A stretch of 64,000 nt of DNA from Hyphomonadaceae bacterium (GTDB taxonomy: Bacteria > Pseudomonadota > Alphaproteobacteria > Caulobacterales > Aquidulcibacteraceae), in NCBI GenBank assembly GCA_019753105.1, contig JAIELJ010000010.1:124001-188000 (forward strand), read 5' to 3'. This document shows positions 1 through 64,000 of the stretch, piece by piece; the stretch's first letter is position 1, and every line of letters starts with the position of its first letter. Both the position numbers and the translations under genes were made by a program. The notes under the pieces are model-generated. The model did no database searches. It saw only the letters and a list, made by a program, of their open reading frames with translations, and was not told the origin of the DNA.

Positions 1-261
1 CGACCAGAAGCGCAGCGCGAACTCAGCCGCGAACACCCACACGACAAAGAAGTTGATCTGCGCAACCAGCGGACGCACCCAAGCATCGAGTGCCGTATCG
101 CCGCGCGCCGCCTCGGTTTCGAGCGCCAGCGTGATCAAGCTGATGATCACCAGCGTGATGATCGTACCGGAAAAGAAATTGATGCCGCCCGGCTGATCGG
201 GTTCCAGCCAGTCGTGCACATACGCCTTCGCCGTGGCGTGCTTGCGTTTGATCAGCGGCAT
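1..261 (-). CDS. Ion transporter (voltage-gated-channel-like), N-terminal part, cut by window edge
   Basis: From the ATG at 261 the frame stays open to base 1 (87 codons), so the gene continues outside the window. After a basic start (MPLIKRKH) there is a membrane segment (FFSGTIITLVIISLITLAL), a short loop, and the start of a second segment (INFFVVWVFAAEFALRFW). This S1-loop-S2 arrangement, with an acidic residue in S2 followed by Arg, matches the beginning of bacterial ion-transport proteins of the voltage-gated cation or potassium channel type. The pore and selectivity filter lie outside the window, so the ion is not known. The 122 bases between this gene and the next show nothing clear. 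Confidence 0.6.
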   Translation of the reverse strand, partial: MPLIKRKHATAKAYVHDWLEPDQPGGINFFSGTIITLVIISLITLALETEAARGDTALDAWVRPLVAQINFFVVWVFAAEFALRFWS

Positions 262-383
262 GCGGGCCCCTTCGCGCCCGCGTGCTTACGCCCGCGCGTG
301 GAGCGTCCGCAAGCCCGCTCAGCCCGCGGAGGAAGCATTGCGCCCGTCGCACCTGCGCGGGGAGTTCGGGATGGAGCGCTGGG

Positions 384-755
384 TTAGCGCGGACGTCCGT
401 CCAGAAGCGCCAGCAAGCCGAAAAGCGACTTTATGGTGAACCAGATCATCACGATCAGCGCGATAACGCCGATAATCCAAAGAATCGGAAAGCCGATCAG
501 GATGGGCGTCAGCAGCCAGCCGAACAAGCTCGCGATCGTAAGCACGACGGCCCACCAAAATGCGACAAACCAGATCCGTATCTGATCATCCAGGTGCGAG
601 CGCGCCAGCGGCCCCGCGCCGTCGCGCCCAACAAGCGCCCAGATCACGCCAACCAGCGCGAAAAGCGCAAAGCTTGGAATGCTCAAGAGATAGAGCACGT
701 AAACCATGAGCGCCGAGAAGCGGCCGGGTTGCGAGGGCAGAGGCGTTGCAGTCAT
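384..755 (-). CDS. Small multi-pass membrane protein (DUF4870-like)
   Basis: The product has 123 residues and is almost wholly hydrophobic, with about three membrane spans. The first covers roughly residues 15-40, the second 60-80 and the third 83-110. Polar stretches around GRDGAGPLARSHLDDQIR separate the first two. The length and the H-L-x-x-Q sequence before the second span resemble DUF4870/TIC20-like membrane proteins; the role of that family is poorly known. It lies 57 bases downstream of the histidine kinase gene on the same strand, so it could be read through from that operon, but nothing shows a shared function. Confidence 0.65.
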   Translation of the reverse strand: MTATPLPSQPGRFSALMVYVLYLLSIPSFALFALVGVIWALVGRDGAGPLARSHLDDQIRIWFVAFWWAVVLTIASLFGWLLTPILIGFPILWIIGVIALIVMIWFTIKSLFGLLALLDGRPR

Positions 756-812
756 GCGGCTGAGATTGCATCGCGGGCGCGCGGTTTCAAGGATAACTTG
801 GCCGCCCGCGGC

Positions 813-2126
813 TCAGACGCGCCAGCGGACCTCGACGCGTAAACCGCCAAGCGCGCTGCGTCCCAAGTGCAAGGCGCCGCCAAAGCCCCGCACCAGCTCG
901 TCGGCGATGGCGAGGCCCAGACCATGCCCGCTATCGCTCTCATCGAGCCGCTTGCCGCGCATCAGCGCCGCTTCGGCATCGGCCTCGCTCATGCCTTGCC
1001 CATCATCTTCGATAACCAAAGACGCGACATCACCGCTCACGCGAACGCGTGTTCGGGCGTGGCGCGCGGCGTTCTCAAGAAGCGGGCCGGCGATCTCCAT
1101 GATCAATTCAGAAGGCGCGAGCGTTTCGACATCTTCCACGGCGTTGTCGAACACCAATGCTTCGCCGTGCTCGGTGCGTTCGATAACCTTGATGAGGTCG
1201 CTCACGGCTTTGCGGACACGCGCGGGCTTGGCTTCCACGGACGCGGCGCGCGTCCGCACCAATTCGCGCTCGACCGCGGCCGTGGCTGCTGCAATCGCGC
1301 GGTCGAGTCCGTCTGCCGCGTCAGTTGCGCCTGCCTCACGGGCGCGGCGGGCTTGCGCGGCGAGGGCGGCGAGCGGCGTCTTCAGTGAATGCGCCAAATC
1401 CGCGGCGCGCCGCTTGGCCAGTTCCAAATCGCGCTCGTGGGCTGCGGCGTACGTGTTGATCGCTTCCGCCAGCGGCGCGGCTTCCGCCGGATAGACATCA
1501 GCCTCAAGCCGTTTGCCGGCGCGCATCGTAGCCAGCGCGCGCCGCACGTCTTCGAGCGGCTGCAATCCCAAATGCACCTGCAGCCAAGCCGCAGCCGAGA
1601 GCGCGAGCCAAAGCACAATCATGAAAATCGCAAGATCCCGGCCGAACGCGTCGCGCGCGGCTGTGACCGCCGCATGATCTTCCGCCAGCGTGACGATAAG
1701 CGGATCGGCGACACCGGAAATCTCGATGCGCCGCGAGACCAGGTGGATCCGAGCCTCGAATGGTCCTGCGAGATCACTACTCGCCCAATCCTCACCACGA
1801 ACGGCGGTATTGAGAGGCAGCGTTGCGTCCCAGAGCGAGCGCGAGCGAAGCACCTGCGCGCCTGCATTGATCTGCCAATAAAAACCGCTCGCCGGCGTCG
1901 CAAAGCGAGGGTCGTTCGGCTCCAGCGTGGTGCTGAGCGTTCCATCGGGCGCAGCCGTTAGTCCAGCAATCAGTTCGCGGCCGTGGTTTTCGAGATTGGC
2001 TTCGACGCTGCGCTCAATGTGGGCCTCGAACATGAAGCTCATTGCAATCCACGCCAACGCGAGCGCCGCGAAGATCGCAGCCGCCGCGCCGGCAAGCAGG
2101 CGCACTCTAAGCGAGCGCGTCTTCAT
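813..2126 (-). CDS. Two-component sensor histidine kinase
   Basis: This 437-residue inner-membrane kinase senses a periplasmic signal and phosphorylates the response regulator encoded just upstream. A first membrane span covers about residues 9-32, a periplasmic sensor region about 33-163, and a second span about 164-186. A HAMP-like linker follows. The phosphoacceptor is His246 in the H-box AHSLKTPLAAL. The N-box (LLENAARHA, about 349-357), G1 (EDDGQGM) and G2 (SGHGLGLAI) complete the ATPase domain. The start codon overlaps the regulator's stop (ATGA), so the two are translationally coupled. The architecture resembles PhoQ/TctE-type kinases with PepSY partners; the stimulus cannot be read from the sequence. 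Confidence 0.93.
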   Translation of the reverse strand: MKTRSLRVRLLAGAAAAIFAALALAWIAMSFMFEAHIERSVEANLENHGRELIAGLTAAPDGTLSTTLEPNDPRFATPASGFYWQINAGAQVLRSRSLWDATLPLNTAVRGEDWASSDLAGPFEARIHLVSRRIEISGVADPLIVTLAEDHAAVTAARDAFGRDLAIFMIVLWLALSAAAWLQVHLGLQPLEDVRRALATMRAGKRLEADVYPAEAAPLAEAINTYAAAHERDLELAKRRAADLAHSLKTPLAALAAQARRAREAGATDAADGLDRAIAAATAAVERELVRTRAASVEAKPARVRKAVSDLIKVIERTEHGEALVFDNAVEDVETLAPSELIMEIAGPLLENAARHARTRVRVSGDVASLVIEDDGQGMSEADAEAALMRGKRLDESDSGHGLGLAIADELVRGFGGALHLGRSALGGLRVEVRWRV

Positions 2127-2776
2127 TCGCGGAGAAGATAGCCAAAGCCGCGGCGGGTCTCGATTGCGTCCGAACCGAGCTTGCGGCGCACCCGCGCGAT
2201 CAAGGCTTCGATCGCGTTCGCGTCGGCGGCGTCATCGCCGTGCAAGTGTTCGGCAAGTTCGCCAGCTGACACTGCGCGCCCGCGATGGTGCGCGAGATAA
2301 TCGACCAAGCGATACTCAAGCGGCGAGAGCTTTACCGGCGCGCCGTCGACGCTGATCTCCAACCGCCGCGTATCGAGGCGCAGACTGCCGACTTCCAAGA
2401 TCGGCGCGGCATGTCCCGCCGCGCGCCGCACCAACGCCTTTACGCGCGCGATGAGTTCGCCGATCTCGAAGGGCTTTGCGAGATAATCGTCAGCGCCTGC
2501 GTCGATGCCATCGACCTTTTCCGTCCAGGCGCCGCGCGCCGAAAGGATCAACACAGGGAATGTGCGCGCGCTCGCGCGCCAGCGCTTGAGAACGCTCAAC
2601 CCGTCTAGGCGCGGCAAGCCCAGATCGAGCACGACGATGTCAAAAGATTCCGTGTCTCCGAGGAACCAAGCCTCCTCGCCGTCGCGCGCGTGCGTGACGG
2701 CGAAGCCCGCGCCGGTGAGTGCGCGTGCAACGTCATCAGCGATGTCGGCTTCGTCTTCGACCACCAGCGCGCGCAT
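2123..2776 (-). CDS. OmpR/PhoB-family response regulator
   Basis: The 217-residue product has an N-terminal receiver domain with acidic pocket residues Glu7/Asp8, phosphoacceptor Asp51 (VVLDLGLP) and Lys101 (YLAKPF). A C-terminal winged-helix DNA-binding domain (about 125-217) ends in TRRGFGYLL, the usual wing of this family. Its start overlaps the stop of the upstream PepSY gene by one base (TAATG) and its stop overlaps the kinase start (ATGA). The order is therefore PepSY, regulator, kinase. Direct GCTGACA repeats one helical turn apart in the divergent promoter region are plausible binding sites, as expected for a dimer of this family. Confidence 0.94.
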   Translation of the reverse strand: MRALVVEDEADIADDVARALTGAGFAVTHARDGEEAWFLGDTESFDIVVLDLGLPRLDGLSVLKRWRASARTFPVLILSARGAWTEKVDGIDAGADDYLAKPFEIGELIARVKALVRRAAGHAAPILEVGSLRLDTRRLEISVDGAPVKLSPLEYRLVDYLAHHRGRAVSAGELAEHLHGDDAADANAIEALIARVRRKLGSDAIETRRGFGYLLRE

Positions 2777-3093
2777 TAATCCTCGTCTTCGGTCTCCAGG
2801 ATGGCGCCCGTGCGCGCATCCAGAGTGACTTTACGGACGCGACCGCGCGGCGTCAGCACTTCGATTTCATATTCCAGGCGCCCATCGTCGCGCTCAAGCT
2901 CGACTTCGATCACTTCGCCAGGCTCGACGCGGCGCACGATGGCGAGGATTTCGCTTAACGGGAGAGCCTCACCGCGCGCCACAGCCTCACGCGCATCGTC
3001 GTGATCGCCACCGCGGCGCTGATGCGCCAAAACCGCCCCGGGGAGGGCGACGGCCGCGACGGCGGCGATGAAGAGAGAGCGGCGCGAGATCAT
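2776..3093 (-). CDS. Secreted PepSY-domain protein, first gene of the two-component operon
   Basis: From the ATG at 3093 the product is 105 residues. It starts with MISRRSLFIAAVAAVALPGAVLA, a signal peptide beginning with twin arginines but short. The rest is a single PepSY domain: LPLSEILAIVRRVEPGEVIEVELERDD, then LEYEIEVLTPRGRVRKVTLDARTGAIL and an acidic tail. PepSY domains are thought to act in the periplasm, often as modulators of proteases or sensor kinases. Co-transcription with the regulator and kinase suggests it reports to, or is controlled by, that system. The longer open frame upstream (to 3291) runs into the promoter of the divergent gene and was not used. Confidence 0.85.
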   Translation of the reverse strand: MISRRSLFIAAVAAVALPGAVLAHQRRGGDHDDAREAVARGEALPLSEILAIVRRVEPGEVIEVELERDDGRLEYEIEVLTPRGRVRKVTLDARTGAILETEDED

Positions 3094-3116
3094 CGAGGCG
3101 CTTATGACAGTTCCCA

Positions 3117-3134
3117 GCTGACACCACGCTGACA
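3117..3134. promoter_or_regulatory. Candidate response-regulator site: two GCTGACA direct repeats 11 bp apart
   Basis: GCTGACA occurs at 3117-3123 and again at 3128-3134, so the repeat period is 11 bases, one helical turn. A third, inverted copy (TGTCAGC) lies at 3151-3157. The repeats sit between the two divergently transcribed PepSY genes. OmpR/PhoB-family regulators usually bind such head-to-tail repeats, so the adjacent regulator is the natural candidate. This is an inference from spacing and position only. Confidence 0.45.
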
Positions 3135-3221
3135 AGCTTCGCCAAGCGCGTGTCAGCCAGGGTCTGCGATGAATGGCGCATGAACGGCGCGCTTTTCGCG
3201 TCCGGAAATGAGGGAAATCAT

Positions 3222-3521
3222 ATGATCCGCACAATCGCCGCCATCGCCGCGCTTGCCGTCGCCGCCCCAGCCTTCGCTCAAACCACTCCATCGAGCGGCG
3301 CTGTTTTGAGCCTTTCCCAAGTCGAACAACGACTGACGAGCCAAGGCTACCGCGTGCTTGAAATTGAGCGCGACGACGGCGAATTCGAGGTGAAGGCGCT
3401 GAACGCCCAAGGTCAGTGCCGGGAACTGCATCTTAACCTCCGCACCGGCGAAATTCGGCGGGAAGAAGCCGACGATGATTGCTATAGCGAGAACCGCGCC
3501 CGTCCTGGGGGCCGCCGCTAA
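3222..3521 (+). CDS. Small secreted PepSY-domain protein, divergent from the two-component operon
   Basis: The start at 3222 is chosen because GAGGG lies seven bases upstream and the product then begins with a clean signal peptide (MIRTIAAIAALAVAAPAFA, cleavage before QTTP). The mature part of about 80 residues has the PepSY pattern: LSLSQVEQRLTSQGYRVLEIERDDGEFEVKAL, then a segment ending HLNLRTGEIRREEADDDC. It is a distant relative of the PepSY protein encoded on the other side of the promoter region. The pair facing each other across GCTGACA repeats suggests both are targets of the same regulator. The tail is Arg/Gly rich. Confidence 0.82.
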   Translation: MIRTIAAIAALAVAAPAFAQTTPSSGAVLSLSQVEQRLTSQGYRVLEIERDDGEFEVKALNAQGQCRELHLNLRTGEIRREEADDDCYSENRARPGGRR

Positions 3522-3554
3522 GAGCGGCTATGGCGGGCGTCTTGGGGAGCAATA

Positions 3555-4247
3555 ATGAGCATCAGAGTGTCTGCCCTGGCTTTGGCCAGTGCCATATTTC
3601 CGTTGGCGGCCCATGCCGAGCCAGGCGGCACATCCGGCATCTCCAGCCCCGCCGTAACGCAAGGCGACATCAAGCTTGAATGGCGGAGCACGGCCTGGGA
3701 TGGCGAAGCGCTCGACGGCGATTGGTCCCATCGCGCCCAGGCCAGCTATAGCTTCACGGATTGGTGGCGCGCGCAGCTCAACGCGCGCGCGTCACAGCCG
3801 GACGATGGAGATTTCGAATGGCGCTCGATCGGCATCGAGAATGCGTTCGAGTTCACCGCGACAAGCGACTGGCCGGTGCAGTTCGGTGGCCAGATTGAAT
3901 ACAAGTTCGGTTTGGACGATGTGGAAGATAGCCTGGAGCTGAAGCTCCTCGCCGAGCGCCGCGTTGGCGCATTTTCGATGCGCTTCAACATCACTGTCGA
4001 ACGCGATGTCACCGGCGATAGCGATGAGTGGGAGCACATTTACAGCACGCGTGTCATGTGGCGCGCCAATGACACCTGGCAATTTGGTGTCGAAGGTTTC
4101 AGCGAACCGGAAGAGAACGCCCACTATTTCGGCCCGCGCGCCGGGGTTTCCCTTGGCGATGCAACACTATCGGTCGGCTATCTCGCCGGCATCGACGAGG
4201 CGCAAGCCGATGCGCAGGTCCGGATCGGCCTTGAGTGGGCCCCTTAG
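3555..4247 (+). CDS. Secreted protein with outer-membrane beta-barrel character, unknown function
   Basis: The 230-residue product begins with a signal peptide (MSIRVSALALASAIFPLAAHA). The mature protein consists of alternating polar/hydrophobic strands rich in Trp and Tyr, such as DIKLEWRS, RAQASYSFTDWWRAQLNARA, AFSMRFNITVERDV and DTWQFGVEGF. It ends in a strand (VRIGLEWAP) whose penultimate aromatic resembles a barrel C-terminus. This looks like a small outer-membrane beta-barrel or porin-like protein. I recognise no named family. It follows the PepSY gene by 33 bases on the same strand and may be co-transcribed with it. It converges on xerD with one base between stop codons. Confidence 0.72.
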   Translation: MSIRVSALALASAIFPLAAHAEPGGTSGISSPAVTQGDIKLEWRSTAWDGEALDGDWSHRAQASYSFTDWWRAQLNARASQPDDGDFEWRSIGIENAFEFTATSDWPVQFGGQIEYKFGLDDVEDSLELKLLAERRVGAFSMRFNITVERDVTGDSDEWEHIYSTRVMWRANDTWQFGVEGFSEPEENAHYFGPRAGVSLGDATLSVGYLAGIDEAQADAQVRIGLEWAP

Positions 4248-4248
4248 A

Positions 4249-5154
4249 TTATTTCCGACGCTTAGCCAGCGGGTGCTTGGTCTCGACAAGCGCCCGCAAA
4301 CGGCTGTCGGCGACGTGCGTGTAAATCTGCGTCGTCGCGATATCGGCGTGACCCAGTAGCGTCTGAACCGTGCGGAGGTCGGCGCCGCCCTCGACGAGAT
4401 GCGTCGCGAAAGCGTGCCGCAAGACGTGTGGCGATACGCGCGTCGGATCAATGCCGGCCTTCACCGCCGCTGCCTCCAAGATTTGCCCCACGCGCCGCCG
4501 CGTCAGCTTGCCATCCGCGGCGCTAGCGCTGGGAAATAACCAACGCGCGGCGCGCTCGCGTTGCGCTTCAGCCTTGGGCAACGCACTCTCACGCGCAGCC
4601 AAATGCGCCGCAAGCGCTTCAAGCGCTGGGCCGCCAAGCGCGACTAGCCGCTCTTTGCCGCCTTTGCCCTCGATGATCATGTGCTCTTGGCCGGGCTTCG
4701 GTGCAGCGCGCAGTGTGAGGGCGACCAGTTCGCTTACCCGCAATCCCGCGCCGTAGAGCAATTCGATGATCGCTGTATCGCGCGGCGTTTCCGCCGCCGC
4801 GATCAGCCGTTCGATTTCTTCTACCGAAAGCGTCTTCGGCAAGCGGCGCGCGCGCTTGGGCGCATCGAGGCGCGACGTCGGATCGTCGGCCCGCACGTTC
4901 TCTTGCAGCAAGAAGCGATAGAATTGCCGCAGCGCCGAAATCCGCCGCCGCGCCGTCGCAGGCGACAGCCCGCGTCGCGCGAGGTCGGCGATGTAGGCCT
5001 CTACCGCGCCCGCATCCGCGCCCTTCAGCCCGCCACGCACACTGCCGCGCGCGTCGTCCAAATCCCGCGCATAAGCGTCGAGCGTGTTCGCACGCGCACC
5101 GCGTTCGGCGGAGAGCATTTCCAGAAACGACTCGATCAGCGCGGCATCGCTCAT
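4249..5154 (-). CDS. xerD: Site-specific tyrosine recombinase XerD
   Basis: XerD works with XerC at the dif site to resolve chromosome dimers. The 301-residue product has the N-terminal SAM-like core-binding domain (about 1-90) and the C-terminal catalytic domain. The catalytic set is visible: Arg139 (GAGLRVSEL), Lys in GKGGKERL (about 165), His243 and Arg246 (SPHVLRHAFATH), His269 (LLGHADI) and the nucleophile Tyr278 (IYTHV). The length and SPHVLRHAFATHLVEGGADLR-type box are those of housekeeping Xer proteins rather than phage integrases. No att repeats or phage genes lie nearby, and in many alphaproteobacteria xerD lies close to aroK-aroB as here. Confidence 0.93.
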   Translation of the reverse strand: MSDAALIESFLEMLSAERGARANTLDAYARDLDDARGSVRGGLKGADAGAVEAYIADLARRGLSPATARRRISALRQFYRFLLQENVRADDPTSRLDAPKRARRLPKTLSVEEIERLIAAAETPRDTAIIELLYGAGLRVSELVALTLRAAPKPGQEHMIIEGKGGKERLVALGGPALEALAAHLAARESALPKAEAQRERAARWLFPSASAADGKLTRRRVGQILEAAAVKAGIDPTRVSPHVLRHAFATHLVEGGADLRTVQTLLGHADIATTQIYTHVADSRLRALVETKHPLAKRRK

Positions 5155-5178
5155 GGGCCGAACCTTAGCCGAAACGGG

Positions 5179-6324
5179 TTAGTATTTTATAGTCCAGCTT
5201 GTCCGCTCGAGTGGCGTCTGCGCCGCGAGGGTCCGATCAATCATCGCCGCGAGGAGCGGAGGGTCGTGCCATGGCACGTCATGAAAGGTCGTCCTCAAAT
5301 GCTGGCTTTCGGAGTCGCGCGCCCATTCGTTGGGAAACAGCGCGACATATTCGTGTGTGCGTGATGGCGGCGGTGGCGGCTTCTGGCCTCGTACCGCCGA
5401 AAGAAACGTTGCGCAGAGATCGACACCGAATTGGGTGATGTGCCCTGTCGGCATGAGCCTCGGATTGATCTCGATAAGGTAAGTTCTCCCTGACGGCTCG
5501 ACGATGTAATCGAAGCCGGAAAAGCCGAATAGGCCGTAGCGTTCGAACAGCGCGAACGATGATTGCAATATCTCCGGGCGGTCATCGTGGCGGGCAACGC
5601 TGGTGGCGCCGTTCTCGGTGGAGCATTGATGCTTCACGAAGCTAAAGCCGGCGAGCGCGCGGCCGTGCGCGCCACACACCGTCGCGCCATAGACTGTGCC
5701 GGCGATGAATTTCTGCAGCACAAAGGTGGCGTTGCGCGCCTCGCCAGTCGTGCGCGCCATCGCCGCGCGCAGATCGGCTTCGCTTCGGCAAATTGTGACG
5801 CCATGGCCTGATGCAAAGCCGTCTCGCTTCACCACCAATGGAAACCCATGCAGCGCCACAAAGGCTGATGCCTCCGCGAGATCAGGATTGGCGATGCAGG
5901 GCGGCGCCGGACAAGGCTCATCGTTCTGCTGGGCAACGATAAAGGCGGAATCGCTTGCCAGCAGCTTCGCCGCGGCGAGCGGCGGCATCGATCGCAGCAC
6001 CAGCGCACGCGTCGTATCGCTGAGCGGGAGGCCGTCCATGCGCTCGACGAGTTTGGCAAGCGCCGCGAATGCTAGATCGTCGCCGGCAAGAATCGCGTAC
6101 GCGCCGAAGTCCTCGGCCAGAGCACGCGCGATCGACGGCATACCTCGGAACATGTCGTCGATTGGCATGACGATGTCTGCCAGTTTGTAGCGCGTCTGCG
6201 CCGCGTATCCGCCCGGCGGAGAGACGACGCAGATTTCGGCGCCTGCTTGCGTCAGCGCGCCTGCGGTGCGCGGCGGCGCCGCCCAATCCGACGCCGTGGT
6301 CAGTATTGCGAACCGCTCGGCCAT
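5179..6324 (-). CDS. ATP-grasp domain protein (carbamoyl-phosphate-synthase-L-like fold)
   Basis: The start at 6324 (MAERFAILTTASDW) is preferred to the one at 6381 because it begins directly with a pre-ATP-grasp Rossmann-like strand and leaves room for the divergent promoter. The 381-residue product contains ATP-grasp features: the lysine-bearing strand FPLVVKRDGFASGHGVTIC, FVLQKFIAGTVYGATV, a metal-binding stretch GFSGFDYIVEPSGRTYLIEINPRLMPTGHI with Glu and Asn ligands. Such enzymes ligate a carboxylate to an amine or thiol through an acyl phosphate. The substrate cannot be named. Neighbours (xerD, PNPOx protein) do not indicate a pathway. Confidence 0.75.
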   Translation of the reverse strand: MAERFAILTTASDWAAPPRTAGALTQAGAEICVVSPPGGYAAQTRYKLADIVMPIDDMFRGMPSIARALAEDFGAYAILAGDDLAFAALAKLVERMDGLPLSDTTRALVLRSMPPLAAAKLLASDSAFIVAQQNDEPCPAPPCIANPDLAEASAFVALHGFPLVVKRDGFASGHGVTICRSEADLRAAMARTTGEARNATFVLQKFIAGTVYGATVCGAHGRALAGFSFVKHQCSTENGATSVARHDDRPEILQSSFALFERYGLFGFSGFDYIVEPSGRTYLIEINPRLMPTGHITQFGVDLCATFLSAVRGQKPPPPPSRTHEYVALFPNEWARDSESQHLRTTFHDVPWHDPPLLAAMIDRTLAAQTPLERTSWTIKY

Positions 6325-6374
6325 CGCCTCGTCTCTCTCCCCAATCGCATCAGCACTAGCAGCGCCCCTGGGTC

Positions 6375-6399
6375 GGAACAAACCCCGTCACGCGCCGTT
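6375..6399 (+). promoter_or_regulatory. EcfG-type general-stress promoter, GGAAC-N16-CGTT
   Basis: GGAAC at 6375-6379 is followed after exactly 16 bases by CGTT at 6396-6399. This is the known consensus of the alphaproteobacterial general stress sigma factor (EcfG; SigT in Caulobacter), GGAAC-N16/17-CGTT. The CGTT box ends 19 bases before the ATG at 6419, leaving a short leader that still holds the ribosome site AAAGGAG. The gene it drives is a PNPOx-like stress protein, which agrees with this assignment. Confidence 0.7.
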
Positions 6400-6418
6400 T
6401 GCGAACAAAGGAGCTCAC

Positions 6419-6925
6419 ATGACCACCGAAACCGAAATTCGCGAGAAGTTCTGGAAGCATCTGAAGTCCGATCGCACCCTCATGATCGGGCTGATGAATG
6501 ATCCGAACGGCCATGCGCAACCTATGACCGCACAGCTCGAAGGCGACGAAGAGAGCGGCCCGCTTTGGATATTCTCGTCTAAGGATACGGATTTCGTGCG
6601 CTCCATCGGCGATAGTGCGCGCGTGATGACGCAGTTCGTCTCGAAGGGGCACGATCTCTTTGCCTGCTTTGACGGCGAGATCACGCTCTCAAACGATCGC
6701 GGCATGATTGAAAAGCTCTGGAACCCCTACGTCGCCGCCTGGTTCGAGGGCGGCAAAGACGATCCGAAGCTGCAGCTGCTCAGGCTCGATCCCGGCCACG
6801 GCCAGATTTGGCTGAACGAAAGTAGCGTGTTCGCTGGCGTGAAACTCTTGCTCGGCTCGGATCCGAAGAAGGACTTCGCCGACAAGGTCGCTGACGTGAA
6901 CTTAGGCTCGGCGCGGCCGAGCTAA
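6419..6925 (+). CDS. Pyridoxamine 5'-phosphate oxidase-fold protein, general-stress type
   Basis: The ATG at 6419 is set by the strong ribosome site AAAGGAGCTCAC; the longer open frame would start inside the divergent gene. The 168-residue product has the split-barrel FMN-binding fold of the general stress protein 26 group (pyridoxamine 5'-phosphate oxidase family): EIREKFWKHLKSDRTLMIGLM, LEGDEESGPLWIFSSKDTDFVRSI and a strand rich in FDGEITLSND. Members bind flavin but are usually not pyridoxine enzymes. The EcfG-like promoter directly upstream fits a stress role. A strong hairpin with T-run follows the stop. Confidence 0.85.
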   Translation: MTTETEIREKFWKHLKSDRTLMIGLMNDPNGHAQPMTAQLEGDEESGPLWIFSSKDTDFVRSIGDSARVMTQFVSKGHDLFACFDGEITLSNDRGMIEKLWNPYVAAWFEGGKDDPKLQLLRLDPGHGQIWLNESSVFAGVKLLLGSDPKKDFADKVADVNLGSARPS

Positions 6926-6928
6926 CAA

Positions 6929-6958
6929 AAAAGCCCCAGTCCAAGGACTGGGGCTTTT
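6929..6958. terminator. Bidirectional rho-independent terminator
   Basis: AAAAGCCCCAGTCC (6929-6942) is followed after two bases by GGACTGGGGCTTTT (6945-6958), a perfect 14-base inverted repeat. It has A/T ends on both sides, so it can terminate the PNPOx gene on the plus strand and the converging gene on the minus strand. Confidence 0.9.
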
Positions 6959-6978
6959 CAATCTCCAGCGCGGAAATT

Positions 6979-8613
6979 CTAGCTCGGCTGTCCCGCCAGG
7001 ATCGCCTCAGCCGCGACACGGCGGGCTTCATCCTCAAGCCGCAAACCACGCAACGCGCGGATGATGTTGGCGACAGAGTCCGCATCCAGGCGCGCTGGTC
7101 CGCCTTCGCCGGCCGCAACAACGGCCAGCAACGCGCCTTCGCCGATCGCGCCACGTTCGACTGCGCTTGAGAGCGCCAGCATCGCGCCGCTATCTGCACG
7201 CGCGCCGCCTTGCGGCGTGTTTGCGAGCAGGAACGCCTGCACGCTGCCGTTCACCGGCGCACCGAGCGCCGAGAGGATCGCAACGTCACGCGCCGCCGCG
7301 CGTGCTTGGGCGGCGCCGCTATCGATGCGCCGCTGCATCGCCATCGTGCCTTGCTCGCCGCGCGCGCCCGTCAGCGCCACCAAGGCCGCTTCGAGTGGCG
7401 CAAGTGCGGCTTCATTCGCGCCGGCTTGGCGCGCGCTTGCGACAAGTCGCTGCGCGACTTGCACGTCGCCCGTCGAAACGGCGGCGCGCGCAAAGAGCAG
7501 GGCGGCGGCTGCATCGGGCGCAGCGTTCAGGCGTGCGATGTCGGCCTGGAAGAAGCGCGCCGCGGCGCTAAATTCACTGGCGTTCGGCGCTGTGCGGAGC
7601 GCCGTCGCGATCGCCGTGGCATTGGCGAGCGCAACAACGCTCACCGCTTCAGGTCCAGCCGCCGTGGGCGGCGCTTGGATTTGGCGCATGGCGATCACAG
7701 CAGGCGGCAACGCTGACGTGATCTCCGCAGGCGTCGCCGCCAAAATTGTGCGTGTGTCTTGTGCGCTCAACGCACCACGACGGAACGCCGTCCACGCCGC
7801 TTGCGCGCGTTGAGGCTGCGGCGCGTTTTCGGCGCGCGCCAGTGCGACGAGCGCGAGCGTCGAGGACTCGTTCAGCGGGTTCGGGCCGGGGCGCAACTGG
7901 CCCGCGATCGAAAGCTGGGTGAAGAGCGAGTTGTTGTAGCGCGCCGCCGGCGGGCGTGCGCCAGGCGCACCGCCCGCAGCAGCAACCGCGCCAGTCACCC
8001 ACGTATCCGCCGCGTTTTGCGCGCGCGCCAATTCGAGCGCCAAGTCGGCCGCTGCGCGATCGCCGGTCACTGCCGCGCAATAGGCCCGCAATTGCAGGAA
8101 AAACGCCGGCGGGTTTTCGCCCGTCGTTGCGTTGCGACCGCGCGTGCACGCTTCGGCCCGGCGGCCGCGCGCGAGTTCAGCTTGCGCTGCAAACATTGCC
8201 ACGCCCGGATCGGTCAGCGCCGAGCCGGAGCCTGCCGCCATCGTCGCCAGTTCGTCGGCTGCGCCCATTTTGCCCAGCGCTTCGAAGCGGCGGCGCACGG
8301 CGAGCGCGCCATCGCCACGCGGCGCATCGCCGCCGGAGAACAGCACGCGCCGCGCGAGCGTGTTCATCGCGTACGAGTCGTAAACTGCCGGCAGCCGGTC
8401 AAACACGATCGCCAGCACATCGGGATCGCTGCGCGTCCATAAATCAGCCGGCAGCGCGCCATTGGCGCGCGATAGAGCGCTCACGCTCCAGCCGTCGAGT
8501 TGTCGTAATTCCTGCGCCTGAACCGGCGCGGGAACATTTTGCGCGTAGGCGGCCATCGGCGTGAGCGCGGTAAACGCGGCAAGCGCCAAGCTACGGTTAA
8601 GCATGAAACTCAT
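6979..8613 (-). CDS. Large secreted Ala-rich protein with helical repeats, unknown function
   Basis: The 544-residue product has a signal peptide (LNRSLALAAFTALTPMAAYA, cleaved before QNVP). The mature part is very rich in Ala, Arg and Gln in helical pairs such as ALTDPGVAMFAAQAELARGRRAEAC and VAQRLVASARQAGANEAALAPLEAAL, which suggests TPR-like alpha-solenoid repeats. I recognise no named family. Its ATG at 8613 overlaps the stop of the preceding small membrane-protein gene (ATGA). A second in-frame ATG at 8604 sits nine bases behind AAGGA and is an equally good start. Its location is periplasmic or outer membrane by inference. Confidence 0.75.
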   Translation of the reverse strand: MSFMLNRSLALAAFTALTPMAAYAQNVPAPVQAQELRQLDGWSVSALSRANGALPADLWTRSDPDVLAIVFDRLPAVYDSYAMNTLARRVLFSGGDAPRGDGALAVRRRFEALGKMGAADELATMAAGSGSALTDPGVAMFAAQAELARGRRAEACTRGRNATTGENPPAFFLQLRAYCAAVTGDRAAADLALELARAQNAADTWVTGAVAAAGGAPGARPPAARYNNSLFTQLSIAGQLRPGPNPLNESSTLALVALARAENAPQPQRAQAAWTAFRRGALSAQDTRTILAATPAEITSALPPAVIAMRQIQAPPTAAGPEAVSVVALANATAIATALRTAPNASEFSAAARFFQADIARLNAAPDAAAALLFARAAVSTGDVQVAQRLVASARQAGANEAALAPLEAALVALTGARGEQGTMAMQRRIDSGAAQARAAARDVAILSALGAPVNGSVQAFLLANTPQGGARADSGAMLALSSAVERGAIGEGALLAVVAAGEGGPARLDADSVANIIRALRGLRLEDEARRVAAEAILAGQPS

Positions 8614-8801
8614 TCCTTGAAGGCGTCTTCCAGTTCGACACGGATTTCCTGCGGCTCAGGCGCAAGCACGTCGGACTGGCGGATGAAGTAAACGAAAAGG
8701 GCGATGAAAACGGCCGCACCCGCGCCAATCGCGATCAGACCCAATTGTGGCGGCGCACGCCGGGAGAACGAAGAGGAGCGCCGTCGTCTGCGTCGATACA
8801 T
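8610..8801 (-). CDS. Small single-pass membrane protein, unknown
   Basis: The 63-residue product has a strongly basic N-terminus (MYRRRRRRSSSFSRR), one membrane span (LGLIAIGAGAAVFIALFVYFI) and an acidic C-terminal tail (IRVELEDAFKE). The charge pattern predicts a cytoplasmic N-terminus and a periplasmic tail. It is coupled by an ATGA overlap to the large secreted protein gene downstream, so the two probably act together, perhaps as an anchor and a periplasmic partner. The region to the divergent aroK start (8802-8916) is the shared promoter region; no clear boxes were seen. Confidence 0.7.
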   Translation of the reverse strand: MYRRRRRRSSSFSRRAPPQLGLIAIGAGAAVFIALFVYFIRQSDVLAPEPQEIRVELEDAFKE

Positions 8802-8916
8802 GCCTGATTTGGCCCCTGCCGTTGCGAGCGGGCGAGAATGCCCCCAAAATGTGGCAATCTTCTAACCTGGCCCCGCGGTTAACGCTGTTACCTAAAGGGC
8901 TCTTTTGAGGTGATTC

Positions 8917-9516
8917 GTGACGGCCCCGGAGAGCAGCGATATCGGCGAGCGCGTGGACGCCGCCGCAGAGCTGCGCCAGAGGGCGTCGGGGCTCACGCCG
9001 CCGCGCACGATTGCGCTAGTCGGCCTTATGGGGGCGGGCAAGACGACGATCGGCCGCCGGCTTGCCGCAGCGCTTCAGCTGCCGTTCGTGGATGCCGACG
9101 ACGCCATCGTCCAAGCCGCCGGCCGCTCGATCGAGGATATTTTCAGCGAGCGCGGCGAGTGCGAGTTTCGCCGCGGCGAGCGCAACGTCATCGCGCGGCT
9201 CCTGGCTGGCCCTGTCCACGTGCTTGCCACGGGCGGCGGCGCGTTCATTGATCCGAACACGCGCGCGCTGATGAAGGAGCGCGCGATCTCGATTTGGCTG
9301 AAGGCGCCGCTCGACGTCCTGATGAAGCGCGTCGTGCGCCGCGATCATCGTCCGCTGCTGAAGGAAGATGATCCCGAAGCCGTGATGCAGCGTTTGATCA
9401 ATGAGCGCTATCCGATCTACGCCGAAGCCGATCTCACGATCGAATCTGGCGCCGGCCCGCACAATAGCGCCGTAGCCTCGATCATCGACGCGCTGCGTGA
9501 GCGGCTTTCGAAATGA
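8917..9516 (+). CDS. aroK: Shikimate kinase
   Basis: The enzyme phosphorylates shikimate with ATP in the common aromatic pathway (cytoplasm). The 199-residue product has Walker A GLMGAGKTTIGRRLA (about residues 32-46), the shikimate-binding DADDAIVQAAGRSI-IF stretch, the GGGAF loop, and the lid and adenine-binding regions (RPLL, ERYPIYAEAD). The start is GTG at 8917 with TTTTGAGG upstream; the 30-residue extension before Walker A is usual in alphaproteobacterial AroK. Its stop overlaps the aroB start (ATGA), so the two consecutive-pathway enzymes are coupled. Confidence 0.95.
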   Translation: MTAPESSDIGERVDAAAELRQRASGLTPPRTIALVGLMGAGKTTIGRRLAAALQLPFVDADDAIVQAAGRSIEDIFSERGECEFRRGERNVIARLLAGPVHVLATGGGAFIDPNTRALMKERAISIWLKAPLDVLMKRVVRRDHRPLLKEDDPEAVMQRLINERYPIYAEADLTIESGAGPHNSAVASIIDALRERLSK

Positions 9517-10619
9517 CCACGCAAATCATTCCCGTCCGCCTCGCTGCGCGCAGCTATGACGTGCACGCCGGCCCCGGCCTGCTGGCGCGCGCTGGCGAGC
9601 TGATCGCGCCGTTCGCGCCGAGCGGGCGCGTGTTTATCGTGAGCGATAGCAATGTCGCCAACGCGCATCTGCGCGAGCTTGTGGCGGGCCTGGGAAAGCT
9701 CGATGCGCGCAACGTTTTCGTGCTTGAGCCGGGCGAACACACAAAGAGCTTCGCCGGCTTGGAAACGCTGCTGACGCGCATGCTCGTCGCCAACATCAGC
9801 CGCAAGGACATCGTCATTGCTTTTGGCGGCGGCGTGATCGGCGATCTGGCGGGACTTGCGGCGGGGCTGGTGAAGCGCGGCGTCGATTTCGTGCAGATCC
9901 CGACGACCTTGCTGGCGCAAGTCGATTCCAGCGTTGGCGGTAAAACCGCGATCGATACGCCGGAGGGCAAAAACCTTGTCGGCCTTATTCATCAGCCGCG
10001 CTTGGTATTGGCGGATCAGGATGTGCTTTCCACGCTGCCGATCCGCGAGCGTCGCGCTGGCTATGCCGAGATCGTCAAAGCTGGCCTCATCGCTGACGCC
10101 GACTTCTTCGCCTGGTGCGAGCGCAATGCGCAACATATCCTCGCCAACGATCCAGACGCGTTGAGCTACGCCATCCCCTGGGCCATCGCCTTCAAAGCCG
10201 GCGTTGTTGCCCGTGACGAGACCGAGCAGGGCGAGCGCGCGTTGCTCAATCTCGGCCACACGTTTGCGCATGCGCTCGAAGCGCATGGCGGCTACAGCGC
10301 CGATCTGCTCCATGGCGAAGCGGTCGCGGCGGGCTTGAGCCTTGCTTTCAAGCTTTCGGCTGAGCTCAAACTCTGCACCCGCCACGAGGCCGAGCGCGTC
10401 ACGCGGCATCTTGAAAGCGCGGGCTTCATCACCGATCTGCGCAAACTGCCCGGCGCGCCGTACGATGCTGAACAGCTGATGCAGCTCATCGCCACCGACA
10501 AAAAAGCCCAAGCCGGCAAACTCACCTTCATCCTCGCGCGCGCCATAGGCGCTGCGTTCATCGAGCACGACACGCCCGCGGACGCGGTGCGTGCGCTGCT
10601 AACTCAAGAAGTGAAATGA
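9513..10619 (+). CDS. aroB: 3-Dehydroquinate synthase
   Basis: AroB converts DAHP to 3-dehydroquinate, the second step of aromatic biosynthesis, using NAD and a divalent metal. The 368-residue product shows the NAD-binding FGGGVIGDLAGLAAG, the signature FVQIPTTLLAQVDSSVGGKTAID, and metal ligands in YAEIVKAGLI (Glu), LNLGHTFAHALEA (His) and LLHGEAVAAG (His). It lies between aroK and a CNNM transporter gene with ATGA overlaps on both sides, a common alphaproteobacterial operon. Confidence 0.96.
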   Translation: MTTQIIPVRLAARSYDVHAGPGLLARAGELIAPFAPSGRVFIVSDSNVANAHLRELVAGLGKLDARNVFVLEPGEHTKSFAGLETLLTRMLVANISRKDIVIAFGGGVIGDLAGLAAGLVKRGVDFVQIPTTLLAQVDSSVGGKTAIDTPEGKNLVGLIHQPRLVLADQDVLSTLPIRERRAGYAEIVKAGLIADADFFAWCERNAQHILANDPDALSYAIPWAIAFKAGVVARDETEQGERALLNLGHTFAHALEAHGGYSADLLHGEAVAAGLSLAFKLSAELKLCTRHEAERVTRHLESAGFITDLRKLPGAPYDAEQLMQLIATDKKAQAGKLTFILARAIGAAFIEHDTPADAVRALLTQEVK

Positions 10620-11902
10620 CCACAGCACTGATTGTCGCCGCCCTCGTCATCGCGGGGCTTATTCTGCTCAACGCGTTTTTCTCCGCCGCGGAGACAGCGC
10701 TGACCGGCGCATCGCGCGCGCGCATGGCGACGCTGGAGCGTGAGGGCGACAAAAAAGCCGCGCGCGTCAATAAGCTGAATGAAAACCGCGAGCGCATGAT
10801 CGGCGCGGTGCTCTTGGGCGCGAACCTCGTGCAGGTCGCGGCCTCGGCCATCAGCTCCAGCATCTTCTCCGGCCTCTACGGCGATCTGGCGCCGCTGATC
10901 ACCACCATCGTGCTGACGCCGCTTCTGCTGATCTTCGGCGAAGTCGGCCCGAAAACCTACGCCATCACCAGCGCCGACAAGATCGCCCGCGTGGTGGCGC
11001 TGCCGGTGCAATGGATGGTGCGTTTTCTGGCGCCCATTGTCGGCGCGGTGCAGTGGATCGTGAACAATGGCTTGAAGCTCTTCGGCGTGCGCGTCGATGA
11101 GAGCGTCGACGTGCTGACAGCCGCGCGCGCCGAGATCGGCGGCGCGATCGAGATGCACGCCGAAGAGGGCGGCGTCGAGGCCGAGACCAAGCAGCGTCTC
11201 TTGGGCGCGCTCGATCTTTCCGAGCTCGAAGTCGCCGACGTGATGATCCATCGCAAGTCGATCAAGTCGCTCGATATCGATCTGCCGCCGCGCGAGATCA
11301 TCGCCCAGGCGATGTCATCCCCGCACACGCGCCTGCCGCTCTGGCAGGGCGATCCGGACAATATCGTCGGCATTCTGCACGCGCGCGATCTCTTGAAAGC
11401 CATCGCCGAGCACGGCCGCGATAATTTCGACGTGCACGCCATCAAGCGCGAACCCTGGTTCACGCCGATGCAGACGAACGCCGAAGATCAGCTCGCCGAA
11501 TTCCTGCGCCGCCGCGAACACTTCGCCATCGTCGTCGACGAGTATGGCGCGCTCATGGGCCTGGTGACGCTCGAAGACATTTTGGAAGAGATCGTCGGCG
11601 ACATCAAAGACGAGCACGACATCGCCGTCCAAGGCGTGCGCCCGCAGCCCGACGGCAGCGTCAATGTCGACGGCACAGTGCCGATCCGCGATCTCAACCG
11701 CATGATGAACTGGGATCTCCCCGACGACGAAGCCGTCACCGTCGCCGGCCTCGTCATCCACGAAGCCCAAGCCATCCCCGACCCCGGCCAACGCTTCGCC
11801 TTCCACGGCTATCGCTTTCAAGTGCTCCGCAGACAGCGCAATCAGCTGACGGCTTTGCGTGTGGAGCGCGAGGAGGCTGATGAGGGGATGGAGGGGGGTT
11901 AG
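10616..11902 (+). CDS. CNNM/CorC-type transporter with CBS pair (HlyC/CorC family)
   Basis: The 428-residue product has an N-terminal CNNM membrane domain (about 1-150; starts TTALIVAALVIAGLILLNAFFSAAETALTG). A CBS pair follows (about 205-330, with SPHTRLPLWQGDPDNIVGILHARDLL and YGALMGLVTLEDILEEIVGDI). The C-terminal CorC/HlyC domain (about 345-425) contains GTVPIRDLNRMMNWDLPDDEAVTVAGLVI. This family is linked to magnesium or cobalt efflux in related bacteria. It is the last gene of the aroK-aroB operon (ATGA overlap), a position seen in many alphaproteobacteria, although no metabolic link is known. Confidence 0.9.
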   Translation: MTTALIVAALVIAGLILLNAFFSAAETALTGASRARMATLEREGDKKAARVNKLNENRERMIGAVLLGANLVQVAASAISSSIFSGLYGDLAPLITTIVLTPLLLIFGEVGPKTYAITSADKIARVVALPVQWMVRFLAPIVGAVQWIVNNGLKLFGVRVDESVDVLTAARAEIGGAIEMHAEEGGVEAETKQRLLGALDLSELEVADVMIHRKSIKSLDIDLPPREIIAQAMSSPHTRLPLWQGDPDNIVGILHARDLLKAIAEHGRDNFDVHAIKREPWFTPMQTNAEDQLAEFLRRREHFAIVVDEYGALMGLVTLEDILEEIVGDIKDEHDIAVQGVRPQPDGSVNVDGTVPIRDLNRMMNWDLPDDEAVTVAGLVIHEAQAIPDPGQRFAFHGYRFQVLRRQRNQLTALRVEREEADEGMEGG

Positions 11903-11977
11903 GCGAAATCGCGAGTCTGAGCTAATGTTGCTTCGGTTACGGAAAACATACTTGTGCGAGATTCGTGATGCGCAGCA

Positions 11978-13693
11978 TTGCAAAGGCAGGCGCGACTGCA
12001 GGATCTGCTCCTGGGTTCAATCGACGCAAAGAATGATCTTTTGACGGAAAGCGGAGAGACCGCGAACGCCTTCGAGAACTCGTTCGTAGTTCCGAAAGAT
12101 TTTAGCCAAGAGCGCTTCGACGAAGGACGTATCCAATTCATAGTTGGGACTAAGGGGACCGGTAAGACCGCTCTCTTGCGGTGGCTGGGCCGAAGGAAAA
12201 CGCAAAAGGGCCACAAGATCGATTTTGTACTCTTCAAGAGTGACATCTTGGAAGAGGATCGCATGCGGATGTCACGTGCCGTCGATTACTCGGTAGTTTC
12301 CCAAAAGGAGGGGTTCGCCGACATTTTCCAAGATTTCAAATATGGATGGATGGTATTCGCGCTGAAGCGGATCGCTGATGCAATCTATAAGGATGCTTCG
12401 ATCGTCTCGCGAGATGACGCTCATCAGCGAGACGAATTTCTCCAGTTCATGGGCTATGAGTTGGCGGGTAAGAACATTGTCGCCAGCCGCTGGAAAGGAA
12501 TGTTGCCTCCGATCAGAGGAGGCAAGGTGCGGCTCGGTCTGAATTTGGAGTTTTTCCGTGCGGAGTTTGAGGGAGAGATCAAGCCAGACGAGAAAATTGG
12601 AGAGGTCTCGCTTGGCGACTTTGCGCGACGAGCTCTAGATCGGTTGGCCGGACTTTCCTTTACCGGAAAGCGTTTTGTTATGTGCTTTGACGAGCTCGAA
12701 GTGTTCAAGCTTGATGAGGAGAATTATAAACGCGACATAAGGATGGTGCGCGACCTTCTTTTTGCAGTCGCTGATCTAAACCGCAAGTTTTTGCAACAAC
12801 AAGTGCCGATCCAGCTTGTTGCTGCGGTTCGTTCAGAAGTTCTCGCCGACGTACAACACGTAGGAGAGGAGATTGGGCGAACAGTCCGAGACTTGGGGAT
12901 TCAGCTTCAGTGGTACTCAGGTCCTAGGACGCGCGAGCATCCTTTGATGCAGATAGTTCAGCGGAAGCTACGTCAATCCGAGATCGCGCTGTATGGCGGA
13001 GCAGCTAAAGACGCTGACCTATGGGCGCTATACTTCGACGAGCAGGTGGGAAATAAAAACGTAGAGCGCTTCTTGCTGGACGCCTCATTCATGCGTCCTC
13101 GTGACATAATCCGGCGGTTGACGGTGTGTGCGAAGCTTGCGCCTGCTTCTACGAAGTTCACCTCTGAGGTGCTTACAGGATCGGTGCCTGAATACAGCAG
13201 AGAGATGTGGAGTGAGATCGCGGAAGAGCTTGTTCCAAGATACTTCACGCAGGAAGTGAAAGCCATTGAGCAGCTTTTCTATGGCTACTTCACTCGCTTC
13301 ATTCTGGAGAGTTTCAAGGCGCGCTTAGAGGAACGTTGCCGCCTCGATCCTTACGCACGACAAATTAGAGAACGAATTGGCGCGGTTGAGTTGCTGAACG
13401 ACCTGTTTCGGCTCGGTGCGATTGGCAACCTTGTAGAGCGAGACGGAAAGCGGCGATTTGATTGGTATTACGGTGGACGTCAAACTCTCGATCCATATGG
13501 CACGATTGTCGTTCACCAATCCCTTTGGAATCACTTGGCGCTTTCGTCCAAGCGAGGCAGAGAAGCGGAGTTCAAGTCCGCTCGTGGTCCTCACGGGGAA
13601 AAATCGGTTAAGAACGGTCCTCGTCCCCTTCAGCATCGAGGCGGACCAGGTCGCTCTCGTGGACGAGGACCAAAGAGGCCGCGCGACGGTTAG
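11978..13693 (+). CDS. P-loop ATPase of the Sll1717 type, probably acquired
   Basis: The 571-residue product carries Walker A GTKGTGKTALLRWLG (about residues 57-71) and Walker B FVMCFDELEVF, preceded by the family-like entry GSIDAKNDLLTES...FVVPKDFSQERFDEG. The C-terminal half lacks known enzyme motifs and ends in a Gly/Arg/Lys-rich tail. It resembles P-loop ATPases named after Sll1717; their function is unknown. Two lines counted by eye (12241-12300, 12781-12840) give 50-52 % GC, far below the neighbours, so recent transfer is likely. The only in-frame start is TTG at 11978 just after a stop at 11966, or CTG a few codons later; the start is uncertain. No partner gene, integrase or repeat was seen. 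Confidence 0.75.
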   Translation: MQRQARLQDLLLGSIDAKNDLLTESGETANAFENSFVVPKDFSQERFDEGRIQFIVGTKGTGKTALLRWLGRRKTQKGHKIDFVLFKSDILEEDRMRMSRAVDYSVVSQKEGFADIFQDFKYGWMVFALKRIADAIYKDASIVSRDDAHQRDEFLQFMGYELAGKNIVASRWKGMLPPIRGGKVRLGLNLEFFRAEFEGEIKPDEKIGEVSLGDFARRALDRLAGLSFTGKRFVMCFDELEVFKLDEENYKRDIRMVRDLLFAVADLNRKFLQQQVPIQLVAAVRSEVLADVQHVGEEIGRTVRDLGIQLQWYSGPRTREHPLMQIVQRKLRQSEIALYGGAAKDADLWALYFDEQVGNKNVERFLLDASFMRPRDIIRRLTVCAKLAPASTKFTSEVLTGSVPEYSREMWSEIAEELVPRYFTQEVKAIEQLFYGYFTRFILESFKARLEERCRLDPYARQIRERIGAVELLNDLFRLGAIGNLVERDGKRRFDWYYGGRQTLDPYGTIVVHQSLWNHLALSSKRGREAEFKSARGPHGEKSVKNGPRPLQHRGGPGRSRGRGPKRPRDG

Positions 13694-13758
13694 GCCCTCT
13701 TGAAAAAAGAGTGAAGGCTCACCCCCGCATGGGGTCGCGCTCAGAATGGAGCAGCGAC

Positions 13759-13929
13759 ATGGTGGTGCCTCGGAGTATTCAAGCGGCGCTCGAACTCGGC
13801 GCGCTTGGCGTGATCGTGCGGTGCGGGACGTGTTTGAACGTCGCCAAGTTTAGCGCCGCGCGCGCGATCCGGCTCTTCGGCGCCGATACGCGCGTCGTTA
13901 TCCCATCAGTGTTGAAGCCCGCGGTGTAA
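13759..13929 (+). CDS. Short ORF with one CxxC, possible zinc-ribbon remnant
   Basis: The ATG at 13759 has GGAG seven bases upstream and gives 56 residues. The middle part VIVRCGTCLNVAKFSAARAIRLFGADTRV has one CxxC pair followed by a helix-like stretch, like the first knuckle of small alphaproteobacterial zinc-ribbon proteins. The expected second CxxC is absent in this frame; Cys/His-containing codons occur in other frames just downstream. It may be a broken gene or a chance frame. The remaining bases to 14157 hold a small hairpin (GCGGCT-AGCCGC, 14072-14089) without a T-run and nothing else I can name. Confidence 0.3.
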   Translation: MVVPRSIQAALELGALGVIVRCGTCLNVAKFSAARAIRLFGADTRVVIPSVLKPAV

Positions 13930-14157
13930 CAATCGTCGGGGAAGCACCGGAACGCGATGTGTCGAACGCATCGCCCCGCGCGCGGGCCGGCGATCCTGCC
14001 AGGGTAGTGAAACACCTGCCTGTGCGGAGCTGGCCAAACAACAATCACGGGGCGCGGTGGTCCGCGTCGGTGCGGCTCCGTTTAGCCGCGTAGTTCAGGC
14101 GCGTACCACTGCGTCCCGCTCTTCTTTTTTGGCGCGCGAGCGCAACAAGGAGAACGC

Positions 14158-14553
14158 ATGTCTAAAGCAATCCAAACCACCGAAAACGCCATCATCCAAG
14201 CGCGCGCCGCCGCACGTCGCGGCGCGCTTGCTGAAGCCGAACGCTGGAGCAGGGTCGCCGAGCGCCTGGCCGCCGCTGAAGCTGAGCGCGATGGGATTGA
14301 GCAGATCGATCTGGACTCGTTGGGCGATGAAGAAGCGCAGAACGCCGAACTGCGCCGGCGTTTGAAGCTTTACTGCGAAGCGGTGGTCGCATTTCGGACT
14401 TGGAAGGAGGAGCGCGATGCCTATTACGAGACGCTGCACGCTGCGATCGCCAACAATCTCGAACCTCCGCCGCCCTTGCGCCCGCACCCGGCGGGCGGGG
14501 TGAGTGAAGAGGCGTATCTGAAGCGCATCACGCTGGAGGGGCGCGTGGATTAG
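14158..14553 (+). CDS. Hypothetical protein, helical/coiled-coil
   Basis: The 131-residue product starts behind a good ribosome site (AAGGAG, six bases from ATG). Most of it is charged and helical (ENAIIQARAAARRGALAEAERWSRVAERLAAAE, then ELRRRLKLYCEAVVAFRTWKEERDAYY), followed by a proline-rich segment and SEEAYLKRITLEGRVD. There is no signal peptide or membrane span, so it should be cytoplasmic. No family is recognised. Codon usage is GC-rich like the chromosome, unlike the ATPase gene upstream. Its stop overlaps the converging cheR-like stop by four bases. Confidence 0.65.
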   Translation: MSKAIQTTENAIIQARAAARRGALAEAERWSRVAERLAAAEAERDGIEQIDLDSLGDEEAQNAELRRRLKLYCEAVVAFRTWKEERDAYYETLHAAIANNLEPPPPLRPHPAGGVSEEAYLKRITLEGRVD

Positions 14554-15377
14554 GCCGCGGCGATCTTCGCAGCCGCGCCGGCGCGGCGCACGACGTGTTG
14601 GTGTTGCACGAGGCTGTCGCATTGCTCGGGCAACACTTCGCCGCCGCCGAGCATGAGAACGCCGTCTGGCGTCAGCGCATCGGTGAGGCGGTTGATGATC
14701 TCGGCGCGGGTCTCGGGCGCGAAGACGTTGAGCACGTGCGAGAGGATGATGATGTCGAACTGGCCGAGGCTGCTCGGGTGTTTCATCAGATTGTGCGTCT
14801 CGAAGCGCACAGCCGCGCGGAGGCGATCGGAGATGCGCCACAGATCGCCGGCCTTCTCGAAGTGGCCGATCAGTTTGCGGATCGGCAGGCCGCGCTGGAC
14901 TTCGAACTGCGTGTAAAGCCCGCTGCGCGCTTTATCGAGGAGCTTCTCAGCAAAGTCGGCGCCAACAATCTCGATCGCCGGATTGAGCCCTTCCTCGCGC
15001 ATCTCTTCAATGAGCATCGCGAGCGAATAAGGCTCTTGGCCGGTCGAGCAACCCGCGCACAGAACGCGCACGCGCTCATGTCCGCGCTTGCGGATCGCAG
15101 CAGGCAGGAGATCGTCGCGGAGGGTCTTATAGAGTGACTTGTCGCGGAAAAACCGCGTCTCACTCTGCGCAAGCGCTTCAGTGATGGCGTTCCACAGCGC
15201 GCCATCTGGTCTGATGCGCGCTGCGGCTATGAGTTCGTTGACGGTCGCAAAGCCCTCGCGGCGCGCGAGCGGCGTGAGACGGATCTCAGCGGGGCCCGCC
15301 ACTTCGCGCGAGAACACCGCGCCCGAACGCGAGCGCACTTCTCTTGCGACGAGCGCGAACTCGGCTTCAGTGAGCAT
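14550..15377 (-). CDS. CheR-type SAM-dependent methyltransferase
   Basis: The 275-residue product has the CheR layout: an N-terminal helical domain (about 1-80) and a SAM-binding domain with CAGCSTGQEPYSLAML (motif I) and a later strand FDIIILSHVLNVF. CheR enzymes methylate glutamates of chemoreceptors. Two family signatures are altered: SETRFFRD replaces the usual N-x-T-x-FFR, and LSHVLNVF replaces the usual CRNVLIYF. It is coupled to a CheY-like gene (one-base TGATG overlap) behind a ChpT-like gene, with no receptor, CheA or CheB nearby. A target other than chemoreceptors is therefore possible. Confidence 0.85.
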   Translation of the reverse strand: MLTEAEFALVAREVRSRSGAVFSREVAGPAEIRLTPLARREGFATVNELIAAARIRPDGALWNAITEALAQSETRFFRDKSLYKTLRDDLLPAAIRKRGHERVRVLCAGCSTGQEPYSLAMLIEEMREEGLNPAIEIVGADFAEKLLDKARSGLYTQFEVQRGLPIRKLIGHFEKAGDLWRISDRLRAAVRFETHNLMKHPSSLGQFDIIILSHVLNVFAPETRAEIINRLTDALTPDGVLMLGGGEVLPEQCDSLVQHQHVVRRAGAAAKIAAA

Positions 15378-15742
15378 CAGACGAGGCCCGCTTCGGCGAA
15401 CTTGGAATGGAGAATGTCACCGTCGAACGGCTTCATCATATACTCGTCGGCGCCGGCTTTGAGGGCCTCAGCGATCTTCTCGACGTCGTTTTCCGTCGTA
15501 CAGAACACGACAGTCGGCTTGTCGCCGCCGGGCTCTTGGCGAAGCTGGCGCAGAAAATCGATCCCGCTCATCACAGGCATGGTCCAATCGAGCAGGATCG
15601 CATCGGGCATAAGCCGTCGGCACGCTTGCAGCGCCTCGAGGCCGTCAGCGGCTTCCTCGATCTCGAAGCGCATGTCTTCGAGAATGCGGCGCGCCACTTT
15701 GCGGATGACGCGGCTGTCGTCGACGACAAGGCAGCGCTTCAT
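15377..15742 (-). CDS. CheY-like single-domain response regulator
   Basis: This 121-residue receiver has the acidic pair in VVDDSRVIRK, the phosphoacceptor Asp in ILLDWTMPVMSGIDF (about residue 53), Thr in CTTEND (conserved T/S), and Lys in YMMKPFD. There is no output domain, so it acts through protein contacts, as CheY or Cle proteins do. It lies between a ChpT-like phosphotransferase gene (77 bases upstream) and the CheR-type gene, so its phosphate may come from that phosphotransferase or from a remote kinase. A near-CtrA box lies 47-61 bases upstream of its start. Confidence 0.92.
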   Translation of the reverse strand: MKRCLVVDDSRVIRKVARRILEDMRFEIEEAADGLEALQACRRLMPDAILLDWTMPVMSGIDFLRQLRQEPGGDKPTVVFCTTENDVEKIAEALKAGADEYMMKPFDGDILHSKFAEAGLV

Positions 15743-15788
15743 GGGAATCAGCTCCGTCGGAATCTATCCGACAGTGCTGAGACTGAGG

Positions 15789-15803
15789 TTATGATCGTGT
15801 TAA
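15789..15803. promoter_or_regulatory. Near-consensus CtrA box (TTAT-N7-TTAA)
   Basis: TTAT at 15789-15792 and TTAA at 15800-15803 are separated by exactly seven bases. The known CtrA site is TTAA-N7-TTAA, so one position differs. It lies in the 77-base gap between the ChpT-like and CheY-like genes, 47 bases upstream of the latter's start, where an internal promoter would be. TTAA is rare in this GC-rich DNA, which adds some weight, but one site with a mismatch is weak evidence. Confidence 0.4.
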
Positions 15804-15819
15804 CGAGTGTGGAGATCGT

Positions 15820-16449
15820 TTAGAGCTTAAAGGCCGAAGAGCGAGCGATGAACTCGACCTTTTCTTCGCTCTCACGGGTCGAGATCTCGACGCCGCCCTG
15901 CAGCGCGAGAAGCGCGGTCAGTGTCGGCTGGATGGTGTGGCCGGAGAGTTCGCCGGCGTCGCCCTTGAGCGCGAGATTGGTGGCCTCACGCAGTTTCGCG
16001 CGCGGTCCTTTCGCAGTGATAACGACTTCGCCGCCGTCGCCATGCTTTTCGGCCGTCACTTCAACAGTGCCCCCACGCGGCAGGCATTCGTTGGCAATCA
16101 GCAACAAGTTGACGATCACCCGCACAGCCGGCCGCGGCATCGCAACGTTACCCACTGTCCAAACCAATTCCGGCTTCAACACGGAGTAAAGCTTCACCGC
16201 AACGGCCTTGCCTTCCTCAATATCGCTCTCGCCCTCGGCCATCGCCCCGGCCATGGCGAAGCGGAAAAACTCAAGCTTCGCCCAAGCTTTGCCGACGCCC
16301 GTATCGAGCAGGGACAGCGCATCCGGATCAAGCTTGCCGTCGCCGGTCTTGATCATGTCGAGACCCTGGATGATCGCGCTCATCGGCTCGACCATGTCGT
16401 GGCAGATGCGCGAAGCGACAAGCGCTGTCAGTCTCGTATTCTCGATCAT
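15820..16449 (-). CDS. chpT: ChpT-like histidine phosphotransferase
   Basis: From the ATG at 16449 (GGAG six bases upstream) the product is 209 residues. The start region LTALVASRICHDMVEPMSAIIQGLDMI matches the ChpT H-box pattern (A-R-x-CHD-x-x-x-P-x-SAI-x-x-GLD), with the phosphorylatable His in CHDM. A degenerate ATPase-like domain follows (VIVNLLLIANECLPRGGTVEVT, ITAKGPRAKLR) without the G-boxes of a working kinase, as in ChpT. In Caulobacter ChpT passes phosphate from CckA to CtrA and CpdR. Here it is followed by CheY-like and CheR-type genes, so it may feed that receiver. An upstream in-frame ATG at 16533 is possible. A canonical second copy elsewhere cannot be excluded. Confidence 0.82.
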   Translation of the reverse strand: MIENTRLTALVASRICHDMVEPMSAIIQGLDMIKTGDGKLDPDALSLLDTGVGKAWAKLEFFRFAMAGAMAEGESDIEEGKAVAVKLYSVLKPELVWTVGNVAMPRPAVRVIVNLLLIANECLPRGGTVEVTAEKHGDGGEVVITAKGPRAKLREATNLALKGDAGELSGHTIQPTLTALLALQGGVEISTRESEEKVEFIARSSAFKL

Positions 16450-16565
16450 CGCGCGCTCCGAAACGGGGAAGCCGTCAGCATAGACGATTCGAGGTCCCGT
16501 CGAGCCCTTCAAAGGCGTGCAACGCGGCGCCATCTGGTGCAGAACGAAATGATGAGGGCGTTGTA

Positions 16566-18434
16566 ATGGCGGCGGAAGCAGCGGCGGGCAGTGGACTGGG
16601 GCTTGAACATGCGGTGGTGCTGTTAGCAACCGCTGTTGTGGCCGCGCCGCTGTTTCGGCGCTTGAGTCTGGGCTCGGTGCTGGGCTACCTCGCGGCGGGC
16701 CTCGTGATTGGCCCTTGGGGGCCATTCGGCGATCAACTCTTCGGCGAGCCCGAGAACATATTGCACGTCGCCGAATTCGGCGTCGTCATGTTCTTGTTTC
16801 TGATTGGCCTCGAAATGCGCCCGCAGAAGTTGTGGGCTTTGCGCAAGGAGATTTTCGGCCTCGGCGCAGCACAGGTGATCACGTGCGCCGCACTGCTTTC
16901 GGTTGTCGGCTTGATGGCCGGCTTACCTTGGGCGGCGGCAATCATCGGCGCGAGCGGCTTCGTGCTGTCGTCAACGGCGGTCATCATGAAAATGATGGAC
17001 GATGCCGGCGAAACGTCGAGCGAAGCGGGGCAGCGCAACGTCTCTATTCTGCTCTTCGAAGATTTGATGATCGTGCCGCTGCTGGCGCTCGTCACCGTCT
17101 TTGCAGCGATCATGGGCTTAAGCGCGGAGAATGCGCGTCCACTCTGGCAAAGCATCGGCATTGCAGCGGTGGCGGTTGGCGCTGTCTTTGTCGCTGGTCG
17201 TTATCTGCTCAATCCATTGTTCGGCTTTCTCGCGCGCTCTGGCGCACGCGAAGTCATGACGGCGGCGGCGCTGCTCGTCGTCCTGGGCGCTGCGCTCTTC
17301 ATGCAGTGGGGCGGGCTCACCATGGCGATGGGCGCGTTCCTCGCCGGCGTGCTGCTCTCCGACTCTGTCTTCCGCCACCAGCTCGAAGCCGACGTCGAGC
17401 CGTTCCGCGGCATTCTACTGGCGCTCTTTTTCATCAGCGTAGGCATGTCGCTCGACATCACAAAAGTGATCGCCGAATGGCAGTGGATTGCGGCGGGCGT
17501 TGTCGCGTTCATGGCGGTGAAGGCGTTTGGCATATATGCGATCGCGCGCCTCTTTGGCGCTAAACAGCGTGAGGCCATCCATCGCTCTGCTCTTTTCGCG
17601 CAGGGCGGCGAGTTCGCTTTCGTGCTTTACGCCGGCGCGCTCGCTGTCGGTGTTATGGACACACGGATCGCGGCGATCATGACAGCGATCGTGATTATCT
17701 CGATGGCGCTGACGCCGCTCGTTGTCCTGTTTCTGCGTCGATTTGAGTCGCCAGAAGAAATCTCACGCGATGGCGTCGAGGATGCGCGCGATCTTGAAGG
17801 GCGGGTGCTCTTCATCGGCTTCGGGCGCTTTGCGCAGGTCGTCAGCCAATCGCTGCTGGCGCGCGGCGTCGATATCTCGCTGATCGAAACTGACGTCGAG
17901 ATGATCCAAGTCGCCGCGACGTTCGGGTTCAAAGTCTATTATGGAGACGGCACGCGGCTCGATGTTCTTCGCGCTTCTGGCGCAGGCACGGCGGAAGCGA
18001 TCCTGGTCTGCATCGACAAACCCGATCAAACCGATCGCATCGTGGCTCTGGTGAAATCGGAGTTTCCGCACGCCAAGATCTTTGCCCGCTCGTTCGACCG
18101 CGGCCACTCAATGCGCTTGGTGCAGGCAGGCGTCGATTATCAAATCCGCGAACTTTTCGAGTCGTCGATGACGTTCTCGGGCGCTGTACTACGCGAACTG
18201 GGTTTCTCAGATATCGAGATCGCCGAGACGATTGAGGAGGTTCGTGATCGCGATGCTGAGCGTTTCGAACTGCAGCTCGCCGGTGGCATTGAGGCGGGCC
18301 GGGGACTTATGCGCAACAACACGGTGACGCCGCAGCCGACGCCGTTCACGGTGCCAAGGCGCGAGGCGCAGGCGCTAAACGAGGAGGCTGCCGAGGTTAT
18401 TGGCGATGAAGCTCCGGAAACGTCTGATCGTTGA
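16566..18434 (+). CDS. Monovalent cation:proton antiporter-2 (Kef-type) with TrkA-N domain
   Basis: The 622-residue product has an N-terminal sodium/proton-exchanger-like domain of about 12 spans (residues ~10-390, including GYLAAGLVIGPWG, FGVVMFLFLIGLEMRPQKLW and GAFLAGVLLSDS). A cytoplasmic RCK/TrkA-N domain (about 410-530) follows, with the nucleotide-binding GRVLFIGFGRFAQVVSQSLLARG. The tail is polar. It matches KefB/KefC/YbaL-type potassium:proton antiporters that are gated by ligands on the RCK domain. It is divergent from the chpT operon across a 116-base gap. Confidence 0.92.
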   Translation: MAAEAAAGSGLGLEHAVVLLATAVVAAPLFRRLSLGSVLGYLAAGLVIGPWGPFGDQLFGEPENILHVAEFGVVMFLFLIGLEMRPQKLWALRKEIFGLGAAQVITCAALLSVVGLMAGLPWAAAIIGASGFVLSSTAVIMKMMDDAGETSSEAGQRNVSILLFEDLMIVPLLALVTVFAAIMGLSAENARPLWQSIGIAAVAVGAVFVAGRYLLNPLFGFLARSGAREVMTAAALLVVLGAALFMQWGGLTMAMGAFLAGVLLSDSVFRHQLEADVEPFRGILLALFFISVGMSLDITKVIAEWQWIAAGVVAFMAVKAFGIYAIARLFGAKQREAIHRSALFAQGGEFAFVLYAGALAVGVMDTRIAAIMTAIVIISMALTPLVVLFLRRFESPEEISRDGVEDARDLEGRVLFIGFGRFAQVVSQSLLARGVDISLIETDVEMIQVAATFGFKVYYGDGTRLDVLRASGAGTAEAILVCIDKPDQTDRIVALVKSEFPHAKIFARSFDRGHSMRLVQAGVDYQIRELFESSMTFSGAVLRELGFSDIEIAETIEEVRDRDAERFELQLAGGIEAGRGLMRNNTVTPQPTPFTVPRREAQALNEEAAEVIGDEAPETSDR

Positions 18435-18492
18435 TGTTGCGGCGCCAGCGCGCGCCGCGCGATAATGCGCTAGAAGGATTTTGGAGGATCAG

Positions 18493-19782
18493 ATGCGCTT
18501 CATTGCCGCCGCGCTGTTTTCGTTGGCGCTCGCCGCATGTGCGACGTCCGCTTCGCCGCAAACCGGGGCGCAACTCGACGCGCTTGCCGAAACCTATGTT
18601 CGCCTCTCGCTCGAAATCGGTACGCACGAGGACGGCTATATCGACGCGTATTACGGCCCTCCTGAATGGAAAACCGAAGCGCAGGCAGCGCCGCGCCCTA
18701 TTGATGAACTCCAACTCGCAGCGGCGAACTTGCACGCGGATTTCGAGCGCGTCGAAGCTGCAGCGACTGATGATCTCACAATCCGCCGCGCCAGAACGCT
18801 TGCAGCCTACACTGCCGCAGCGCGCTTTCGCATGGACATGATGGAAGGCGTACGCGAGCCGTTCGTGGTGGAGGCTGAGCGCCTCTTTGCACTGAGACCG
18901 GATATTCGTCCGCTGAGTGAATATGACGAAGCGCTCGCGCGCGTGGACTCGCTTGTGCCGGGCGAGGGCCCGCTGGCTCAACGCGTTTCGGCCTATTTGA
19001 CCCGTTTCGTCGTTCCGCAGGATCGCGCCGACGCCGTCATGCGCGCCGCTATTGCGGAATGCCGACGCCGCACCGCGGTGCATCTCGATCTGCCCGCGAA
19101 CGAGCGCTTCGATTTCGAGTTCGTCACCGACCGGCCGTGGGGCGCCTATAATTGGTATCAGGGCAACAACACGAGCCTCATTCAAGTAAACGCCTCGAAC
19201 CCGCTGATGATCAGCTCCGCCATCGGTTACGGCTGTCACGAAGGTTATCCCGGCCACCACGTGCAAGGCATCTATGCCGAGCGCATGTATCGCGATCGCG
19301 GTTGGGTCGAGTATTCGATCCTGCCGCTCTATTCCCCGATGGGGCCGCTGAACGAAGGCGCCGGCAATTACGGCGTCGAACTGGCGTTCCCGGACGAAGA
19401 GCGCACAGTGTTCGAGATGGAGGTGCTCTTTCCGCTCGCTGGCCTCGATCCGCAGGACGCGCCCGTCTATTACGAACTTTCGCACGCGATGAGCGCGACG
19501 GCAGGCGCTGCGCGCACCATTCAAGCGCAATATCTCGACGGCGACATCACCCGCGAGCGCGCTATCGAGTTGCTGCAGCATTATCGCTTGGCGTCGCGGG
19601 CGAGCGCCGAGCAAAGCCTGCGCTTTGCCGACACGTATCGCTCCTACATCATCAATTATTCCAGCGGCGAAGAGCTTGTTCGCGCCTACGCCGAGCGCGG
19701 CCGCGACACGCAGGAAGAGCGCTGGGAAGCCTATCGCCGCATCTTAACTGAACCGACTTTGCCGAGGGATTTGGTCGAATGA
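18493..19782 (+). CDS. DUF885-like lipoprotein, probable zinc metallopeptidase relative
   Basis: The start at 18493 follows TTGGAGG and begins a lipoprotein signal peptide with lipobox LAAC (MRFIAAALFSLALAAC). The 429-residue product contains HEGYPGHH at about 249-256, the HExxxGHH-type motif of DUF885 proteins, and a downstream helix with GAGNYGVELAFPDEERTVFEME that can provide a third ligand. DUF885 proteins are related to M32-like metallopeptidases but most are uncharacterised. It should sit at the inner face of the outer membrane or in the periplasm. Its stop overlaps the epoxide hydrolase start (ATGA). Confidence 0.8.
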   Translation: MRFIAAALFSLALAACATSASPQTGAQLDALAETYVRLSLEIGTHEDGYIDAYYGPPEWKTEAQAAPRPIDELQLAAANLHADFERVEAAATDDLTIRRARTLAAYTAAARFRMDMMEGVREPFVVEAERLFALRPDIRPLSEYDEALARVDSLVPGEGPLAQRVSAYLTRFVVPQDRADAVMRAAIAECRRRTAVHLDLPANERFDFEFVTDRPWGAYNWYQGNNTSLIQVNASNPLMISSAIGYGCHEGYPGHHVQGIYAERMYRDRGWVEYSILPLYSPMGPLNEGAGNYGVELAFPDEERTVFEMEVLFPLAGLDPQDAPVYYELSHAMSATAGAARTIQAQYLDGDITRERAIELLQHYRLASRASAEQSLRFADTYRSYIINYSSGEELVRAYAERGRDTQEERWEAYRRILTEPTLPRDLVE

Positions 19783-20756
19783 GCCACGCATTCAAAACCA
19801 TCGAGACGAACGGCATAAAGGTTCGCGCCGCAGTGCAGGGCGAGGGGCCGCTTGTTGTGCTCGTACACGGGTTTCCCGAGAGCTGGTATTCGTGGCGTCA
19901 CCAAATGGCGCCGCTTGCCGCTGCTGGGTTTACGGCGTGCGCGATCGATGTGCGCGGCTATGGCGGCTCCGATAAGCCGCATAATGTTGATGCGTACACG
20001 ATGGCGAACATGACCGCTGACGTCGCGGGCGTGATCGATGCGCTGTCGCCGAACGCGCCGGCTGTCGTGATCGGTCACGATTGGGGCGCACCGATCGCTT
20101 GGCATACCGCTGTGCTGCACCCGAGCAAAGTGCGCGGCGTCTCTGGCTTGTCTGTGCCGTACTACGCGCTGCCGCCGGCGCCGCTCAATCACATCTTCAA
20201 GGCGATGTGGACCGATCAGGGCAAGTTTTTCTACATGGCGTACTTCCAAGATGAAGGCGTCGCCGAGGCTGAGTTTGAAGCCGACGTGCGCGGTAGTTTA
20301 CGCAAGCTCTATTACGCCGCGTCGGCCGATTCCCATGGGCGTTGGGGCGGGCAGGACAAGCCGGTCGGCGAGCCGATGCTGCAAGGCGTGGAAGATCCGA
20401 ACCCGTTCCCGGCTTGGCTCTCGCCTGCGGACATCGACTATTATGTTGGCGAGTTCGAGCAATCGGGCTTCCGTGGGCCGATCAATCGCTATCGCAATTT
20501 CGAGCGCGACTGGACGCATATGAACGGCGTCGCGGATCGCACCATCCATCAACCTTCGCTGTTCATCGCGGGCGAGCATGACATGGTGCTGAAGATGTTT
20601 GGCGATGGCGCAGCCTCTTCGATCGAGGAGCGCATGCGCGAGGTTTGTTCCGATCTGCGTGGCGTGAAGCTGGTTCCCAATGCGGGGCACTGGGTGCAGC
20701 AGGAGAGGCCAAAGGAAACGACTGGCCTCATCATCGACTGGCTGGCGACGCTTTGA
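19779..20756 (+). CDS. Alpha/beta hydrolase, epoxide hydrolase type
   Basis: The 325-residue cytoplasmic protein shows the epoxide hydrolase pattern. The oxyanion loop is HGFPESWYSWRHQ (about 30-42). The nucleophile is Asp101 in GHDWGAPIAWH. A cap domain covers about 130-250, with Tyr candidates in YYALPPAP and YYVGEFEQSGFRG. The C-terminal catalytic His is in NAGHWVQQERP. The Asp nucleophile separates epoxide hydrolases and dehalogenases from esterases, and the HGFPESW motif favours epoxide hydrolase. The gene is translationally coupled to the upstream peptidase-like lipoprotein gene; the natural substrate is unknown. Confidence 0.88.
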   Translation: MSHAFKTIETNGIKVRAAVQGEGPLVVLVHGFPESWYSWRHQMAPLAAAGFTACAIDVRGYGGSDKPHNVDAYTMANMTADVAGVIDALSPNAPAVVIGHDWGAPIAWHTAVLHPSKVRGVSGLSVPYYALPPAPLNHIFKAMWTDQGKFFYMAYFQDEGVAEAEFEADVRGSLRKLYYAASADSHGRWGGQDKPVGEPMLQGVEDPNPFPAWLSPADIDYYVGEFEQSGFRGPINRYRNFERDWTHMNGVADRTIHQPSLFIAGEHDMVLKMFGDGAASSIEERMREVCSDLRGVKLVPNAGHWVQQERPKETTGLIIDWLATL

Positions 20757-20864
20757 ACATAGGCGAAGCCGATCCGAGCGGCGGCTTATATCTATGGATG
20801 ATTGAGTTGCCGAAGCGCTGCGCCGAAACCATATGGATCATACGGAATTATTGAGGACGCTCCG

Positions 20865-21338
20865 ATGCCAAAGACCCGTAATGATCTTCCAGACAACACG
20901 CGCAAAGCGATGATTTCGCTCTTGAACGCGCGCTTAATCGACGCGATTGATCTGCGTCTTGCCGTGAAACAAGCGCATTGGAACGTGAAGGGCCCGAACT
21001 TCATCGCGCTGCACGAGCTGTTCGATCAGATTCAAGCGCGCGTCGATACGTTCGCGGACGATATCGCTGAGCGCTCGGTAGCTTTGGCGGGCGTGGTCGC
21101 GGGAACTTCGCAAGCCGTGTCGAAAGGCTCTCAGCTTGACGCTTACCCGACAGACGCGATCGACGAAAAGGCGCATCTTCAAGCGCTCGCCGATCGCATC
21201 GCTGCGTTCGGCAAGCTTACGCGTGAAGCGATCGATGCGGCGGACGAGGCGGGCGATAAAAACACTGCCGACCTGTTCACCGGCATCTCGCGTCAGATGG
21301 ATAAAGATCTGTGGTTCATCGAAGCCCACTTGCAATAA
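20865..21338 (+). CDS. dps: Dps ferritin-like DNA protection protein
   Basis: The start at 20865 is preferred because GAGG precedes it by ten bases and the family sequence begins there. The 157-residue product has the Dps ferroxidase signature across the dimer interface: KQAHWNVKGPNFIALHELFDQI (His) and DDIAERSVALAG (Asp and Glu). Four long helices are evident. Dps stores iron with hydrogen peroxide and protects DNA under starvation. The 108 bases upstream contain no GGAAC-N16-CGTT box; another stress promoter may be used. Confidence 0.93.
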   Translation: MPKTRNDLPDNTRKAMISLLNARLIDAIDLRLAVKQAHWNVKGPNFIALHELFDQIQARVDTFADDIAERSVALAGVVAGTSQAVSKGSQLDAYPTDAIDEKAHLQALADRIAAFGKLTREAIDAADEAGDKNTADLFTGISRQMDKDLWFIEAHLQ

Positions 21339-21796
21339 CGCTGGCGCTCGCGCTGGCGGCATGCGGGCAGAGTACGCAAGCGCCCGCACCTACGGAGCCG
21401 GCAGCGGTTCCGCAGTTTCAATGGACCTCGGTCTCTAGCGGAGAGGGCGCTGCGCTCGCGCTGCAAGACGGCGCCGGCGCCACGGTACTAAACTTGGCTT
21501 GTCTGTATGCGCCGGAGCGCATGCGCATCACGGTTGCGAGCTTCACCAAGATTGGCAGCGAAGAGCGTTTGTCCTTCGGCGCCGATGACGAGCCGTTTGT
21601 GTTCGTCGCGCAATTGGAGGAAGCCGGACCAGGCGTAGCGGCGGAACGCGAAGTCTCGCTCGATCTGGTCGAGCGTCTACTTAATGCGGATGTGGTGTCC
21701 GCCAATTACGGCGCGCAGAATGCTGGGCCATTCGCCGCGCCGCCGCGCGACGTAGCGGAGACATTCGCAGCAACCTGCCGAGAGATTGCAGGCTAG
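21311..21796 (+). CDS. Putative lipoprotein, unknown function
   Basis: The frame opens with GTG at 21311, inside the last codons of dps (28-base overlap), and gives 161 residues. It begins with a lipoprotein signal peptide (SPLAITLALALAAC, lipobox LAAC) followed by a linker of Ala/Pro/Thr. The mature part (QFQWTSVSSGEGAALAL...CLYAPERMRITVASF) is probably a compact beta domain with two Cys. No family is recognised. The overlap suggests coupling to dps, but the GTG start is uncertain. Its stop overlaps the converging decarboxylase stop by four bases. Confidence 0.65.
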   Translation: MVHRSPLAITLALALAACGQSTQAPAPTEPAAVPQFQWTSVSSGEGAALALQDGAGATVLNLACLYAPERMRITVASFTKIGSEERLSFGADDEPFVFVAQLEEAGPGVAAEREVSLDLVERLLNADVVSANYGAQNAGPFAAPPRDVAETFAATCREIAG

Positions 21797-23199
21797 GTCT
21801 CAAGTGGCGCGGCGATCTCTGTGATGACATCATAAGCGCTCATCACGTCCGACTCGGTGCATTCGAACTGGCCGACTTGAAAGCGGATGGCGACCGCGCC
21901 GTCGACGCGGGTTTGCGTGAGATAGATGCGGCCATCGGCGTTGATGGCTTCGACAAGCTTCAAATTGAGCTGATCGAGATCAGCGCCGCGCGTGTAGCGG
22001 AACGAAAAAAGTGAATAGGCGGGCTCGGTGACGATCTCGAATCCCGGGGCGCCGCGCAGCTGCTCGCACAGCTTACGCGACCAGGCGATGTGATTTCGGA
22101 TCATCGTGCGCAGGCCTTCAAGTCCGTAGGCGCGCAGCACGAACCACAGTTTCAGCGCCCGGAACTGCCGCCCCAACGGCACGCCCCATTCACTGTAGTT
22201 TACAACTTCGCTGAGGCCCAACGTGTGGAGATAATCTGGCTTCGCGGCGAGCGTGCGCGTCAAGCTCGCAGGATCGCGAACGAAATGCACGCTGCAATGC
22301 GTCTGCGCGCCCAACCATTTGTGCGCGTTCACGACGATGGAATCCGCAAGCTCCGCGCCCGCCCATAAGTGGCGCAGCTCCGGGCAGATCATGGCCGAGC
22401 CGGCCCATGCTGCATCAACGTGCAAATAAAGCCCGTGAGCTTTTGCGACGGCGGCAATCTCCGCTACGGGATCAGTTGCGCCAACGCCCGTTGCGCCGAC
22501 ATTGGCGACGATGCCGGCAGGCACGCAACCGGCTTCGATGTCTGCTTGGATCAAAGCATCGAGCGCCTCTGGATCGGCGCCGCGCAGCGGGTCGTTTTTG
22601 ATTGGGATGCGGACGAGGTTGTCCTGGCCGATGCCGGAAAACCAGATCGCGCGATCAATGGAGGAGTGCGCCTCGGCGGAGCAATAAATCCGCAAGCGCG
22701 GCGCGCCGGAGAGGCCCTTTGTGTTGCCTTCGAAATTCAGCGCGCGTTCGCGCATTACGAGTACGGCTGCGAGCGTGGCCGTTGAGGCGGTGTCTTGAAT
22801 GCAGCCTTGAAACACATCCGGCAACCCGAACGCTTGGCGCAGCCAATCGACAGCGCGCGTCTCAAGCTCAGTCGCTGCAGGCGACGTCTGCCAGAGCATA
22901 CACACCGCGCCGATCGCGTTGACCAAGTGCTCGGCGATCAGCGAAGCGGGCGCGGAGTTGGAGGGGAAGTACGCAAAGAAGCGCGGATGCTGCCAATGCG
23001 TCATGCCGGGGACGATGTCGCGTTCGAAGTCCGAAAAGATCGTTTCGAACGGCTCAGGCGTTTCCGGCGGCGAGGCTGCGATACGCGCAGCGATCTCGCC
23101 CGGCTCGATGGGCGGTCGCACCGGCAGCTCGCGCAGCCGCGCGCGATAATCCACGCCCCATTCAGCGGCCTTCACGGCCCATTTGCGAAAGTCTTGCAC
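21793..23199 (-). CDS. PLP-dependent decarboxylase, aromatic-L-amino-acid type (group II)
   Basis: The 468-residue product belongs to group II pyridoxal-phosphate decarboxylases. It has the N-terminal THWQHPRFFAYFPSN-like stretch typical of aromatic amino acid decarboxylases, Asp262 in HVDAAWAGSA, which pairs with the pyridine nitrogen, and the cofactor lysine Lys294 in NAHKWLG. His in SAEAHSSIDRA can stack on the cofactor. Such enzymes decarboxylate tryptophan, DOPA, phenylalanine or related acids. The substrate cannot be settled from sequence. It stands alone on the minus strand, 28 bases downstream of the esterase-like gene. Confidence 0.88.
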   Translation of the reverse strand: MQDFRKWAVKAAEWGVDYRARLRELPVRPPIEPGEIAARIAASPPETPEPFETIFSDFERDIVPGMTHWQHPRFFAYFPSNSAPASLIAEHLVNAIGAVCMLWQTSPAATELETRAVDWLRQAFGLPDVFQGCIQDTASTATLAAVLVMRERALNFEGNTKGLSGAPRLRIYCSAEAHSSIDRAIWFSGIGQDNLVRIPIKNDPLRGADPEALDALIQADIEAGCVPAGIVANVGATGVGATDPVAEIAAVAKAHGLYLHVDAAWAGSAMICPELRHLWAGAELADSIVVNAHKWLGAQTHCSVHFVRDPASLTRTLAAKPDYLHTLGLSEVVNYSEWGVPLGRQFRALKLWFVLRAYGLEGLRTMIRNHIAWSRKLCEQLRGAPGFEIVTEPAYSLFSFRYTRGADLDQLNLKLVEAINADGRIYLTQTRVDGAVAIRFQVGQFECTESDVMSAYDVITEIAAPLET

Positions 23200-23227
23200 C
23201 GGCGGTCTCCTCGCGCACAGCTACGCG

Positions 23228-24391
23228 CTAACGCATGCGTGCGTCGAGGAAATCTAAGGTCGCGTCCCAATCGGACGCATGGATGCCGTGTCCTCCGCCG
23301 CGCATGAACTGAGCCGGCGGTTCGGCGCCCATCATCGCATAGACGGGTATCGCCGCATCGCGGGTTGCGCGCGCGCCAATCGGATCCGCCCAGCCGTCGC
23401 GCGTTGCATGCGCCAGCAGTACGGCGCGCGGGGCGATCAGCGCGAGCAATTGATGCTGCTCGACCGAGGGCTCTTGCGCGCCGAAGCGCGGCGAAAACCA
23501 GAAGGGAAACTCGGCCATGATTTGCGTGACGCTCTCGCCTTCAAACATGCGCGTCGGCGCGTCGCCGCCACGTCCGCTTTGTAGCGCTACGATGGCGCTG
23601 AAGCGTGGATCGAAGGCGCCCGCGACAAGTGCTGCCTTGCCGTGTCGCGAATAGCCGAAGAGCGCGATGCGCCCAGTATCGAAGCGCGGATCGGCGGCGA
23701 GCGCGTCAAGCGCGCGTGATGCCGTCCAAGCCCATGCCATCACTGCGCCGGTGTCCGGCGGCGCAAAGCGCGCCAAGGCCGCGCGCGCTTCCGCTTCGCG
23801 ATCGGGGACGATGTCGCCAGGATAGACCAGCGCTACCGCATAGCCGCGCGCGGTAATCGCGTCGAAAGGCGGGCCGTTCACGTAGCGGCCGAACACATTC
23901 TCAACGAGCGGATCAAGTCGATCGTAATTGCAGAAGTCTTGGACATAGCCGACAGGTTCGGCGATGGCCGGCGGACGGCCGGGAAAGGCGGCGCGGTTGC
24001 CGCAAAAATTGAAAACGATGATCACCGGCGCGGGCTCATCGCCTTCGGGGCGCGCGATCGTCATGTTGAAATGGCCGGCTGCGCCAACATCGACACGCCA
24101 TTGCTCGACACGCTCGACGCCGCCAGCGTCACCCGCTGCGATCTCGACTTTGTCGGCGACGACCGGCGCAATCGGCGCGGGCATGGCGCCATAGACATCG
24201 CGCTCGAAGGCGCTGAGCAACCCGGCGCGTTCGCTTTGCCAGGTTTCGGCTTCAGTAGAGAGCGCCGGCAATGGCGCCGGCGCCTGTGCATTCATATCGA
24301 TGGCGCGCCATGGCCCAAGAAGATAGAGCCACGCCGTGAAGCCAAGGGCGACCGCCGCGATGATTGCCCCAAGCCAAACCAGCCACCGCAT
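23228..24391 (-). CDS. Alpha/beta hydrolase resembling CE15 glucuronoyl esterases
   Basis: The 387-residue product has an N-terminal membrane anchor or uncleaved signal (WLVWLGAIIAAVALGFTAWLYLLG). The catalytic serine, Ser248, lies in GYSRHGKAAL, very close to the G-C-S-R-x-G-K-x-A box of carbohydrate esterase family 15. Asp/Glu candidates follow (DGWADP), and a C-terminal His lies in GGGHGIHASD. CE15 enzymes cleave lignin-glucuronoxylan ester bonds. The first Cys of the usual motif is Tyr here, and no other plant-polymer genes are near, so the substrate is open. Confidence 0.7.
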   Translation of the reverse strand: MRWLVWLGAIIAAVALGFTAWLYLLGPWRAIDMNAQAPAPLPALSTEAETWQSERAGLLSAFERDVYGAMPAPIAPVVADKVEIAAGDAGGVERVEQWRVDVGAAGHFNMTIARPEGDEPAPVIIVFNFCGNRAAFPGRPPAIAEPVGYVQDFCNYDRLDPLVENVFGRYVNGPPFDAITARGYAVALVYPGDIVPDREAEARAALARFAPPDTGAVMAWAWTASRALDALAADPRFDTGRIALFGYSRHGKAALVAGAFDPRFSAIVALQSGRGGDAPTRMFEGESVTQIMAEFPFWFSPRFGAQEPSVEQHQLLALIAPRAVLLAHATRDGWADPIGARATRDAAIPVYAMMGAEPPAQFMRGGGHGIHASDWDATLDFLDARMR

Positions 24392-24400
24392 CGAAGCTGC

Positions 24401-24646
24401 TCAGTCTTTATCGACGATATCGACATCCGGACGGTCATCGCCGGAGGAAAGCTCATCATGCCAGCGGCCGCGTTCGTCCTCCCAGGAAATGCCCACCGTC
24501 TCGCCAGGGCGCATCTGTTCGAATGCGACGCGCTTGGCGGCGTTGTAGGCGTCGTCGTGGCTCTTGAAGGTTTGCGAAATCGTGCCGTCGAGCTCAAACG
24601 CCCAACCGCCGTCGTGCTTGATGATCTCGTAGGTGATCTTGGTCAT
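24401..24646 (-). CDS. Small DUF2188-like protein
   Basis: The 81-residue protein (MTKITYEIIKHDGGWAFELDG) has a short beta-strand start and a helix SHDDAYNAAKRVAFEQMRPG, followed by GISWEDERGRWHDE. The pattern of a HDGGW strand and an A-x-x-AA helix is that of DUF2188-type small proteins with unknown function. A strong ribosome site (AAGGAG) precedes the ATG. It lies just upstream of the esterase-like gene (nine bases) on the same strand and is probably in one transcript with it. Confidence 0.75.
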   Translation of the reverse strand: MTKITYEIIKHDGGWAFELDGTISQTFKSHDDAYNAAKRVAFEQMRPGETVGISWEDERGRWHDELSSGDDRPDVDIVDKD

Positions 24647-24709
24647 GGGCGCGCTCCTTGGCTAGAAGCTAAGACGCGCGCACCAGAACTCAAGTGTCCA
24701 AACGTATGA

Positions 24710-26458
24710 TCAGAACGCCGGGTTCTCGATCTGCGTTTTCAATTCGCGCTTCACGATCTTGCCATTGGCGTTGCGGGGCAGCGTTTCGGGCCAGAAGATG
24801 ACTTCGACCGGCACTTTAAATGCGGCGAGCTTCTGCGCCACGAAGTGACGGAGTTCGTCGCCAGTCGCGGCCATGCCAGGCTTTAGGTGCACAACGGCGA
24901 GTGGCTCTTCGCCGAGCGTCAGGTGCGGCTTGCCGATGACGGCGGCGTCCATGACGGCGGGGTGATCGTAGAGCGCGTTTTCGACTTCGACGCAGTAGAT
25001 GTTTTCGCCGCCGCGGATCAGCATGTCCTTGGCGCGGTCGACGATATAGACGAAGCCTTCGTCGTCGATCTTCGCAAGGTCGCCGGTTTTCACCCAGCCA
25101 TCGACGAAGGTCTCGGCGGTGGCTTGCTCGTTCTGCCAATAGCCGCGCACGACGATCGGGCCCTTGTACCAAAGCTCGCCAACTTCGCCGCGCGGCAACT
25201 CGCGATCGCCTTCGCCGACGATCTTCACTTCGCCGGTGGCGGAGGGCACGCCGGTTGATGCGGGCTTGCGCTCATAATCTTCGCCGGTGTTGGAGACAGC
25301 CGTTGCCGACGTTTCGGTCATGCCCCAGCCCTGGCTTGGCGCAGAGTTTGGAAAGCGCTCCTTCAAGCGTTTCACCAATTCCGGCGCGGCTGGCGCGCCG
25401 CCATAGGCGCAGCCTTCGACGGAGGAGAGATCAAACTCATCAACGCGCGGATGCTCGAGCACCTGCCACGCAATCGTCGGCACGCCGCCGAAGTGCGTGA
25501 CGCGCTCGCGCTGCATGAGCTCAAGCGCCTGATCGACATCCCAGCGGCGTTGCATGACGACTTTGTTTCCCGCCATCAGCGACGGGATCATGATCGCAAA
25601 GCAGCCAGTGGCGTGGAAAAACGGCACCGAGATCAGGAACGCCTTTTGCGGCGCGGTCGGATCCGGCGCGGGCGGGGCTTCGCCGCGGCGCAGGAACGCG
25701 CGTGCTTGCGATGAGGCCGAGTTGAACATGTTGGAGATGATGTTGCGGTGAGAGATCACCGCGCCTTTCGGCAAGCCTGTCGTGCCCGAGGTGTAGAAGA
25801 TGGCGGCGTCGTCGTCCGGGCCTAAGGCGACGTCCGGCGGCGAAATATCGCCGAAAGAGGCCCAGTCGGCGGTTGAGCCGATGACGCTCTCCCAGCGCAC
25901 GATCAGCGGATCGGCGATCTCTTCGCGTGAGCGCGAGACATAAACTTTGCGCAGGTCAGGGCATTTGGCGAGATGCTCGCGCACACGCTCGTAGCGCTCG
26001 ACATCCATGACCGCGAACGCGCTGCCGGAATTCTGGAGGCCGTACTCAAGCTCGCTGCCCGTCCACCAAGCGTTGAGCGGCGTCACGATAGCGCCTGCGA
26101 GCACTGCACCGAAGAACGCCACCGGCCATTCCGGCACGTTGCGCATGATGATTGCGACCCGGTCGCCCCGCTTTACGCCATCGGCGATCAGCTGGTGCGC
26201 GAACTTAGCGGCGGCGGACCGGAATTGGCCGATGGTGGCGCGCTCGTCCTCGCAAACGAGGTAGTCGCGGCCAGCGAACATCCCGGAGACGTGGAAGACC
26301 TCCTTCAGCGTCGGCGGCGCGTTCTTCCACACCTTCATGCGGATGCCCCGCACCTCGGCCTCGCCGACCTCAAGCATGGTGCCTGGCTGGGTCAACAGCG
26401 CGTGCGCCTGCTCAATGGACATGGCTGGAAAGGCGGGCTTCGCGGCCGCGTCAGACAT
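24710..26458 (-). CDS. Acyl-CoA ligase (class I adenylate-forming enzyme)
   Basis: The 582-residue product activates a carboxylic acid with ATP and transfers it to CoA. It contains the P-loop IFYTSGTTGLPKGAVISH, the adenine site GWGMTETSA, the hinge and Asp region VDGWVKTGDLAKIDDEGFVYIVDRAKD, the A8 motif MLIRGGENIYCVEVENAL, and the catalytic lysine in PRNANGKIVKREL. It resembles fatty-acid or long-chain acyl-CoA ligases. The 247 bases up to the divergent alpha-2-macroglobulin gene hold the promoters of both; no specific box was recognised. Confidence 0.92.
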   Translation of the reverse strand: MSDAAAKPAFPAMSIEQAHALLTQPGTMLEVGEAEVRGIRMKVWKNAPPTLKEVFHVSGMFAGRDYLVCEDERATIGQFRSAAAKFAHQLIADGVKRGDRVAIIMRNVPEWPVAFFGAVLAGAIVTPLNAWWTGSELEYGLQNSGSAFAVMDVERYERVREHLAKCPDLRKVYVSRSREEIADPLIVRWESVIGSTADWASFGDISPPDVALGPDDDAAIFYTSGTTGLPKGAVISHRNIISNMFNSASSQARAFLRRGEAPPAPDPTAPQKAFLISVPFFHATGCFAIMIPSLMAGNKVVMQRRWDVDQALELMQRERVTHFGGVPTIAWQVLEHPRVDEFDLSSVEGCAYGGAPAAPELVKRLKERFPNSAPSQGWGMTETSATAVSNTGEDYERKPASTGVPSATGEVKIVGEGDRELPRGEVGELWYKGPIVVRGYWQNEQATAETFVDGWVKTGDLAKIDDEGFVYIVDRAKDMLIRGGENIYCVEVENALYDHPAVMDAAVIGKPHLTLGEEPLAVVHLKPGMAATGDELRHFVAQKLAAFKVPVEVIFWPETLPRNANGKIVKRELKTQIENPAF

Positions 26459-26705
26459 AAGTACCTCCCGCGCTCGGCTTCAAAGGCGACGCCGGCGTCA
26501 TTTTTGATTTTCACGCTGTTGAAACATGCCCGCGCCCTGGCCGCAACCGGTGCGGGGCTGCTTGTCGCTAGGGCAGTGGCGGCTGTGCAAAACTCTGCGT
26601 CCACGCGCTAACCGACAGAACTTTGCCGGAATTTAATGGTGGTTGTGAGGGGCGCGAAGCTCAGGCAAGCATGTGCACCCTGAGCGGGACGGGAGACGCG
26701 CGGAC

Positions 26706-29700
26706 ATGGCCTTCGATTGGAAAGCGCTCGCGGAGCGCCTCGACCCGCGCAAACTCAATTGGTCTTGGGCAAAGCCCGCCAACGACTGGATGGTCGCCAA
26801 CCGCACCGCGGTGCTGGCGGGCTCGCTCTCGCTGCTCGTCGGCCTTTGGGGCGGGGCGGTGTTGGGCCGGGTCTCTGCCGGCGCGCCGGCTTTCGATCTC
26901 GCCTCGCTCGGTTCGATCGGCGCGCAGGAAGCGGCGCGTGGCGCGGGCGCGCCGCGTGCGGGTCTGCCGCAAGTTGAAGGCATGGCGTTCGTGCGGCTGC
27001 GCACCGAGATGGATGAAGCCGAGCCGCGCGCGTGCTTGGAGTTCTCGAAAAATCTCTCGACCGACGCCTCGGTCAACTACGCCGACTATCTTGTTCTCGA
27101 TCCGGCGACGCCGATTCAGATCGATGTCTCCGGCAATCTGCTCTGCATGGGCGGCTTGCCGTTCGAGCCGGAGCGCCAGCTCACCGTCCGCGAAGGCTTG
27201 CCGTCAGCCAGCGGCGAACGCACCGAAGCGGACGAGACCTTCACGCTCACCTTCGGCGATCGCCCCGCTTATGTCGGCTTTGCCGGCGGCGGCGTGATCC
27301 TGCCGCGCTCGGAAGCGGACGGCATCGCCATCGAAACCGTCAACGTTTCGCGCATCGAAGTCGAAGTGCTGCGCGTGCCGGATCGTATCCTCTCGCAGCA
27401 ATATATCGGCGAAGGCGAGACCAATTCCGAAGGCGGTTGGGAATATTGGGGCTTTGAGAACGCTGGCTCGGATGTTGGCGTCCAAGTCTATGAAGGTGAA
27501 ATCGACGTCGATATTGGCAACCGCCGCAATACGGCAGTGACGACAGTCTTTGCGCTGGGCGCGGCGTTGCGCGAATTGCGGCCCGGCGCTTACATCGTGA
27601 AAGTCCGTGACGCATCCCCGAGCGCTGGTCAGCGCGGCAATAGCGAAAACGATAGCCGCGCCTCGTCGTACCGCTGGATCATGTACACGGACATGGCGTT
27701 GCAGAGCTTCTCTGGCGCCGATGGCCTTGATGTTGTCGTGCGTTCGCTGCGCACGGCGCGTCCGATGGGCAACATCACCTTGACGCTGATTGCGCAGAAT
27801 AACGACGAACTCGCGCGCGCCCGCACCGATAGCGAAGGCCGCGTCCATTTCAACGAAGCGCTCGTTAACGGCGACGGCCCAGCGCGTGCGCGCTACGTGA
27901 TGGCCTATGGCTCGGAAGGCGATTTCGCAGCACTCGATCTGCAACGTCCAAGCCTCGATCTTTCCGATCGCGGCGTCGATGGCAGGCGCGCGCCTGGCGA
28001 TGTCGACGCGTATCTCTACACCGAGCGCGGCATCTACCGCCCCGGTGAACGCGTTCGCCTTATCGGCCTGATCCGCGACCAAGTCGGTCGCGCGATTGCC
28101 AACCGGCCCTCGACGCTCGTTGTCTATCGCCCGAACGGCACCGAAGCCCGCCGCATCCGCATGACGGAAGCTGTCGATGGCGGCGCGATTGCCAAGAACA
28201 TCGATGTCGATCGCCGTGCGCCGCGTGGCGTTTGGCGTGCGGAGCTGATCGTTGACGGCCAGGAGGCCGTGGCGGGCAGCGTTAGCTGGTCTGTCGAAGA
28301 TTTCGTGCCGCAGCGTCTGCGCGTGCAGATCGAAGCGAGCGAGGCTGTGCTGCGCTCGGGTCAGACACGGCCGATCAACGTGCAGGCTGACTTCCTCTAT
28401 GGCGCGCCGGGCTCTGGTCTCGCGGTCGAGGCCGAAGGCCGCCTGATGATCGACCCGAATCCGTTCCCGGACTTCGAGGGCTATTCATGGGGCCGCGCCG
28501 ACGAAAGCTTCGACGAGCGCTTCTTCCAACTCCCCGGCACGGTAACGGACGGCCAAGGTCGCGCGCAGCTTTCGCTGCAGCTGCCGGATGAGCCGACCAC
28601 CACACTGCCGCTGCGCGCGCGCATGCTGGCGAGCGTCGCCGATCCGGGCGGCCGCGTCGTGCGCGAGAGCTTCACGGTGCCGGTGCGTCTGAACAACGTC
28701 TATCTTGGCCTTAGCGCTCAATTCGAGAACCGCCGCGCCGGCGCAGGCGAACGCGTCGCGTATGATTTGATCGCCGTGAACGGAGATGGCCGGCGCGTCG
28801 CGCAACGCGGTGTGCAGTGGCAGCTGGTCCGCGAAGATTGGAGCTATGATTGGTATCTCGACGGCGGCTCATGGCGTTGGCGTCGGACTGGCCGTGACAT
28901 TCCGGTCGATGGTGCAACTGTTGACGTCGCCGCCAATGCGCCGCTGCGCATCGCGCGCGATGGTCTGCGGGCGGGCTCGTACCGCTTGATCGTGCGCGCC
29001 AACGGCACAGAGACCTCGCAACGCTTCGGCGTCGGCTGGGGCGGCCCGGCCGATGACGATCAAACGCCGGATATGGTCAGCGTCGTTGCGCCGACTGATC
29101 CGACACGCCCAGGTGCCCGCGCCCGCGTGCAAATCCGTCCGCCTTATGCGGGCGAGGCGCAAATTGTGGTCGCTACGGATCGCGTGATTGAGACCCGCAC
29201 CGTGCGCGTCAGCGCCGAAGGCACGACCATCGATCTGCCGGTGACGGCGGAGTGGGGCTCGGGCGCTTACGTGCTCGTGACTGTCATGACGCCGCGCGAT
29301 CCGGTGAACCTGCCAGTACCGCGCCGCGCTGTGGGCGTCGCGTACGTGCCTGTCGACATGGGCAGTCGCACGCTGACCGTGGAAGCGGGCGCTGGCTTGC
29401 AAAACGTGCGTCCACGCACGCGCATTGAAGTGCCGGTGCGTGTCACCGGCGCGCCGGGCGGTGAGCGTGTGCGTGTGGCGATCGCTATGGTGGATGAGGG
29501 TATCCTCGGCATCACGCGCTATGAGAGCCCGAACCCGGTCGATTACTTCTTCGGCCGCCGTGCGCTCGGCGTCGATATTCGCGACGATTACGGCCGGTTG
29601 CTCAATCCAAACCTCGGTGCACCCGCGAACGCGCGCCAAGGCGGTGACTCGATCGGCGGCGAAGGCCTCACCGTCGTGCCAACGCGCACGGTGGCGATTG

Positions 29701-31736
29701 TCTCAGACATCGTCGAAGTGCGCGGCGGCCGCGCGGTGATCCCGGTCGATATTCCGGATTTCAACGGCACGCTCCGGCTCATGGCCGTGGCGTGGAGTGA
29801 GTCCGCGCTTGGCCAGGATGCGGAGCAGATCATCGTCCGCGATCCAGTCGTTGCCGAACTCATCTTGCCGCGCTTCCTCGCGCCGGGTGACGAAGCCCAG
29901 GGCACGTTGAACATCGACAACGTCGAAGGCCCCAACGGCGCCTATACCGTGACGGTCAGCGGATCGAGCACAGCGCGCATTCAATCGCAACCGCGCCGCT
30001 TCACGCTCAATCGTGGCCAGCGCCAAACGGCGCTTATCCCGATCGCAGGCGGGCCGCTTGGTGTCGGGCAGATTTCGCTCAGGCTAGAAGGCCCGCAAGG
30101 CTTTGCAGCGGTGGAGCGGACGTACGACATCCAGTCGCGTGCGCCGTTCATGCCGATCACGATCACATCGACCGCCCCGCAGAATGCCGGTGAAAGCTGG
30201 CGTGCGCCGGCGGACGCGCTCTCGCGCTTTGCGCCAGGCGCGCAGGCGTTGATCTCGTACTCGAATCTGGCTGGCATCGATCCGGCGCCGCTGTTGGATG
30301 AGCTTTATCGCTATCCTTACGGCTGCTCGGAGCAGATGACGTCGGTGGCGTTGCCGCTGCTCTATTACAACATTCTCGCCGCTGAGGCCGGCCGCGAGAC
30401 CGATCCGCGCATCCGCCGCCGTGTTCAAGAAGCGGTGACGACCTTGCTCGATCGCCAAGCGCCTGATGGCTCGTTCGGCCTCTGGCGTGCGGGTGATGGG
30501 CAGGCATCGCCATGGCTCGGCGCCTACGTTGTCGACTTCCTGCAGCGCGCGCAGGCGCAAGGCTACGCGGTGCCGCGTCAGCCGATGCAGCAAGCCTATG
30601 CGGGTCTGCGCCGCGTGGCGCGTCTCAACGATTTCGGCGGCGTGAACTATCAGTTCGAGGTCTATCGCTGGCCGGGTTCGAATGACTCGCAAGAATTGTT
30701 GCGCTCACGCGCCGCGGCTTATGCGCTCTACGTGCTCGCGCGGGCTGGCGAGGCCGATATCGGCCAAGTCCGCTACTTCCACGATGCGCGCTTGCGCGAT
30801 GAGCCGTCGCCACTTGCACGCGCGCAAATCGGCGCAGCGCTAGCGCGCTTGGGTGATCGCGCCCGCGCGCGCAACGCCTTCCGCCTCGCGGAGCAAGCGC
30901 TTGGCTATCGCAACACCGGTGACTGGTATCAGACGCCGCTGCGCGATCTTTCCGGCGTGCTGGCGCTTGCGGCGGAAGCAGGCGAGACCGAACTGGTTGA
31001 TCGCTTGCGCCGCCGTCTCGAACGCGACGCGCCGGAAGCGGGCCGTCTGATGACGCAAGAACAAGTGCGCTTACTGCTTGCAGCCAGCGCTTTGCTTGAG
31101 CGCGCAGGCCCCGTGAACGTCACGCTCAACAACGAGCAACTCACCGAGCGCCGCATCATGGTCAACGCGCAGCGTCTGACCCAGGGGCTCGTCTTCCGCA
31201 ACGCCGCGCGCGGGCCGGTGTGGCGTACGCTGCAAACCTCGGGCGCGCCGCTTGAGGCGCCGCCCGCAATGCAGGCCGGCTACACGATCGATAAGCGCGT
31301 CTATCGCCTCGATGGCTCGACAGCGGATCTCAACAACATCCGCCAAGGCGATCGCGTTGTGATCGTGATTTCGGGTCAGCCTGAAGGTGCGCGGAATTAT
31401 CCGACGGTGCTGGTCGATCTCTTGCCGGCGGGTTTGGAGATCGAGACGCTGCTCAACCCCGAAGATGGCGGCGGTTCGCTCTACGATGGTCGCGTGCGCA
31501 ACGGGCCGTTCGCTTGGGTGGGCGCCATTTCCTACGCGCAAGTGCAGGAAGCGCGTGACGATCGCTACGTTTCCTCGGCGGATCTGCGCGGTTCGTTCCG
31601 TTACGCCTACATCGCGCGCGCGGTTTCGCCGGGCCGCTACACGATGCCGGCGGCGCAGGTCGAGGACATGTACCGCCCCGGCGTGATGGCGCGCACGGAC
31701 ACCGGCTCGATCCGCATCGCGCCGCGCGGAGGCTAA
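26706..31736 (+). CDS. Bacterial alpha-2-macroglobulin family protein
   Basis: The start at 26706 (MAFDWKALAERL) is used; a GTG 33 bases upstream is possible. The 1676-residue protein has an N-terminal membrane anchor (TAVLAGSLSLLVGLWGGAVLG) rather than a lipobox, then tandem MG domains. The MG2-type stretch includes YLYTERGIYRPGERVRLIGLIRD. The thioester motif is CSEQ with Cys1207, followed by the TED helical domain. The family traps proteases in the periplasm, where the thioester links covalently to attackers. It is followed nine bases later by a PBP1C gene, the classical partnership, in which the pair is thought to protect and repair the wall after outer-membrane breach. Confidence 0.92.
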   Translation: MAFDWKALAERLDPRKLNWSWAKPANDWMVANRTAVLAGSLSLLVGLWGGAVLGRVSAGAPAFDLASLGSIGAQEAARGAGAPRAGLPQVEGMAFVRLRTEMDEAEPRACLEFSKNLSTDASVNYADYLVLDPATPIQIDVSGNLLCMGGLPFEPERQLTVREGLPSASGERTEADETFTLTFGDRPAYVGFAGGGVILPRSEADGIAIETVNVSRIEVEVLRVPDRILSQQYIGEGETNSEGGWEYWGFENAGSDVGVQVYEGEIDVDIGNRRNTAVTTVFALGAALRELRPGAYIVKVRDASPSAGQRGNSENDSRASSYRWIMYTDMALQSFSGADGLDVVVRSLRTARPMGNITLTLIAQNNDELARARTDSEGRVHFNEALVNGDGPARARYVMAYGSEGDFAALDLQRPSLDLSDRGVDGRRAPGDVDAYLYTERGIYRPGERVRLIGLIRDQVGRAIANRPSTLVVYRPNGTEARRIRMTEAVDGGAIAKNIDVDRRAPRGVWRAELIVDGQEAVAGSVSWSVEDFVPQRLRVQIEASEAVLRSGQTRPINVQADFLYGAPGSGLAVEAEGRLMIDPNPFPDFEGYSWGRADESFDERFFQLPGTVTDGQGRAQLSLQLPDEPTTTLPLRARMLASVADPGGRVVRESFTVPVRLNNVYLGLSAQFENRRAGAGERVAYDLIAVNGDGRRVAQRGVQWQLVREDWSYDWYLDGGSWRWRRTGRDIPVDGATVDVAANAPLRIARDGLRAGSYRLIVRANGTETSQRFGVGWGGPADDDQTPDMVSVVAPTDPTRPGARARVQIRPPYAGEAQIVVATDRVIETRTVRVSAEGTTIDLPVTAEWGSGAYVLVTVMTPRDPVNLPVPRRAVGVAYVPVDMGSRTLTVEAGAGLQNVRPRTRIEVPVRVTGAPGGERVRVAIAMVDEGILGITRYESPNPVDYFFGRRALGVDIRDDYGRLLNPNLGAPANARQGGDSIGGEGLTVVPTRTVAIVSDIVEVRGGRAVIPVDIPDFNGTLRLMAVAWSESALGQDAEQIIVRDPVVAELILPRFLAPGDEAQGTLNIDNVEGPNGAYTVTVSGSSTARIQSQPRRFTLNRGQRQTALIPIAGGPLGVGQISLRLEGPQGFAAVERTYDIQSRAPFMPITITSTAPQNAGESWRAPADALSRFAPGAQALISYSNLAGIDPAPLLDELYRYPYGCSEQMTSVALPLLYYNILAAEAGRETDPRIRRRVQEAVTTLLDRQAPDGSFGLWRAGDGQASPWLGAYVVDFLQRAQAQGYAVPRQPMQQAYAGLRRVARLNDFGGVNYQFEVYRWPGSNDSQELLRSRAAAYALYVLARAGEADIGQVRYFHDARLRDEPSPLARAQIGAALARLGDRARARNAFRLAEQALGYRNTGDWYQTPLRDLSGVLALAAEAGETELVDRLRRRLERDAPEAGRLMTQEQVRLLLAASALLERAGPVNVTLNNEQLTERRIMVNAQRLTQGLVFRNAARGPVWRTLQTSGAPLEAPPAMQAGYTIDKRVYRLDGSTADLNNIRQGDRVVIVISGQPEGARNYPTVLVDLLPAGLEIETLLNPEDGGGSLYDGRVRNGPFAWVGAISYAQVQEARDDRYVSSADLRGSFRYAYIARAVSPGRYTMPAAQVEDMYRPGVMARTDTGSIRIAPRGG

Positions 31737-31745
31737 GGAGCAAAG

Positions 31746-33812
31746 ATGCGCCGCGGCCCGCGTGTCGCTCTTCCCTTAACCCCCAACGGCAAGCGTTGGG
31801 GGTGGGCGGTGGTCGCTGTGCTGCTGACTTTGTTCAGCCTCGACGTGCTCTTCCCGCCGCCACTGTCGCGCGTGCGCGATGTGTCGCCGGTTGTGCTCGA
31901 TCGCAACGGCGAATGGCTGATGGCCTTCACGACAGGCCAAGGCACGTGGCGCCTGGAGGCGCGGCTCGATGAAATCGATCCGGAGTTTCAGCGGCGTCTG
32001 ATTGCGATTGAAGACGAGCGCTTCTGGTTTCACCCCGGTGTCGATCCAATCGCCCTGACGCGCGCCACTGTGTCTTACGCACGCTCCGGCCGTGTTACTC
32101 AAGGCGGCTCGACCATCACCATGCAATTGGCGCGCTTGCTTGAGCCGCGCCCGCGTACGATCCAATCGAAGCTGATCGAGATCATCCGCGCCATCCAGAT
32201 CGAGCGCCGCTGGTCGAAGCGCGAAATTCTCGCGGCCTATCTCACTATGGCGCCCTATGGCGGCAATCTCGAAGGCGTGCGCGCCGCCAGCCGCGCGTAC
32301 TTTCAGCGCGATCCCGTCTGGCTTGACGACGCCGAGATGGCGCTGCTGATCGCGCTGCCGCAAGCGCCCGAAGCGCGACGGCCAGATCGCCGGCCCCAAG
32401 CCGCGCGCGCTGCGCGTGATCGTGTGCTCGGTATGTTCGTGAGCGCGGGACTGATCAACGAACGCCGTGCAGCGGAAGGCCGCGAAGTCGCGATGCCGGC
32501 GCGTTCGCCATTCCCGTATTCCGCGCCGCACGCCTCGTACGCGTTGGTGCAGCAGCACCCGAGCCAGGGCGTGATCCAATCATCGCTCGACGCGACCTTG
32601 CAGCGCGATCTTGAAGCGCTCGCGCGTAGGCATGTCGCAGGGCTTGAGCGCGATGCGCAGATCGCCATTCTTGCTGTGCGGCTGGACGATCGCACTGTCC
32701 GCGCCCGCATCGGCGGCGCCGGCACGGATCGCGCAGGCGGCTACATCGATATGACGCGGGCGATCCGCTCACCCGGCTCGGCGCTGAAGCCGTTTCTCTA
32801 CGCGATCGCGTTCGACGAAGGCATAGCCGCGCCGGAGACCCTCGTGCGCGATGCGCCGCGGCGTTTCGGCGGCTATTTGCCGGAGAATTTCGATCGGCGT
32901 TTCCACGGTGATGTCACGCTCGAAGATGCGCTGCGCCACTCGTTGAACCTGCCAGCTGTCGCCACGCTTGAGCGCATCGGCGCTAATCGCTTTCACGCAG
33001 CGTTGCGCCGCGCCGGCGCCGACGTGCGCCTGCCGCGTCGCGCGATTGCGGAACCCGGGCTTGCGCTCGCGCTTGGCGGTGTGGGTATGACGCTGGAAGA
33101 TCTCGTGCAGCTCTATGCGGCGCTCGGCGATGGCGGGCAGGCGCGGCCGTTGGTTGTGGATGCAGAGCCGGGGCTATCCTTCTCGCGTCGCTTTGTGCGC
33201 GAGGACACGGCTGAGCGTGTGCTGGAAATTCTTGCGTCCTCGCCGCATCCGGCAGGGCGTGTGCCATCCGTCGTCGCGCAAGGCGCGCCGAGCGTCGCAT
33301 TCAAGACAGGCACATCCTACGGCTTCCGCGATGCGTGGTCGGTGGGCGTGGCCAACGGCTATGCGATCGGCGTTTGGGTTGGCCGCCCTGACGGCGCGCC
33401 GCGTCCCGGCGCCACAGGCCGCAGCGAAGCGCTGCCGGTTTTGTTCGAAGCTTTCGATTTGCTCGGCGCGCCGGGGGAACCGCAGCGCCGTGAACGCGAG
33501 GATGAAGACGCAGCGCCCGGCATCGCGCGGTTGGAGACCGAGCAGCAGGAGGGTTTGTCCATCCTCTTCCCGCCCTCCGGCGCCGAAGTGCTGGTGCTGG
33601 ACTATGGCGCACAATCGCGCGGGCTCTCGCTCTCGGCGCGCGGCGGGCGCGGGCCGCTGACTTGGTATGCGGAAGGCGAACGCGTCGCGAGCGAGCCGAC
33701 AAGCGGTCGCTCGATTTGGCGCCCAAGCGCGCCCGGCTTCTATGACGTCACCGTGGTCGATGCGAACGGCGAAAGCCGCAGCGTGCGCGTGCGCATTCGC
33801 AACAGCGGATGA
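31746..33812 (+). CDS. pbpC: Penicillin-binding protein 1C
   Basis: The 688-residue bifunctional murein synthase has one N-terminal span (about 18-37). A glycosyltransferase GT51 domain (about 60-240) has catalytic Glu in [12 protein letters not shown] and [15 protein letters not shown] transpeptidase domain has the serine box [10 protein letters not shown] (SxxK), SLN and [14 protein letters not shown]-terminal BiPBP_C domain of about 90 residues follows. This layout is specific to PBP1C. It is co-transcribed with the alpha-2-macroglobulin gene upstream and followed by a strong terminator. Confidence 0.94.
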
Positions 33813-33827
33813 TCCCGAAATGCTGAA

Positions 33828-33862
33828 GGCGCGGACCTTGGGAGGAAGGTCCGCGCCTTTTT
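33828..33862 (+). terminator. Rho-independent terminator after pbpC
   Basis: GGCGCGGACCTT (33828-33839) pairs with AAGGTCCGCGCC (33846-33857) around a six-base loop, followed by five T. It ends the alpha-2-macroglobulin/pbpC transcript. The sequence TGCTGAAGGCGC at its left shoulder recurs exactly at the terminator at 39341-39352. Confidence 0.9.
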
Positions 33863-33892
33863 GCTGATCGTGCCGTCGGGAGGGGGAAGGAC

Positions 33893-33985
33893 TTAAGCGA
33901 CGATCAGCGCAGCTTGATAAAGCGCTGCAAACGCGAGCGGTGCAAAGAGCACGACCGCTGCGAGAAGAGCGAGTGCTTTGGACAT
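33893..33985 (-). CDS. Micro-protein of 30 residues with C-terminal QAALIVA (copy 1)
   Basis: A frame too short for usual ORF calling runs from ATG at 33985 to TAA at 33893. An excellent ribosome site (AAGGAG, six bases before ATG) supports translation. The product is one hydrophobic helix: MSK, then about 20 residues rich in Ala, Leu, Val and Phe with a central Pro (LFAPLAFA), and the end LYQAALIVA. Two other frames in this window (34157-34261 and 39172-39264) end in LQAAQIVA and NQAAQIVA, and share the basic start and the central F-x-P region. That similarity is the main evidence. It may be a membrane peptide or a secreted signal-peptide-like product; function unknown. Confidence 0.7.
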   Translation of the reverse strand: MSKALALLAAVVLFAPLAFAALYQAALIVA

Positions 33986-34098
33986 TGTCGGCTCCTTTCT
34001 TGGTTGACGTTTGTTGACTGAAAGATGCGGGCAGGCCCGCGTTTGGATGTGCGCTTTGTCTCGTTTTCAGCGCCGCTCGTCTGGTGCTTTCGGGCAAG

Positions 34099-34131
34099 AA
34101 AAAGGCGCGAGCCGCAATCGCAACCCGCGCC
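34099..34131 (-). terminator. Rho-independent terminator after micro-protein copy 2
   Basis: Read on the minus strand, GGCGCGGGTTGC pairs with GCGGCTCGCGCC (34104-34131, with some G-T pairs), followed by five T (34103-34099). It lies 26 bases beyond the stop of the tiny gene at 34157-34261, which supports that gene being a separate transcription unit. Confidence 0.75.
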
Positions 34132-34156
34132 TCTCTTGGATCGTCTTGACGGGGGA

Positions 34157-34261
34157 TCAGGCGACGATCTGAGCGGCTTGCAGGAGCACAGCGGCGACGA
34201 TCGGGACGAAAAGCGCGAAGGCCGTGGCGAAGCTGGCGGCGAAGATTGCGATCTTGTTCAT
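34157..34261 (-). CDS. Micro-protein of 34 residues with C-terminal QAAQIVA (copy 2)
   Basis: The frame runs from ATG at 34261 to TGA at 34157 and gives 34 residues. A ribosome site AGAGGA lies five bases before the start, and a hairpin with T-run follows the stop. The product begins MNK, continues as a hydrophobic stretch with Phe and Ala and a central Pro (ALFVPIVAA), and ends LLQAAQIVA. The last seven residues are identical to copy 3 at 39172-39264 and differ by one from copy 1 at 33893-33985. It lies 171 bases from copy 1 on the same strand, each with its own leader. Function unknown. Confidence 0.72.
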   Translation of the reverse strand: MNKIAIFAASFATAFALFVPIVAAVLLQAAQIVA

Positions 34262-34370
34262 GGCGTCCTCTCAGAACTCGGTATTTCGTGGCGTTTGACT
34301 ATGAGATGCCACCCCCGCGCCGCTTGGATGCGGGCGTGGTGAATTTTTCTTGGTGACGTTTTGGACGGCG

Positions 34371-35642
34371 TTAGACGCTGGCTTGATAGTCCGGCGGCAG
34401 CGGATGTGCGCGGCGTGGCGCGTCTTTATCTTCCAACGCGAAGCGTAAGACTGAGCGCGCTTGCAGACGATCGACGAGCGAGGCGCCCATCGCTGCGGCC
34501 GGCGTCCATACGCCGCCCGGCGTTTGCGCGCGGCTGGTGTCGGCGAGGCAAAGTGCTGCTTCCGTGATCATCTTGGACGTCGAGCCGTAGCCTGGATCCT
34601 TGTCGCCCTTCACGCTGGCCGTGAGCTTCTCGCCCTTCGCCGTCTCGCCGACGAACATGATGTCGTAAAAGCCTGTCTCGCGTTCTTCTTTCGACGGTCC
34701 TTCACCGGGCTTCGGCAAGGCGAAGCGGCGCAGCAACGCGCGCGTCGGGGCAAAGCCAAGCAACGCCGATTGCGTGCGCGACTGGCTGGCCGCGGCATTG
34801 GCGCGCTTCTTTCCGTCGTCGCCATCGCCGGTCATCTGCATTTCGTCGTACGTAAAGCTGCGCCCGTAGGGATAGCCGAGCAGGGCGTTCGAGCGATGCA
34901 CGTTCTTGGTGTTGATCGCGGCCATCACGAACGGCGTCGACCATGATGGAATGTCGGCATCGTAGATGACTTTATCGCCGCTTGGTTGCGGGACGATGCT
35001 TTGCGGCGAGAGCGCGTAGGGATCGGCCATCGTGCGCTTGACGCCTGGATCGCGGTTGGCCGCGTCGACGGAGGCGAGCAGGCTGGCGAGTGTGCCGCCG
35101 GAAAAGCCGCCCTTCATCTTGCGCACCCGTCCGCGCACGACATCCGCAGGCGCGCCGAGGCGTTCCTGCATGTGTTGTTGCAGGAAGAAGACGCCAAGAT
35201 CGAACGGGATCGAGTCGAAGCCGCAGGAAAACACGATGCGCGCGCCGCTTTGCTTGGCTTGTGCATCGTATTTCTGAATCATCGCGGCCATCCAGTTCGG
35301 CTCGCCGCAGAGATCGACATAGTCCGTGCCGGCGCGCACGCAGGCCGCCAGCAATGGTTCGCCATAAAGCTGATAGGGGCCGACCGTGGTGATGATCACA
35401 CGTGCCCGGTGCGCCAGCGCTTCCAGTGCGTTGGCGTCACGCGCGTCGGCGGCGATCAGCGTGAGGCTCATCGGCGCGCCGATCTGGCTGGAGACGGTGC
35501 GGAGCTTGGTGATGTCGCGGCCAGCCATGGCCCAGCGGACCTCGCCTTCCGTACCGTAAGTCTGTTGCAGATATTCCGCCACCAGCCGGCCAGTGAAGCC
35601 GGTTGCGCCGTAGACGATGACGTCGAATTCCTGTGCGCCCAC
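34371..35642 (-). CDS. Saccharopine-dehydrogenase-like NADP-binding protein (trans-acting enoyl reductase type)
   Basis: The 423-residue product begins with a Rossmann fold (EFDVIVYGATGFTGRLVAEYL), the entry typical of saccharopine-dehydrogenase-like oxidoreductases and trans-acting enoyl reductases. Further matches are GPYQLYGEPLLAACVRAGTDYVDLCGE (a family signature) and KQSGARIVFSCGFDSIPFDLGVF. The later part (GGTLASLLASVDAANRDP) and GYGSTSKMITEAALCL fit the same family. In mycobacteria relatives reduce polyketide-derived lipids; the role here is unknown. The neighbours give no pathway. Confidence 0.85.
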   Translation of the reverse strand: MGAQEFDVIVYGATGFTGRLVAEYLQQTYGTEGEVRWAMAGRDITKLRTVSSQIGAPMSLTLIAADARDANALEALAHRARVIITTVGPYQLYGEPLLAACVRAGTDYVDLCGEPNWMAAMIQKYDAQAKQSGARIVFSCGFDSIPFDLGVFFLQQHMQERLGAPADVVRGRVRKMKGGFSGGTLASLLASVDAANRDPGVKRTMADPYALSPQSIVPQPSGDKVIYDADIPSWSTPFVMAAINTKNVHRSNALLGYPYGRSFTYDEMQMTGDGDDGKKRANAAASQSRTQSALLGFAPTRALLRRFALPKPGEGPSKEERETGFYDIMFVGETAKGEKLTASVKGDKDPGYGSTSKMITEAALCLADTSRAQTPGGVWTPAAAMGASLVDRLQARSVLRFALEDKDAPRRAHPLPPDYQASV

Positions 35643-35692
35643 GCAATATTCCTCCGCTTAGGTGGTTCACTAGCACACAGCGTTGACCCGCA

Positions 35693-35830
35693 CACACCCA
35701 TTCCCGGGGCGGCGCAACACGTCGAGCCCGGGACCCATAACCACGCTTGATCGAAGGCTGCACGCAGGCGCTCATCAGAGGAGTTTATGGGTCCCGGAAT
35801 TGCGCTGCGCGCAATCCGGGAATGGGTGTG
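35693..35830. repeat. Long imperfect inverted repeat (about 138 bp) with GGGACCCATAA / TTATGGGTCCC inner arms
   Basis: The outer arms CACACCCATTCCCGG (35693-35707) and CCGGGAATGGGTGTG (35816-35830) are exact reverse complements. Inside, CCGGGACCCATAA (about 35728-35740) pairs with TTATGGGTCCCGG (about 35785-35797). Between outer and inner arms each side also has GCGC-rich sequence of similar length. It fills the gap between two genes. The layout is that of a palindromic intergenic element or small non-coding mobile element. Only one copy is in this window. Confidence 0.7.
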
Positions 35831-35868
35831 GTGTTTGCGGCTTCGGGCCAGTAAGCCTCGCTTCGTCC

Positions 35869-36702
35869 ATGCCGCTCGCCGCCATCGCCGCCGCGCTGAC
35901 TTCAGCGCTGATCCATGCGAGCTGGAATGCCGCCTTGAAGGGCGGACGCGGCGATCGCATCGCAGACGCTTTCCTCATCGCCGTGGGTGGCATCCTGATG
36001 TGGGGCGTGGTGGCCGCGATTTGGGGCGCGCCCGCGCCCGAGGCGTGGCCGTACCTCATCGCCTCAGTGCTCATCCATCTCGTCTACTGGTTTGCGCTCT
36101 TCAGCGCCTACGACGCCGGCGATATGAGCCACATCTACACGCTCTCGCGCGGCTCGGCGCCGTTGCTGGTGGCGATCGGCGCCGCGCTGACCGCGGCTGA
36201 GATTCCGCCACCGCTGAAGATGGCCGGCATCGCGCTTGTGTCGATCGGCGTGCTGTGCGTCGGCATCAGCCCGCGTGCGCCATTGAAGGCGACGTTGTGG
36301 GCGCTGGGCATCGGACTGTGTATCTCGTCTTACTCTCTCGTCGATGCGCTTGGCGCGCGCGTCGCCGGTGACGCGTTGGTCTATGTGGCGTGGACATCCG
36401 GCATCATGGGCGTGCCGATGATCGCGTTCGCGTTTTGGCGGCGCGGACCGCGCTTGTTGAAAGATGCAGCGGTCGCGCCGATACGCGGTCTCGCAATCGG
36501 CATCATCAGTTTTCTGGGTTACGGCTTGGTGCTGTGGGCGCAGACGTTCGCACCGATCGCGCAAGTCACGGCGCTGCGCGAGACCTCCGTCATCTTCGGC
36601 GCGCTGATCGCGTTCGTATTCTTACGCGAGCGTTTAGGATTAAGGCGCTGGATCGGCGCGTTTATCGTCGCCGCAGGCGCTGGATTGATTGCGTTCGGGT
36701 GA
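35869..36702 (+). CDS. EamA/DMT-family transporter
   Basis: The start at 35869 (MPLAAIAAALTSALIHASWNAALKG) is chosen because upstream codons fall in the inverted repeat and code for nothing family-like. The 277-residue product has about ten spans in two repeats of five, typical of EamA (drug/metabolite) transporters. The ASWNAALKG start and SRGSAPLLVAIGAALTAAE region are recognisable. The last span is preceded by the second-repeat signature ETSVIFGALIAFVFLRE. The substrate is unknown. It is 15 bases upstream of folB. Confidence 0.85.
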   Translation: MPLAAIAAALTSALIHASWNAALKGGRGDRIADAFLIAVGGILMWGVVAAIWGAPAPEAWPYLIASVLIHLVYWFALFSAYDAGDMSHIYTLSRGSAPLLVAIGAALTAAEIPPPLKMAGIALVSIGVLCVGISPRAPLKATLWALGIGLCISSYSLVDALGARVAGDALVYVAWTSGIMGVPMIAFAFWRRGPRLLKDAAVAPIRGLAIGIISFLGYGLVLWAQTFAPIAQVTALRETSVIFGALIAFVFLRERLGLRRWIGAFIVAAGAGLIAFG

Positions 36703-36717
36703 GTAGAACGCCGGGCA

Positions 36718-37086
36718 ATGACAGACCAACAGATCATCCGCATCGATGACGCCAAAGCCATTGTCCGTGTCGGCGTGCCGGAGCCTGAGCGCGCAGCGCC
36801 GCAGGAAGTGCGCGTCAGTGTGGCGCTCGCGATGGAGGCCGTGCCGGATTTTGTCGAGAACGATCGCATCGGCGCAACCGTCGATTACGACCGCATCCTG
36901 CATTTCATCCGAGACGATTTGGGCGCGCCCGCACATCTGATCGAAACGCTCGCCGATCGTGTCGCGCAGCACTGCCTGTCTCTGTCACCGCGCGCGCGGT
37001 GGGTGGAGGTGACCGTGAAGAAGCCGTCTGTGCTCTCCGGCGATGGCTTGGTCGCGGTGACGATCCGGCGAACGGCGCAGACCTAA
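36718..37086 (+). CDS. folB: Dihydroneopterin aldolase family protein
   Basis: FolB converts dihydroneopterin to 6-hydroxymethyl-dihydropterin in folate synthesis. The 122-residue product has the family's active-site residues: Glu in GVPEPER, Tyr in ATVDYDRIL, Glu in LIETLADRVA and the catalytic Lys in VTVKKPSVL. It follows the EamA gene and converges with the SDR gene with a four-base overlap. A second FolB-like gene lies 1.6 kb away on the other strand. Which of the two is the aldolase and which an epimerase-like paralogue cannot be decided by eye. Confidence 0.85.
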   Translation: MTDQQIIRIDDAKAIVRVGVPEPERAAPQEVRVSVALAMEAVPDFVENDRIGATVDYDRILHFIRDDLGAPAHLIETLADRVAQHCLSLSPRARWVEVTVKKPSVLSGDGLVAVTIRRTAQT

Positions 37087-37832
37087 TCGAACATCACATC
37101 CCGTGCGCTTGGCACGAGATGCTGGCCGCCATCGACGGGCAGAACCGCGCCGGTGATGTTCTCGGCGCTCGCCAGATACGCGACGGCATCCGCCACATCC
37201 TCAACCCGCGTGCCCATGCGTGTGAGATTGGCGTCATGCACGCGTTTGAAGTTCTCAGCGCTCTGATCGCCGCTAATCAGCATGAGCCCGGCCGCGATGC
37301 AGTTCACGCGAATGCGCGGCGCAAGCGCCATCGCGAGCGGGGCGGTCGCGTGCGCGAGGCCGGTTTTCGCAAGCGTGTAAGAGAGGAAATCAGGGTTCGG
37401 ATTGAGCACTTTTTGATCGGCGATGTTAGTGACGAACCCGCGCGCGTTGGGCGCGATGCCGCCAGCGAACTTGTGCGCCAGATAAACCGGCGCGATCATA
37501 TTGAGCCGCACCTGCGCGGTCGCGGTGGTCATCTGAAAATCGGCGATGCTATCGTAGTCGAAGCTCGCGGCGCTGTTGACGAGTCCAACCCAATCACCGC
37601 GCTCAGCCAGGCTCGCACACATCGCGTCAATCGAAGCTTCAGCAGAGAGATCGGCCTGCAGCACCTCCGCCGCGCCGCCGCTCGCGCGGATCGCATCGGC
37701 GGTCTCATCGGCGCCGGCGCGCGATGAATTGTAGTGCACGCCGATCGTCCAGCCATCAGCCGCCAAGCGCCGCGCAATGCCTGCGCCTACGCGCGTTCCT
37801 GCGCCGGTGACGAGAACGAGGCCCTTGCTCAT
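37083..37832 (-). CDS. Short-chain dehydrogenase, pteridine-reductase/FolM-like
   Basis: The 249-residue SDR has the cofactor motif TGAGTRVGAGIARRLA, whose Arg in place of the usual Gly-x-Gly spacing is like pteridine reductases and FolM. HYNSSRA then suggests NADPH. VNSAASF and the catalytic pair Y-x-x-x-K in SYTLAKTGL follow. The end PVDGGQHLV is the normal SDR C-terminus. Being third in an operon that starts with a FolB/FolX-like gene supports a pterin substrate such as dihydromonapterin or dihydrofolate. The start overlaps the membrane-protein stop (ATGA). Confidence 0.82.
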   Translation of the reverse strand: MSKGLVLVTGAGTRVGAGIARRLAADGWTIGVHYNSSRAGADETADAIRASGGAAEVLQADLSAEASIDAMCASLAERGDWVGLVNSAASFDYDSIADFQMTTATAQVRLNMIAPVYLAHKFAGGIAPNARGFVTNIADQKVLNPNPDFLSYTLAKTGLAHATAPLAMALAPRIRVNCIAAGLMLISGDQSAENFKRVHDANLTRMGTRVEDVADAVAYLASAENITGAVLPVDGGQHLVPSARDVMFD

Positions 37833-38659
37833 GCTGCGGCCTTCAGGGGTGCTTCTTCCGGATCGAACACATCGGGTCTTTCGTTGACGAACGAACGGAT
37901 CATCAACACCAAGTCCTGAATGAATTCGAGGCGTGCGGACGGGTCCCAGACAAACTCAGCCTCGATCGCGCGCGTGGCGACAAAGGCGAGTTCATCGCGG
38001 CCTTCGACGATGCGCACCATTGGCAGCGCATTGAAGCCGTAGCCTGCGCCGCGCGCCCCGGTGATGGTGTGCTTGAACGCGGCTTCGAAGGCGGCGCCCA
38101 ATTCCTCAACTGTAGCGCCGGGCGCAAGCTTCAAGCGCCTTGCGGCAAGATCGCGTGAGAACAGCAAATTGATGTTCACCCGCTGCATCACAAGCTCGAT
38201 GCGCAGTCGCGCCAATTGTGCGCGCCCGTCGGCTGCACGCGCCGTTAGGCGATAGTTCGCCCAAAGCTCGTCACGATACATGCCGCACTCGACGCGGGCG
38301 CGGTTGGGGCGAAACTTGAGTTTTGATGGCTTGCAATCGGTATCGAGTTCGGGCGACGGCGCTTCGAAGGTAAAGCGCAACTCGCCGGGGATTTCCGTCG
38401 CGAGCATCAACTGCATGCGCCGCTTGAGCGCCGCCATGCCGCTCTCGGTGATGACGAGCGCCGCGATGATCGCCAGCGCCGGCACGATCGCTGCAAGCAA
38501 GGAAGCGCCTGCTGCGACCCAGAAATCGTAGCGCTGATCCTGCAGGCCGCGGAAGATCACATAGACGTTGAGAATGATGAGGCTGATGGCCAACAGCGCC
38601 AACAGCACTTTAACAAAACCAGGAACGCGCAGAATACGCAGCTGATCGAGCAGCGTCAT
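37829..38659 (-). CDS. Membrane protein of unknown function inside the pteridine operon
   Basis: The ATG at 38659 overlaps the stop of the FolB-like gene upstream (ATGA), which decides this start against a longer frame to 38776. The 276-residue product has two spans near the N-terminus (VLLALLAISLIILNVYVIF and WVAAGASLLAAIVPALAIIAALVI) and a large soluble part from about residue 75. That part has strands (GELRFTFEAPSPE) and alternating basic/hydrophobic segments (LARLRIELVMQRVNINLLF). No family is recognised. Both ends are translationally coupled to pterin genes, so it may be a membrane component of the same pathway. Confidence 0.75.
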   Translation of the reverse strand: MTLLDQLRILRVPGFVKVLLALLAISLIILNVYVIFRGLQDQRYDFWVAAGASLLAAIVPALAIIAALVITESGMAALKRRMQLMLATEIPGELRFTFEAPSPELDTDCKPSKLKFRPNRARVECGMYRDELWANYRLTARAADGRAQLARLRIELVMQRVNINLLFSRDLAARRLKLAPGATVEELGAAFEAAFKHTITGARGAGYGFNALPMVRIVEGRDELAFVATRAIEAEFVWDPSARLEFIQDLVLMIRSFVNERPDVFDPEEAPLKAAA

Positions 38660-39033
38660 GCTGTGAAGTCCTGCCGTGTAACATCGAAGCGCAAGCCGAC
38701 GCCCTCCATCTCCTCGAAGATATCTGGCTTCAGAATCGTCAGCGTCACCCGCGCCGCCGGCGTCAGCGAGAAGCAAGCGCCAAGGATATCGCTCGCAAAA
38801 TCTTCGAGGCGGTTGATGTGATCGCGCTGCTCGAGGCTTTTCAAATAGCTGCGTAGCGGATCGTAATCGACATAGCCGCCGTGCTTGCCGAAATAGTCGC
38901 CAAAGCCAAACTCAAGCGTGAGATCGAGATGCAGACGCTGCGCGTCGGTCTTTTCCCACGCGTGCTCGCCAATGCGGACGCGCAGCTCGATGCGCTTCAT
39001 GACGATGGAAACAGCGGAGGGGGTTTCGCTCAT
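38656..39033 (-). CDS. Dihydroneopterin aldolase/epimerase family protein (FolB/FolX-like)
   Basis: The 125-residue product is a second FolB-fold protein. It keeps the family residues: Glu in VRIGEHAWEK, Tyr in GGYVDYDPLR, Glu in NRLEDFASDIL and Lys in LTILKPDIF. FolX epimerises dihydroneopterin triphosphate and FolB cleaves dihydroneopterin; the two cannot be told apart reliably here. It begins a three-gene operon with the unknown membrane protein and the FolM-like SDR, which would fit synthesis of tetrahydromonapterin. The gap upstream to the tiny gene at 39172 holds its promoter. Confidence 0.85.
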   Translation of the reverse strand: MSETPSAVSIVMKRIELRVRIGEHAWEKTDAQRLHLDLTLEFGFGDYFGKHGGYVDYDPLRSYLKSLEQRDHINRLEDFASDILGACFSLTPAARVTLTILKPDIFEEMEGVGLRFDVTRQDFTA

Positions 39034-39171
39034 CGGCGCTAGCTACACGCCGCGCTTGCGCTTGAGCAAGGCGGTGCGGCTCCGTGACATCCGTCACAGC
39101 GACATAACCAACGCCCTATTACCTTCATCTCATCGGATCGATGGACGGTCCGGGTTTGAAGGAGCCAGGAA

Positions 39172-39264
39172 ATGTTGAAGTTGTATGCCCTCGTCGCCGC
39201 TTTGGCCGTGTTTGCCCCCGTTGCGTTCGCGACGCTGAACCAAGCCGCTCAGATCGTTGCGTAA
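39172..39264 (+). CDS. Micro-protein of 30 residues with C-terminal QAAQIVA (copy 3)
   Basis: The frame runs from ATG at 39172 to TAA at 39264. A strong ribosome site (GAAGGAG, seven bases before ATG) and a terminator at 39348-39374 frame it as its own small transcription unit. The product begins MLKLY, continues hydrophobic with a central Pro (VFAPVAFATL) and ends NQAAQIVA. It is clearly related to the two tiny genes at 33893-33985 and 34157-34261 that lie 5 kb away on the other strand. The VFAPVAFA/LFAPLAFA block shared with copy 1 resembles a signal-peptide end. Function unknown. Confidence 0.75.
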   Translation: MLKLYALVAALAVFAPVAFATLNQAAQIVA

Positions 39265-39347
39265 TGGGTTTCAGACCTGACCTTTCCCAGGCCGGCAACG
39301 GCGCAAGAACCAGGCTGAAGTCCTTATGAAATTCCAAGAGTGCTGAA

Positions 39348-39374
39348 GGCGCCGGTTGTCCACCGGCGCCTTTT
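39348..39374 (+). terminator. Rho-independent terminator after micro-protein copy 3
   Basis: GGCGCCGGT (39348-39356) pairs with ACCGGCGCC (39362-39370) around a five-base loop, followed by four T. It lies 83 bases after the stop of the tiny gene and upstream of the radical SAM gene. The left shoulder TGCTGAAGGCGC is identical to that of the pbpC terminator. Confidence 0.85.
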
Positions 39375-39427
39375 CAATGTGCCAAATGTTCTTGAAATGT
39401 TCTCGTTAGGACTTTACTCCTACATGG

Positions 39428-40552
39428 ATGTCACGCGACCCTCGTCACGGCCGCGGCGCGCGCACGAATGCGGGCGGCCGCTATGAACGCTTCGTCGCTG
39501 AAGCTTTCGACGATGGCTGGACGCCAGAAGAGGTGAGGCCGCTGGAGACGATCGTCACGCCGGAGTTGGCGAAATCGATCATCTCAACCAATGCCAGCCC
39601 CGACATTTCCTTCGAGCAATCGATCAATCCCTATCGTGGCTGCGAGCATGGCTGCATCTATTGCTACGCGCGACCCAACCACGCTTATGTCGGGCTCTCA
39701 CCAGGGCTCGACTTCGAGACCAAGCTCTTCGTCAAAGCGAATGCGGCGGAGCTGTTGGAAGCGGAATTCGCCAAGCCCTCGTATCGACCGAAGACGATCA
39801 TGCTCGGCGGCGTCACTGACATCTACCAGCCAATCGAGCGCGGCTATGGCGTAACGCGCGCCTTGCTGGAAGTGATGGAACGCTGGCGCCATCCCGTATC
39901 GCTCATCACCAAGTCGCAGCTTGTCATCAGGGATATCGACATCCTGGCGCGGCTGGCGGAGCGCGATTTAGTGAAGGCGGCGATCTCAGTGACTACGCTC
40001 GATCGCCGCATTGCGCGCGTGATGGAGCCGCGTGCGGCGACGCCGCAACGGCGCATCGATTCCATCCGCGCGCTCACGCAAGCCGGCGTGCCGACAACCG
40101 TGATGATGGCGCCGATCGTGCCTGCGATTACGGACAATGAGATTGAAGCGGTGTTGCAAGCCTGCGCGGAAGCTGGCGCGAGTGCTGCGGGTTATGTCGT
40201 GCTCAGGTTGCCGCTTGAGATCAAGGATCTGTTCAAGGAATGGCTCGCTGAGCACTTTCCCGATCGGGCCGCACGCGTGATCTCTCTCGTGCGCTCGATG
40301 CGCAACGGGCGCGACTACGATCCCGAGTGGGGCAAGCGCCAGCGCGGTGAAGGGCCATACGCAAAGCTCATTGCCGATCGCTTCGTGGCGGCGCGTCGCC
40401 GCTTCGGCTTAGATAAGCCGAGCTTGCCGCTCGATCACACGCAGTTCCGCCGTCCGCTCGAAGCTGGCGGGCAGCAGGACTTGTTCGCTGAAGAGCCCGC
40501 GCCCTTGCGCGCCGTGGCGGAACAACGAGCGAAGTTCGAACACGACAAGTAA
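39428..40552 (+). CDS. PA0069-type radical SAM protein
   Basis: The 374-residue product contains the radical-SAM iron-sulphur motif CEHGCIYCYARP (CxxxCxxC), preceded by SFEQSINPYRG, which is typical of the PA0069/spore-photoproduct-lyase-like group. A TIM-barrel pattern follows (TIMLGGVTDIYQPIE, VSLITKSQLVIRDIDIL, AAISVTTLD). The end is polar and contains FRRPLEAGGQQDLF. The function of this group is not established, though relation to spore photoproduct lyase suggests DNA or RNA chemistry. The ATG at 39428 was used; an ATG at 39424 is out of frame. Confidence 0.88.
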   Translation: MSRDPRHGRGARTNAGGRYERFVAEAFDDGWTPEEVRPLETIVTPELAKSIISTNASPDISFEQSINPYRGCEHGCIYCYARPNHAYVGLSPGLDFETKLFVKANAAELLEAEFAKPSYRPKTIMLGGVTDIYQPIERGYGVTRALLEVMERWRHPVSLITKSQLVIRDIDILARLAERDLVKAAISVTTLDRRIARVMEPRAATPQRRIDSIRALTQAGVPTTVMMAPIVPAITDNEIEAVLQACAEAGASAAGYVVLRLPLEIKDLFKEWLAEHFPDRAARVISLVRSMRNGRDYDPEWGKRQRGEGPYAKLIADRFVAARRRFGLDKPSLPLDHTQFRRPLEAGGQQDLFAEEPAPLRAVAEQRAKFEHDK

Positions 40553-40617
40553 TGCTGCGTTGCCCCAGGTGCGTGTGGCGGTCTAAGGTCGCAGCGCTTA
40601 TCCGGGGAGGACGCCGC

Positions 40618-41529
40618 ATGCGTACAGATGGCCAACGCCGCTCTGACAATTTCGAGGATCGTGGCCGAGGCTCGGGCGGCGGCGGCATGGGCGGCGGCGG
40701 TCTGCCGGGCGGCATGCTGTTCGCCATCCTGCGCCGTATCGGCATTCGTGGCATTCTGATCGTTGCGGTGCTCGGCGGCATCGTCTGGTTCGGCTTCCCA
40801 CAATTCCGCGCGCCGATCATGCAATTGCTCGGCATTGGCGGCGGCGGTGGCGAAGTTGCGCAGGGCGAAGGCTCGGTCTGCGAGGCAGAAGCGCAAGCCT
40901 GCGATTTCTCGCGCGCCGTGCTCGCTTCGACTGAAGATGTGTGGCGCCAGCAATTCAGCCAGAACCGCTTGCCAAATTATGGCAGCGCACCTGGCGCCTA
41001 TGTCGATCCGACGCTGGTGGTTTTCCAAGGCGGCGTAGCCACCGAAGGCTGCGGTAGTGCTTCCTCAGATGTCGGTCCATTTTACTGCCCGGCTGATCGC
41101 AATCTCTACATCGATCCAGGTTTTTACGCCGTGATGGAAAGCCGCCTGCGAGCGCCGGGTGATTTCGCGCAAGCGTACGTCATCGCGCACGAAGTCGGTC
41201 ACCACGTGCAGAATTTGATCGGCGCGACGCAGCGTTCGGTGCAGGGCGAAACGCAAAACCAAACGTCCGTGCGCATAGAGCTTCAGGCCGATTGCTTGGC
41301 CGGCGTGTGGGGCCATTCTGCGCGGGCGACGCTCGCGATCGATGAAGCGGATCTGCGCGAAGCGCTGAACGCAGCGCACGCGATCGGAGACGATTCACTC
41401 GGTCAAACCAACGAAGCCTCGTTCACGCACGGCACGAGCGCGCAACGCATGCGTTGGTTCCGCCGCGGCTTCGATAGCGGCGATCCGCGTCAATGCGATA
41501 CGTTCGCGGTGAGCCAAGCTCAGCTCTAA
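40618..41529 (+). CDS. Neutral zinc metallopeptidase (YpfJ family), membrane-anchored
   Basis: The start at 40618 is chosen because GGGGAGG precedes it by seven bases. The 303-residue product begins with a Gly-rich cytoplasmic stretch, then one span (IGIRGILIVAVLGGIVWFGF). The periplasmic domain has the zinc motif HEVGHHVQNLIG and a downstream ligand region IELQADCLAGVWGH, with Cys pairs at CEAEAQAC. This is the pattern of the YpfJ-like zinc peptidase family (about 300 residues), whose substrates are unknown. A terminator follows. Confidence 0.9.
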   Translation: MRTDGQRRSDNFEDRGRGSGGGGMGGGGLPGGMLFAILRRIGIRGILIVAVLGGIVWFGFPQFRAPIMQLLGIGGGGGEVAQGEGSVCEAEAQACDFSRAVLASTEDVWRQQFSQNRLPNYGSAPGAYVDPTLVVFQGGVATEGCGSASSDVGPFYCPADRNLYIDPGFYAVMESRLRAPGDFAQAYVIAHEVGHHVQNLIGATQRSVQGETQNQTSVRIELQADCLAGVWGHSARATLAIDEADLREALNAAHAIGDDSLGQTNEASFTHGTSAQRMRWFRRGFDSGDPRQCDTFAVSQAQL

Positions 41530-41551
41530 GTGCGACGGATGAAACGAATTG

Positions 41552-41584
41552 ACGGGCGCTGGCGAAAGCTGGCGCCCGTTATTC
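41552..41584. terminator. Shared terminator between zinc peptidase and converging LysR gene
   Basis: ACGGGCGC (41552-41559) and GCGCCCGT (41572-41579) enclose a further stem with a GAAA tetraloop and T-rich sequence after it. The LysR stop codon lies at the end of the stem, so the same hairpin can act for both convergent genes. Confidence 0.75.
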
Positions 41585-42469
41585 TTGCCAACTCGCGGCC
41601 TGATCGATCAGGAACTGGCGGAATGCGGCGATGCGTTTCGAGCGTTTCAGATCGCTCGGATAAATGAAATACACTTCGAAGTTCGGACCTGGCAGATCGG
41701 GCAAAACTTTCACCAAGTGCGGATTTTCGCGCGCCATGTAGTCCGGCACGCTGGCGATGCCGAAGCCGGACTCAACCGCGCGCAACATGCCGTAGACGTT
41801 GTTGATCTCTAAAAGAGGCGGACGCGGCTTCGCATCTTCGCGGCCGGCGCGCTGCGCCCAATCCAATTCGCGCATCGGCGTCGGCACGCCGGCCTGATAG
41901 GCGATGATGCGGTGATTATCGAGATCTTCGACATTCTTCGGCGTGCCGTGACGCTGCAGATAGCCGGCTGACGCATACAAGCTCACATGCACGTCGAGCA
42001 GTTTGCGCTGGATGAGATCGGCGTGCGTTGCCGCCCACAAGCGGATTGCGCACTCGGCTTCCAGTTTGAGAAGATCGTATTCGCGGTCATCGAGCAGAAT
42101 TTGCAGACGTGTTTCGGGATAGGTGTCGGCGAACGCGCCCAAGCGCGGCGCAAGCCAGGTCGAGCCGAACGCCACCGGCGCCGTCACCTTCAAATCGCCG
42201 ATGACCTTTTCGCGCGCATCTTTCAGCGTGCTCTCGGCGATCACCGCCGCACCCGCCATTTCGCGCGTGAACTCGCGCAGCGCCATGCCGGGGCCGGTCA
42301 GCAGCAAACCGCGCGCGTGCCGCTGAAAGAGGGGCACGCCCATATCGTTTTCGAGCGCCGCAATCTGGCGGCTGACGGAAGATTGGCTGACGCCAAGCTT
42401 TTCGGCGGCCGCTGTCAGACTGCCGGTCTCGGCCGCGAAGTGGAATGTCTTGAGCTTGTCCCAGTCCAT
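41579..42469 (-). CDS. LysR-family transcriptional regulator
   Basis: The start at 42469 (MDWDKLKTFHFAAETGSLT) is the family start; the longer frame upstream runs through the promoter. The 296-residue product has the N-terminal helix-turn-helix (AAAEKLGVSQSSVSRQIAALE, about 20-40), then the LysR substrate-binding domain (about 90-290) with DLKVTAPVAFGSTWLAP and VESGFGIASVPDYMA. Such proteins bind a small effector and control a nearby target, often divergent. Here the upstream gene is a carotenoid oxygenase on the same strand. A 14-base palindrome 36 bases upstream is a candidate operator. Confidence 0.9.
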   Translation of the reverse strand: MDWDKLKTFHFAAETGSLTAAAEKLGVSQSSVSRQIAALENDMGVPLFQRHARGLLLTGPGMALREFTREMAGAAVIAESTLKDAREKVIGDLKVTAPVAFGSTWLAPRLGAFADTYPETRLQILLDDREYDLLKLEAECAIRLWAATHADLIQRKLLDVHVSLYASAGYLQRHGTPKNVEDLDNHRIIAYQAGVPTPMRELDWAQRAGREDAKPRPPLLEINNVYGMLRAVESGFGIASVPDYMARENPHLVKVLPDLPGPNFEVYFIYPSDLKRSKRIAAFRQFLIDQAASWQE

Positions 42470-42504
42470 GTATGCACCCGCGGGCCCCGGACCGGCCCTT
42501 TGCG

Positions 42505-42518
42505 ATGCAATATTGCAT
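42505..42518. promoter_or_regulatory. Perfect 14-bp palindrome ATGCAATATTGCAT upstream of the LysR gene
   Basis: ATGCAATATTGCAT is a perfect palindrome 36 bases before the LysR start codon. AT-rich palindromes are unusual in this DNA. Its size and position suit a LysR-family autoregulatory site, though the T-N11-A pattern is not exact. Confidence 0.4.
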
Positions 42519-42581
42519 AGCTCGATGCCGTGGTCGATAGAGAACGGGCCGCCAGGTGAAAAACCGGGCGACCCCATCCTA

Positions 42582-44024
42582 TCAAGCGCCACGCCACGTC
42601 GAGTGAAAGCCCAGCGGCGCGCGATAGGGGCTGCGCCATGTCGCGACCGGGCCATCGCTAACGGCCGCGGCGTCGAACACGTGCAGCTCCGTGGCGTTCT
42701 CGCGCGCATTGAGCGTTGCGCCGATAAGCCATGACTCGTGTTCGCCACCGCGGCCGGGCTTCGGCACGAACAGATGTTCCTGCACCATCTGATCCGCGCC
42801 GAAATTGAAGCGCGAGGCTTCGCCTGTGCGCCAGTTCATCATCTCAAGTGTGCTGACGGCGCGGTCATTGGCGACGACGACGAGATCGCGCGACAAGCCT
42901 TGGCGGCGGCGGTCGGTCTGCGGAAATTCACCAAACACCGTGCTGCGTTGCAGCTCTGCTTGTCCGTTGGGCCGAAGGGTCGCCATGACAAGTTCAGCGC
43001 TGGGCGTTTGGCCGACATCGCGGCTGATCATGCTGCGCGCGTCTTGTGAAACGAATTGCGCATTCGGCGTGACGCAGAGATCAAACCGGATCGTGCCATC
43101 AGCTTCTTCCCAGGCATCGCCGGTGTGGAAGAAGAACATGGCCGGCAGCTCATAGATGCGACGGTTCGCGTAATCGTTCTTGTCCAGCACCATCACGCGG
43201 AACGGCTGATCGTCGCGCCACACATAGCCATCGACCATCGGCGCGGTCATGCGCTCGTGAATCCACGGCTGCAGCGGAATGATGAGGTGGCGCTCGGTGA
43301 CCGCCCAATCATGGATGTAAGAGCGCGAGGGCAGGTTCAGGATCTGCGCATCTTCCACCGTGCCGTCGGCGCTCAAGCGCCAGATGATGGCGCGCTGGCC
43401 GTAGATGCCGAGATTCCAGATCGTGCCGTTGGGCTCCACTTTCGGGTGCGCGGTGAACGGCATGCCAGCGAGATCGGCGCGCAGCGGGCGAATCCCCGAA
43501 GTTGCGAGCGTGCGCGGGTCCATGCGCGTCGGCGAACCGCCTTCCCACAAGGCCCATAGCTCATCGCCGACGATCATCACCGACGTATTGGCGGCGTTGA
43601 TGTCGTCCGGTGCCTGCACTGGCGCATCGTCTGCGCCGCGCGTGCCAAAGCCCGGCGCGATGATGCGTTGCTCGCGCTGCTCCATGCGGCGCTTCGGCGT
43701 GTCGACGAAGCGGCCAGCATGGGTGGCGCGGCCATCGGCGACGGCGAAGCGCTGCACGAAGCCGTCGCCATCGAACCAGTGACCGGTGGCGCTATCGGCG
43801 TAGCGAAACCAGCCCGGCCCGTTGCGGAAGTGCGTCCCTTCCAGCGCGCGCGGTGCGCGACCGTGGACGAGGCGCATGGCGGCTTCGTTGAAACCATCGA
43901 CCGGGGCGTTATCGAGACCTGGGCTCCAGGCGGTTTGCGGTTCGGTGGCGAGAGCGGGGCCCGCCGCGGCCAGCGCGCCAGCGGCGGCGAAGGCGGAGAG
44001 CAGGCTGCGGCGGGAGAGGCTCAT
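42582..44024 (-). CDS. Carotenoid oxygenase family protein (RPE65/lignostilbene dioxygenase type)
   Basis: The 480-residue product starts with a twin-arginine-like signal (SRRSLLSAFAAAGALAAAGPALA), so it is probably exported. The family of non-haem iron cleavage dioxygenases binds iron with four His; candidates are in TAHPKVEPNG, SYIHDWAVTERH, MFFFHTGDAWEE and the C-terminal GFHSTW. The N-terminal AMRLVHGRAPRALEGTHFRNGPG is the family's usual opening. It cleaves carotenoids, stilbenes or related alkenes; the export signal favours an extracytoplasmic aromatic or carotenoid substrate. Its start overlaps the DUF2141 gene stop (TAATG). Confidence 0.88.
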   Translation of the reverse strand: MSLSRRSLLSAFAAAGALAAAGPALATEPQTAWSPGLDNAPVDGFNEAAMRLVHGRAPRALEGTHFRNGPGWFRYADSATGHWFDGDGFVQRFAVADGRATHAGRFVDTPKRRMEQREQRIIAPGFGTRGADDAPVQAPDDINAANTSVMIVGDELWALWEGGSPTRMDPRTLATSGIRPLRADLAGMPFTAHPKVEPNGTIWNLGIYGQRAIIWRLSADGTVEDAQILNLPSRSYIHDWAVTERHLIIPLQPWIHERMTAPMVDGYVWRDDQPFRVMVLDKNDYANRRIYELPAMFFFHTGDAWEEADGTIRFDLCVTPNAQFVSQDARSMISRDVGQTPSAELVMATLRPNGQAELQRSTVFGEFPQTDRRRQGLSRDLVVVANDRAVSTLEMMNWRTGEASRFNFGADQMVQEHLFVPKPGRGGEHESWLIGATLNARENATELHVFDAAAVSDGPVATWRSPYRAPLGFHSTWRGA

Positions 44025-44470
44025 TACTGGCCCCCGACATTGATGGTTTGAACGTTCTCGCCGGCATTGACCGTGAACACAGCGTCAGCCCAACCCGCCG
44101 GGCCGAAACGGCCGCGGGCATTGTTGGAGAAAGCGAACGGCTCGATCGGGATGCCGAAGGGGTTGGTGTCGAGTTCGCCATTGCCGTTGACGTCGTGGAA
44201 GAGGCGGATGGCGTATTGGCCGGGAACCACGCCCTCGAACGCGACCGTGGCGGTGTCGCTGGTGACCGGAATTTGGCGCGCGGTCAGCGCCCGGCCGTTG
44301 CCGTAGCCAGCCTCTGAATTGAACACTTGAAGCATCACCTGGCCCTGCGGCGCGAGGCCGGTGAGCTGGATGGTGACGTCGCCGGTTTCATCGGCCCAAG
44401 CGTCTGAGGTGGCGGCTGGGATGGCGGCGGTTGCGAAGGCGAAAGCCAGGAGGGCGGTGCGCAGGAACAT
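44024..44470 (-). CDS. Secreted DUF2141-domain protein
   Basis: The ATG at 44470, six bases behind GGAG, is used rather than a TTG at 44482. The 148-residue product has a signal peptide (FLRTALLAFAFATAAIPAATSDAWA) and one DUF2141 domain: VTIQLTGLAPQGQVMLQVFNSE, VPGQYAIRLFHDVNGNGELDTNPFGIPIEPFAFS. The HDVNGNGELDTN sequence resembles a calcium-binding loop and PFGIPxEP is the family hallmark. Function unknown. It is coupled to the carotenoid oxygenase gene downstream, so the two exported proteins probably work together. Confidence 0.85.
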   Translation of the reverse strand: MFLRTALLAFAFATAAIPAATSDAWADETGDVTIQLTGLAPQGQVMLQVFNSEAGYGNGRALTARQIPVTSDTATVAFEGVVPGQYAIRLFHDVNGNGELDTNPFGIPIEPFAFSNNARGRFGPAGWADAVFTVNAGENVQTINVGGQ

Positions 44471-44703
44471 CGTGGTCTCCAATCAGCGGCGTGATTGCCG
44501 TTGACCTGAAACTGACCGGATGCTCCGGCTTAAACCATTGGATCTACGCGAGTTAGCCGCTTCCATGCGCCAGTTGCGCGTGCGCGCGATTGGCGAAGCG
44601 TGAGTGGTGGGTGGCTTTTGTTGGCGCTTCGCGGGGTGCGGAGGCCGCCGCCTTCGACGAAGCTCTGGCACGGCGGTTGGTTGACGCGCGAACCGCCTCA
44701 TGA

Positions 44704-44715
44704 ATTGTATACAGT
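44704..44715. promoter_or_regulatory. Candidate GntR/FCD operator (TTGTATACAG) touching the gene start
   Basis: The core TGTATACA is a perfect palindrome at 44706-44713, within TTGTATACAG. FCD-type GntR regulators commonly bind TNGTNNACNA. The site ends directly before the ATG at 44716, so binding would block transcription or initiation of the regulator's own gene. Confidence 0.5.
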
Positions 44716-45369
44716 ATGCAGATAGGGCGATCCAACATCTCCGCTGACGCCGCCAACGCGGTCCGTGACCTCATTGCGATGGGTCAGTTGCGGGAAGGCG
44801 AGCGGGTGAATGAGGTACACTTGGCAGAACGTCTCGGCGTTAGCCGGACACCGCTGCGCGAGGCGCTGAACCGGCTGGCGGCGGAGGGGGCGCTTGAGGT
44901 GCAGCCGAAGCGGGGGATGTTTGTCCGGCCGCTGACGCTGGATGAGTTCGACCAGATTTATGCCATCCGGCCTTTGATCGAGCCGGAGGCGCTGCGGCTG
45001 GCGGGCGTGCCGGACGCGGCGCGGCTCCGCCGGATCGAGGCGATCAATGGGAAACTTAAGGCGGCCCAAGGCGAAGCGGCCATCGCGCTCGACGACGACT
45101 GGCATCGGGCGCTGATCGAAGCCTGCCCGAACAAGGTGTTGCTCGACATCATCGCCAACATGATCGAGCGCACGCGCCGTTACGAACTGGCTTTGATGCG
45201 GGAAGCCAAGAATGTCGCGACCGCGACCGGCGAGCACGAGCAAGTCATGGCGGCGCTGCGCGCGGGCGATCTCGACGCCGCCTGTAAGGCGCTCAAACAA
45301 AATCTGACAACCGGCCGTGAGCCGATCGTGAAATGGCTGCGCGAGCGAGCGCCTGCGAAGGGACAATAA
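44716..45369 (+). CDS. GntR-family regulator, FCD type
   Basis: The 217-residue product has an N-terminal winged helix (about 10-70) with HLAERLGVSRTPLREALNRLAAEG and KRGMFV, and a C-terminal all-helical FCD domain (about 85-205). The usual Asp/His metal ligands appear in DDDWHRALIEAC and GEHEQVMAALRAGD. Such proteins respond to organic acids or sugars. The stop is separated by one base from the next ATG, so it forms an operon with the serine-hydrolase gene. A palindromic operator candidate abuts its start, suggesting autoregulation. Confidence 0.92.
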   Translation: MQIGRSNISADAANAVRDLIAMGQLREGERVNEVHLAERLGVSRTPLREALNRLAAEGALEVQPKRGMFVRPLTLDEFDQIYAIRPLIEPEALRLAGVPDAARLRRIEAINGKLKAAQGEAAIALDDDWHRALIEACPNKVLLDIIANMIERTRRYELALMREAKNVATATGEHEQVMAALRAGDLDAACKALKQNLTTGREPIVKWLRERAPAKGQ

Positions 45370-45461
45370 CATGCGGTGGGTGTGGGTAGTTCTCGTGAGT
45401 TTCATGCTGGGGTTCGCCCCAGCAGCGGCGCAAACCGATCCGGCGTCGGAGCTGGAGGGCT

Positions 45462-48682
<3,221 letters not shown>

Positions 48683-48724
48683 AAACTGAATGTCGCTTGA
48701 GAGCGGCGCTTGCGGCGCTAATGA

Positions 48725-48748
48725 TTCGATGATACTAGAAATGTCGAA
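48725..48748. promoter_or_regulatory. Candidate ArsR operator abutting the arsR start codon
   Basis: A 24-base imperfect palindrome has arms TTCGA (48725) and TCGAA (ending 48748) around a central CTAG; eight of twelve positions pair. It ends directly before the ATG at 48749. GATACT at about 48731 resembles a -10 box, and no ribosome site is visible, so a leaderless transcript is possible. Position and symmetry suit ArsR autoregulation of the four-gene operon. Confidence 0.5.
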
Positions 48749-49084
48749 ATGAAAGCCGAAGCCGCCGTCGACGCGCTCAGTGCGCTTGCCAACGACCATC
48801 GCCTGGCTGTGTTTCGCTTGCTTGTGCAGGCAGGACCCGAGGGCAAGCCTGCCGGCGCGATCGCGGATGCGCTTGCTATGCCGGCGTCGTCGCTCTCATT
48901 TCATTTGGCGCATCTCAATCGCGCTGGCCTGATCACACAAAGCCGTGACGGCCGCTCTTTGATCTACGCCGCCGACTTCGCCGCCATGACTGGCCTCGTC
49001 GGCTTTCTCACCGAGAATTGCTGCGGTGGCGCGTCCTGCGCGCCGTCCGCCGCGCCTTCGCAGAAGAAAAGGAAAGCGTCATGA
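48749..49084 (+). CDS. arsR: ArsR-family arsenical-responsive repressor
   Basis: The 111-residue winged-helix protein has the DNA-reading helix MPASSLSFHLAHLNRAG (about 44-60) and wing SRDGRSLIYAAD. The classical ELCVCDL metal site is absent. Instead a C-terminal cysteine set ENCCGGASC (Cys91, Cys92, Cys97) is present, like the C-terminal three-Cys type of ArsR that binds trivalent arsenicals. A Lys-rich tail follows. Its stop overlaps the arsI start (ATGA), and all four genes of the operon overlap, so the repressor should control the whole set. Confidence 0.9.
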   Translation: MKAEAAVDALSALANDHRLAVFRLLVQAGPEGKPAGAIADALAMPASSLSFHLAHLNRAGLITQSRDGRSLIYAADFAAMTGLVGFLTENCCGGASCAPSAAPSQKKRKAS

Positions 49085-49545
49085 AGCGCTTGCATGTGCA
49101 TGTTGGGGTGACCGATCTCGATCAATCGATCCGCTTCTATTCCACGCTCTTCGCCGCCGAACCGACGGTGAAGAAGAACGATTACGCCAAGTGGATGCTC
49201 GACGATCCGCGCGTGAACTTCGCGATCTCGTACCGCCCTGATGCAGGCGGCGTGCGCCATCTCGGTATTCAAGTCGAGAACGGCGAAGAGCTGCAGGAAG
49301 TCTATGCGCGCCTCGCACAAGCCGACGGGCCGATCCTCGAAGAGGGCGCGACGACCTGCTGCTACGCCAAGTCAGAAAAAAGCTGGATCAGCGATCCACA
49401 AGGCGTGGCGTGGGAAACCTTTCTCACCACCGGTGAGGCCACGACCTATGGCGGCGGCTCTGAAGGTGCGGCGCCTGAATCGCATGCATCAACGAAGCCG
49501 CCATCACCATGCTGCACACCGAAAGCGCTGGAGAACGTGACGTGA
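49081..49545 (+). CDS. arsI: ArsI-like C-As lyase (glyoxalase/bleomycin-resistance fold dioxygenase)
   Basis: ArsI breaks the carbon-arsenic bond of trivalent organoarsenicals such as methylarsenite using oxygen and ferrous iron. The 154-residue product has candidate iron ligands His5, His60 and Glu112. The vicinal cysteine pair Cys93-Cys94 in GATTCCYAKSEKSWISDP binds the arsenical and is the hallmark of this group. It continues with GVAWETFLTTGEA and ends in a Cys-containing tail (PSPCCTP). The family was once annotated as cadmium-induced CadI. It lies between arsR and arsC with overlaps on both sides. Confidence 0.9.
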   Translation: MKRLHVHVGVTDLDQSIRFYSTLFAAEPTVKKNDYAKWMLDDPRVNFAISYRPDAGGVRHLGIQVENGEELQEVYARLAQADGPILEEGATTCCYAKSEKSWISDPQGVAWETFLTTGEATTYGGGSEGAAPESHASTKPPSPCCTPKALENVT

Positions 49546-50069
49546 CTGCCGACACGCCGCATCGCCCGTACAACGTTCTCTTTCTCTGCACTGGAAATTC
49601 GGCCCGATCGATCATGGCCGAAGCGATCCTCTCGCGCGTCGGCGCAGGAAAGTTCAACGCTTACTCAGCGGGCTCGATGCCGAAAGGCGCGGTGCATCCC
49701 GAAGCGCTGAAGCTGCTGCAGCGCCTGAATTACAAGACTGACGCGTTTCGCTCGAAATCATGGGACGAGTTCACGCAGCCCGGCGCGCCGCAACTCGATT
49801 TCGTGTTCACGGTTTGCGACAACGCGGCGGGCGAGGTCTGCCCCGTCTGGCCGGGCCAGCCGATGACGGCGCACTGGGGCGTGCCCGATCCGCCGGCGGT
49901 TGAGGGCTCAGCCATCGAAGTCGCGCAAGCGTTCGCCGATGCTTACGGTAGGCTGAACAATCGCATCGCGATCTTTGTGAACTTGCCATTCAACGCGCTC
50001 GATCGCCTCTCGCTGCAACGCAGGCTCGACGATATCGGCAAGACACAAGACGCAAGCCGCGAACAATGA
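49542..50069 (+). CDS. arsC: Arsenate reductase, low-molecular-weight phosphatase type
   Basis: ArsC reduces arsenate to arsenite. The GTG start at 49542 overlaps the arsI stop (GTGA) and is preferred to an ATG at 49509 buried deeper in arsI. The 175-residue product has the phosphatase-like anion loop with Cys16 in CTGNSARS. Two further Cys (Cys92 in FTVCDN and Cys100 in EVCPVW) are placed for a relay to thioredoxin or glutaredoxin. AHWGVPDPP is the family's Asp-Pro loop. The product arsenite would leave through the aquaporin encoded next. Confidence 0.93.
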   Translation: MTADTPHRPYNVLFLCTGNSARSIMAEAILSRVGAGKFNAYSAGSMPKGAVHPEALKLLQRLNYKTDAFRSKSWDEFTQPGAPQLDFVFTVCDNAAGEVCPVWPGQPMTAHWGVPDPPAVEGSAIEVAQAFADAYGRLNNRIAIFVNLPFNALDRLSLQRRLDDIGKTQDASREQ

Positions 50070-50740
50070 GTCTCGCGCGTCGCGTTGCCGCTGAATTTGG
50101 CGGCGCGCTTGTTCTGACTGCTGTCGTCATCGGTTCGGGCGTCATGGGCGTACGCTTGGCGGACGGCAACGCAGCCATTGCGCTCCTGGCCAACACGCTG
50201 GCGACAGCGGCGATTTTGTTCGTGTTGATCACAGCGCTCGCGCCGGTTTCCGGCGCGCACTTCAATCCGGCGGTCACGCTGGTTTTTGCGCTGAAGCGCG
50301 ACTTGCCTTGGGGCGATGCGTTCGCGTTCGTCCTCGCGCAGATCGCCGGTTGTGTTGCGGGTGCGGTGCTCGCGCATGCGATGTTCGAGCTGCCATTGCT
50401 GCAAACAGCGACGAACGTACGCGAAGGCCCATCGCAATGGCTCTCCGAAGCCGCGGCGACGTTCGCGCTCGTCGCTTGCATTCTGCTTGTATCGCGCGCG
50501 CGGCCAAACGCGGTTGCTGCTGCCGTGGCGCTCACTATTGCCGCCGGCTATTGGTGGACGGCGTCGACGTCTTTCGCCAATCCCGCCATCACGATTGCGC
50601 GCGCGCTCAGTGATACGTTCGCGGGCATTCGCCCTGAGGACGCGCCGGGATTTATCGTTGCGCAGATTATCGGTGCACTAGCAGCGCTCGCCGCGTGCGG
50701 ATGGCTTTATCCACCCGCACGCGACGACGCTTCACGCTAG
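50066..50740 (+). CDS. aqpS: Aquaporin-family channel of the ars operon (AqpS-like)
   Basis: The 224-residue channel has six spans and both aquaporin boxes: NPA in GAHFNPAVTL and NPA in SFANPAITIA. The downstream Arg expected after the second box in selective aquaporins is present (IARAL). In Sinorhizobium meliloti AqpS takes the place of ArsB/Acr3 and lets arsenite made by ArsC leave down its gradient. The same gene order, with overlap to arsC and no arsB or acr3 here, supports that role. It converges on the methyltransferase gene with a four-base CTAG overlap. Confidence 0.9.
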   Translation: MSLARRVAAEFGGALVLTAVVIGSGVMGVRLADGNAAIALLANTLATAAILFVLITALAPVSGAHFNPAVTLVFALKRDLPWGDAFAFVLAQIAGCVAGAVLAHAMFELPLLQTATNVREGPSQWLSEAAATFALVACILLVSRARPNAVAAAVALTIAAGYWWTASTSFANPAITIARALSDTFAGIRPEDAPGFIVAQIIGALAALAACGWLYPPARDDASR

Positions 50741-51585
50741 CGCAGATCGGCGACGACGACGCCGAAGATGTTTTGCTTATCCATGCTGACCGAGCGGATC
50801 TTGAAGCCCGCTTCCTCAGCCCAACGGCGCGTCTTTTCCCATGCACGCAGGCGCATCACCCACGGCTCGCCCGTGTGCGATTTGAGTACGCGCGCGATGA
50901 ACTCGATCTGCGGGTGACGCGGCTGGATGGTGAAGATGAGCGTCGCCGGGCGTGCGGCGATCGCTGCGATCTGGTGGAAGTGCTGCTTCACCAGCGCGTT
51001 GTCCGGAATGATCTCGTGAAGGCCCGAGACGATGATAACGTTCGGCCTCGGATTGGCGCGTGCGAGATCGGCGTCACTAAACGCGTCGGCTTGTTCGAAG
51101 CTCGCGCTGACGCCCAATTCTCTCGCGAGTGCGCTGGCGCTATCGGTGTTCTCGCGGCGATAGTCGCGCAGCGTGGCGCTACGCACGCGTGCGCCTGACG
51201 CAAGCGTTTCTAACACGTAGCGTCCGCCGCCGCAGGCGACATCGAGCAGATGCGCATCACCGCCGCGCAGATCGAGTTCGCGCTTTAGCTCGTGCTTTAG
51301 GATGTCGCCGCGTTCGCGGATGCCGCGCCAGCCTGGCGCGTTGAGGAAGTTTCGGTCAATGATACGGCCGAGCAAATTCGTGCCGCTCGCCTTGTTGCGA
51401 TAGACGTATTCCAGCATCACGCCAGAATCGTAGCCGTAGCGCTCGCCGATCGCGACGCCGCCGGCCGATTGTCCGATCGTGCGCAGCATTTTGCGCGTTG
51501 TGTCGTAGTACCAACGCTTCGGGTTCAACGCATGAAGCGGACGCGCGTAGTCCGGAACGGGCTGTTCGCACGCATAGCTGGTCAT
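50737..51585 (-). CDS. Class I SAM-dependent methyltransferase
   Basis: From the ATG at 51585 the product is 282 residues. Motif I (LLDVACGGGRYVLETLASG) starts around residue 115, followed by RDYRRENTDSA and FEQADAFSD, and NVIIVSGLHEIIPDNA in place of motif IV. The N-terminal region (RPLHALNPKRWYYDTTRKMLR) is shared with a class of bacterial methyltransferase-family proteins of unknown substrate, some next to lipid genes. Being convergent to aqpS it need not belong to the arsenic operon; it does not show the Cys triad of ArsM. Confidence 0.82.
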   Translation of the reverse strand: MTSYACEQPVPDYARPLHALNPKRWYYDTTRKMLRTIGQSAGGVAIGERYGYDSGVMLEYVYRNKASGTNLLGRIIDRNFLNAPGWRGIRERGDILKHELKRELDLRGGDAHLLDVACGGGRYVLETLASGARVRSATLRDYRRENTDSASALARELGVSASFEQADAFSDADLARANPRPNVIIVSGLHEIIPDNALVKQHFHQIAAIAARPATLIFTIQPRHPQIEFIARVLKSHTGEPWVMRLRAWEKTRRWAEEAGFKIRSVSMDKQNIFGVVVADLR

Positions 51586-51703
51586 GATTTCGTGTCCTCG
51601 CACAGGCCACCCCGGCCCGCGCGGATTCACGTCGCATGACATGGCGGCAACGTGGCGGCAGCGTGATTTCGATCGCCTCGATCAAGGCGTTTGGCGGGCG
51701 TAC

Positions 51704-52708
51704 TTAACGCGCTTTCGCGCGCGCCGCCCACGCCGTCAGCACCGACGCCGCTGCGCGATCGGTTTCCAGCAAGGGCGGATACGACCACGTTTCCAAACGG
51801 CCCACGAATGGACGCGCACAGCCGCGTCGCGCCAGCGATTGATGAAAGCGCGCGAGTTTGCCGGCGTTGCCGTCGACGGCGAGAATATGAATCGGCTTCG
51901 CGGTTGCTGCGGCTTCCGTCGCCATGCTCACACTGTCTTCGGTGACGAAGACATGATCGGCGGCGCCTAACATCGCGAAGTAGGGGTTCACGCCTTCGCC
52001 TTCGTAGAAGAGCGCGCAATGCGGCGCGAGATAGGTTTGAAATTGCAAGCGCGCCGCATCGCTGGTGCGTCGCGAGAGCGTCACCATCAATGTGCCGCCG
52101 GTGGCGCGTTGTACTTGCGCGAGCGAGTCCGCGATCGCGCGCGCGCGTTTAGCTGAGATGTCCTGCCGTTTCGATTTGCCGCCGATCAGCACGGCGAGGC
52201 GTGGGCTCGGCATGTCTTCGAGCGCTTGCGGATAAGCAGCGACGGCCTCTGCGATCTTCTCTTGCGTCACCCGGTGGCAGGCGCCGACGATCGGCAAAAC
52301 GTTTTGGCCCTCGAGCCCGTCATGAATCGGCGGGATGACAACGTCGAACTCGCGTGGATTAACGCGCGGGTCTTGCAGCACCACGACGAACGTCCGCCCG
52401 CGTGACCACTCGCGCAGCCCAAGTGCGAACGGCGTCGCCGCGCGCCCGCAGCCGATGAAGATGTCGGGCCACGGCCCTTCGATTGGATCAGAGCCGACGG
52501 TTAGAGCTTGCCTTGGCGCAGGCACAAAGCCCGGCGGCAGCCAGTTCCAGGGTGAGCGCAGCTCGATGCGTTTGGTGGTGAGCGACACCGGCGCTCGCCG
52601 GCCAAGCGCCTCGGCCAGCCCCAGCCCTTGGTTTTCAATACCAGCGCGGCCGTCGCTGACGGCCCACACCTTCAAAGCCTCGGCAGGCTGAAAACCGACG
52701 CTGCGCAT
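51704..52708 (-). CDS. ELM1-family protein (mitochondrial fission ELM1-like)
   Basis: The 334-residue product has the family start KVWAVSDGRAGIENQGLGLAEAL, PDIFIGCGRAATPFALGLRE, VVLQDPRVNPREFDVVIPPIHDG and the later GTLMVTLSRRTSD and VFVTEDSVSMATEAAATAKPIHIL. The end resembles a glycosyltransferase-like UDP site (a GT-B-like pattern). ELM1 proteins occur across alphaproteobacteria and plants, where they act in mitochondrial fission; the bacterial role is not settled. It lies 21 bases downstream of greA and may be transcribed with it. Confidence 0.88.
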   Translation of the reverse strand: MRSVGFQPAEALKVWAVSDGRAGIENQGLGLAEALGRRAPVSLTTKRIELRSPWNWLPPGFVPAPRQALTVGSDPIEGPWPDIFIGCGRAATPFALGLREWSRGRTFVVVLQDPRVNPREFDVVIPPIHDGLEGQNVLPIVGACHRVTQEKIAEAVAAYPQALEDMPSPRLAVLIGGKSKRQDISAKRARAIADSLAQVQRATGGTLMVTLSRRTSDAARLQFQTYLAPHCALFYEGEGVNPYFAMLGAADHVFVTEDSVSMATEAAATAKPIHILAVDGNAGKLARFHQSLARRGCARPFVGRLETWSYPPLLETDRAAASVLTAWAARAKAR

Positions 52709-52729
52709 CAGGCCGGCCTCACCCCAAGC

Positions 52730-53203
52730 TCAGAGGTACTTCACCTTGACGATTTCATACGATTTCGCACCGCCCGGGGCCATGACCTCGATGACGTCGC
52801 CCTCTTCCTTGCCGATCAGCGCGCGCGCGATCGGGGAGGTGACGGAGATCTTGCCTTGGCTCACGTCGGATTCGTCTTCGCCGACGATCTTGTACTTTGA
52901 TTTCGCACCGGAATCTTCGTCGAGCAGGTTCACGGTCGCGCCGAATTTGACCTGTTTGCCCGAGAGTTTGGTCACGTCGATGATCTGGGCGCGCGCGATC
53001 TTGTCCTCGAGTTCGAGGAGGCGGCCTTCGATGAACGCCTGGCGCTCTTTCGCGGCGTGATATTCGGCGTTCTCGGAGAGATCGCCGTGTGCGCGCGCTT
53101 CGGCGATGGCGGCGATGACGGCCGGCCGCTCTTCCGTCTTCAGACGCTTCATCTCTGCGTCGAGGGCCTGATAACCCTCGGCGGTCATTGGGATTTTTTC
53201 CAT
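52730..53203 (-). CDS. greA: Transcription elongation factor GreA
   Basis: GreA rescues backtracked RNA polymerase by inducing transcript cleavage. The 157-residue product has the N-terminal antiparallel coiled coil (about 1-75) with the tip residues in [18 protein letters not shown], where Asp and Glu reach the active site. A C-terminal FKBP-like domain has [17 protein letters not shown]. The typical start [21 protein letters not shown] is intact. The order carB-greA is a common alphaproteobacterial arrangement. Confidence 0.96.
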
Positions 53204-53260
53204 GAGTATGTTTTGTAGTCCGTCTAGGATCAGAAAATGTGTACCCGGCCCGGCTAGTCG

Positions 53261-56200
53261 TCAAGCATAGGCCTGGAGGGCCCTAACGCCTAGGGGTGGC
53301 CCCGATTTCAGGCGACGAATGGCCTGAATCGACGCCCGAGCGCCCGAGATAGTGGTATAATAGGGTATATTTTGGGTCAGAGCAGTGCGGCGAATGGAAT
53401 AGCTGTCCCGGTAGGACTGGGCGCCCTCCGTCGTGTTGAACACCAGCTGGACTTCCCCGTTCTTCATCGCGTCGACAACGTGCGGCCGCCCTTCCGCGAC
53501 CTTGTTTACTTTGACCACCTCAATGCCCCTCTCGGCGAGGTAATCGGCGGAGCCGCCGGTCGCCATGATCTTGAAGCCGAGGTCTTGGATATCCTTGGCG
53601 ATCTGAACCAGCGCCGGCTTGTCCAAATCCTTGACCGAGACGAACACGCAGCCCGACGTCGGCAGATTGATCCCCGAGGCGATCTGGCTCTTGGCGAAGG
53701 CGGCTTCGAAGTTCTGGTCGAGGCCCATGACCTCGCCGGTCGAGCGCATTTCCGGCCCGAGCACCGGATCGACACCCGGGAAGCGCGCGAACGGGAAGAC
53801 CGCTTCCTTGACCGCGACGTGGCCCTTCGACGGCCGATCGAGCTTCAACTCTTTCAGCGTCACCCCCGCCATCACTTTGGCCGCCGCCGCCGCGATCGGG
53901 CGATTGATCGCCTTGGCGACGAACGGCGCCGTGCGTGACGCACGCGGATTGGCTTCGAGAATGTAGATGTCGCCGTCTTTCACCGCGAACTGGATGTTGA
54001 TCAGGCCGCGCACATCGAGTGCGAGCGCGAGCTTCTTGGTCTGCTCTTCGATCTCGGTGACGATCTTCTTGCTCAGCGAATAGGGCGGCAGCGCACACGC
54101 GCTATCGCCCGAGTGCACGCCGGCTTCTTCGATGTGCTCCATCACGCCGGCGACGAACACTTCCTCGCCATCGCAGATCGCATCGACATCGACTTCGATC
54201 GCGTCACGCAGATACCGATCCACCAGCAGCGGCCGTTTCTCGGAGACGACAAGCTCTGACGGGCCGCCGAGCGCGCGCGAGATCTGGACGACATAATCGC
54301 TGAGTTCTTCTTCGTTGTGCACGATGCGCATCGCGAGACCGCCCAGCACGTAGGAAGGCCGCAGCATGACCGGATAGCCGATCCTGCCCGCAGCCGCGCG
54401 CGCTGCGTCTATCGAACCGGCAATGGTGTTTTCCGGCTGCTTCAAGCCGATCTTGCGCAGCAGTGCCTGGAAGCGATCGCGATCTTCGGCCAAATCGATC
54501 GCATCGACGCTGGTGCCAAGGATCGGCGCGCCTTCGTCAGCGAGCGGTTGCGCAAGTTTGAGCGGTGTTTGCCCGCCGAATTGCACGATCAGGCCTTGCA
54601 CCGTGCCGCGCGTTTTTTCCGTGTCGACGATTTCGAGCACGTCTTCTGTGGTCAGCGGTTCGAAGTACAGACGGTCCGAAGTGTCGTAGTCCGTCGACAC
54701 CGTTTCCGGGTTGCAATTGACCATGATCGACTCAACGCCGATCTCCGCGCACGCGAAGGCGGCGTGGCAGCAGCAATAGTCGAACTCGATGCCTTGACCG
54801 ATGCGGTTCGGGCCGCCGCCGAGGATGATGATCTTCTGGCGATCGCTCGGCTCGGACTCGCACTCAGGCTCAGCCCCGCCATAGGGCGGAAACTCATAAG
54901 TCGAATACATGTACGGCGTCGTCGCGCGGAATTCGGCCGCGCAGCTATCGATGCGTTTGAATTGCGGGCGGACGCCAAGCTTGCGTCTTGCTGCGCGAAC
55001 GTCGCGTTCACGCTGGCCGGTGAGCTTGGCCAAGCGCATGTCGGAGAAGCCCATCGCTTTAATGGCGCGGAACGCGACAGCATCCTTCGGCAAGCCGTCG
55101 GCGCGTATTTCCGCTTCTTTTTCGATGATTTCAGCGATCTGGCGCACGAACCACGGATCGTAATGCGCCGCAGCGCAAATCTCTTCGACCGTGAGGCCCC
55201 GGCGGAGGGCTTCGGCGCACACCAGCAAACGATCCGCCTTTGGCGTCACCAAACGCGCACGCACCGCAGCGCGGCCACTGTCTTCGTCGCTTGCGCCTTC
55301 GATTTGGATTTCGTCCAGGCCGGTGAGGCCGGTGTCGAGCGAGCGCAGCGCCTTCTGCAGGCTCTCTTGGAATGTGCGCCCGATCGCCATCGCTTCGCCG
55401 ACGCTTTTCATGCTTGTCGTCAGCGTCGTATCCGCACCTGCAAAGCGCTCAAACGCAAAGCGCGGGATTTTGGTGACGACGTAATCGATCGTCGGCTCAA
55501 AGCTCGCCGGCATCGCCCCGCCGGTGATGTCGTTGGCGATTTCGTCGAGCGTGTAGCCGACAGCGCATTTGGCCGCGACTTTCGCAATCGGAAATCCGGT
55601 CGCTTTCGACGCCAACGCCGAAGAGCGCGATACGCGCGGATTCATCTCGATGACAACCATGCGCCCGTCGCGCGGGTTCACCGCGAACTGCACATTCGAG
55701 CCGCCAGTCTCCACGCCAATCTCGCGCAGCACGGCGATGCTGGCATTGCGCATGATCTGATATTCGCGGTCCGTCAGCGTCAGCGCAGGGGCCACTGTGA
55801 TCGAGTCGCCCGTGTGCACGCCCATTGGATCGATGTTTTCGATCGAGCAGATTATGATGCAGTTGTCCGCTTTGTCGCGGACGACTTCCATCTCGTATTC
55901 TTTCCAGCCGATAATGCTCTCTTCGACCAGAATTTCGCTGATCGGCGAGGCGGTGAGCCCGCGCTCAACGATCTCTTTGAACTCTTCGACATTGTAGGCA
56001 ACGCCGCCGCCCAAACCGCCGAGCGTCAGAGACGGGCGAATGATCGACGGCAATTGCACATGGTCGAGCGCGGCCAGCGCTTCATCCATCGTGTTACACA
56101 AACGCGAGCGTGGGCTTTCTAATCCAATCTTATCCATCGCATCGCGGAATTTCATCCGGTGTTCGGCTTTCTCGATGACGTCGGCTTTGGCGCCGATCAT

Positions 56201-56542
56201 CTCGACGCCGTGCTTGGCCAGCACGCCGCTACGCTCGAGAGTGAGCGCACAGTTCAGCGCCGTCTGCCCGCCCATTGTCGGCAGCAGCGCGTCGGGCTTT
56301 TCGACTTCGATGATCTTCTCGACCATCTCCGGCGTGATCGGCTCGATATAGGTCGCATCCGCCAGGCCCGGATCCGTCATGATCGTGGCGGGGTTCGAGT
56401 TGACGAGGATGACGCGATAGCCCTCGGCCTTCAGCGCCTTCACCGCCTGCACACCCGAATAATCGAACTCGCACGCCTGGCCGATAATGATCGGCCCGGC
56501 TCCAATGATCAGGATCGAGTTGATATCTGTACGTTTCGGCAT
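53261..56542 (-). CDS. carB: Carbamoyl-phosphate synthase large subunit
   Basis: CarB makes carbamoyl phosphate from bicarbonate, ATP and ammonia supplied by the small subunit, for pyrimidine and arginine synthesis. The 1093-residue product has the duplicated ATP-grasp layout: the first half begins [22 protein letters not shown] and the second [22 protein letters not shown]. Each half contains the catalytic region [21 protein letters not shown] or [20 protein letters not shown]-terminal MGS-like allosteric domain (about 950-1080) completes the family length. carA is not in the window. greA lies 57 bases downstream. Confidence 0.97.
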
Positions 56543-56677
56543 GCGTCTCCGCCCGCTTTTGCGGCCTTGGAATCGATCCTCTAGGTGGATCGCGCGTCAG
56601 TAAGGCAAGCGGGGGAGGGGGGCAAGCCTTGTGGGCGGTGTCCGGAAGAATGGCCGCACCTCGAGACGCACTGCCAT

Positions 56678-57562
56678 TCATGCAGGCGCGGTCACGGCGC
56701 GCTCCCGGCCGCGTTGCACGAGAACCGTGACCAGGAACCCGATCGCGAGCATTGCAAAGCCGCCAATGCCGACAGCGCCGTTCCATGGGAACGCGGCGTT
56801 GCCCACCATGAGCACAGTCAGTCCCCCGAGTGCGTTGAACGTGCCGTGGAAGATGCCCGCGGCCCACACCGACTTTCCGCGTTCGCGGAGCAGCGTGATG
56901 ATCGGCGACAGCAAGATGCAGAAGATCACGAAGAGGCCGACGCCGAGTACGCGGTTGTCCGGATAGTTGTGGCCGTAGAGATAGATCATCGGCGCGTGCC
57001 AGATGCCCCAGATCACGCCGGTCAACAGCGAGGCGCGCCAAAAGCCCATGCCGCGCCACAGATCATAAAGATAACCGCGCCAACCGAGTTCTTCGCTGAA
57101 GGTGAGGACCACCGTGTTGACGACCGCGCCGAGCAAGAGCGCTTGCGCCATGATGATGATGTCGAGCGCGGGCAGGGCGCGCACTTGCTCGACAGCTTGC
57201 GGCGCAGTCGCTTCCAACATCGCGATCACGGCTTCCGCCGGGCCAACATAGTCGTGCTCAGACAGTGCGACCGTGAGCCCCACACTGCCAAAGGCGATGG
57301 CAATTGGCGCGAGCCAAGCCAAAAGCCACCACCAGTTCGGCTTAAAGCGCAGCCCAAGCGCCTCGGACCGGCGGCCTTTCTCAAAAGCGAAAACGCAAAC
57401 CAAAGCCGCGATCGACGGCCCAAACATCGATGCCGCGAGCGTGTAGCCGGCAGTCTGCGGATTCTCGTGCAGACCTAAACTCCAGCTGAGGATCACGATC
57501 GCCCACGTCACCGTGAAAGCGAGCACCAAGAAGAGTATCGATTTTCCGGTGGTAGACATCAT
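56678..57562 (-). CDS. CPBP-family intramembrane glutamic endopeptidase
   Basis: The 294-residue multi-span protein has the CPBP (Abi) motifs: the Glu-Glu pair with Arg in SEELGWRGYLYDL (motif 1), WGIWHAPMIYLYG (motif 2 with His), and IFHGTFNALGG (motif 3 with His and Asn). These proteases cut within membranes, like Rce1 and bacterial immunity proteins. It is third in an operon after the SPFH and ribbon-helix-helix genes, with its start adjacent to the previous stop. The substrate is unknown. The 135 bases to carB show nothing clear. Confidence 0.88.
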   Translation of the reverse strand: MMSTTGKSILFLVLAFTVTWAIVILSWSLGLHENPQTAGYTLAASMFGPSIAALVCVFAFEKGRRSEALGLRFKPNWWWLLAWLAPIAIAFGSVGLTVALSEHDYVGPAEAVIAMLEATAPQAVEQVRALPALDIIIMAQALLLGAVVNTVVLTFSEELGWRGYLYDLWRGMGFWRASLLTGVIWGIWHAPMIYLYGHNYPDNRVLGVGLFVIFCILLSPIITLLRERGKSVWAAGIFHGTFNALGGLTVLMVGNAAFPWNGAVGIGGFAMLAIGFLVTVLVQRGRERAVTAPA

Positions 57563-57760
57563 TCACCCCCCACTATTTTCTGTTTTGTCTTCGCCCGCGT
57601 CCTTGGCTTCGATCTTGACGCCACGGGCCCGAAGCGCTTCGCGCAGTAGGAATTCGATCTCGGCGTTGACGCTGCGCAGTTCGCTATTCGCCAAGCGAGC
57701 GATGGCATCGTGCAGCGCAGGATCGAGCCTGAGCGCGAAGGCTTTGCGTTCGGATGGCAT
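57563..57760 (-). CDS. Arc/HicB-like ribbon-helix-helix protein
   Basis: The 65-residue product has a ribbon-helix-helix pattern: the strand KAFALRLDPALHDAIARLA, then helix SVNAEIEFLLREALRARG, and a polar tail. This is the DNA-binding fold of Arc, CopG and HicB-type antitoxins. It lies six bases downstream of the SPFH gene and touches the start of the CPBP protease gene, so it could regulate this operon. No toxin-like gene is next to it, so a toxin-antitoxin function is not supported. Confidence 0.8.
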   Translation of the reverse strand: MPSERKAFALRLDPALHDAIARLANSELRSVNAEIEFLLREALRARGVKIEAKDAGEDKTENSGG

Positions 57761-57766
57761 CGGCCG

Positions 57767-58657
57767 CTACTGGTAGAGAGAGCCTGCGTTCACGACAGGC
57801 TGCGCATCGCGGTCGCCGCAGAGGACAACCAACAGGTTCGACACCATCGTCGCGCGGCGCTCGTCATCAAGCTGCACGACATCGCGCTCGGACAGCTGTT
57901 GCAGAGCGTGCTCGACCATCTCGACAGCGCCTTGCACGATGAAACGGCGCGCGGCGAGTACGGCTTCCGCTTGTTGGCGGCGCAGCATCGCACTGGCGAT
58001 TTCTGGTGCGTAGGCGAGGTGGCTGAGCTTGGTTTCGTCGATCACGACGCCCGCGACCGAAACGCGCTCTTGCAGCTTTTCGCGCAGCAGCGTCGAGACT
58101 TGATCGGCGTCGCCACGCAGGGTCGGCTCTTCGTGCTCGGCGTGATCGTAGGAGAAGTGCGACGCGATTTCGCGCACAGCGGTTTCGATCTGGATGTCGA
58201 CGAAGGTTTGATAGTCATCAACATCGAAGAGGGCCTGGCCGGTATCGGTAACGCGCCAGACGACGACCGCAGCGATCTCGATCGGATTGCCGCGCTTGTC
58301 GTTCACCTTGAGCTTCTCGCCGGTGACGTTGCGCACGCGCAGGCTGATCTTCTTCTTCGTGTACCAGGGCAGCACCCAGCGCAGGCCCGGCGTGCGGTCG
58401 GTGCCCTTGTAGTTACCGAAAAGTGTGATGGCGGCGGCCTCGTTGGGCTGCAGCGAATAAAAGCCGACCAGCTGCAAGGTAAAGATGAGCGAGAGCACGA
58501 TCAGCGCGATGACGTGGATGCCTTGCTCGGAACGGATGATCTCGATGAACGACCAAACCATCAGCCCCATGACCACCAGGGTCAGGAGGAGCATCAGCCC
58601 TCCGCCGGAAGTATTGGCTTTGCGTTCTTGTGTGTGATTGAGCGCTGCTGCGGTCAT
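57767..58657 (-). CDS. SPFH/Band 7 membrane protein
   Basis: The start at 58657 ([13 protein letters not shown]) has GAGAGGG upstream. The 296-residue product has two N-terminal spans ([21 protein letters not shown] and [21 protein letters not shown]), then the SPFH domain (about 65-240) with [49 protein letters not shown] and [12 protein letters not shown], and a coiled-coil end [22 protein letters not shown] proteins form membrane microdomains or cage complexes that control membrane proteases. Being in one operon with a CPBP protease fits that theme. Confidence 0.9.
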
Positions 58658-58862
58658 GACATACCCTCTCATGCAGGCGCTTGAGGAAGGCGATCTCCGC
58701 CCTGAGCACGTCGCCTCAATCGCCATCAAAGTGATATCATCATAATACTGCTTCGATAGATACCGCAAGCGAAATCGGTTCCGTTTACCAGGTTCCCAAA
58801 TCGGAAATTAAGCGCATTCGCGTATGCCTGGATCGCTTAAGGGTCGGATTTTGAGGCGGAAA

Positions 58863-60689
58863 ATGGTTACCCGGGCGTACACGAAGCGGCAGTCCAAGGA
58901 CTCGTTCCTGCGCAACGAGACCGGCAACGTCGCCATGATGTGGGGTCTGATGGGCGCGGTTCTGATCGGTCTGATCGGGATCACGATCGATTTCACCCGT
59001 GCGCAAGCGCTACGCTCCCAGATGCAGAACGCCGCCGATGGCGCGGCGCTGGTCGCCGAGCGCAGCTTCGGCGCCACACTTGAAGAACGCACCGACGCGG
59101 CGCGGGCGTTCTTCGACGCTGAAATGGGCGACCAAGCATCGGTCGATGGCGTCAACTTCGAGCTTAGTGATCTAGGCGATGTAGGCCACCGCGTGGTCGT
59201 GACGATGCCGATGTCGATGTCCCTGAGCTCGCTGATCAGCGGTGACGATTGGACGATCCGGGTCGACTCGGAAGCCGAGCAGGGCGGCCTGGATGTCGAG
59301 GTTGCCGTCGTGCTCGACACCACCGGCTCGATGGCGGGCAGCAAAATCACCGCCTTGCGCGCCGCCGCGACCGATCTCGTCAACACAGTGGTGAGCGATC
59401 AGCAGGAGCCGTATTACTCGCGTGTCGCGCTGGTGCCGTTTGCCGTTGCGGTAAACACCGGATCCTATTCAACACAGTTGCGCGGCGCCCTTACGGGTTC
59501 GCGCTCAATCAGCGCCGCCTCTTGGGCCAGCAGCCCGCAGCGCAGCATCACTGCGGCCACACGCGCCAATCCTGTCGTCATCACCTCCGCCGGTCACGGC
59601 TTCGTCGACGGTGATCGCGTGCGCATTCGCAGCGTCAGCGGAATGACGCAATTGAATAACAATACCTACACCGTGGCGTCGGCGACGACGAATACGTTTA
59701 GGCTGCAAGGTGTCAACGGCACGAGCTTTGGCTCGTATACATCAGGTGGCAACGTCACGCGCTGCGAACGGTCTAACTGCGAGGTCGTGGTCACAGCCAA
59801 CTCGCATGGCCTCTCTACAGGCGAGTATGTCTATATCACCGGCGTGAATGGCATGACGCAGATCAACAGCGCCGCGAACACGGCCTGGCAAGTCACGACG
59901 CTGACCGCTGATCGTTATGTGCTGAACGGGACGAATGGGCCGACTTACGGCGCCTACACGTCAGGCGGCTCTTCGTTCTGCGCGCAATACGGTTGCCGTT
60001 TTTATCGATTTCTCAATCCATCGAATGCGCAGCGCCGCTATGAGGCCACGAACAACTGCGTGACCGAGCGGACTGGAGCGAACCGCTATACCGATGTCGC
60101 GCCCAGCACCACGCCGCTTGGCATCAATTACCCGACAACCGGCAATCCGTGCGGATCCGCGGAAATCATGCCGCTGACCTCGAACCGCAACGCACTCAAC
60201 GCCCGCATCGCCTCGCTAACTGCGAACGGCACCACGGCGGGTCAAATCGGTTTTGCGTGGGGCTGGTACATGCTCTCACCGAACTTCGCCTACCTCTTCT
60301 CGGGCGAGGGCCGGCCCGCTGCCTACGATCCGGAAGAGACGCTTAAAGTCGCAATTCTGATGACGGACGGCGAGTTCAACACGCACTATTGCAATGGCGT
60401 CATTGCGCGCGATGCAAGCGGCGTCAGCACGGCCGAGCGAATCAATTGCGATGCGCCAAATGGCAGCGGCTTCGCGCAAGCGGAAGCCATGTGCGACGCG
60501 ATGAAGGCGCGAGGCATCGTCGTCTATACGGTCGGCTTCGACCTCGGCGGCGTCGCAGGGGCGGCGGAGGTGCTTGAGGAATGCGCTTCAAGCCCCGCGC
60601 ATTTCTTCAATGCTGACGATGGCACGGAATTGCGTGCAGCGTTCCAAAGTATTGGCCGTGCCATTCAGCAACTGCGACTGACGCACTGA
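58863..60689 (+). CDS. TadG-like pilus/surface protein with von Willebrand factor A domain and inserted repeats
   Basis: The start at 58863 is chosen for GAGG seven bases upstream. The 608-residue product begins basic and polar, has the TadE/TadG-like entry FLRNETGNVAMMWGLMGAVLIGLIGITIDFTRAQALRSQMQ with one span, a short stretch rich in Ala (ADGAALVAER), then a vWA domain with MIDAS motif DTTGSMAGS (from about residue 152). The vWA domain is interrupted by two imperfect repeats (about nt 59550-59990) with GHGFxxGD-type and MTQ-type motifs. It resumes with GQIGFAWGWYMLSPN and TDGEFNTHYC. Tad-pilus TadG proteins are extracytoplasmic, yet no other tad genes are in the window. Confidence 0.87.
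   Translation: MVTRAYTKRQSKDSFLRNETGNVAMMWGLMGAVLIGLIGITIDFTRAQALRSQMQNAADGAALVAERSFGATLEERTDAARAFFDAEMGDQASVDGVNFELSDLGDVGHRVVVTMPMSMSLSSLISGDDWTIRVDSEAEQGGLDVEVAVVLDTTGSMAGSKITALRAAATDLVNTVVSDQQEPYYSRVALVPFAVAVNTGSYSTQLRGALTGSRSISAASWASSPQRSITAATRANPVVITSAGHGFVDGDRVRIRSVSGMTQLNNNTYTVASATTNTFRLQGVNGTSFGSYTSGGNVTRCERSNCEVVVTANSHGLSTGEYVYITGVNGMTQINSAANTAWQVTTLTADRYVLNGTNGPTYGAYTSGGSSFCAQYGCRFYRFLNPSNAQRRYEATNNCVTERTGANRYTDVAPSTTPLGINYPTTGNPCGSAEIMPLTSNRNALNARIASLTANGTTAGQIGFAWGWYMLSPNFAYLFSGEGRPAAYDPEETLKVAILMTDGEFNTHYCNGVIARDASGVSTAERINCDAPNGSGFAQAEAMCDAMKARGIVVYTVGFDLGGVAGAAEVLEECASSPAHFFNADDGTELRAAFQSIGRAIQQLRLTH
59550..59990 (+). repeat. Two imperfect protein repeats inside the TadG-like gene (E1_FCCH-like)
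   Basis: Two copies of about 65-70 residues lie in tandem. Copy 1 has NPVVITSAGHGFVDGDRVRI and SVSGMTQLNNNTYTV, ending GSYTSGGNV. Copy 2 has CEVVVTANSHGLSTGEYVYI and GVNGMTQINS, ending GAYTSGGSS. Such units resemble repeats found in phage tail proteins and in E1_FCCH-like domains. Copy 2 begins and ends near cysteines (CERSNCEV and CAQYGC). Confidence 0.75.
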
Positions 60690-60704
60690 AGCGCGCCAGC
60701 CTGC

Positions 60705-61058
60705 CTATTGCCTGATCACTTCGTTGTTCTCGTTCAAGAGCACCAGGGTCGGCGCATAGTTGCGCGCTTCTTCGGCGGGCATCTGGCAATAGGCGATGAC
60801 GATGATCGGATCGCCCAACTGCGCCAAACGCGCGGCCGCGCCGTTGATGCCGAAGGTCTTGGATCCGCGCGGCGCTTCGATCGCGTAGGTGGTGAAGCGC
60901 GCGCCATTATTGATGTTCAGCACATCGACTTGCTCGTTGGGCAGGATGCCGGAGCGTTCCAACAGATCAGCGTCGATCGAGATCGAGCCTTCATAGTGGA
61001 GGTCGCACTGCGTCACGCGTGCGCGATGCAGCTTGGCTTTCAGCAGTGTCAGGATCAT
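60705..61058 (-). CDS. panD: Aspartate 1-decarboxylase
   Basis: PanD makes beta-alanine for pantothenate and CoA. The 117-residue pro-enzyme self-cleaves at Gly24-Ser25 (HYEGSISID) to form a pyruvoyl group. Lys9, Tyr22, Arg54-region [10 protein letters not shown] with Tyr58, and [21 protein letters not shown] are at the expected places. The start overlaps the TIR/TonB fusion gene's stop (ATGA), an unusual coupling for a housekeeping enzyme. It converges on the TadG-like gene with 15 bases between stops. Confidence 0.95.
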
Positions 61059-62725
61059 TCGGACGGAGCTTGGAATTGCACAACGATGCGCGTCGACTGG
61101 CCAACGGCGCTTGAACCATCGCTCCGCGTTGGATTGGCGCGGTAGGAGCTGGACGCCTGCATAGCGGCTTGGCCAAAGCCCAAGCCGGCCGGCGATTCAC
61201 TCGCGACCGAGCAATTCAGCGAAAGACTTGAACCCACCGTGCAATCGAGCACCGCGCGTCCGCCGACGCCGTTGCGCAGGGCGCGGTTCGGATAAAGATC
61301 GGCGATGCGGCGCGCCGAGGGGCGCGATGAGAACGAGACGGTCGCCGCGCGCGCCGGCGTTGCCGTGCGTGTGGTGGACGGCGCTGGCGCCGGGTCACTG
61401 TTGATCGGTGCTGCGGTAGGGCCAAGCGGCACGGGCCCTGGGCTCGTCGTCGGCGAAGAGGGCTGCGATGCGCCGCCGGGTTGCAGGGAAACCGGACCAC
61501 CGGGCTGTGTAGTGTTGCCGGCCCAAGAGGTCGACGGCGCAGCGGCGCGATCTTCGTCGCGCTGTTGCTGTTGCTGCTGTTGTTGACGGGTCTCTTCGCG
61601 CGGCGGCGTCGTTTCGCGGCGCGGCTGTTCAATGCGCCGTCGCGCTGGATCGATTGCCTCGCCGAGTGAGATGGCGTCCGGACCGGCCGGATCGTCGCTG
61701 TAGCTTTCAGGTTCGCCCGCCGGCGCTTCCGCGATTTGCTGATCTTCCTGCTGCGTGGCGCTGCCGCCAAGATCGTTCATGCCGCCGCCAAAGTAGATGC
61801 CGCCAGCGAGGGCCGCACCGCCGAGCAGGGCGATAAGAACAAGCGCGCGAAGTGGGCCGCCTTCCCCGCGCGGCGGATCGCGCACTTCGCGATCGTAGCG
61901 CTCTGGTGGCGGCCGGCGCGTGGGCTCGGGACGGCGCGCTTCCGGTGGCGGATCGTAGCGCCGTTGTGGCGGCGGCTCGCTCCGGGTTGGCGGCATCGCA
62001 ACGCGCGGCGCAAGCGGCGCCCGCGGCGCAGTTGGCGGCGCAACGGTTGGGCGCGTCGGCGGCGCTGGGGTGCGGGCTTCTTGTGCTGCTGTGAGTTGCT
62101 TTAAGCGCAGTTCAGCGACCTCAGCGAAAGCGCCTTCCGGACCGAAGCGCGCGAGGTGGTCCATGAAGTCCGATGGATTGCGGCTGTCGCGGATCGCGCG
62201 CCAGTGTTCGGCTTCGGAACTGAGCGGGTCGGCGCCGGGGCGCGTATAGGTCGGCGGCTTCGCCGCTGCCGGCGGCGGAGGCGGGGGTGCTGCGGCGCGG
62301 CGCGGCGGCGGCTCGTAGGCCGGCTCGGCAGCGGGCGCAGCGCTTGCACCAACACTGGCGCGCGCGGAATTCACCATCCGGTCGACGGCGAAAAATAGCG
62401 GATCGAGTTGCGGATCGTTCGGATCGCCATCCCAGCGGGTCAGATCGAACACCGGAGAGTCGCCAATGCTGGATGGCGGCGGCGGTTCGATGAGGCTCGC
62501 GACGACCGCCTTGTCGGCGTTAATCACGCGCTGTGCCGCATCGAGAAATGGGCGCGACCGGATCGAGGCCTGCGACCAGACCACGAGGCCTGCGCCCGAT
62601 GAGCGCAAAGCGCCGTCGCTCGATGGCGCGCCACCGATCGAAAAGCCCGCCGCTTCGAACATTTCCGCAAGCGCTTTGGCCTGCGGTTCGTCCTCGCGCA
62701 CACAAACAATATGGACGTCCGCCAT
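61055..62725 (-). CDS. TIR-like / proline-rich / TM / TonB-C fusion protein
   Basis: The 556-residue product has a TIR_2-like N-terminal domain (about 1-120: [61 protein letters not shown]). A long Pro/Arg-rich region follows, containing [19 protein letters not shown], a segment found after TIR and caspase domains in other bacteria. One span lies at about 293-310 ([21 protein letters not shown]), then a Gln run (eight Gln) and Pro/Thr region. The C-terminus ([25 protein letters not shown]) is TonB-C-like. The position of the TIR catalytic Glu appears to be Ala/Asp, so NADase activity is doubtful. It precedes panD with ATGA overlap. Confidence 0.75.
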
Positions 62726-62803
62726 GACGTGTCCTTTGGGTCCCCACCAGTCCCCATGCGTCTTTCACGCCATAGCACGGACCATTTCGGCACAACACCG
62801 CCG

Positions 62804-62821
62804 ATCACGCTTAGCCGTGAT
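62804..62821. repeat. Short inverted repeat ATCACG-CGTGAT between carbonic anhydrase and TIR fusion genes
   Basis: ATCACG (62804-62809) and CGTGAT (62816-62821) flank a six-base spacer (CTTAGC) about 80 bases upstream of the TIR fusion start. There is no T-run, so it is more likely an operator or mRNA hairpin than a terminator. No binding protein can be named. Confidence 0.3.
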
Positions 62822-62849
62822 GAAAACGCATCAAGCTCCCGGATGTCCT

Positions 62850-63461
62850 TTACTCTACAGGTTTAAATGTGCCGGTTTCGTGGTCGAGCACCTCTAATCC
62901 GCCGTCCGCCACGCCATAGCGCGCGCCCTCTAACGTCAGGCCCCGCGCCTTGATCGCTTCCTGAATGAACGGAAAGGTTGCGAGGTTCTCCAACGTGACG
63001 CGGATGGACTCATGCTCGAGGTCGGTCTGCTCGTCGTGGCTGTGGCTCTCGCGGACGCGGCCCTTGGCGCGGTCCAGCAAGCTGATCCAAGAATCTAGGA
63101 ATGAGTGCGGATTGCGCGGCCGGTCGGCCAGAGCGGCGCTCACCCCGCCGCACTGGGCGTGGCCAAGGACGAGGATGGTTTTGACCTCAAGTTGGGTCAC
63201 CGCAAATTCTATCGCGGCGCTTACGCCGTGAAAACCGGGCGCCTCCTCAAACGGCGGGGCGAGGTTAGCGACATTGCGGACGACGAAAAGCTCGCCTGGG
63301 CCGGAATTGAAGATAGTCGCAGGATCAACCCGGCTGTCTGCGCAGGCAATAACCAAAATCCTAGGATGCTGACCCTCTTGGGCGAGAATTCTGTGCAGCG
63401 CCTGCAATTCGGGCCAGCGTTGTTCGCGGTAAACACGATAGCCTTCGATCAGCTTGTCCAT
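62850..63461 (-). CDS. Beta-class carbonic anhydrase
   Basis: The enzyme interconverts carbon dioxide and bicarbonate in the cytoplasm. From the ATG at 63461 (MDKLIEGYRVYREQRWPEL) the product is 203 residues. Zinc ligands are Cys40 (ACADSRVDP, with Asp42 and Arg44 forming the catalytic dyad), His101 and Cys104 (LGHAQCGGV). VVRNVANLAPP and EFAVTQLEVKTILVLGH are standard. Bicarbonate made here feeds CarB and other carboxylations. The longer frame upstream is not family-like. It is divergent from the lipoprotein gene at 63585. Confidence 0.94.
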   Translation of the reverse strand: MDKLIEGYRVYREQRWPELQALHRILAQEGQHPRILVIACADSRVDPATIFNSGPGELFVVRNVANLAPPFEEAPGFHGVSAAIEFAVTQLEVKTILVLGHAQCGGVSAALADRPRNPHSFLDSWISLLDRAKGRVRESHSHDEQTDLEHESIRVTLENLATFPFIQEAIKARGLTLEGARYGVADGGLEVLDHETGTFKPVE

Positions 63462-63584
63462 AGGGCGTCCTTCAAGCGTGAGAAGCATTCGCGCGCAAGC
63501 TGCTTGTTGAGACCCTCGCCATTTGGGGAACTGGCTTGAGGGCAGCGCGGTGGCGGCCGAATCTCCGTCTAGGAGAATGAAGGC

Positions 63585-64000
63585 ATGCTGCTTCGAACCT
63601 TGACGCTCGCAGCCTGTGCGCTGCTCGGCGCGTGCGCCACGGGCGCGGCGCCCGCCCAACGCGGCGATCTCGCCCGCCAGATCGCCGATGACGCGGCCGC
63701 GTTCAACGACGCTTACGCGCAAGCTGTGCAGGCGCAGATCTTGTTGAACATCATGCGCTCGCGTGATCGGCTGCCGCGCCATTATCTTTCGATGACAGGC
63801 ATCGCCGATAGTCCGTCTTGGCGCTATCGCCAGAACGCCGGGATCGGCTCGATTCCACTTGGCGATGGCGGCGCGCCTTGGGGATTTGGCAGCGTCGGCC
63901 TCGAACGCGAAACGCAAACGCGGCCGACTTACGCCGTGCAGCCGTTCGGCGCCGAGACTCTGACGCGCACGGTGTTCGACGCCACCCAGCCTTATGTCTT
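63585..64000 (+). CDS. Putative lipoprotein, cut by window edge
   Basis: The ATG at 63585 opens a frame that runs off the window (about 138 codons). It has a lipoprotein signal with lipobox LGAC (LLRTLTLAACALLGAC), or an earlier LAAC. The mature part is GDLARQIADDAAAFNDAYAQAVQAQILLNIMRSRDRLPRHYLSMTGI and then SWRYRQNAGIGSIPLGDGGAPWG, a start seen in some proteobacterial hypothetical lipoproteins. No function can be given. A GGAAC-N16-CGGT sequence upstream is one base from the EcfG consensus but was not accepted. Confidence 0.65.
   Translation, partial: MLLRTLTLAACALLGACATGAAPAQRGDLARQIADDAAAFNDAYAQAVQAQILLNIMRSRDRLPRHYLSMTGIADSPSWRYRQNAGIGSIPLGDGGAPWGFGSVGLERETQTRPTYAVQPFGAETLTRTVFDATQPYV

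Follow-up and report, generated by a model that had tools for sequence, protein, structure and literature searches.

Short hydrophobic peptides with a conserved QAAxIVA end form a multicopy family, probably linked to a CRP-like regulator, in alphaproteobacteria

Small open reading frames encoding hydrophobic peptides of about 30 amino acids, with a conserved QAAxIVA end, form a paralogous family in genomes of one GTDB family of alphaproteobacteria, relatives of Caulobacter. Three of them lie in the 64,000-nucleotide stretch of DNA analysed here, referred to as the window. The peptides are probably membrane micropeptides with a working tail, most units of which would be controlled by a CRP-like activator. 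Support from sequence analysis comes from the family itself, coding selection, conservation of the tail, promoter geometry, a leader hairpin and the co-occurrence and partial linkage of a candidate regulator.

The three open reading frames are present in the window exactly where an earlier reading, made from the sequence alone, had placed them (Table 1). The peptides have lengths of 30, 34 and 30 amino acids and C-termini YQAALIVA, LQAAQIVA and NQAAQIVA in copies A, B and C, respectively. The Shine-Dalgarno (SD) sequences of these frames are AAAGGAG, AGAGGA and GAAGGAG; the sequence-only reading had described AGGA-type ribosome sites. Two of the copies had been credited with their own terminators; a GC hairpin was found behind all three, with a clear T run in two and a weak one in the copy at 33893. 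Copies A and B are convergent to a gene that we take, from its sequence, to be pbpC, and copy C sits between folB and a radical-SAM gene. The pbpC-like gene (31746-33812, plus strand) is preceded by a very long open reading frame (26673-31736, plus strand), presumably alpha-2-macroglobulin-like.

Table 1. Features of the three micropeptide units in the window; type 2 denotes the GCATCC-N16-GCATCT promoter
Feature	Position	Strand	Basis
Micropeptide copy A, 30 aa, MSKALALLAAVVLFAPLAFAALYQAALIVA	33893..33985	-	Profile match, E 1.3e-9; syntenic beside pbpC
Type-2-like promoter of copy A, ACATCC-N16-GCATCT, one mismatch to GCATCC	34023..34050	-	Read from sequence
3' region of copy A, with CCTCCC-loop hairpin at 33826-33859	33823..33901	-	Hairpin search; sub-threshold Rfam CcsR1
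Micropeptide copy B, 34 aa, MNKIAIFAASFATAFALFVPIVAAVLLQAAQIVA	34157..34261	-	Profile match, E 9.4e-6
Type-2 promoter of copy B, GCATCCAA..GCATCTC	34303..34331	-	Pattern match, G000:C10:158303-158331
Terminator-like hairpin of copy B	34096..34132	-	Read from sequence
Candidate CRP-like operator of copy C, GTGACATCCGTCAC	39084..39097	+	Pattern match, spacing analysis
-10-like TACCTT of copy C, 22 nt behind operator; predicted start ~39132	39120..39125	+	Sequence, spacing
Predicted 5' leader hairpin of copy C	39134..39152	+	Fold of locus L019; stem enrichment
Micropeptide copy C, 30 aa, MLKLYALVAALAVFAPVAFATLNQAAQIVA	39172..39264	+	Syntenic beside folB and radical-SAM gene
Terminator-like hairpin of copy C	39346..39374	+	Read from sequence

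The family proposed from the window is real, and its count of three was far too low: there are many more copies, often in tandem, and they share a conserved promoter, a leader hairpin and, in part, a terminator loop. A six-frame search of the genome that carries the window (G000) with one 30-aa copy gave 19 places at E ≤ 10 and 17 at E ≤ 0.05, and a profile search found 18 copies. One of these, a follower at G000:C2:213020-213100 (minus strand), is interrupted by an in-frame stop before the tail. An identical peptide is encoded at three loci of this genome.

With a profile cut-off of E ≤ 0.001, 36 of the 60 GTDB-family genomes have copies, representing five of 14 genera; a family-bearing genome contains 1 to 24 detectable copies, usually about ten, single or in tandem. 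Among 398 genomes sampled across the order, 37 match, which are the same 36 and G370, marginal at 7.1e-4 only. A class-wide sample at E ≤ 1e-4 gave one match in 385 genomes, the window's own genome, and none beyond the GTDB family. The named records in which copies were found bear the labels Hyphomonadaceae, Caulobacterales, Caulobacteraceae, Terricaulis sp. or simply Alphaproteobacteria. The fetched loci hold 235 copies with distinct 150-nt ends (those with the same 150 nt were counted once), a set that still includes at least one spurious open reading frame (L145, 27 aa) and one broken follower (L002); 61 gaps between neighbours are shorter than 70 nt (median 32 nt) and 42 are 70-500 nt. On the complete 4.18 Mb chromosome of G023 (CP096134.1), all 24 matches listed fall within one half, at 2.15-4.15 Mb, unlike G020 and G027, whose matches are spread over the genome.

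The window copies are found at syntenic places in many species. One to five copies are present in the pbpC neighbourhood in 19 fetched loci, including genera g20 and g8, and of the copy-bearing loci fetched, 16 contain the radical-SAM gene, six of these together with folB; loci for synteny and for regulator linkage were fetched for holding a copy or a regulator and are a non-random sample. As judged by sequence comparison, the peptide loci are old. Homologues and codon bias, the absence of which had been named as evidence against a protein family, are both present. Comparing 30-aa copies in 62 disjoint pairs gave a pN of 0.075 and a pS of 0.307, a ratio of 0.24, and in the same pairs pN/pS drops to 0.09 over codons 24-30, which encode QAAxIVA. 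Chance resemblance is ruled out by copy number, synteny and codon selection together. A mobile element was also considered and appears unlikely: in L009/L010, the best duplicate pair, the alignment extends from about -80 to +300 relative to the start codon, approximately the length of a transcription unit, and inspection of the duplicate ends by eye showed no obvious terminal or target-site repeats.

The three window peptides have no match in Pfam, NCBIfam or PADLOC, and one match in PHROG, at E 0.54. A literature search gave no paper with QAAQIVA, QAALIVA, NQAAQIVA or TLNQAAQIV, a statement that extends to these four strings. In literature naming Terricaulis or Vitreimonas, no title or opening of an abstract evidently concerned such peptides.

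The copies appear to be short autonomous units, consisting of a promoter, a leader, an open reading frame or pair of frames and, in most, a terminator. Promoters were tallied after 60 of the 235 copies, which lie directly behind another (<70 nt), were set aside. The palindrome GTGAC-N4-GTCAC, with at most two mismatches, precedes 123 of the remaining 175 copies (110 have it alone and 13 together with GCATCC-N16-GCATCT); 41 have GCATCC-N16-GCATCT alone and 11 have neither promoter, a few of these 11 being followers whose partner went out as a duplicate. Copy A is tallied as having neither because of its one mismatch. Among 124 box copies, 117 have exactly 22 nt between the end of the box and a -10-like TANNNT. 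With the hexamer placed at -12 to -7, the box is centred at -41.5 and overlaps the -35 region. The site in class II CRP promoters is centred at about -41.5. Overlap of the site with the -35 region is described for this class in the accessible part of one source (PMC5449483). GTGAC-N4-GTCAC is a predicted class II activator site.

The operator pattern GTGACNNNNGTCACNKC has six sites in G000, all six at family copies. Matching by hand gave 7 of 8 sites at family copies in G023, 6 of 8 in G027, 8 of 15 in G020, 4 of 11 in G071 and 6 of 10 in G078, where some copies are weak profile matches; these six genomes, all with peptides, together have 58 matches, of which 37 lie at family copies. No operator match was found in the peptide-free G064, and a backward control pattern has 10 matches over all seven genomes. 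By these matches, the candidate operator is concentrated on the peptide family.

A second group of units would use the different promoter, GCATCC-N16-GCATCT, for another condition. All 54 matched copies have a spacer of 16 in a search that allowed 14 to 19. This promoter is not exclusive to the family, as two of six exact GCATCCAA-N(12-18)-GCATCTC matches in G000 are at family copies; judged from the pattern matches, it is a wider promoter class. The same pattern precedes other genes at L122, L123, L124 and L127 (G000:C8:85772, C8:120017, C9:84345 and C16:12508), some presumably lipoprotein-like and some ABC-transporter-ATPase-like open reading frames. In the available part of one paper, GCATCCAA is the -10 of ECF29 promoters, which have GGGAAC as -35 (PMC6180224). 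An ECF29-type promoter was rejected here, as GGGAAC or GGAAC was found within 30 nt upstream in none of 40 copies with the exact motif. GCATCC is not given as a -35 consensus in the accessible parts of two papers found with this word.

The leader displays a predicted hairpin at its start. Of 112 distinct leaders, 61 have in their first positions the beginning of a perfect stem with a score of 6 or more (each G-U pair counted as half), compared with 1.4 in shuffles, and the stems use several different arm pairs (such as TCGAAGCG/CGCTTCGA, TCGGATCA/TGATCCGA and TCGGGGCG/CGCCCCGA). MAFFT misplaced at least two leaders, and stem enrichment was used rather than a covariation count. The SD is more paired than in controls: the mean unpaired probability of GGAG is 0.26 in the 112 leaders and 0.40 in 159 controls. 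This contradicts an open SD for strong translation and is a misfit with simple high-level translation.

A search for the activator, in which nine genomes were scanned for PF13545, yielded a candidate regulator of 229 amino acids at G000:C11:15945-16634 (minus strand). Relatives are present in G023, G071, G078, G079 and G081, and no close relative was found in G064, G073 and G033. The protein has a cNMP-binding domain (PF00027, 63.8 bits, cut-off 27.5) and a Crp-type helix-turn-helix (PF13545, 50.7 bits, cut-off 27). Its best solved relatives are Crp/Fnr-family chains (E 6e-26), which we take to be M. tuberculosis CRP, and it scores 63 bits with the E. coli CRP equivalog NF008732, below the cut-off of 266. 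All 29 orthologues read share an identical RIGASREKVNRKL and contain GEMA[VA]LDGG.RSAD; these open reading frames were chosen by a pattern already demanding [SA]REK[VL]N. The recognition segment is the same in G078 and different in the G079 and G081 orthologues. E. coli CRP has an RE...R contact pattern. The candidate operators contain GTGA-N6-TCAC, the CRP-family form being TGTGA-N6-TCACA, and the regulator would bind this box with cAMP or cGMP as putative ligand. Most units are probably activated together by this CRP-like cyclic-nucleotide-binding protein.

The regulator is found at E ≤ 1e-50 in 35 of the 60 family genomes. Both regulator and peptides are present in 33, peptides alone in 3, the regulator alone in 2 and neither in 22, numbers that are weaker than they look because co-occurrence follows phylogeny. 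The genomes with peptides and without the regulator at this threshold, G012, G013 and G069, have completeness values of 91, 79 and 83%. G081 and G082, with the regulator and no detectable peptides, have no boxes or peptides in the 6-7 kb around the regulator.

The surroundings of the regulator were read in 33 genomes, and 12 of these have a family copy no more than about 2.6 kb away; the downstream stretch read varied from about 0.1 to 4 kb, and a further locus, in G015, gave no intact open reading frame. A rough estimate of ours puts the chance level at 1-3% per gene. The linked cases are 8 of 29 within about 1.5 kb, three at about 2.5 kb (G027, G009 and G006), and G078. In G001 and G011 the linked copies are truncated, ending before QAAxIVA, and no box was matched. 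Linkage is absent in the other 21 genomes, three of which (G005, G019 and G023) have a box and no recognisable peptide. In G078, box, peptide and regulator are consecutive on one strand; the peptide stop is about 10 nt before the longest regulator open reading frame, in which translation probably begins only about 55 codons downstream.

CgrA of Rhodospirillum centenum is likewise an alphaproteobacterial CRP homologue; it senses cGMP and has the site TGTGA-N6-TCACA. According to the accessible text, disruption of CgrA alters 258 genes and encystment (PMC4681086), whereas the operator described here is concentrated on one peptide family.

The form of the peptides was assessed from an alignment of 211 distinct sequences, grouped by locus into 180 from the home genus and 31 from other genera. 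In the home genus, Lys or Arg is at position 3 in 175 peptides, Pro16 is present in 176, Q24 in 176 and A25 in 178. In the other genera Pro16 is present in only 13 and Pro20 in 16, with A25 in 28, I28 in 27 and V29 in 26. A small-protein family conserved at its C-terminus, as first proposed, is borne out by small residues at 25 and 26 and a hydrophobic one at 28 in 175 of 180 home-genus and 30 of 31 other peptides. The further proposal, that the tail is conserved rather than a cleavage site, is correct for the tail; for the site it applies to the other genera, where small -3/-1 residues at 18/20 (A-x-A) are kept in 10 of 31, and fails in the home genus, where they are kept in 159 of 180. Small -3/-1 residues at one site, as expected for Sec cleavage, are not conserved across genera.

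For 212 distinct peptides, the mean best 19-mer KD is 2.14, and there are 8 acidic and 253 basic residues, the basic ones mostly at position 3. A single-sequence structure model, which is weak evidence for 30-mers, displays one helix at residues 2-29 (pLDDT 91.9, pTM 0.42). A membrane-anchored helix fits best because the tail is kept while A-x-A is mostly lost outside the home genus. The peptide would most likely be a single inner-membrane helix, N-in/C-out, with the QAAxIVA end as its working surface, in keeping with the earlier suggestion of a membrane peptide or of action via the tail. The constraint on the tail and a polar Gln in a helix of small residues suggest packing with a membrane partner or with itself, and in our view the peptide may act by packing against membrane protein complexes or by oligomerising within them. 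Many copies and rigid promoters suggest that the peptide is needed in quantity when the second messenger rises.

The Ldr, Ibs and Fst type I toxins are hydrophobic peptides of similar size, present in several tandem copies and defined by an antisense RNA antitoxin. The micropeptides, which have no profile match in the libraries tried, are like these toxins in size, hydrophobicity and tandem multicopy layout, and by prediction they too are short hydrophobic single helices. It is possible, if rather doubtful, that they damage the membrane once RNA repression is lifted; this function would be compatible with the proposed regulon, the two not excluding each other. The unusually paired SD is consistent with such control. 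TimP, a 38-aa membrane toxin of Salmonella, is similarly very short, with a signal-sequence-like N-terminus, an inner-membrane location and a predicted site apparently uncut; it differs in having Leu at -3, in its repression by the sRNA TimR and in its toxicity when overexpressed, and neither a CRP box nor a QAAxIVA tail is among the features reported in the accessible part of the source (PMC7667032). Against toxin function are the two-ORF units, which share one apparently activated promoter, and the strong constraint on the tail, which we would not expect of a simple pore former.

The same alignment bears on secretion. Small -3/-1 residues, a Pro and an N-terminal Lys or Arg are the textbook layout of a signal peptide, and the home genus has all three, with Pro at 16. 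A 20-residue Sec signal might be cut after A20 to release a decapeptide, such as TLNQAAQIVA, as a periplasmic or extracellular signal. The tail that such a cut would leave holds the most constrained codons, and cleavage may be shifted, as A-x-A is found at some other position in 172 of 180 home-genus peptides and 31 of 31 others. Other genera, however, keep the site in a minority and have Pro20 in 16 of 31, yet retain the tail almost throughout, and some home-genus copies carry V, T, P or I at 20; a secreted signal is considered improbable. Lipoproteins have an invariant Cys after the lipobox, and this possibility was rejected with Cys at position 11 in a minority of peptides, 54 of 180 in the home genus and 4 of 31 elsewhere.

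The transcripts may carry information in their RNA as well. Terminator-like hairpins were found behind 129 of 169 last-in-unit copies and not behind the other 40. CTCCC is in or at the terminator loop in 48 of the 129 (39 of 92 box-type and 9 of 37 other units), compared with 1 of 50 hairpins in the window control, that one being copy A's own. The window control is quoted because a flank control, with CTCCC loops in 7 of 257 hairpins, held unmasked family terminators after duplicate removal, all seven being family terminator sequences or duplicates. In 31 of 124 box-type units CTCCC also lies no more than 20 nt from the stop, and GGAGC occurs more often in family SDs (107 of 138) than in controls (47 of 155). 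Rfam scans gave sub-threshold matches only, many of them to families that are clearly unrelated; matches on or over family 3' ends were to CcsR1 at two loci, ar14 and ar7, all far below gathering. The match of copy A's 3' region to CcsR1 (RF02791) is weak, at 24.9 bits (gathering cut-off 65.3, E 0.007). Long hairpins at L096:6709-6859 (G-rich), L095:3187-3318 and L110:6519-6613 matched Rfam microRNA models below gathering and are probably unrelated inverted repeats.

These loops, 3' matches and SD sequences would fit transcripts that are primarily CcsR/cuckoo-like small RNAs acting through CUCCC loops, with the peptide secondary. Such a role may partly coexist with the regulon; as the primary one it is unlikely, given that the loop is in a minority of units, that some lack a recognisable terminator, that Rfam scores are far below gathering and that codon selection is strong. 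Predicted pairing of the loop with family SDs does not exceed that with control SDs (-9.55 and -9.95 kcal/mol), and the terminator loop as a specific antisense to family SDs was rejected. The loop and SD data are leads to post-transcriptional control, not proof.

Within the preferred explanation of membrane micropeptides under a CRP-like activator, a more elaborate form is conceivable though not likely, a genome-wide dual-function battery in which each cyclic-nucleotide-controlled transcript provides both a membrane peptide active through its tail and a regulatory RNA with a CUCCC loop, and in which a CRP paralogue chiefly targets this family. VcdRP, a dual-function RNA encoding a 29-aa protein, similarly has a tiny open reading frame and an RNA element in one transcript and is tied to CRP; the available text describes repression by CRP, and binding of the VcdRP protein to citrate synthase, as points of difference (PMC8672173). 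The CcaF1-CcsR system of Rhodobacter also has an alphaproteobacterial small protein co-transcribed with small RNAs, CcsR. It differs, as far as the accessible text describes it, in that CcaF1 is a 71-aa DUF1127 protein expressed from an RpoH promoter (PMC10253847), and the micropeptide units are below the Rfam CcsR cut-off.

Annotation readily misses membrane proteins as short as these, and the peptide family appears to be unrecorded; an entire regulon of small proteins seems to have escaped notice. If the proposed control is correct, the regulator would in our judgement be an unusual member of the CRP type, largely devoted to 30-residue peptides. With a candidate regulator and a defined operator in hand, one regulator deletion would make the function of a small-protein family directly testable.
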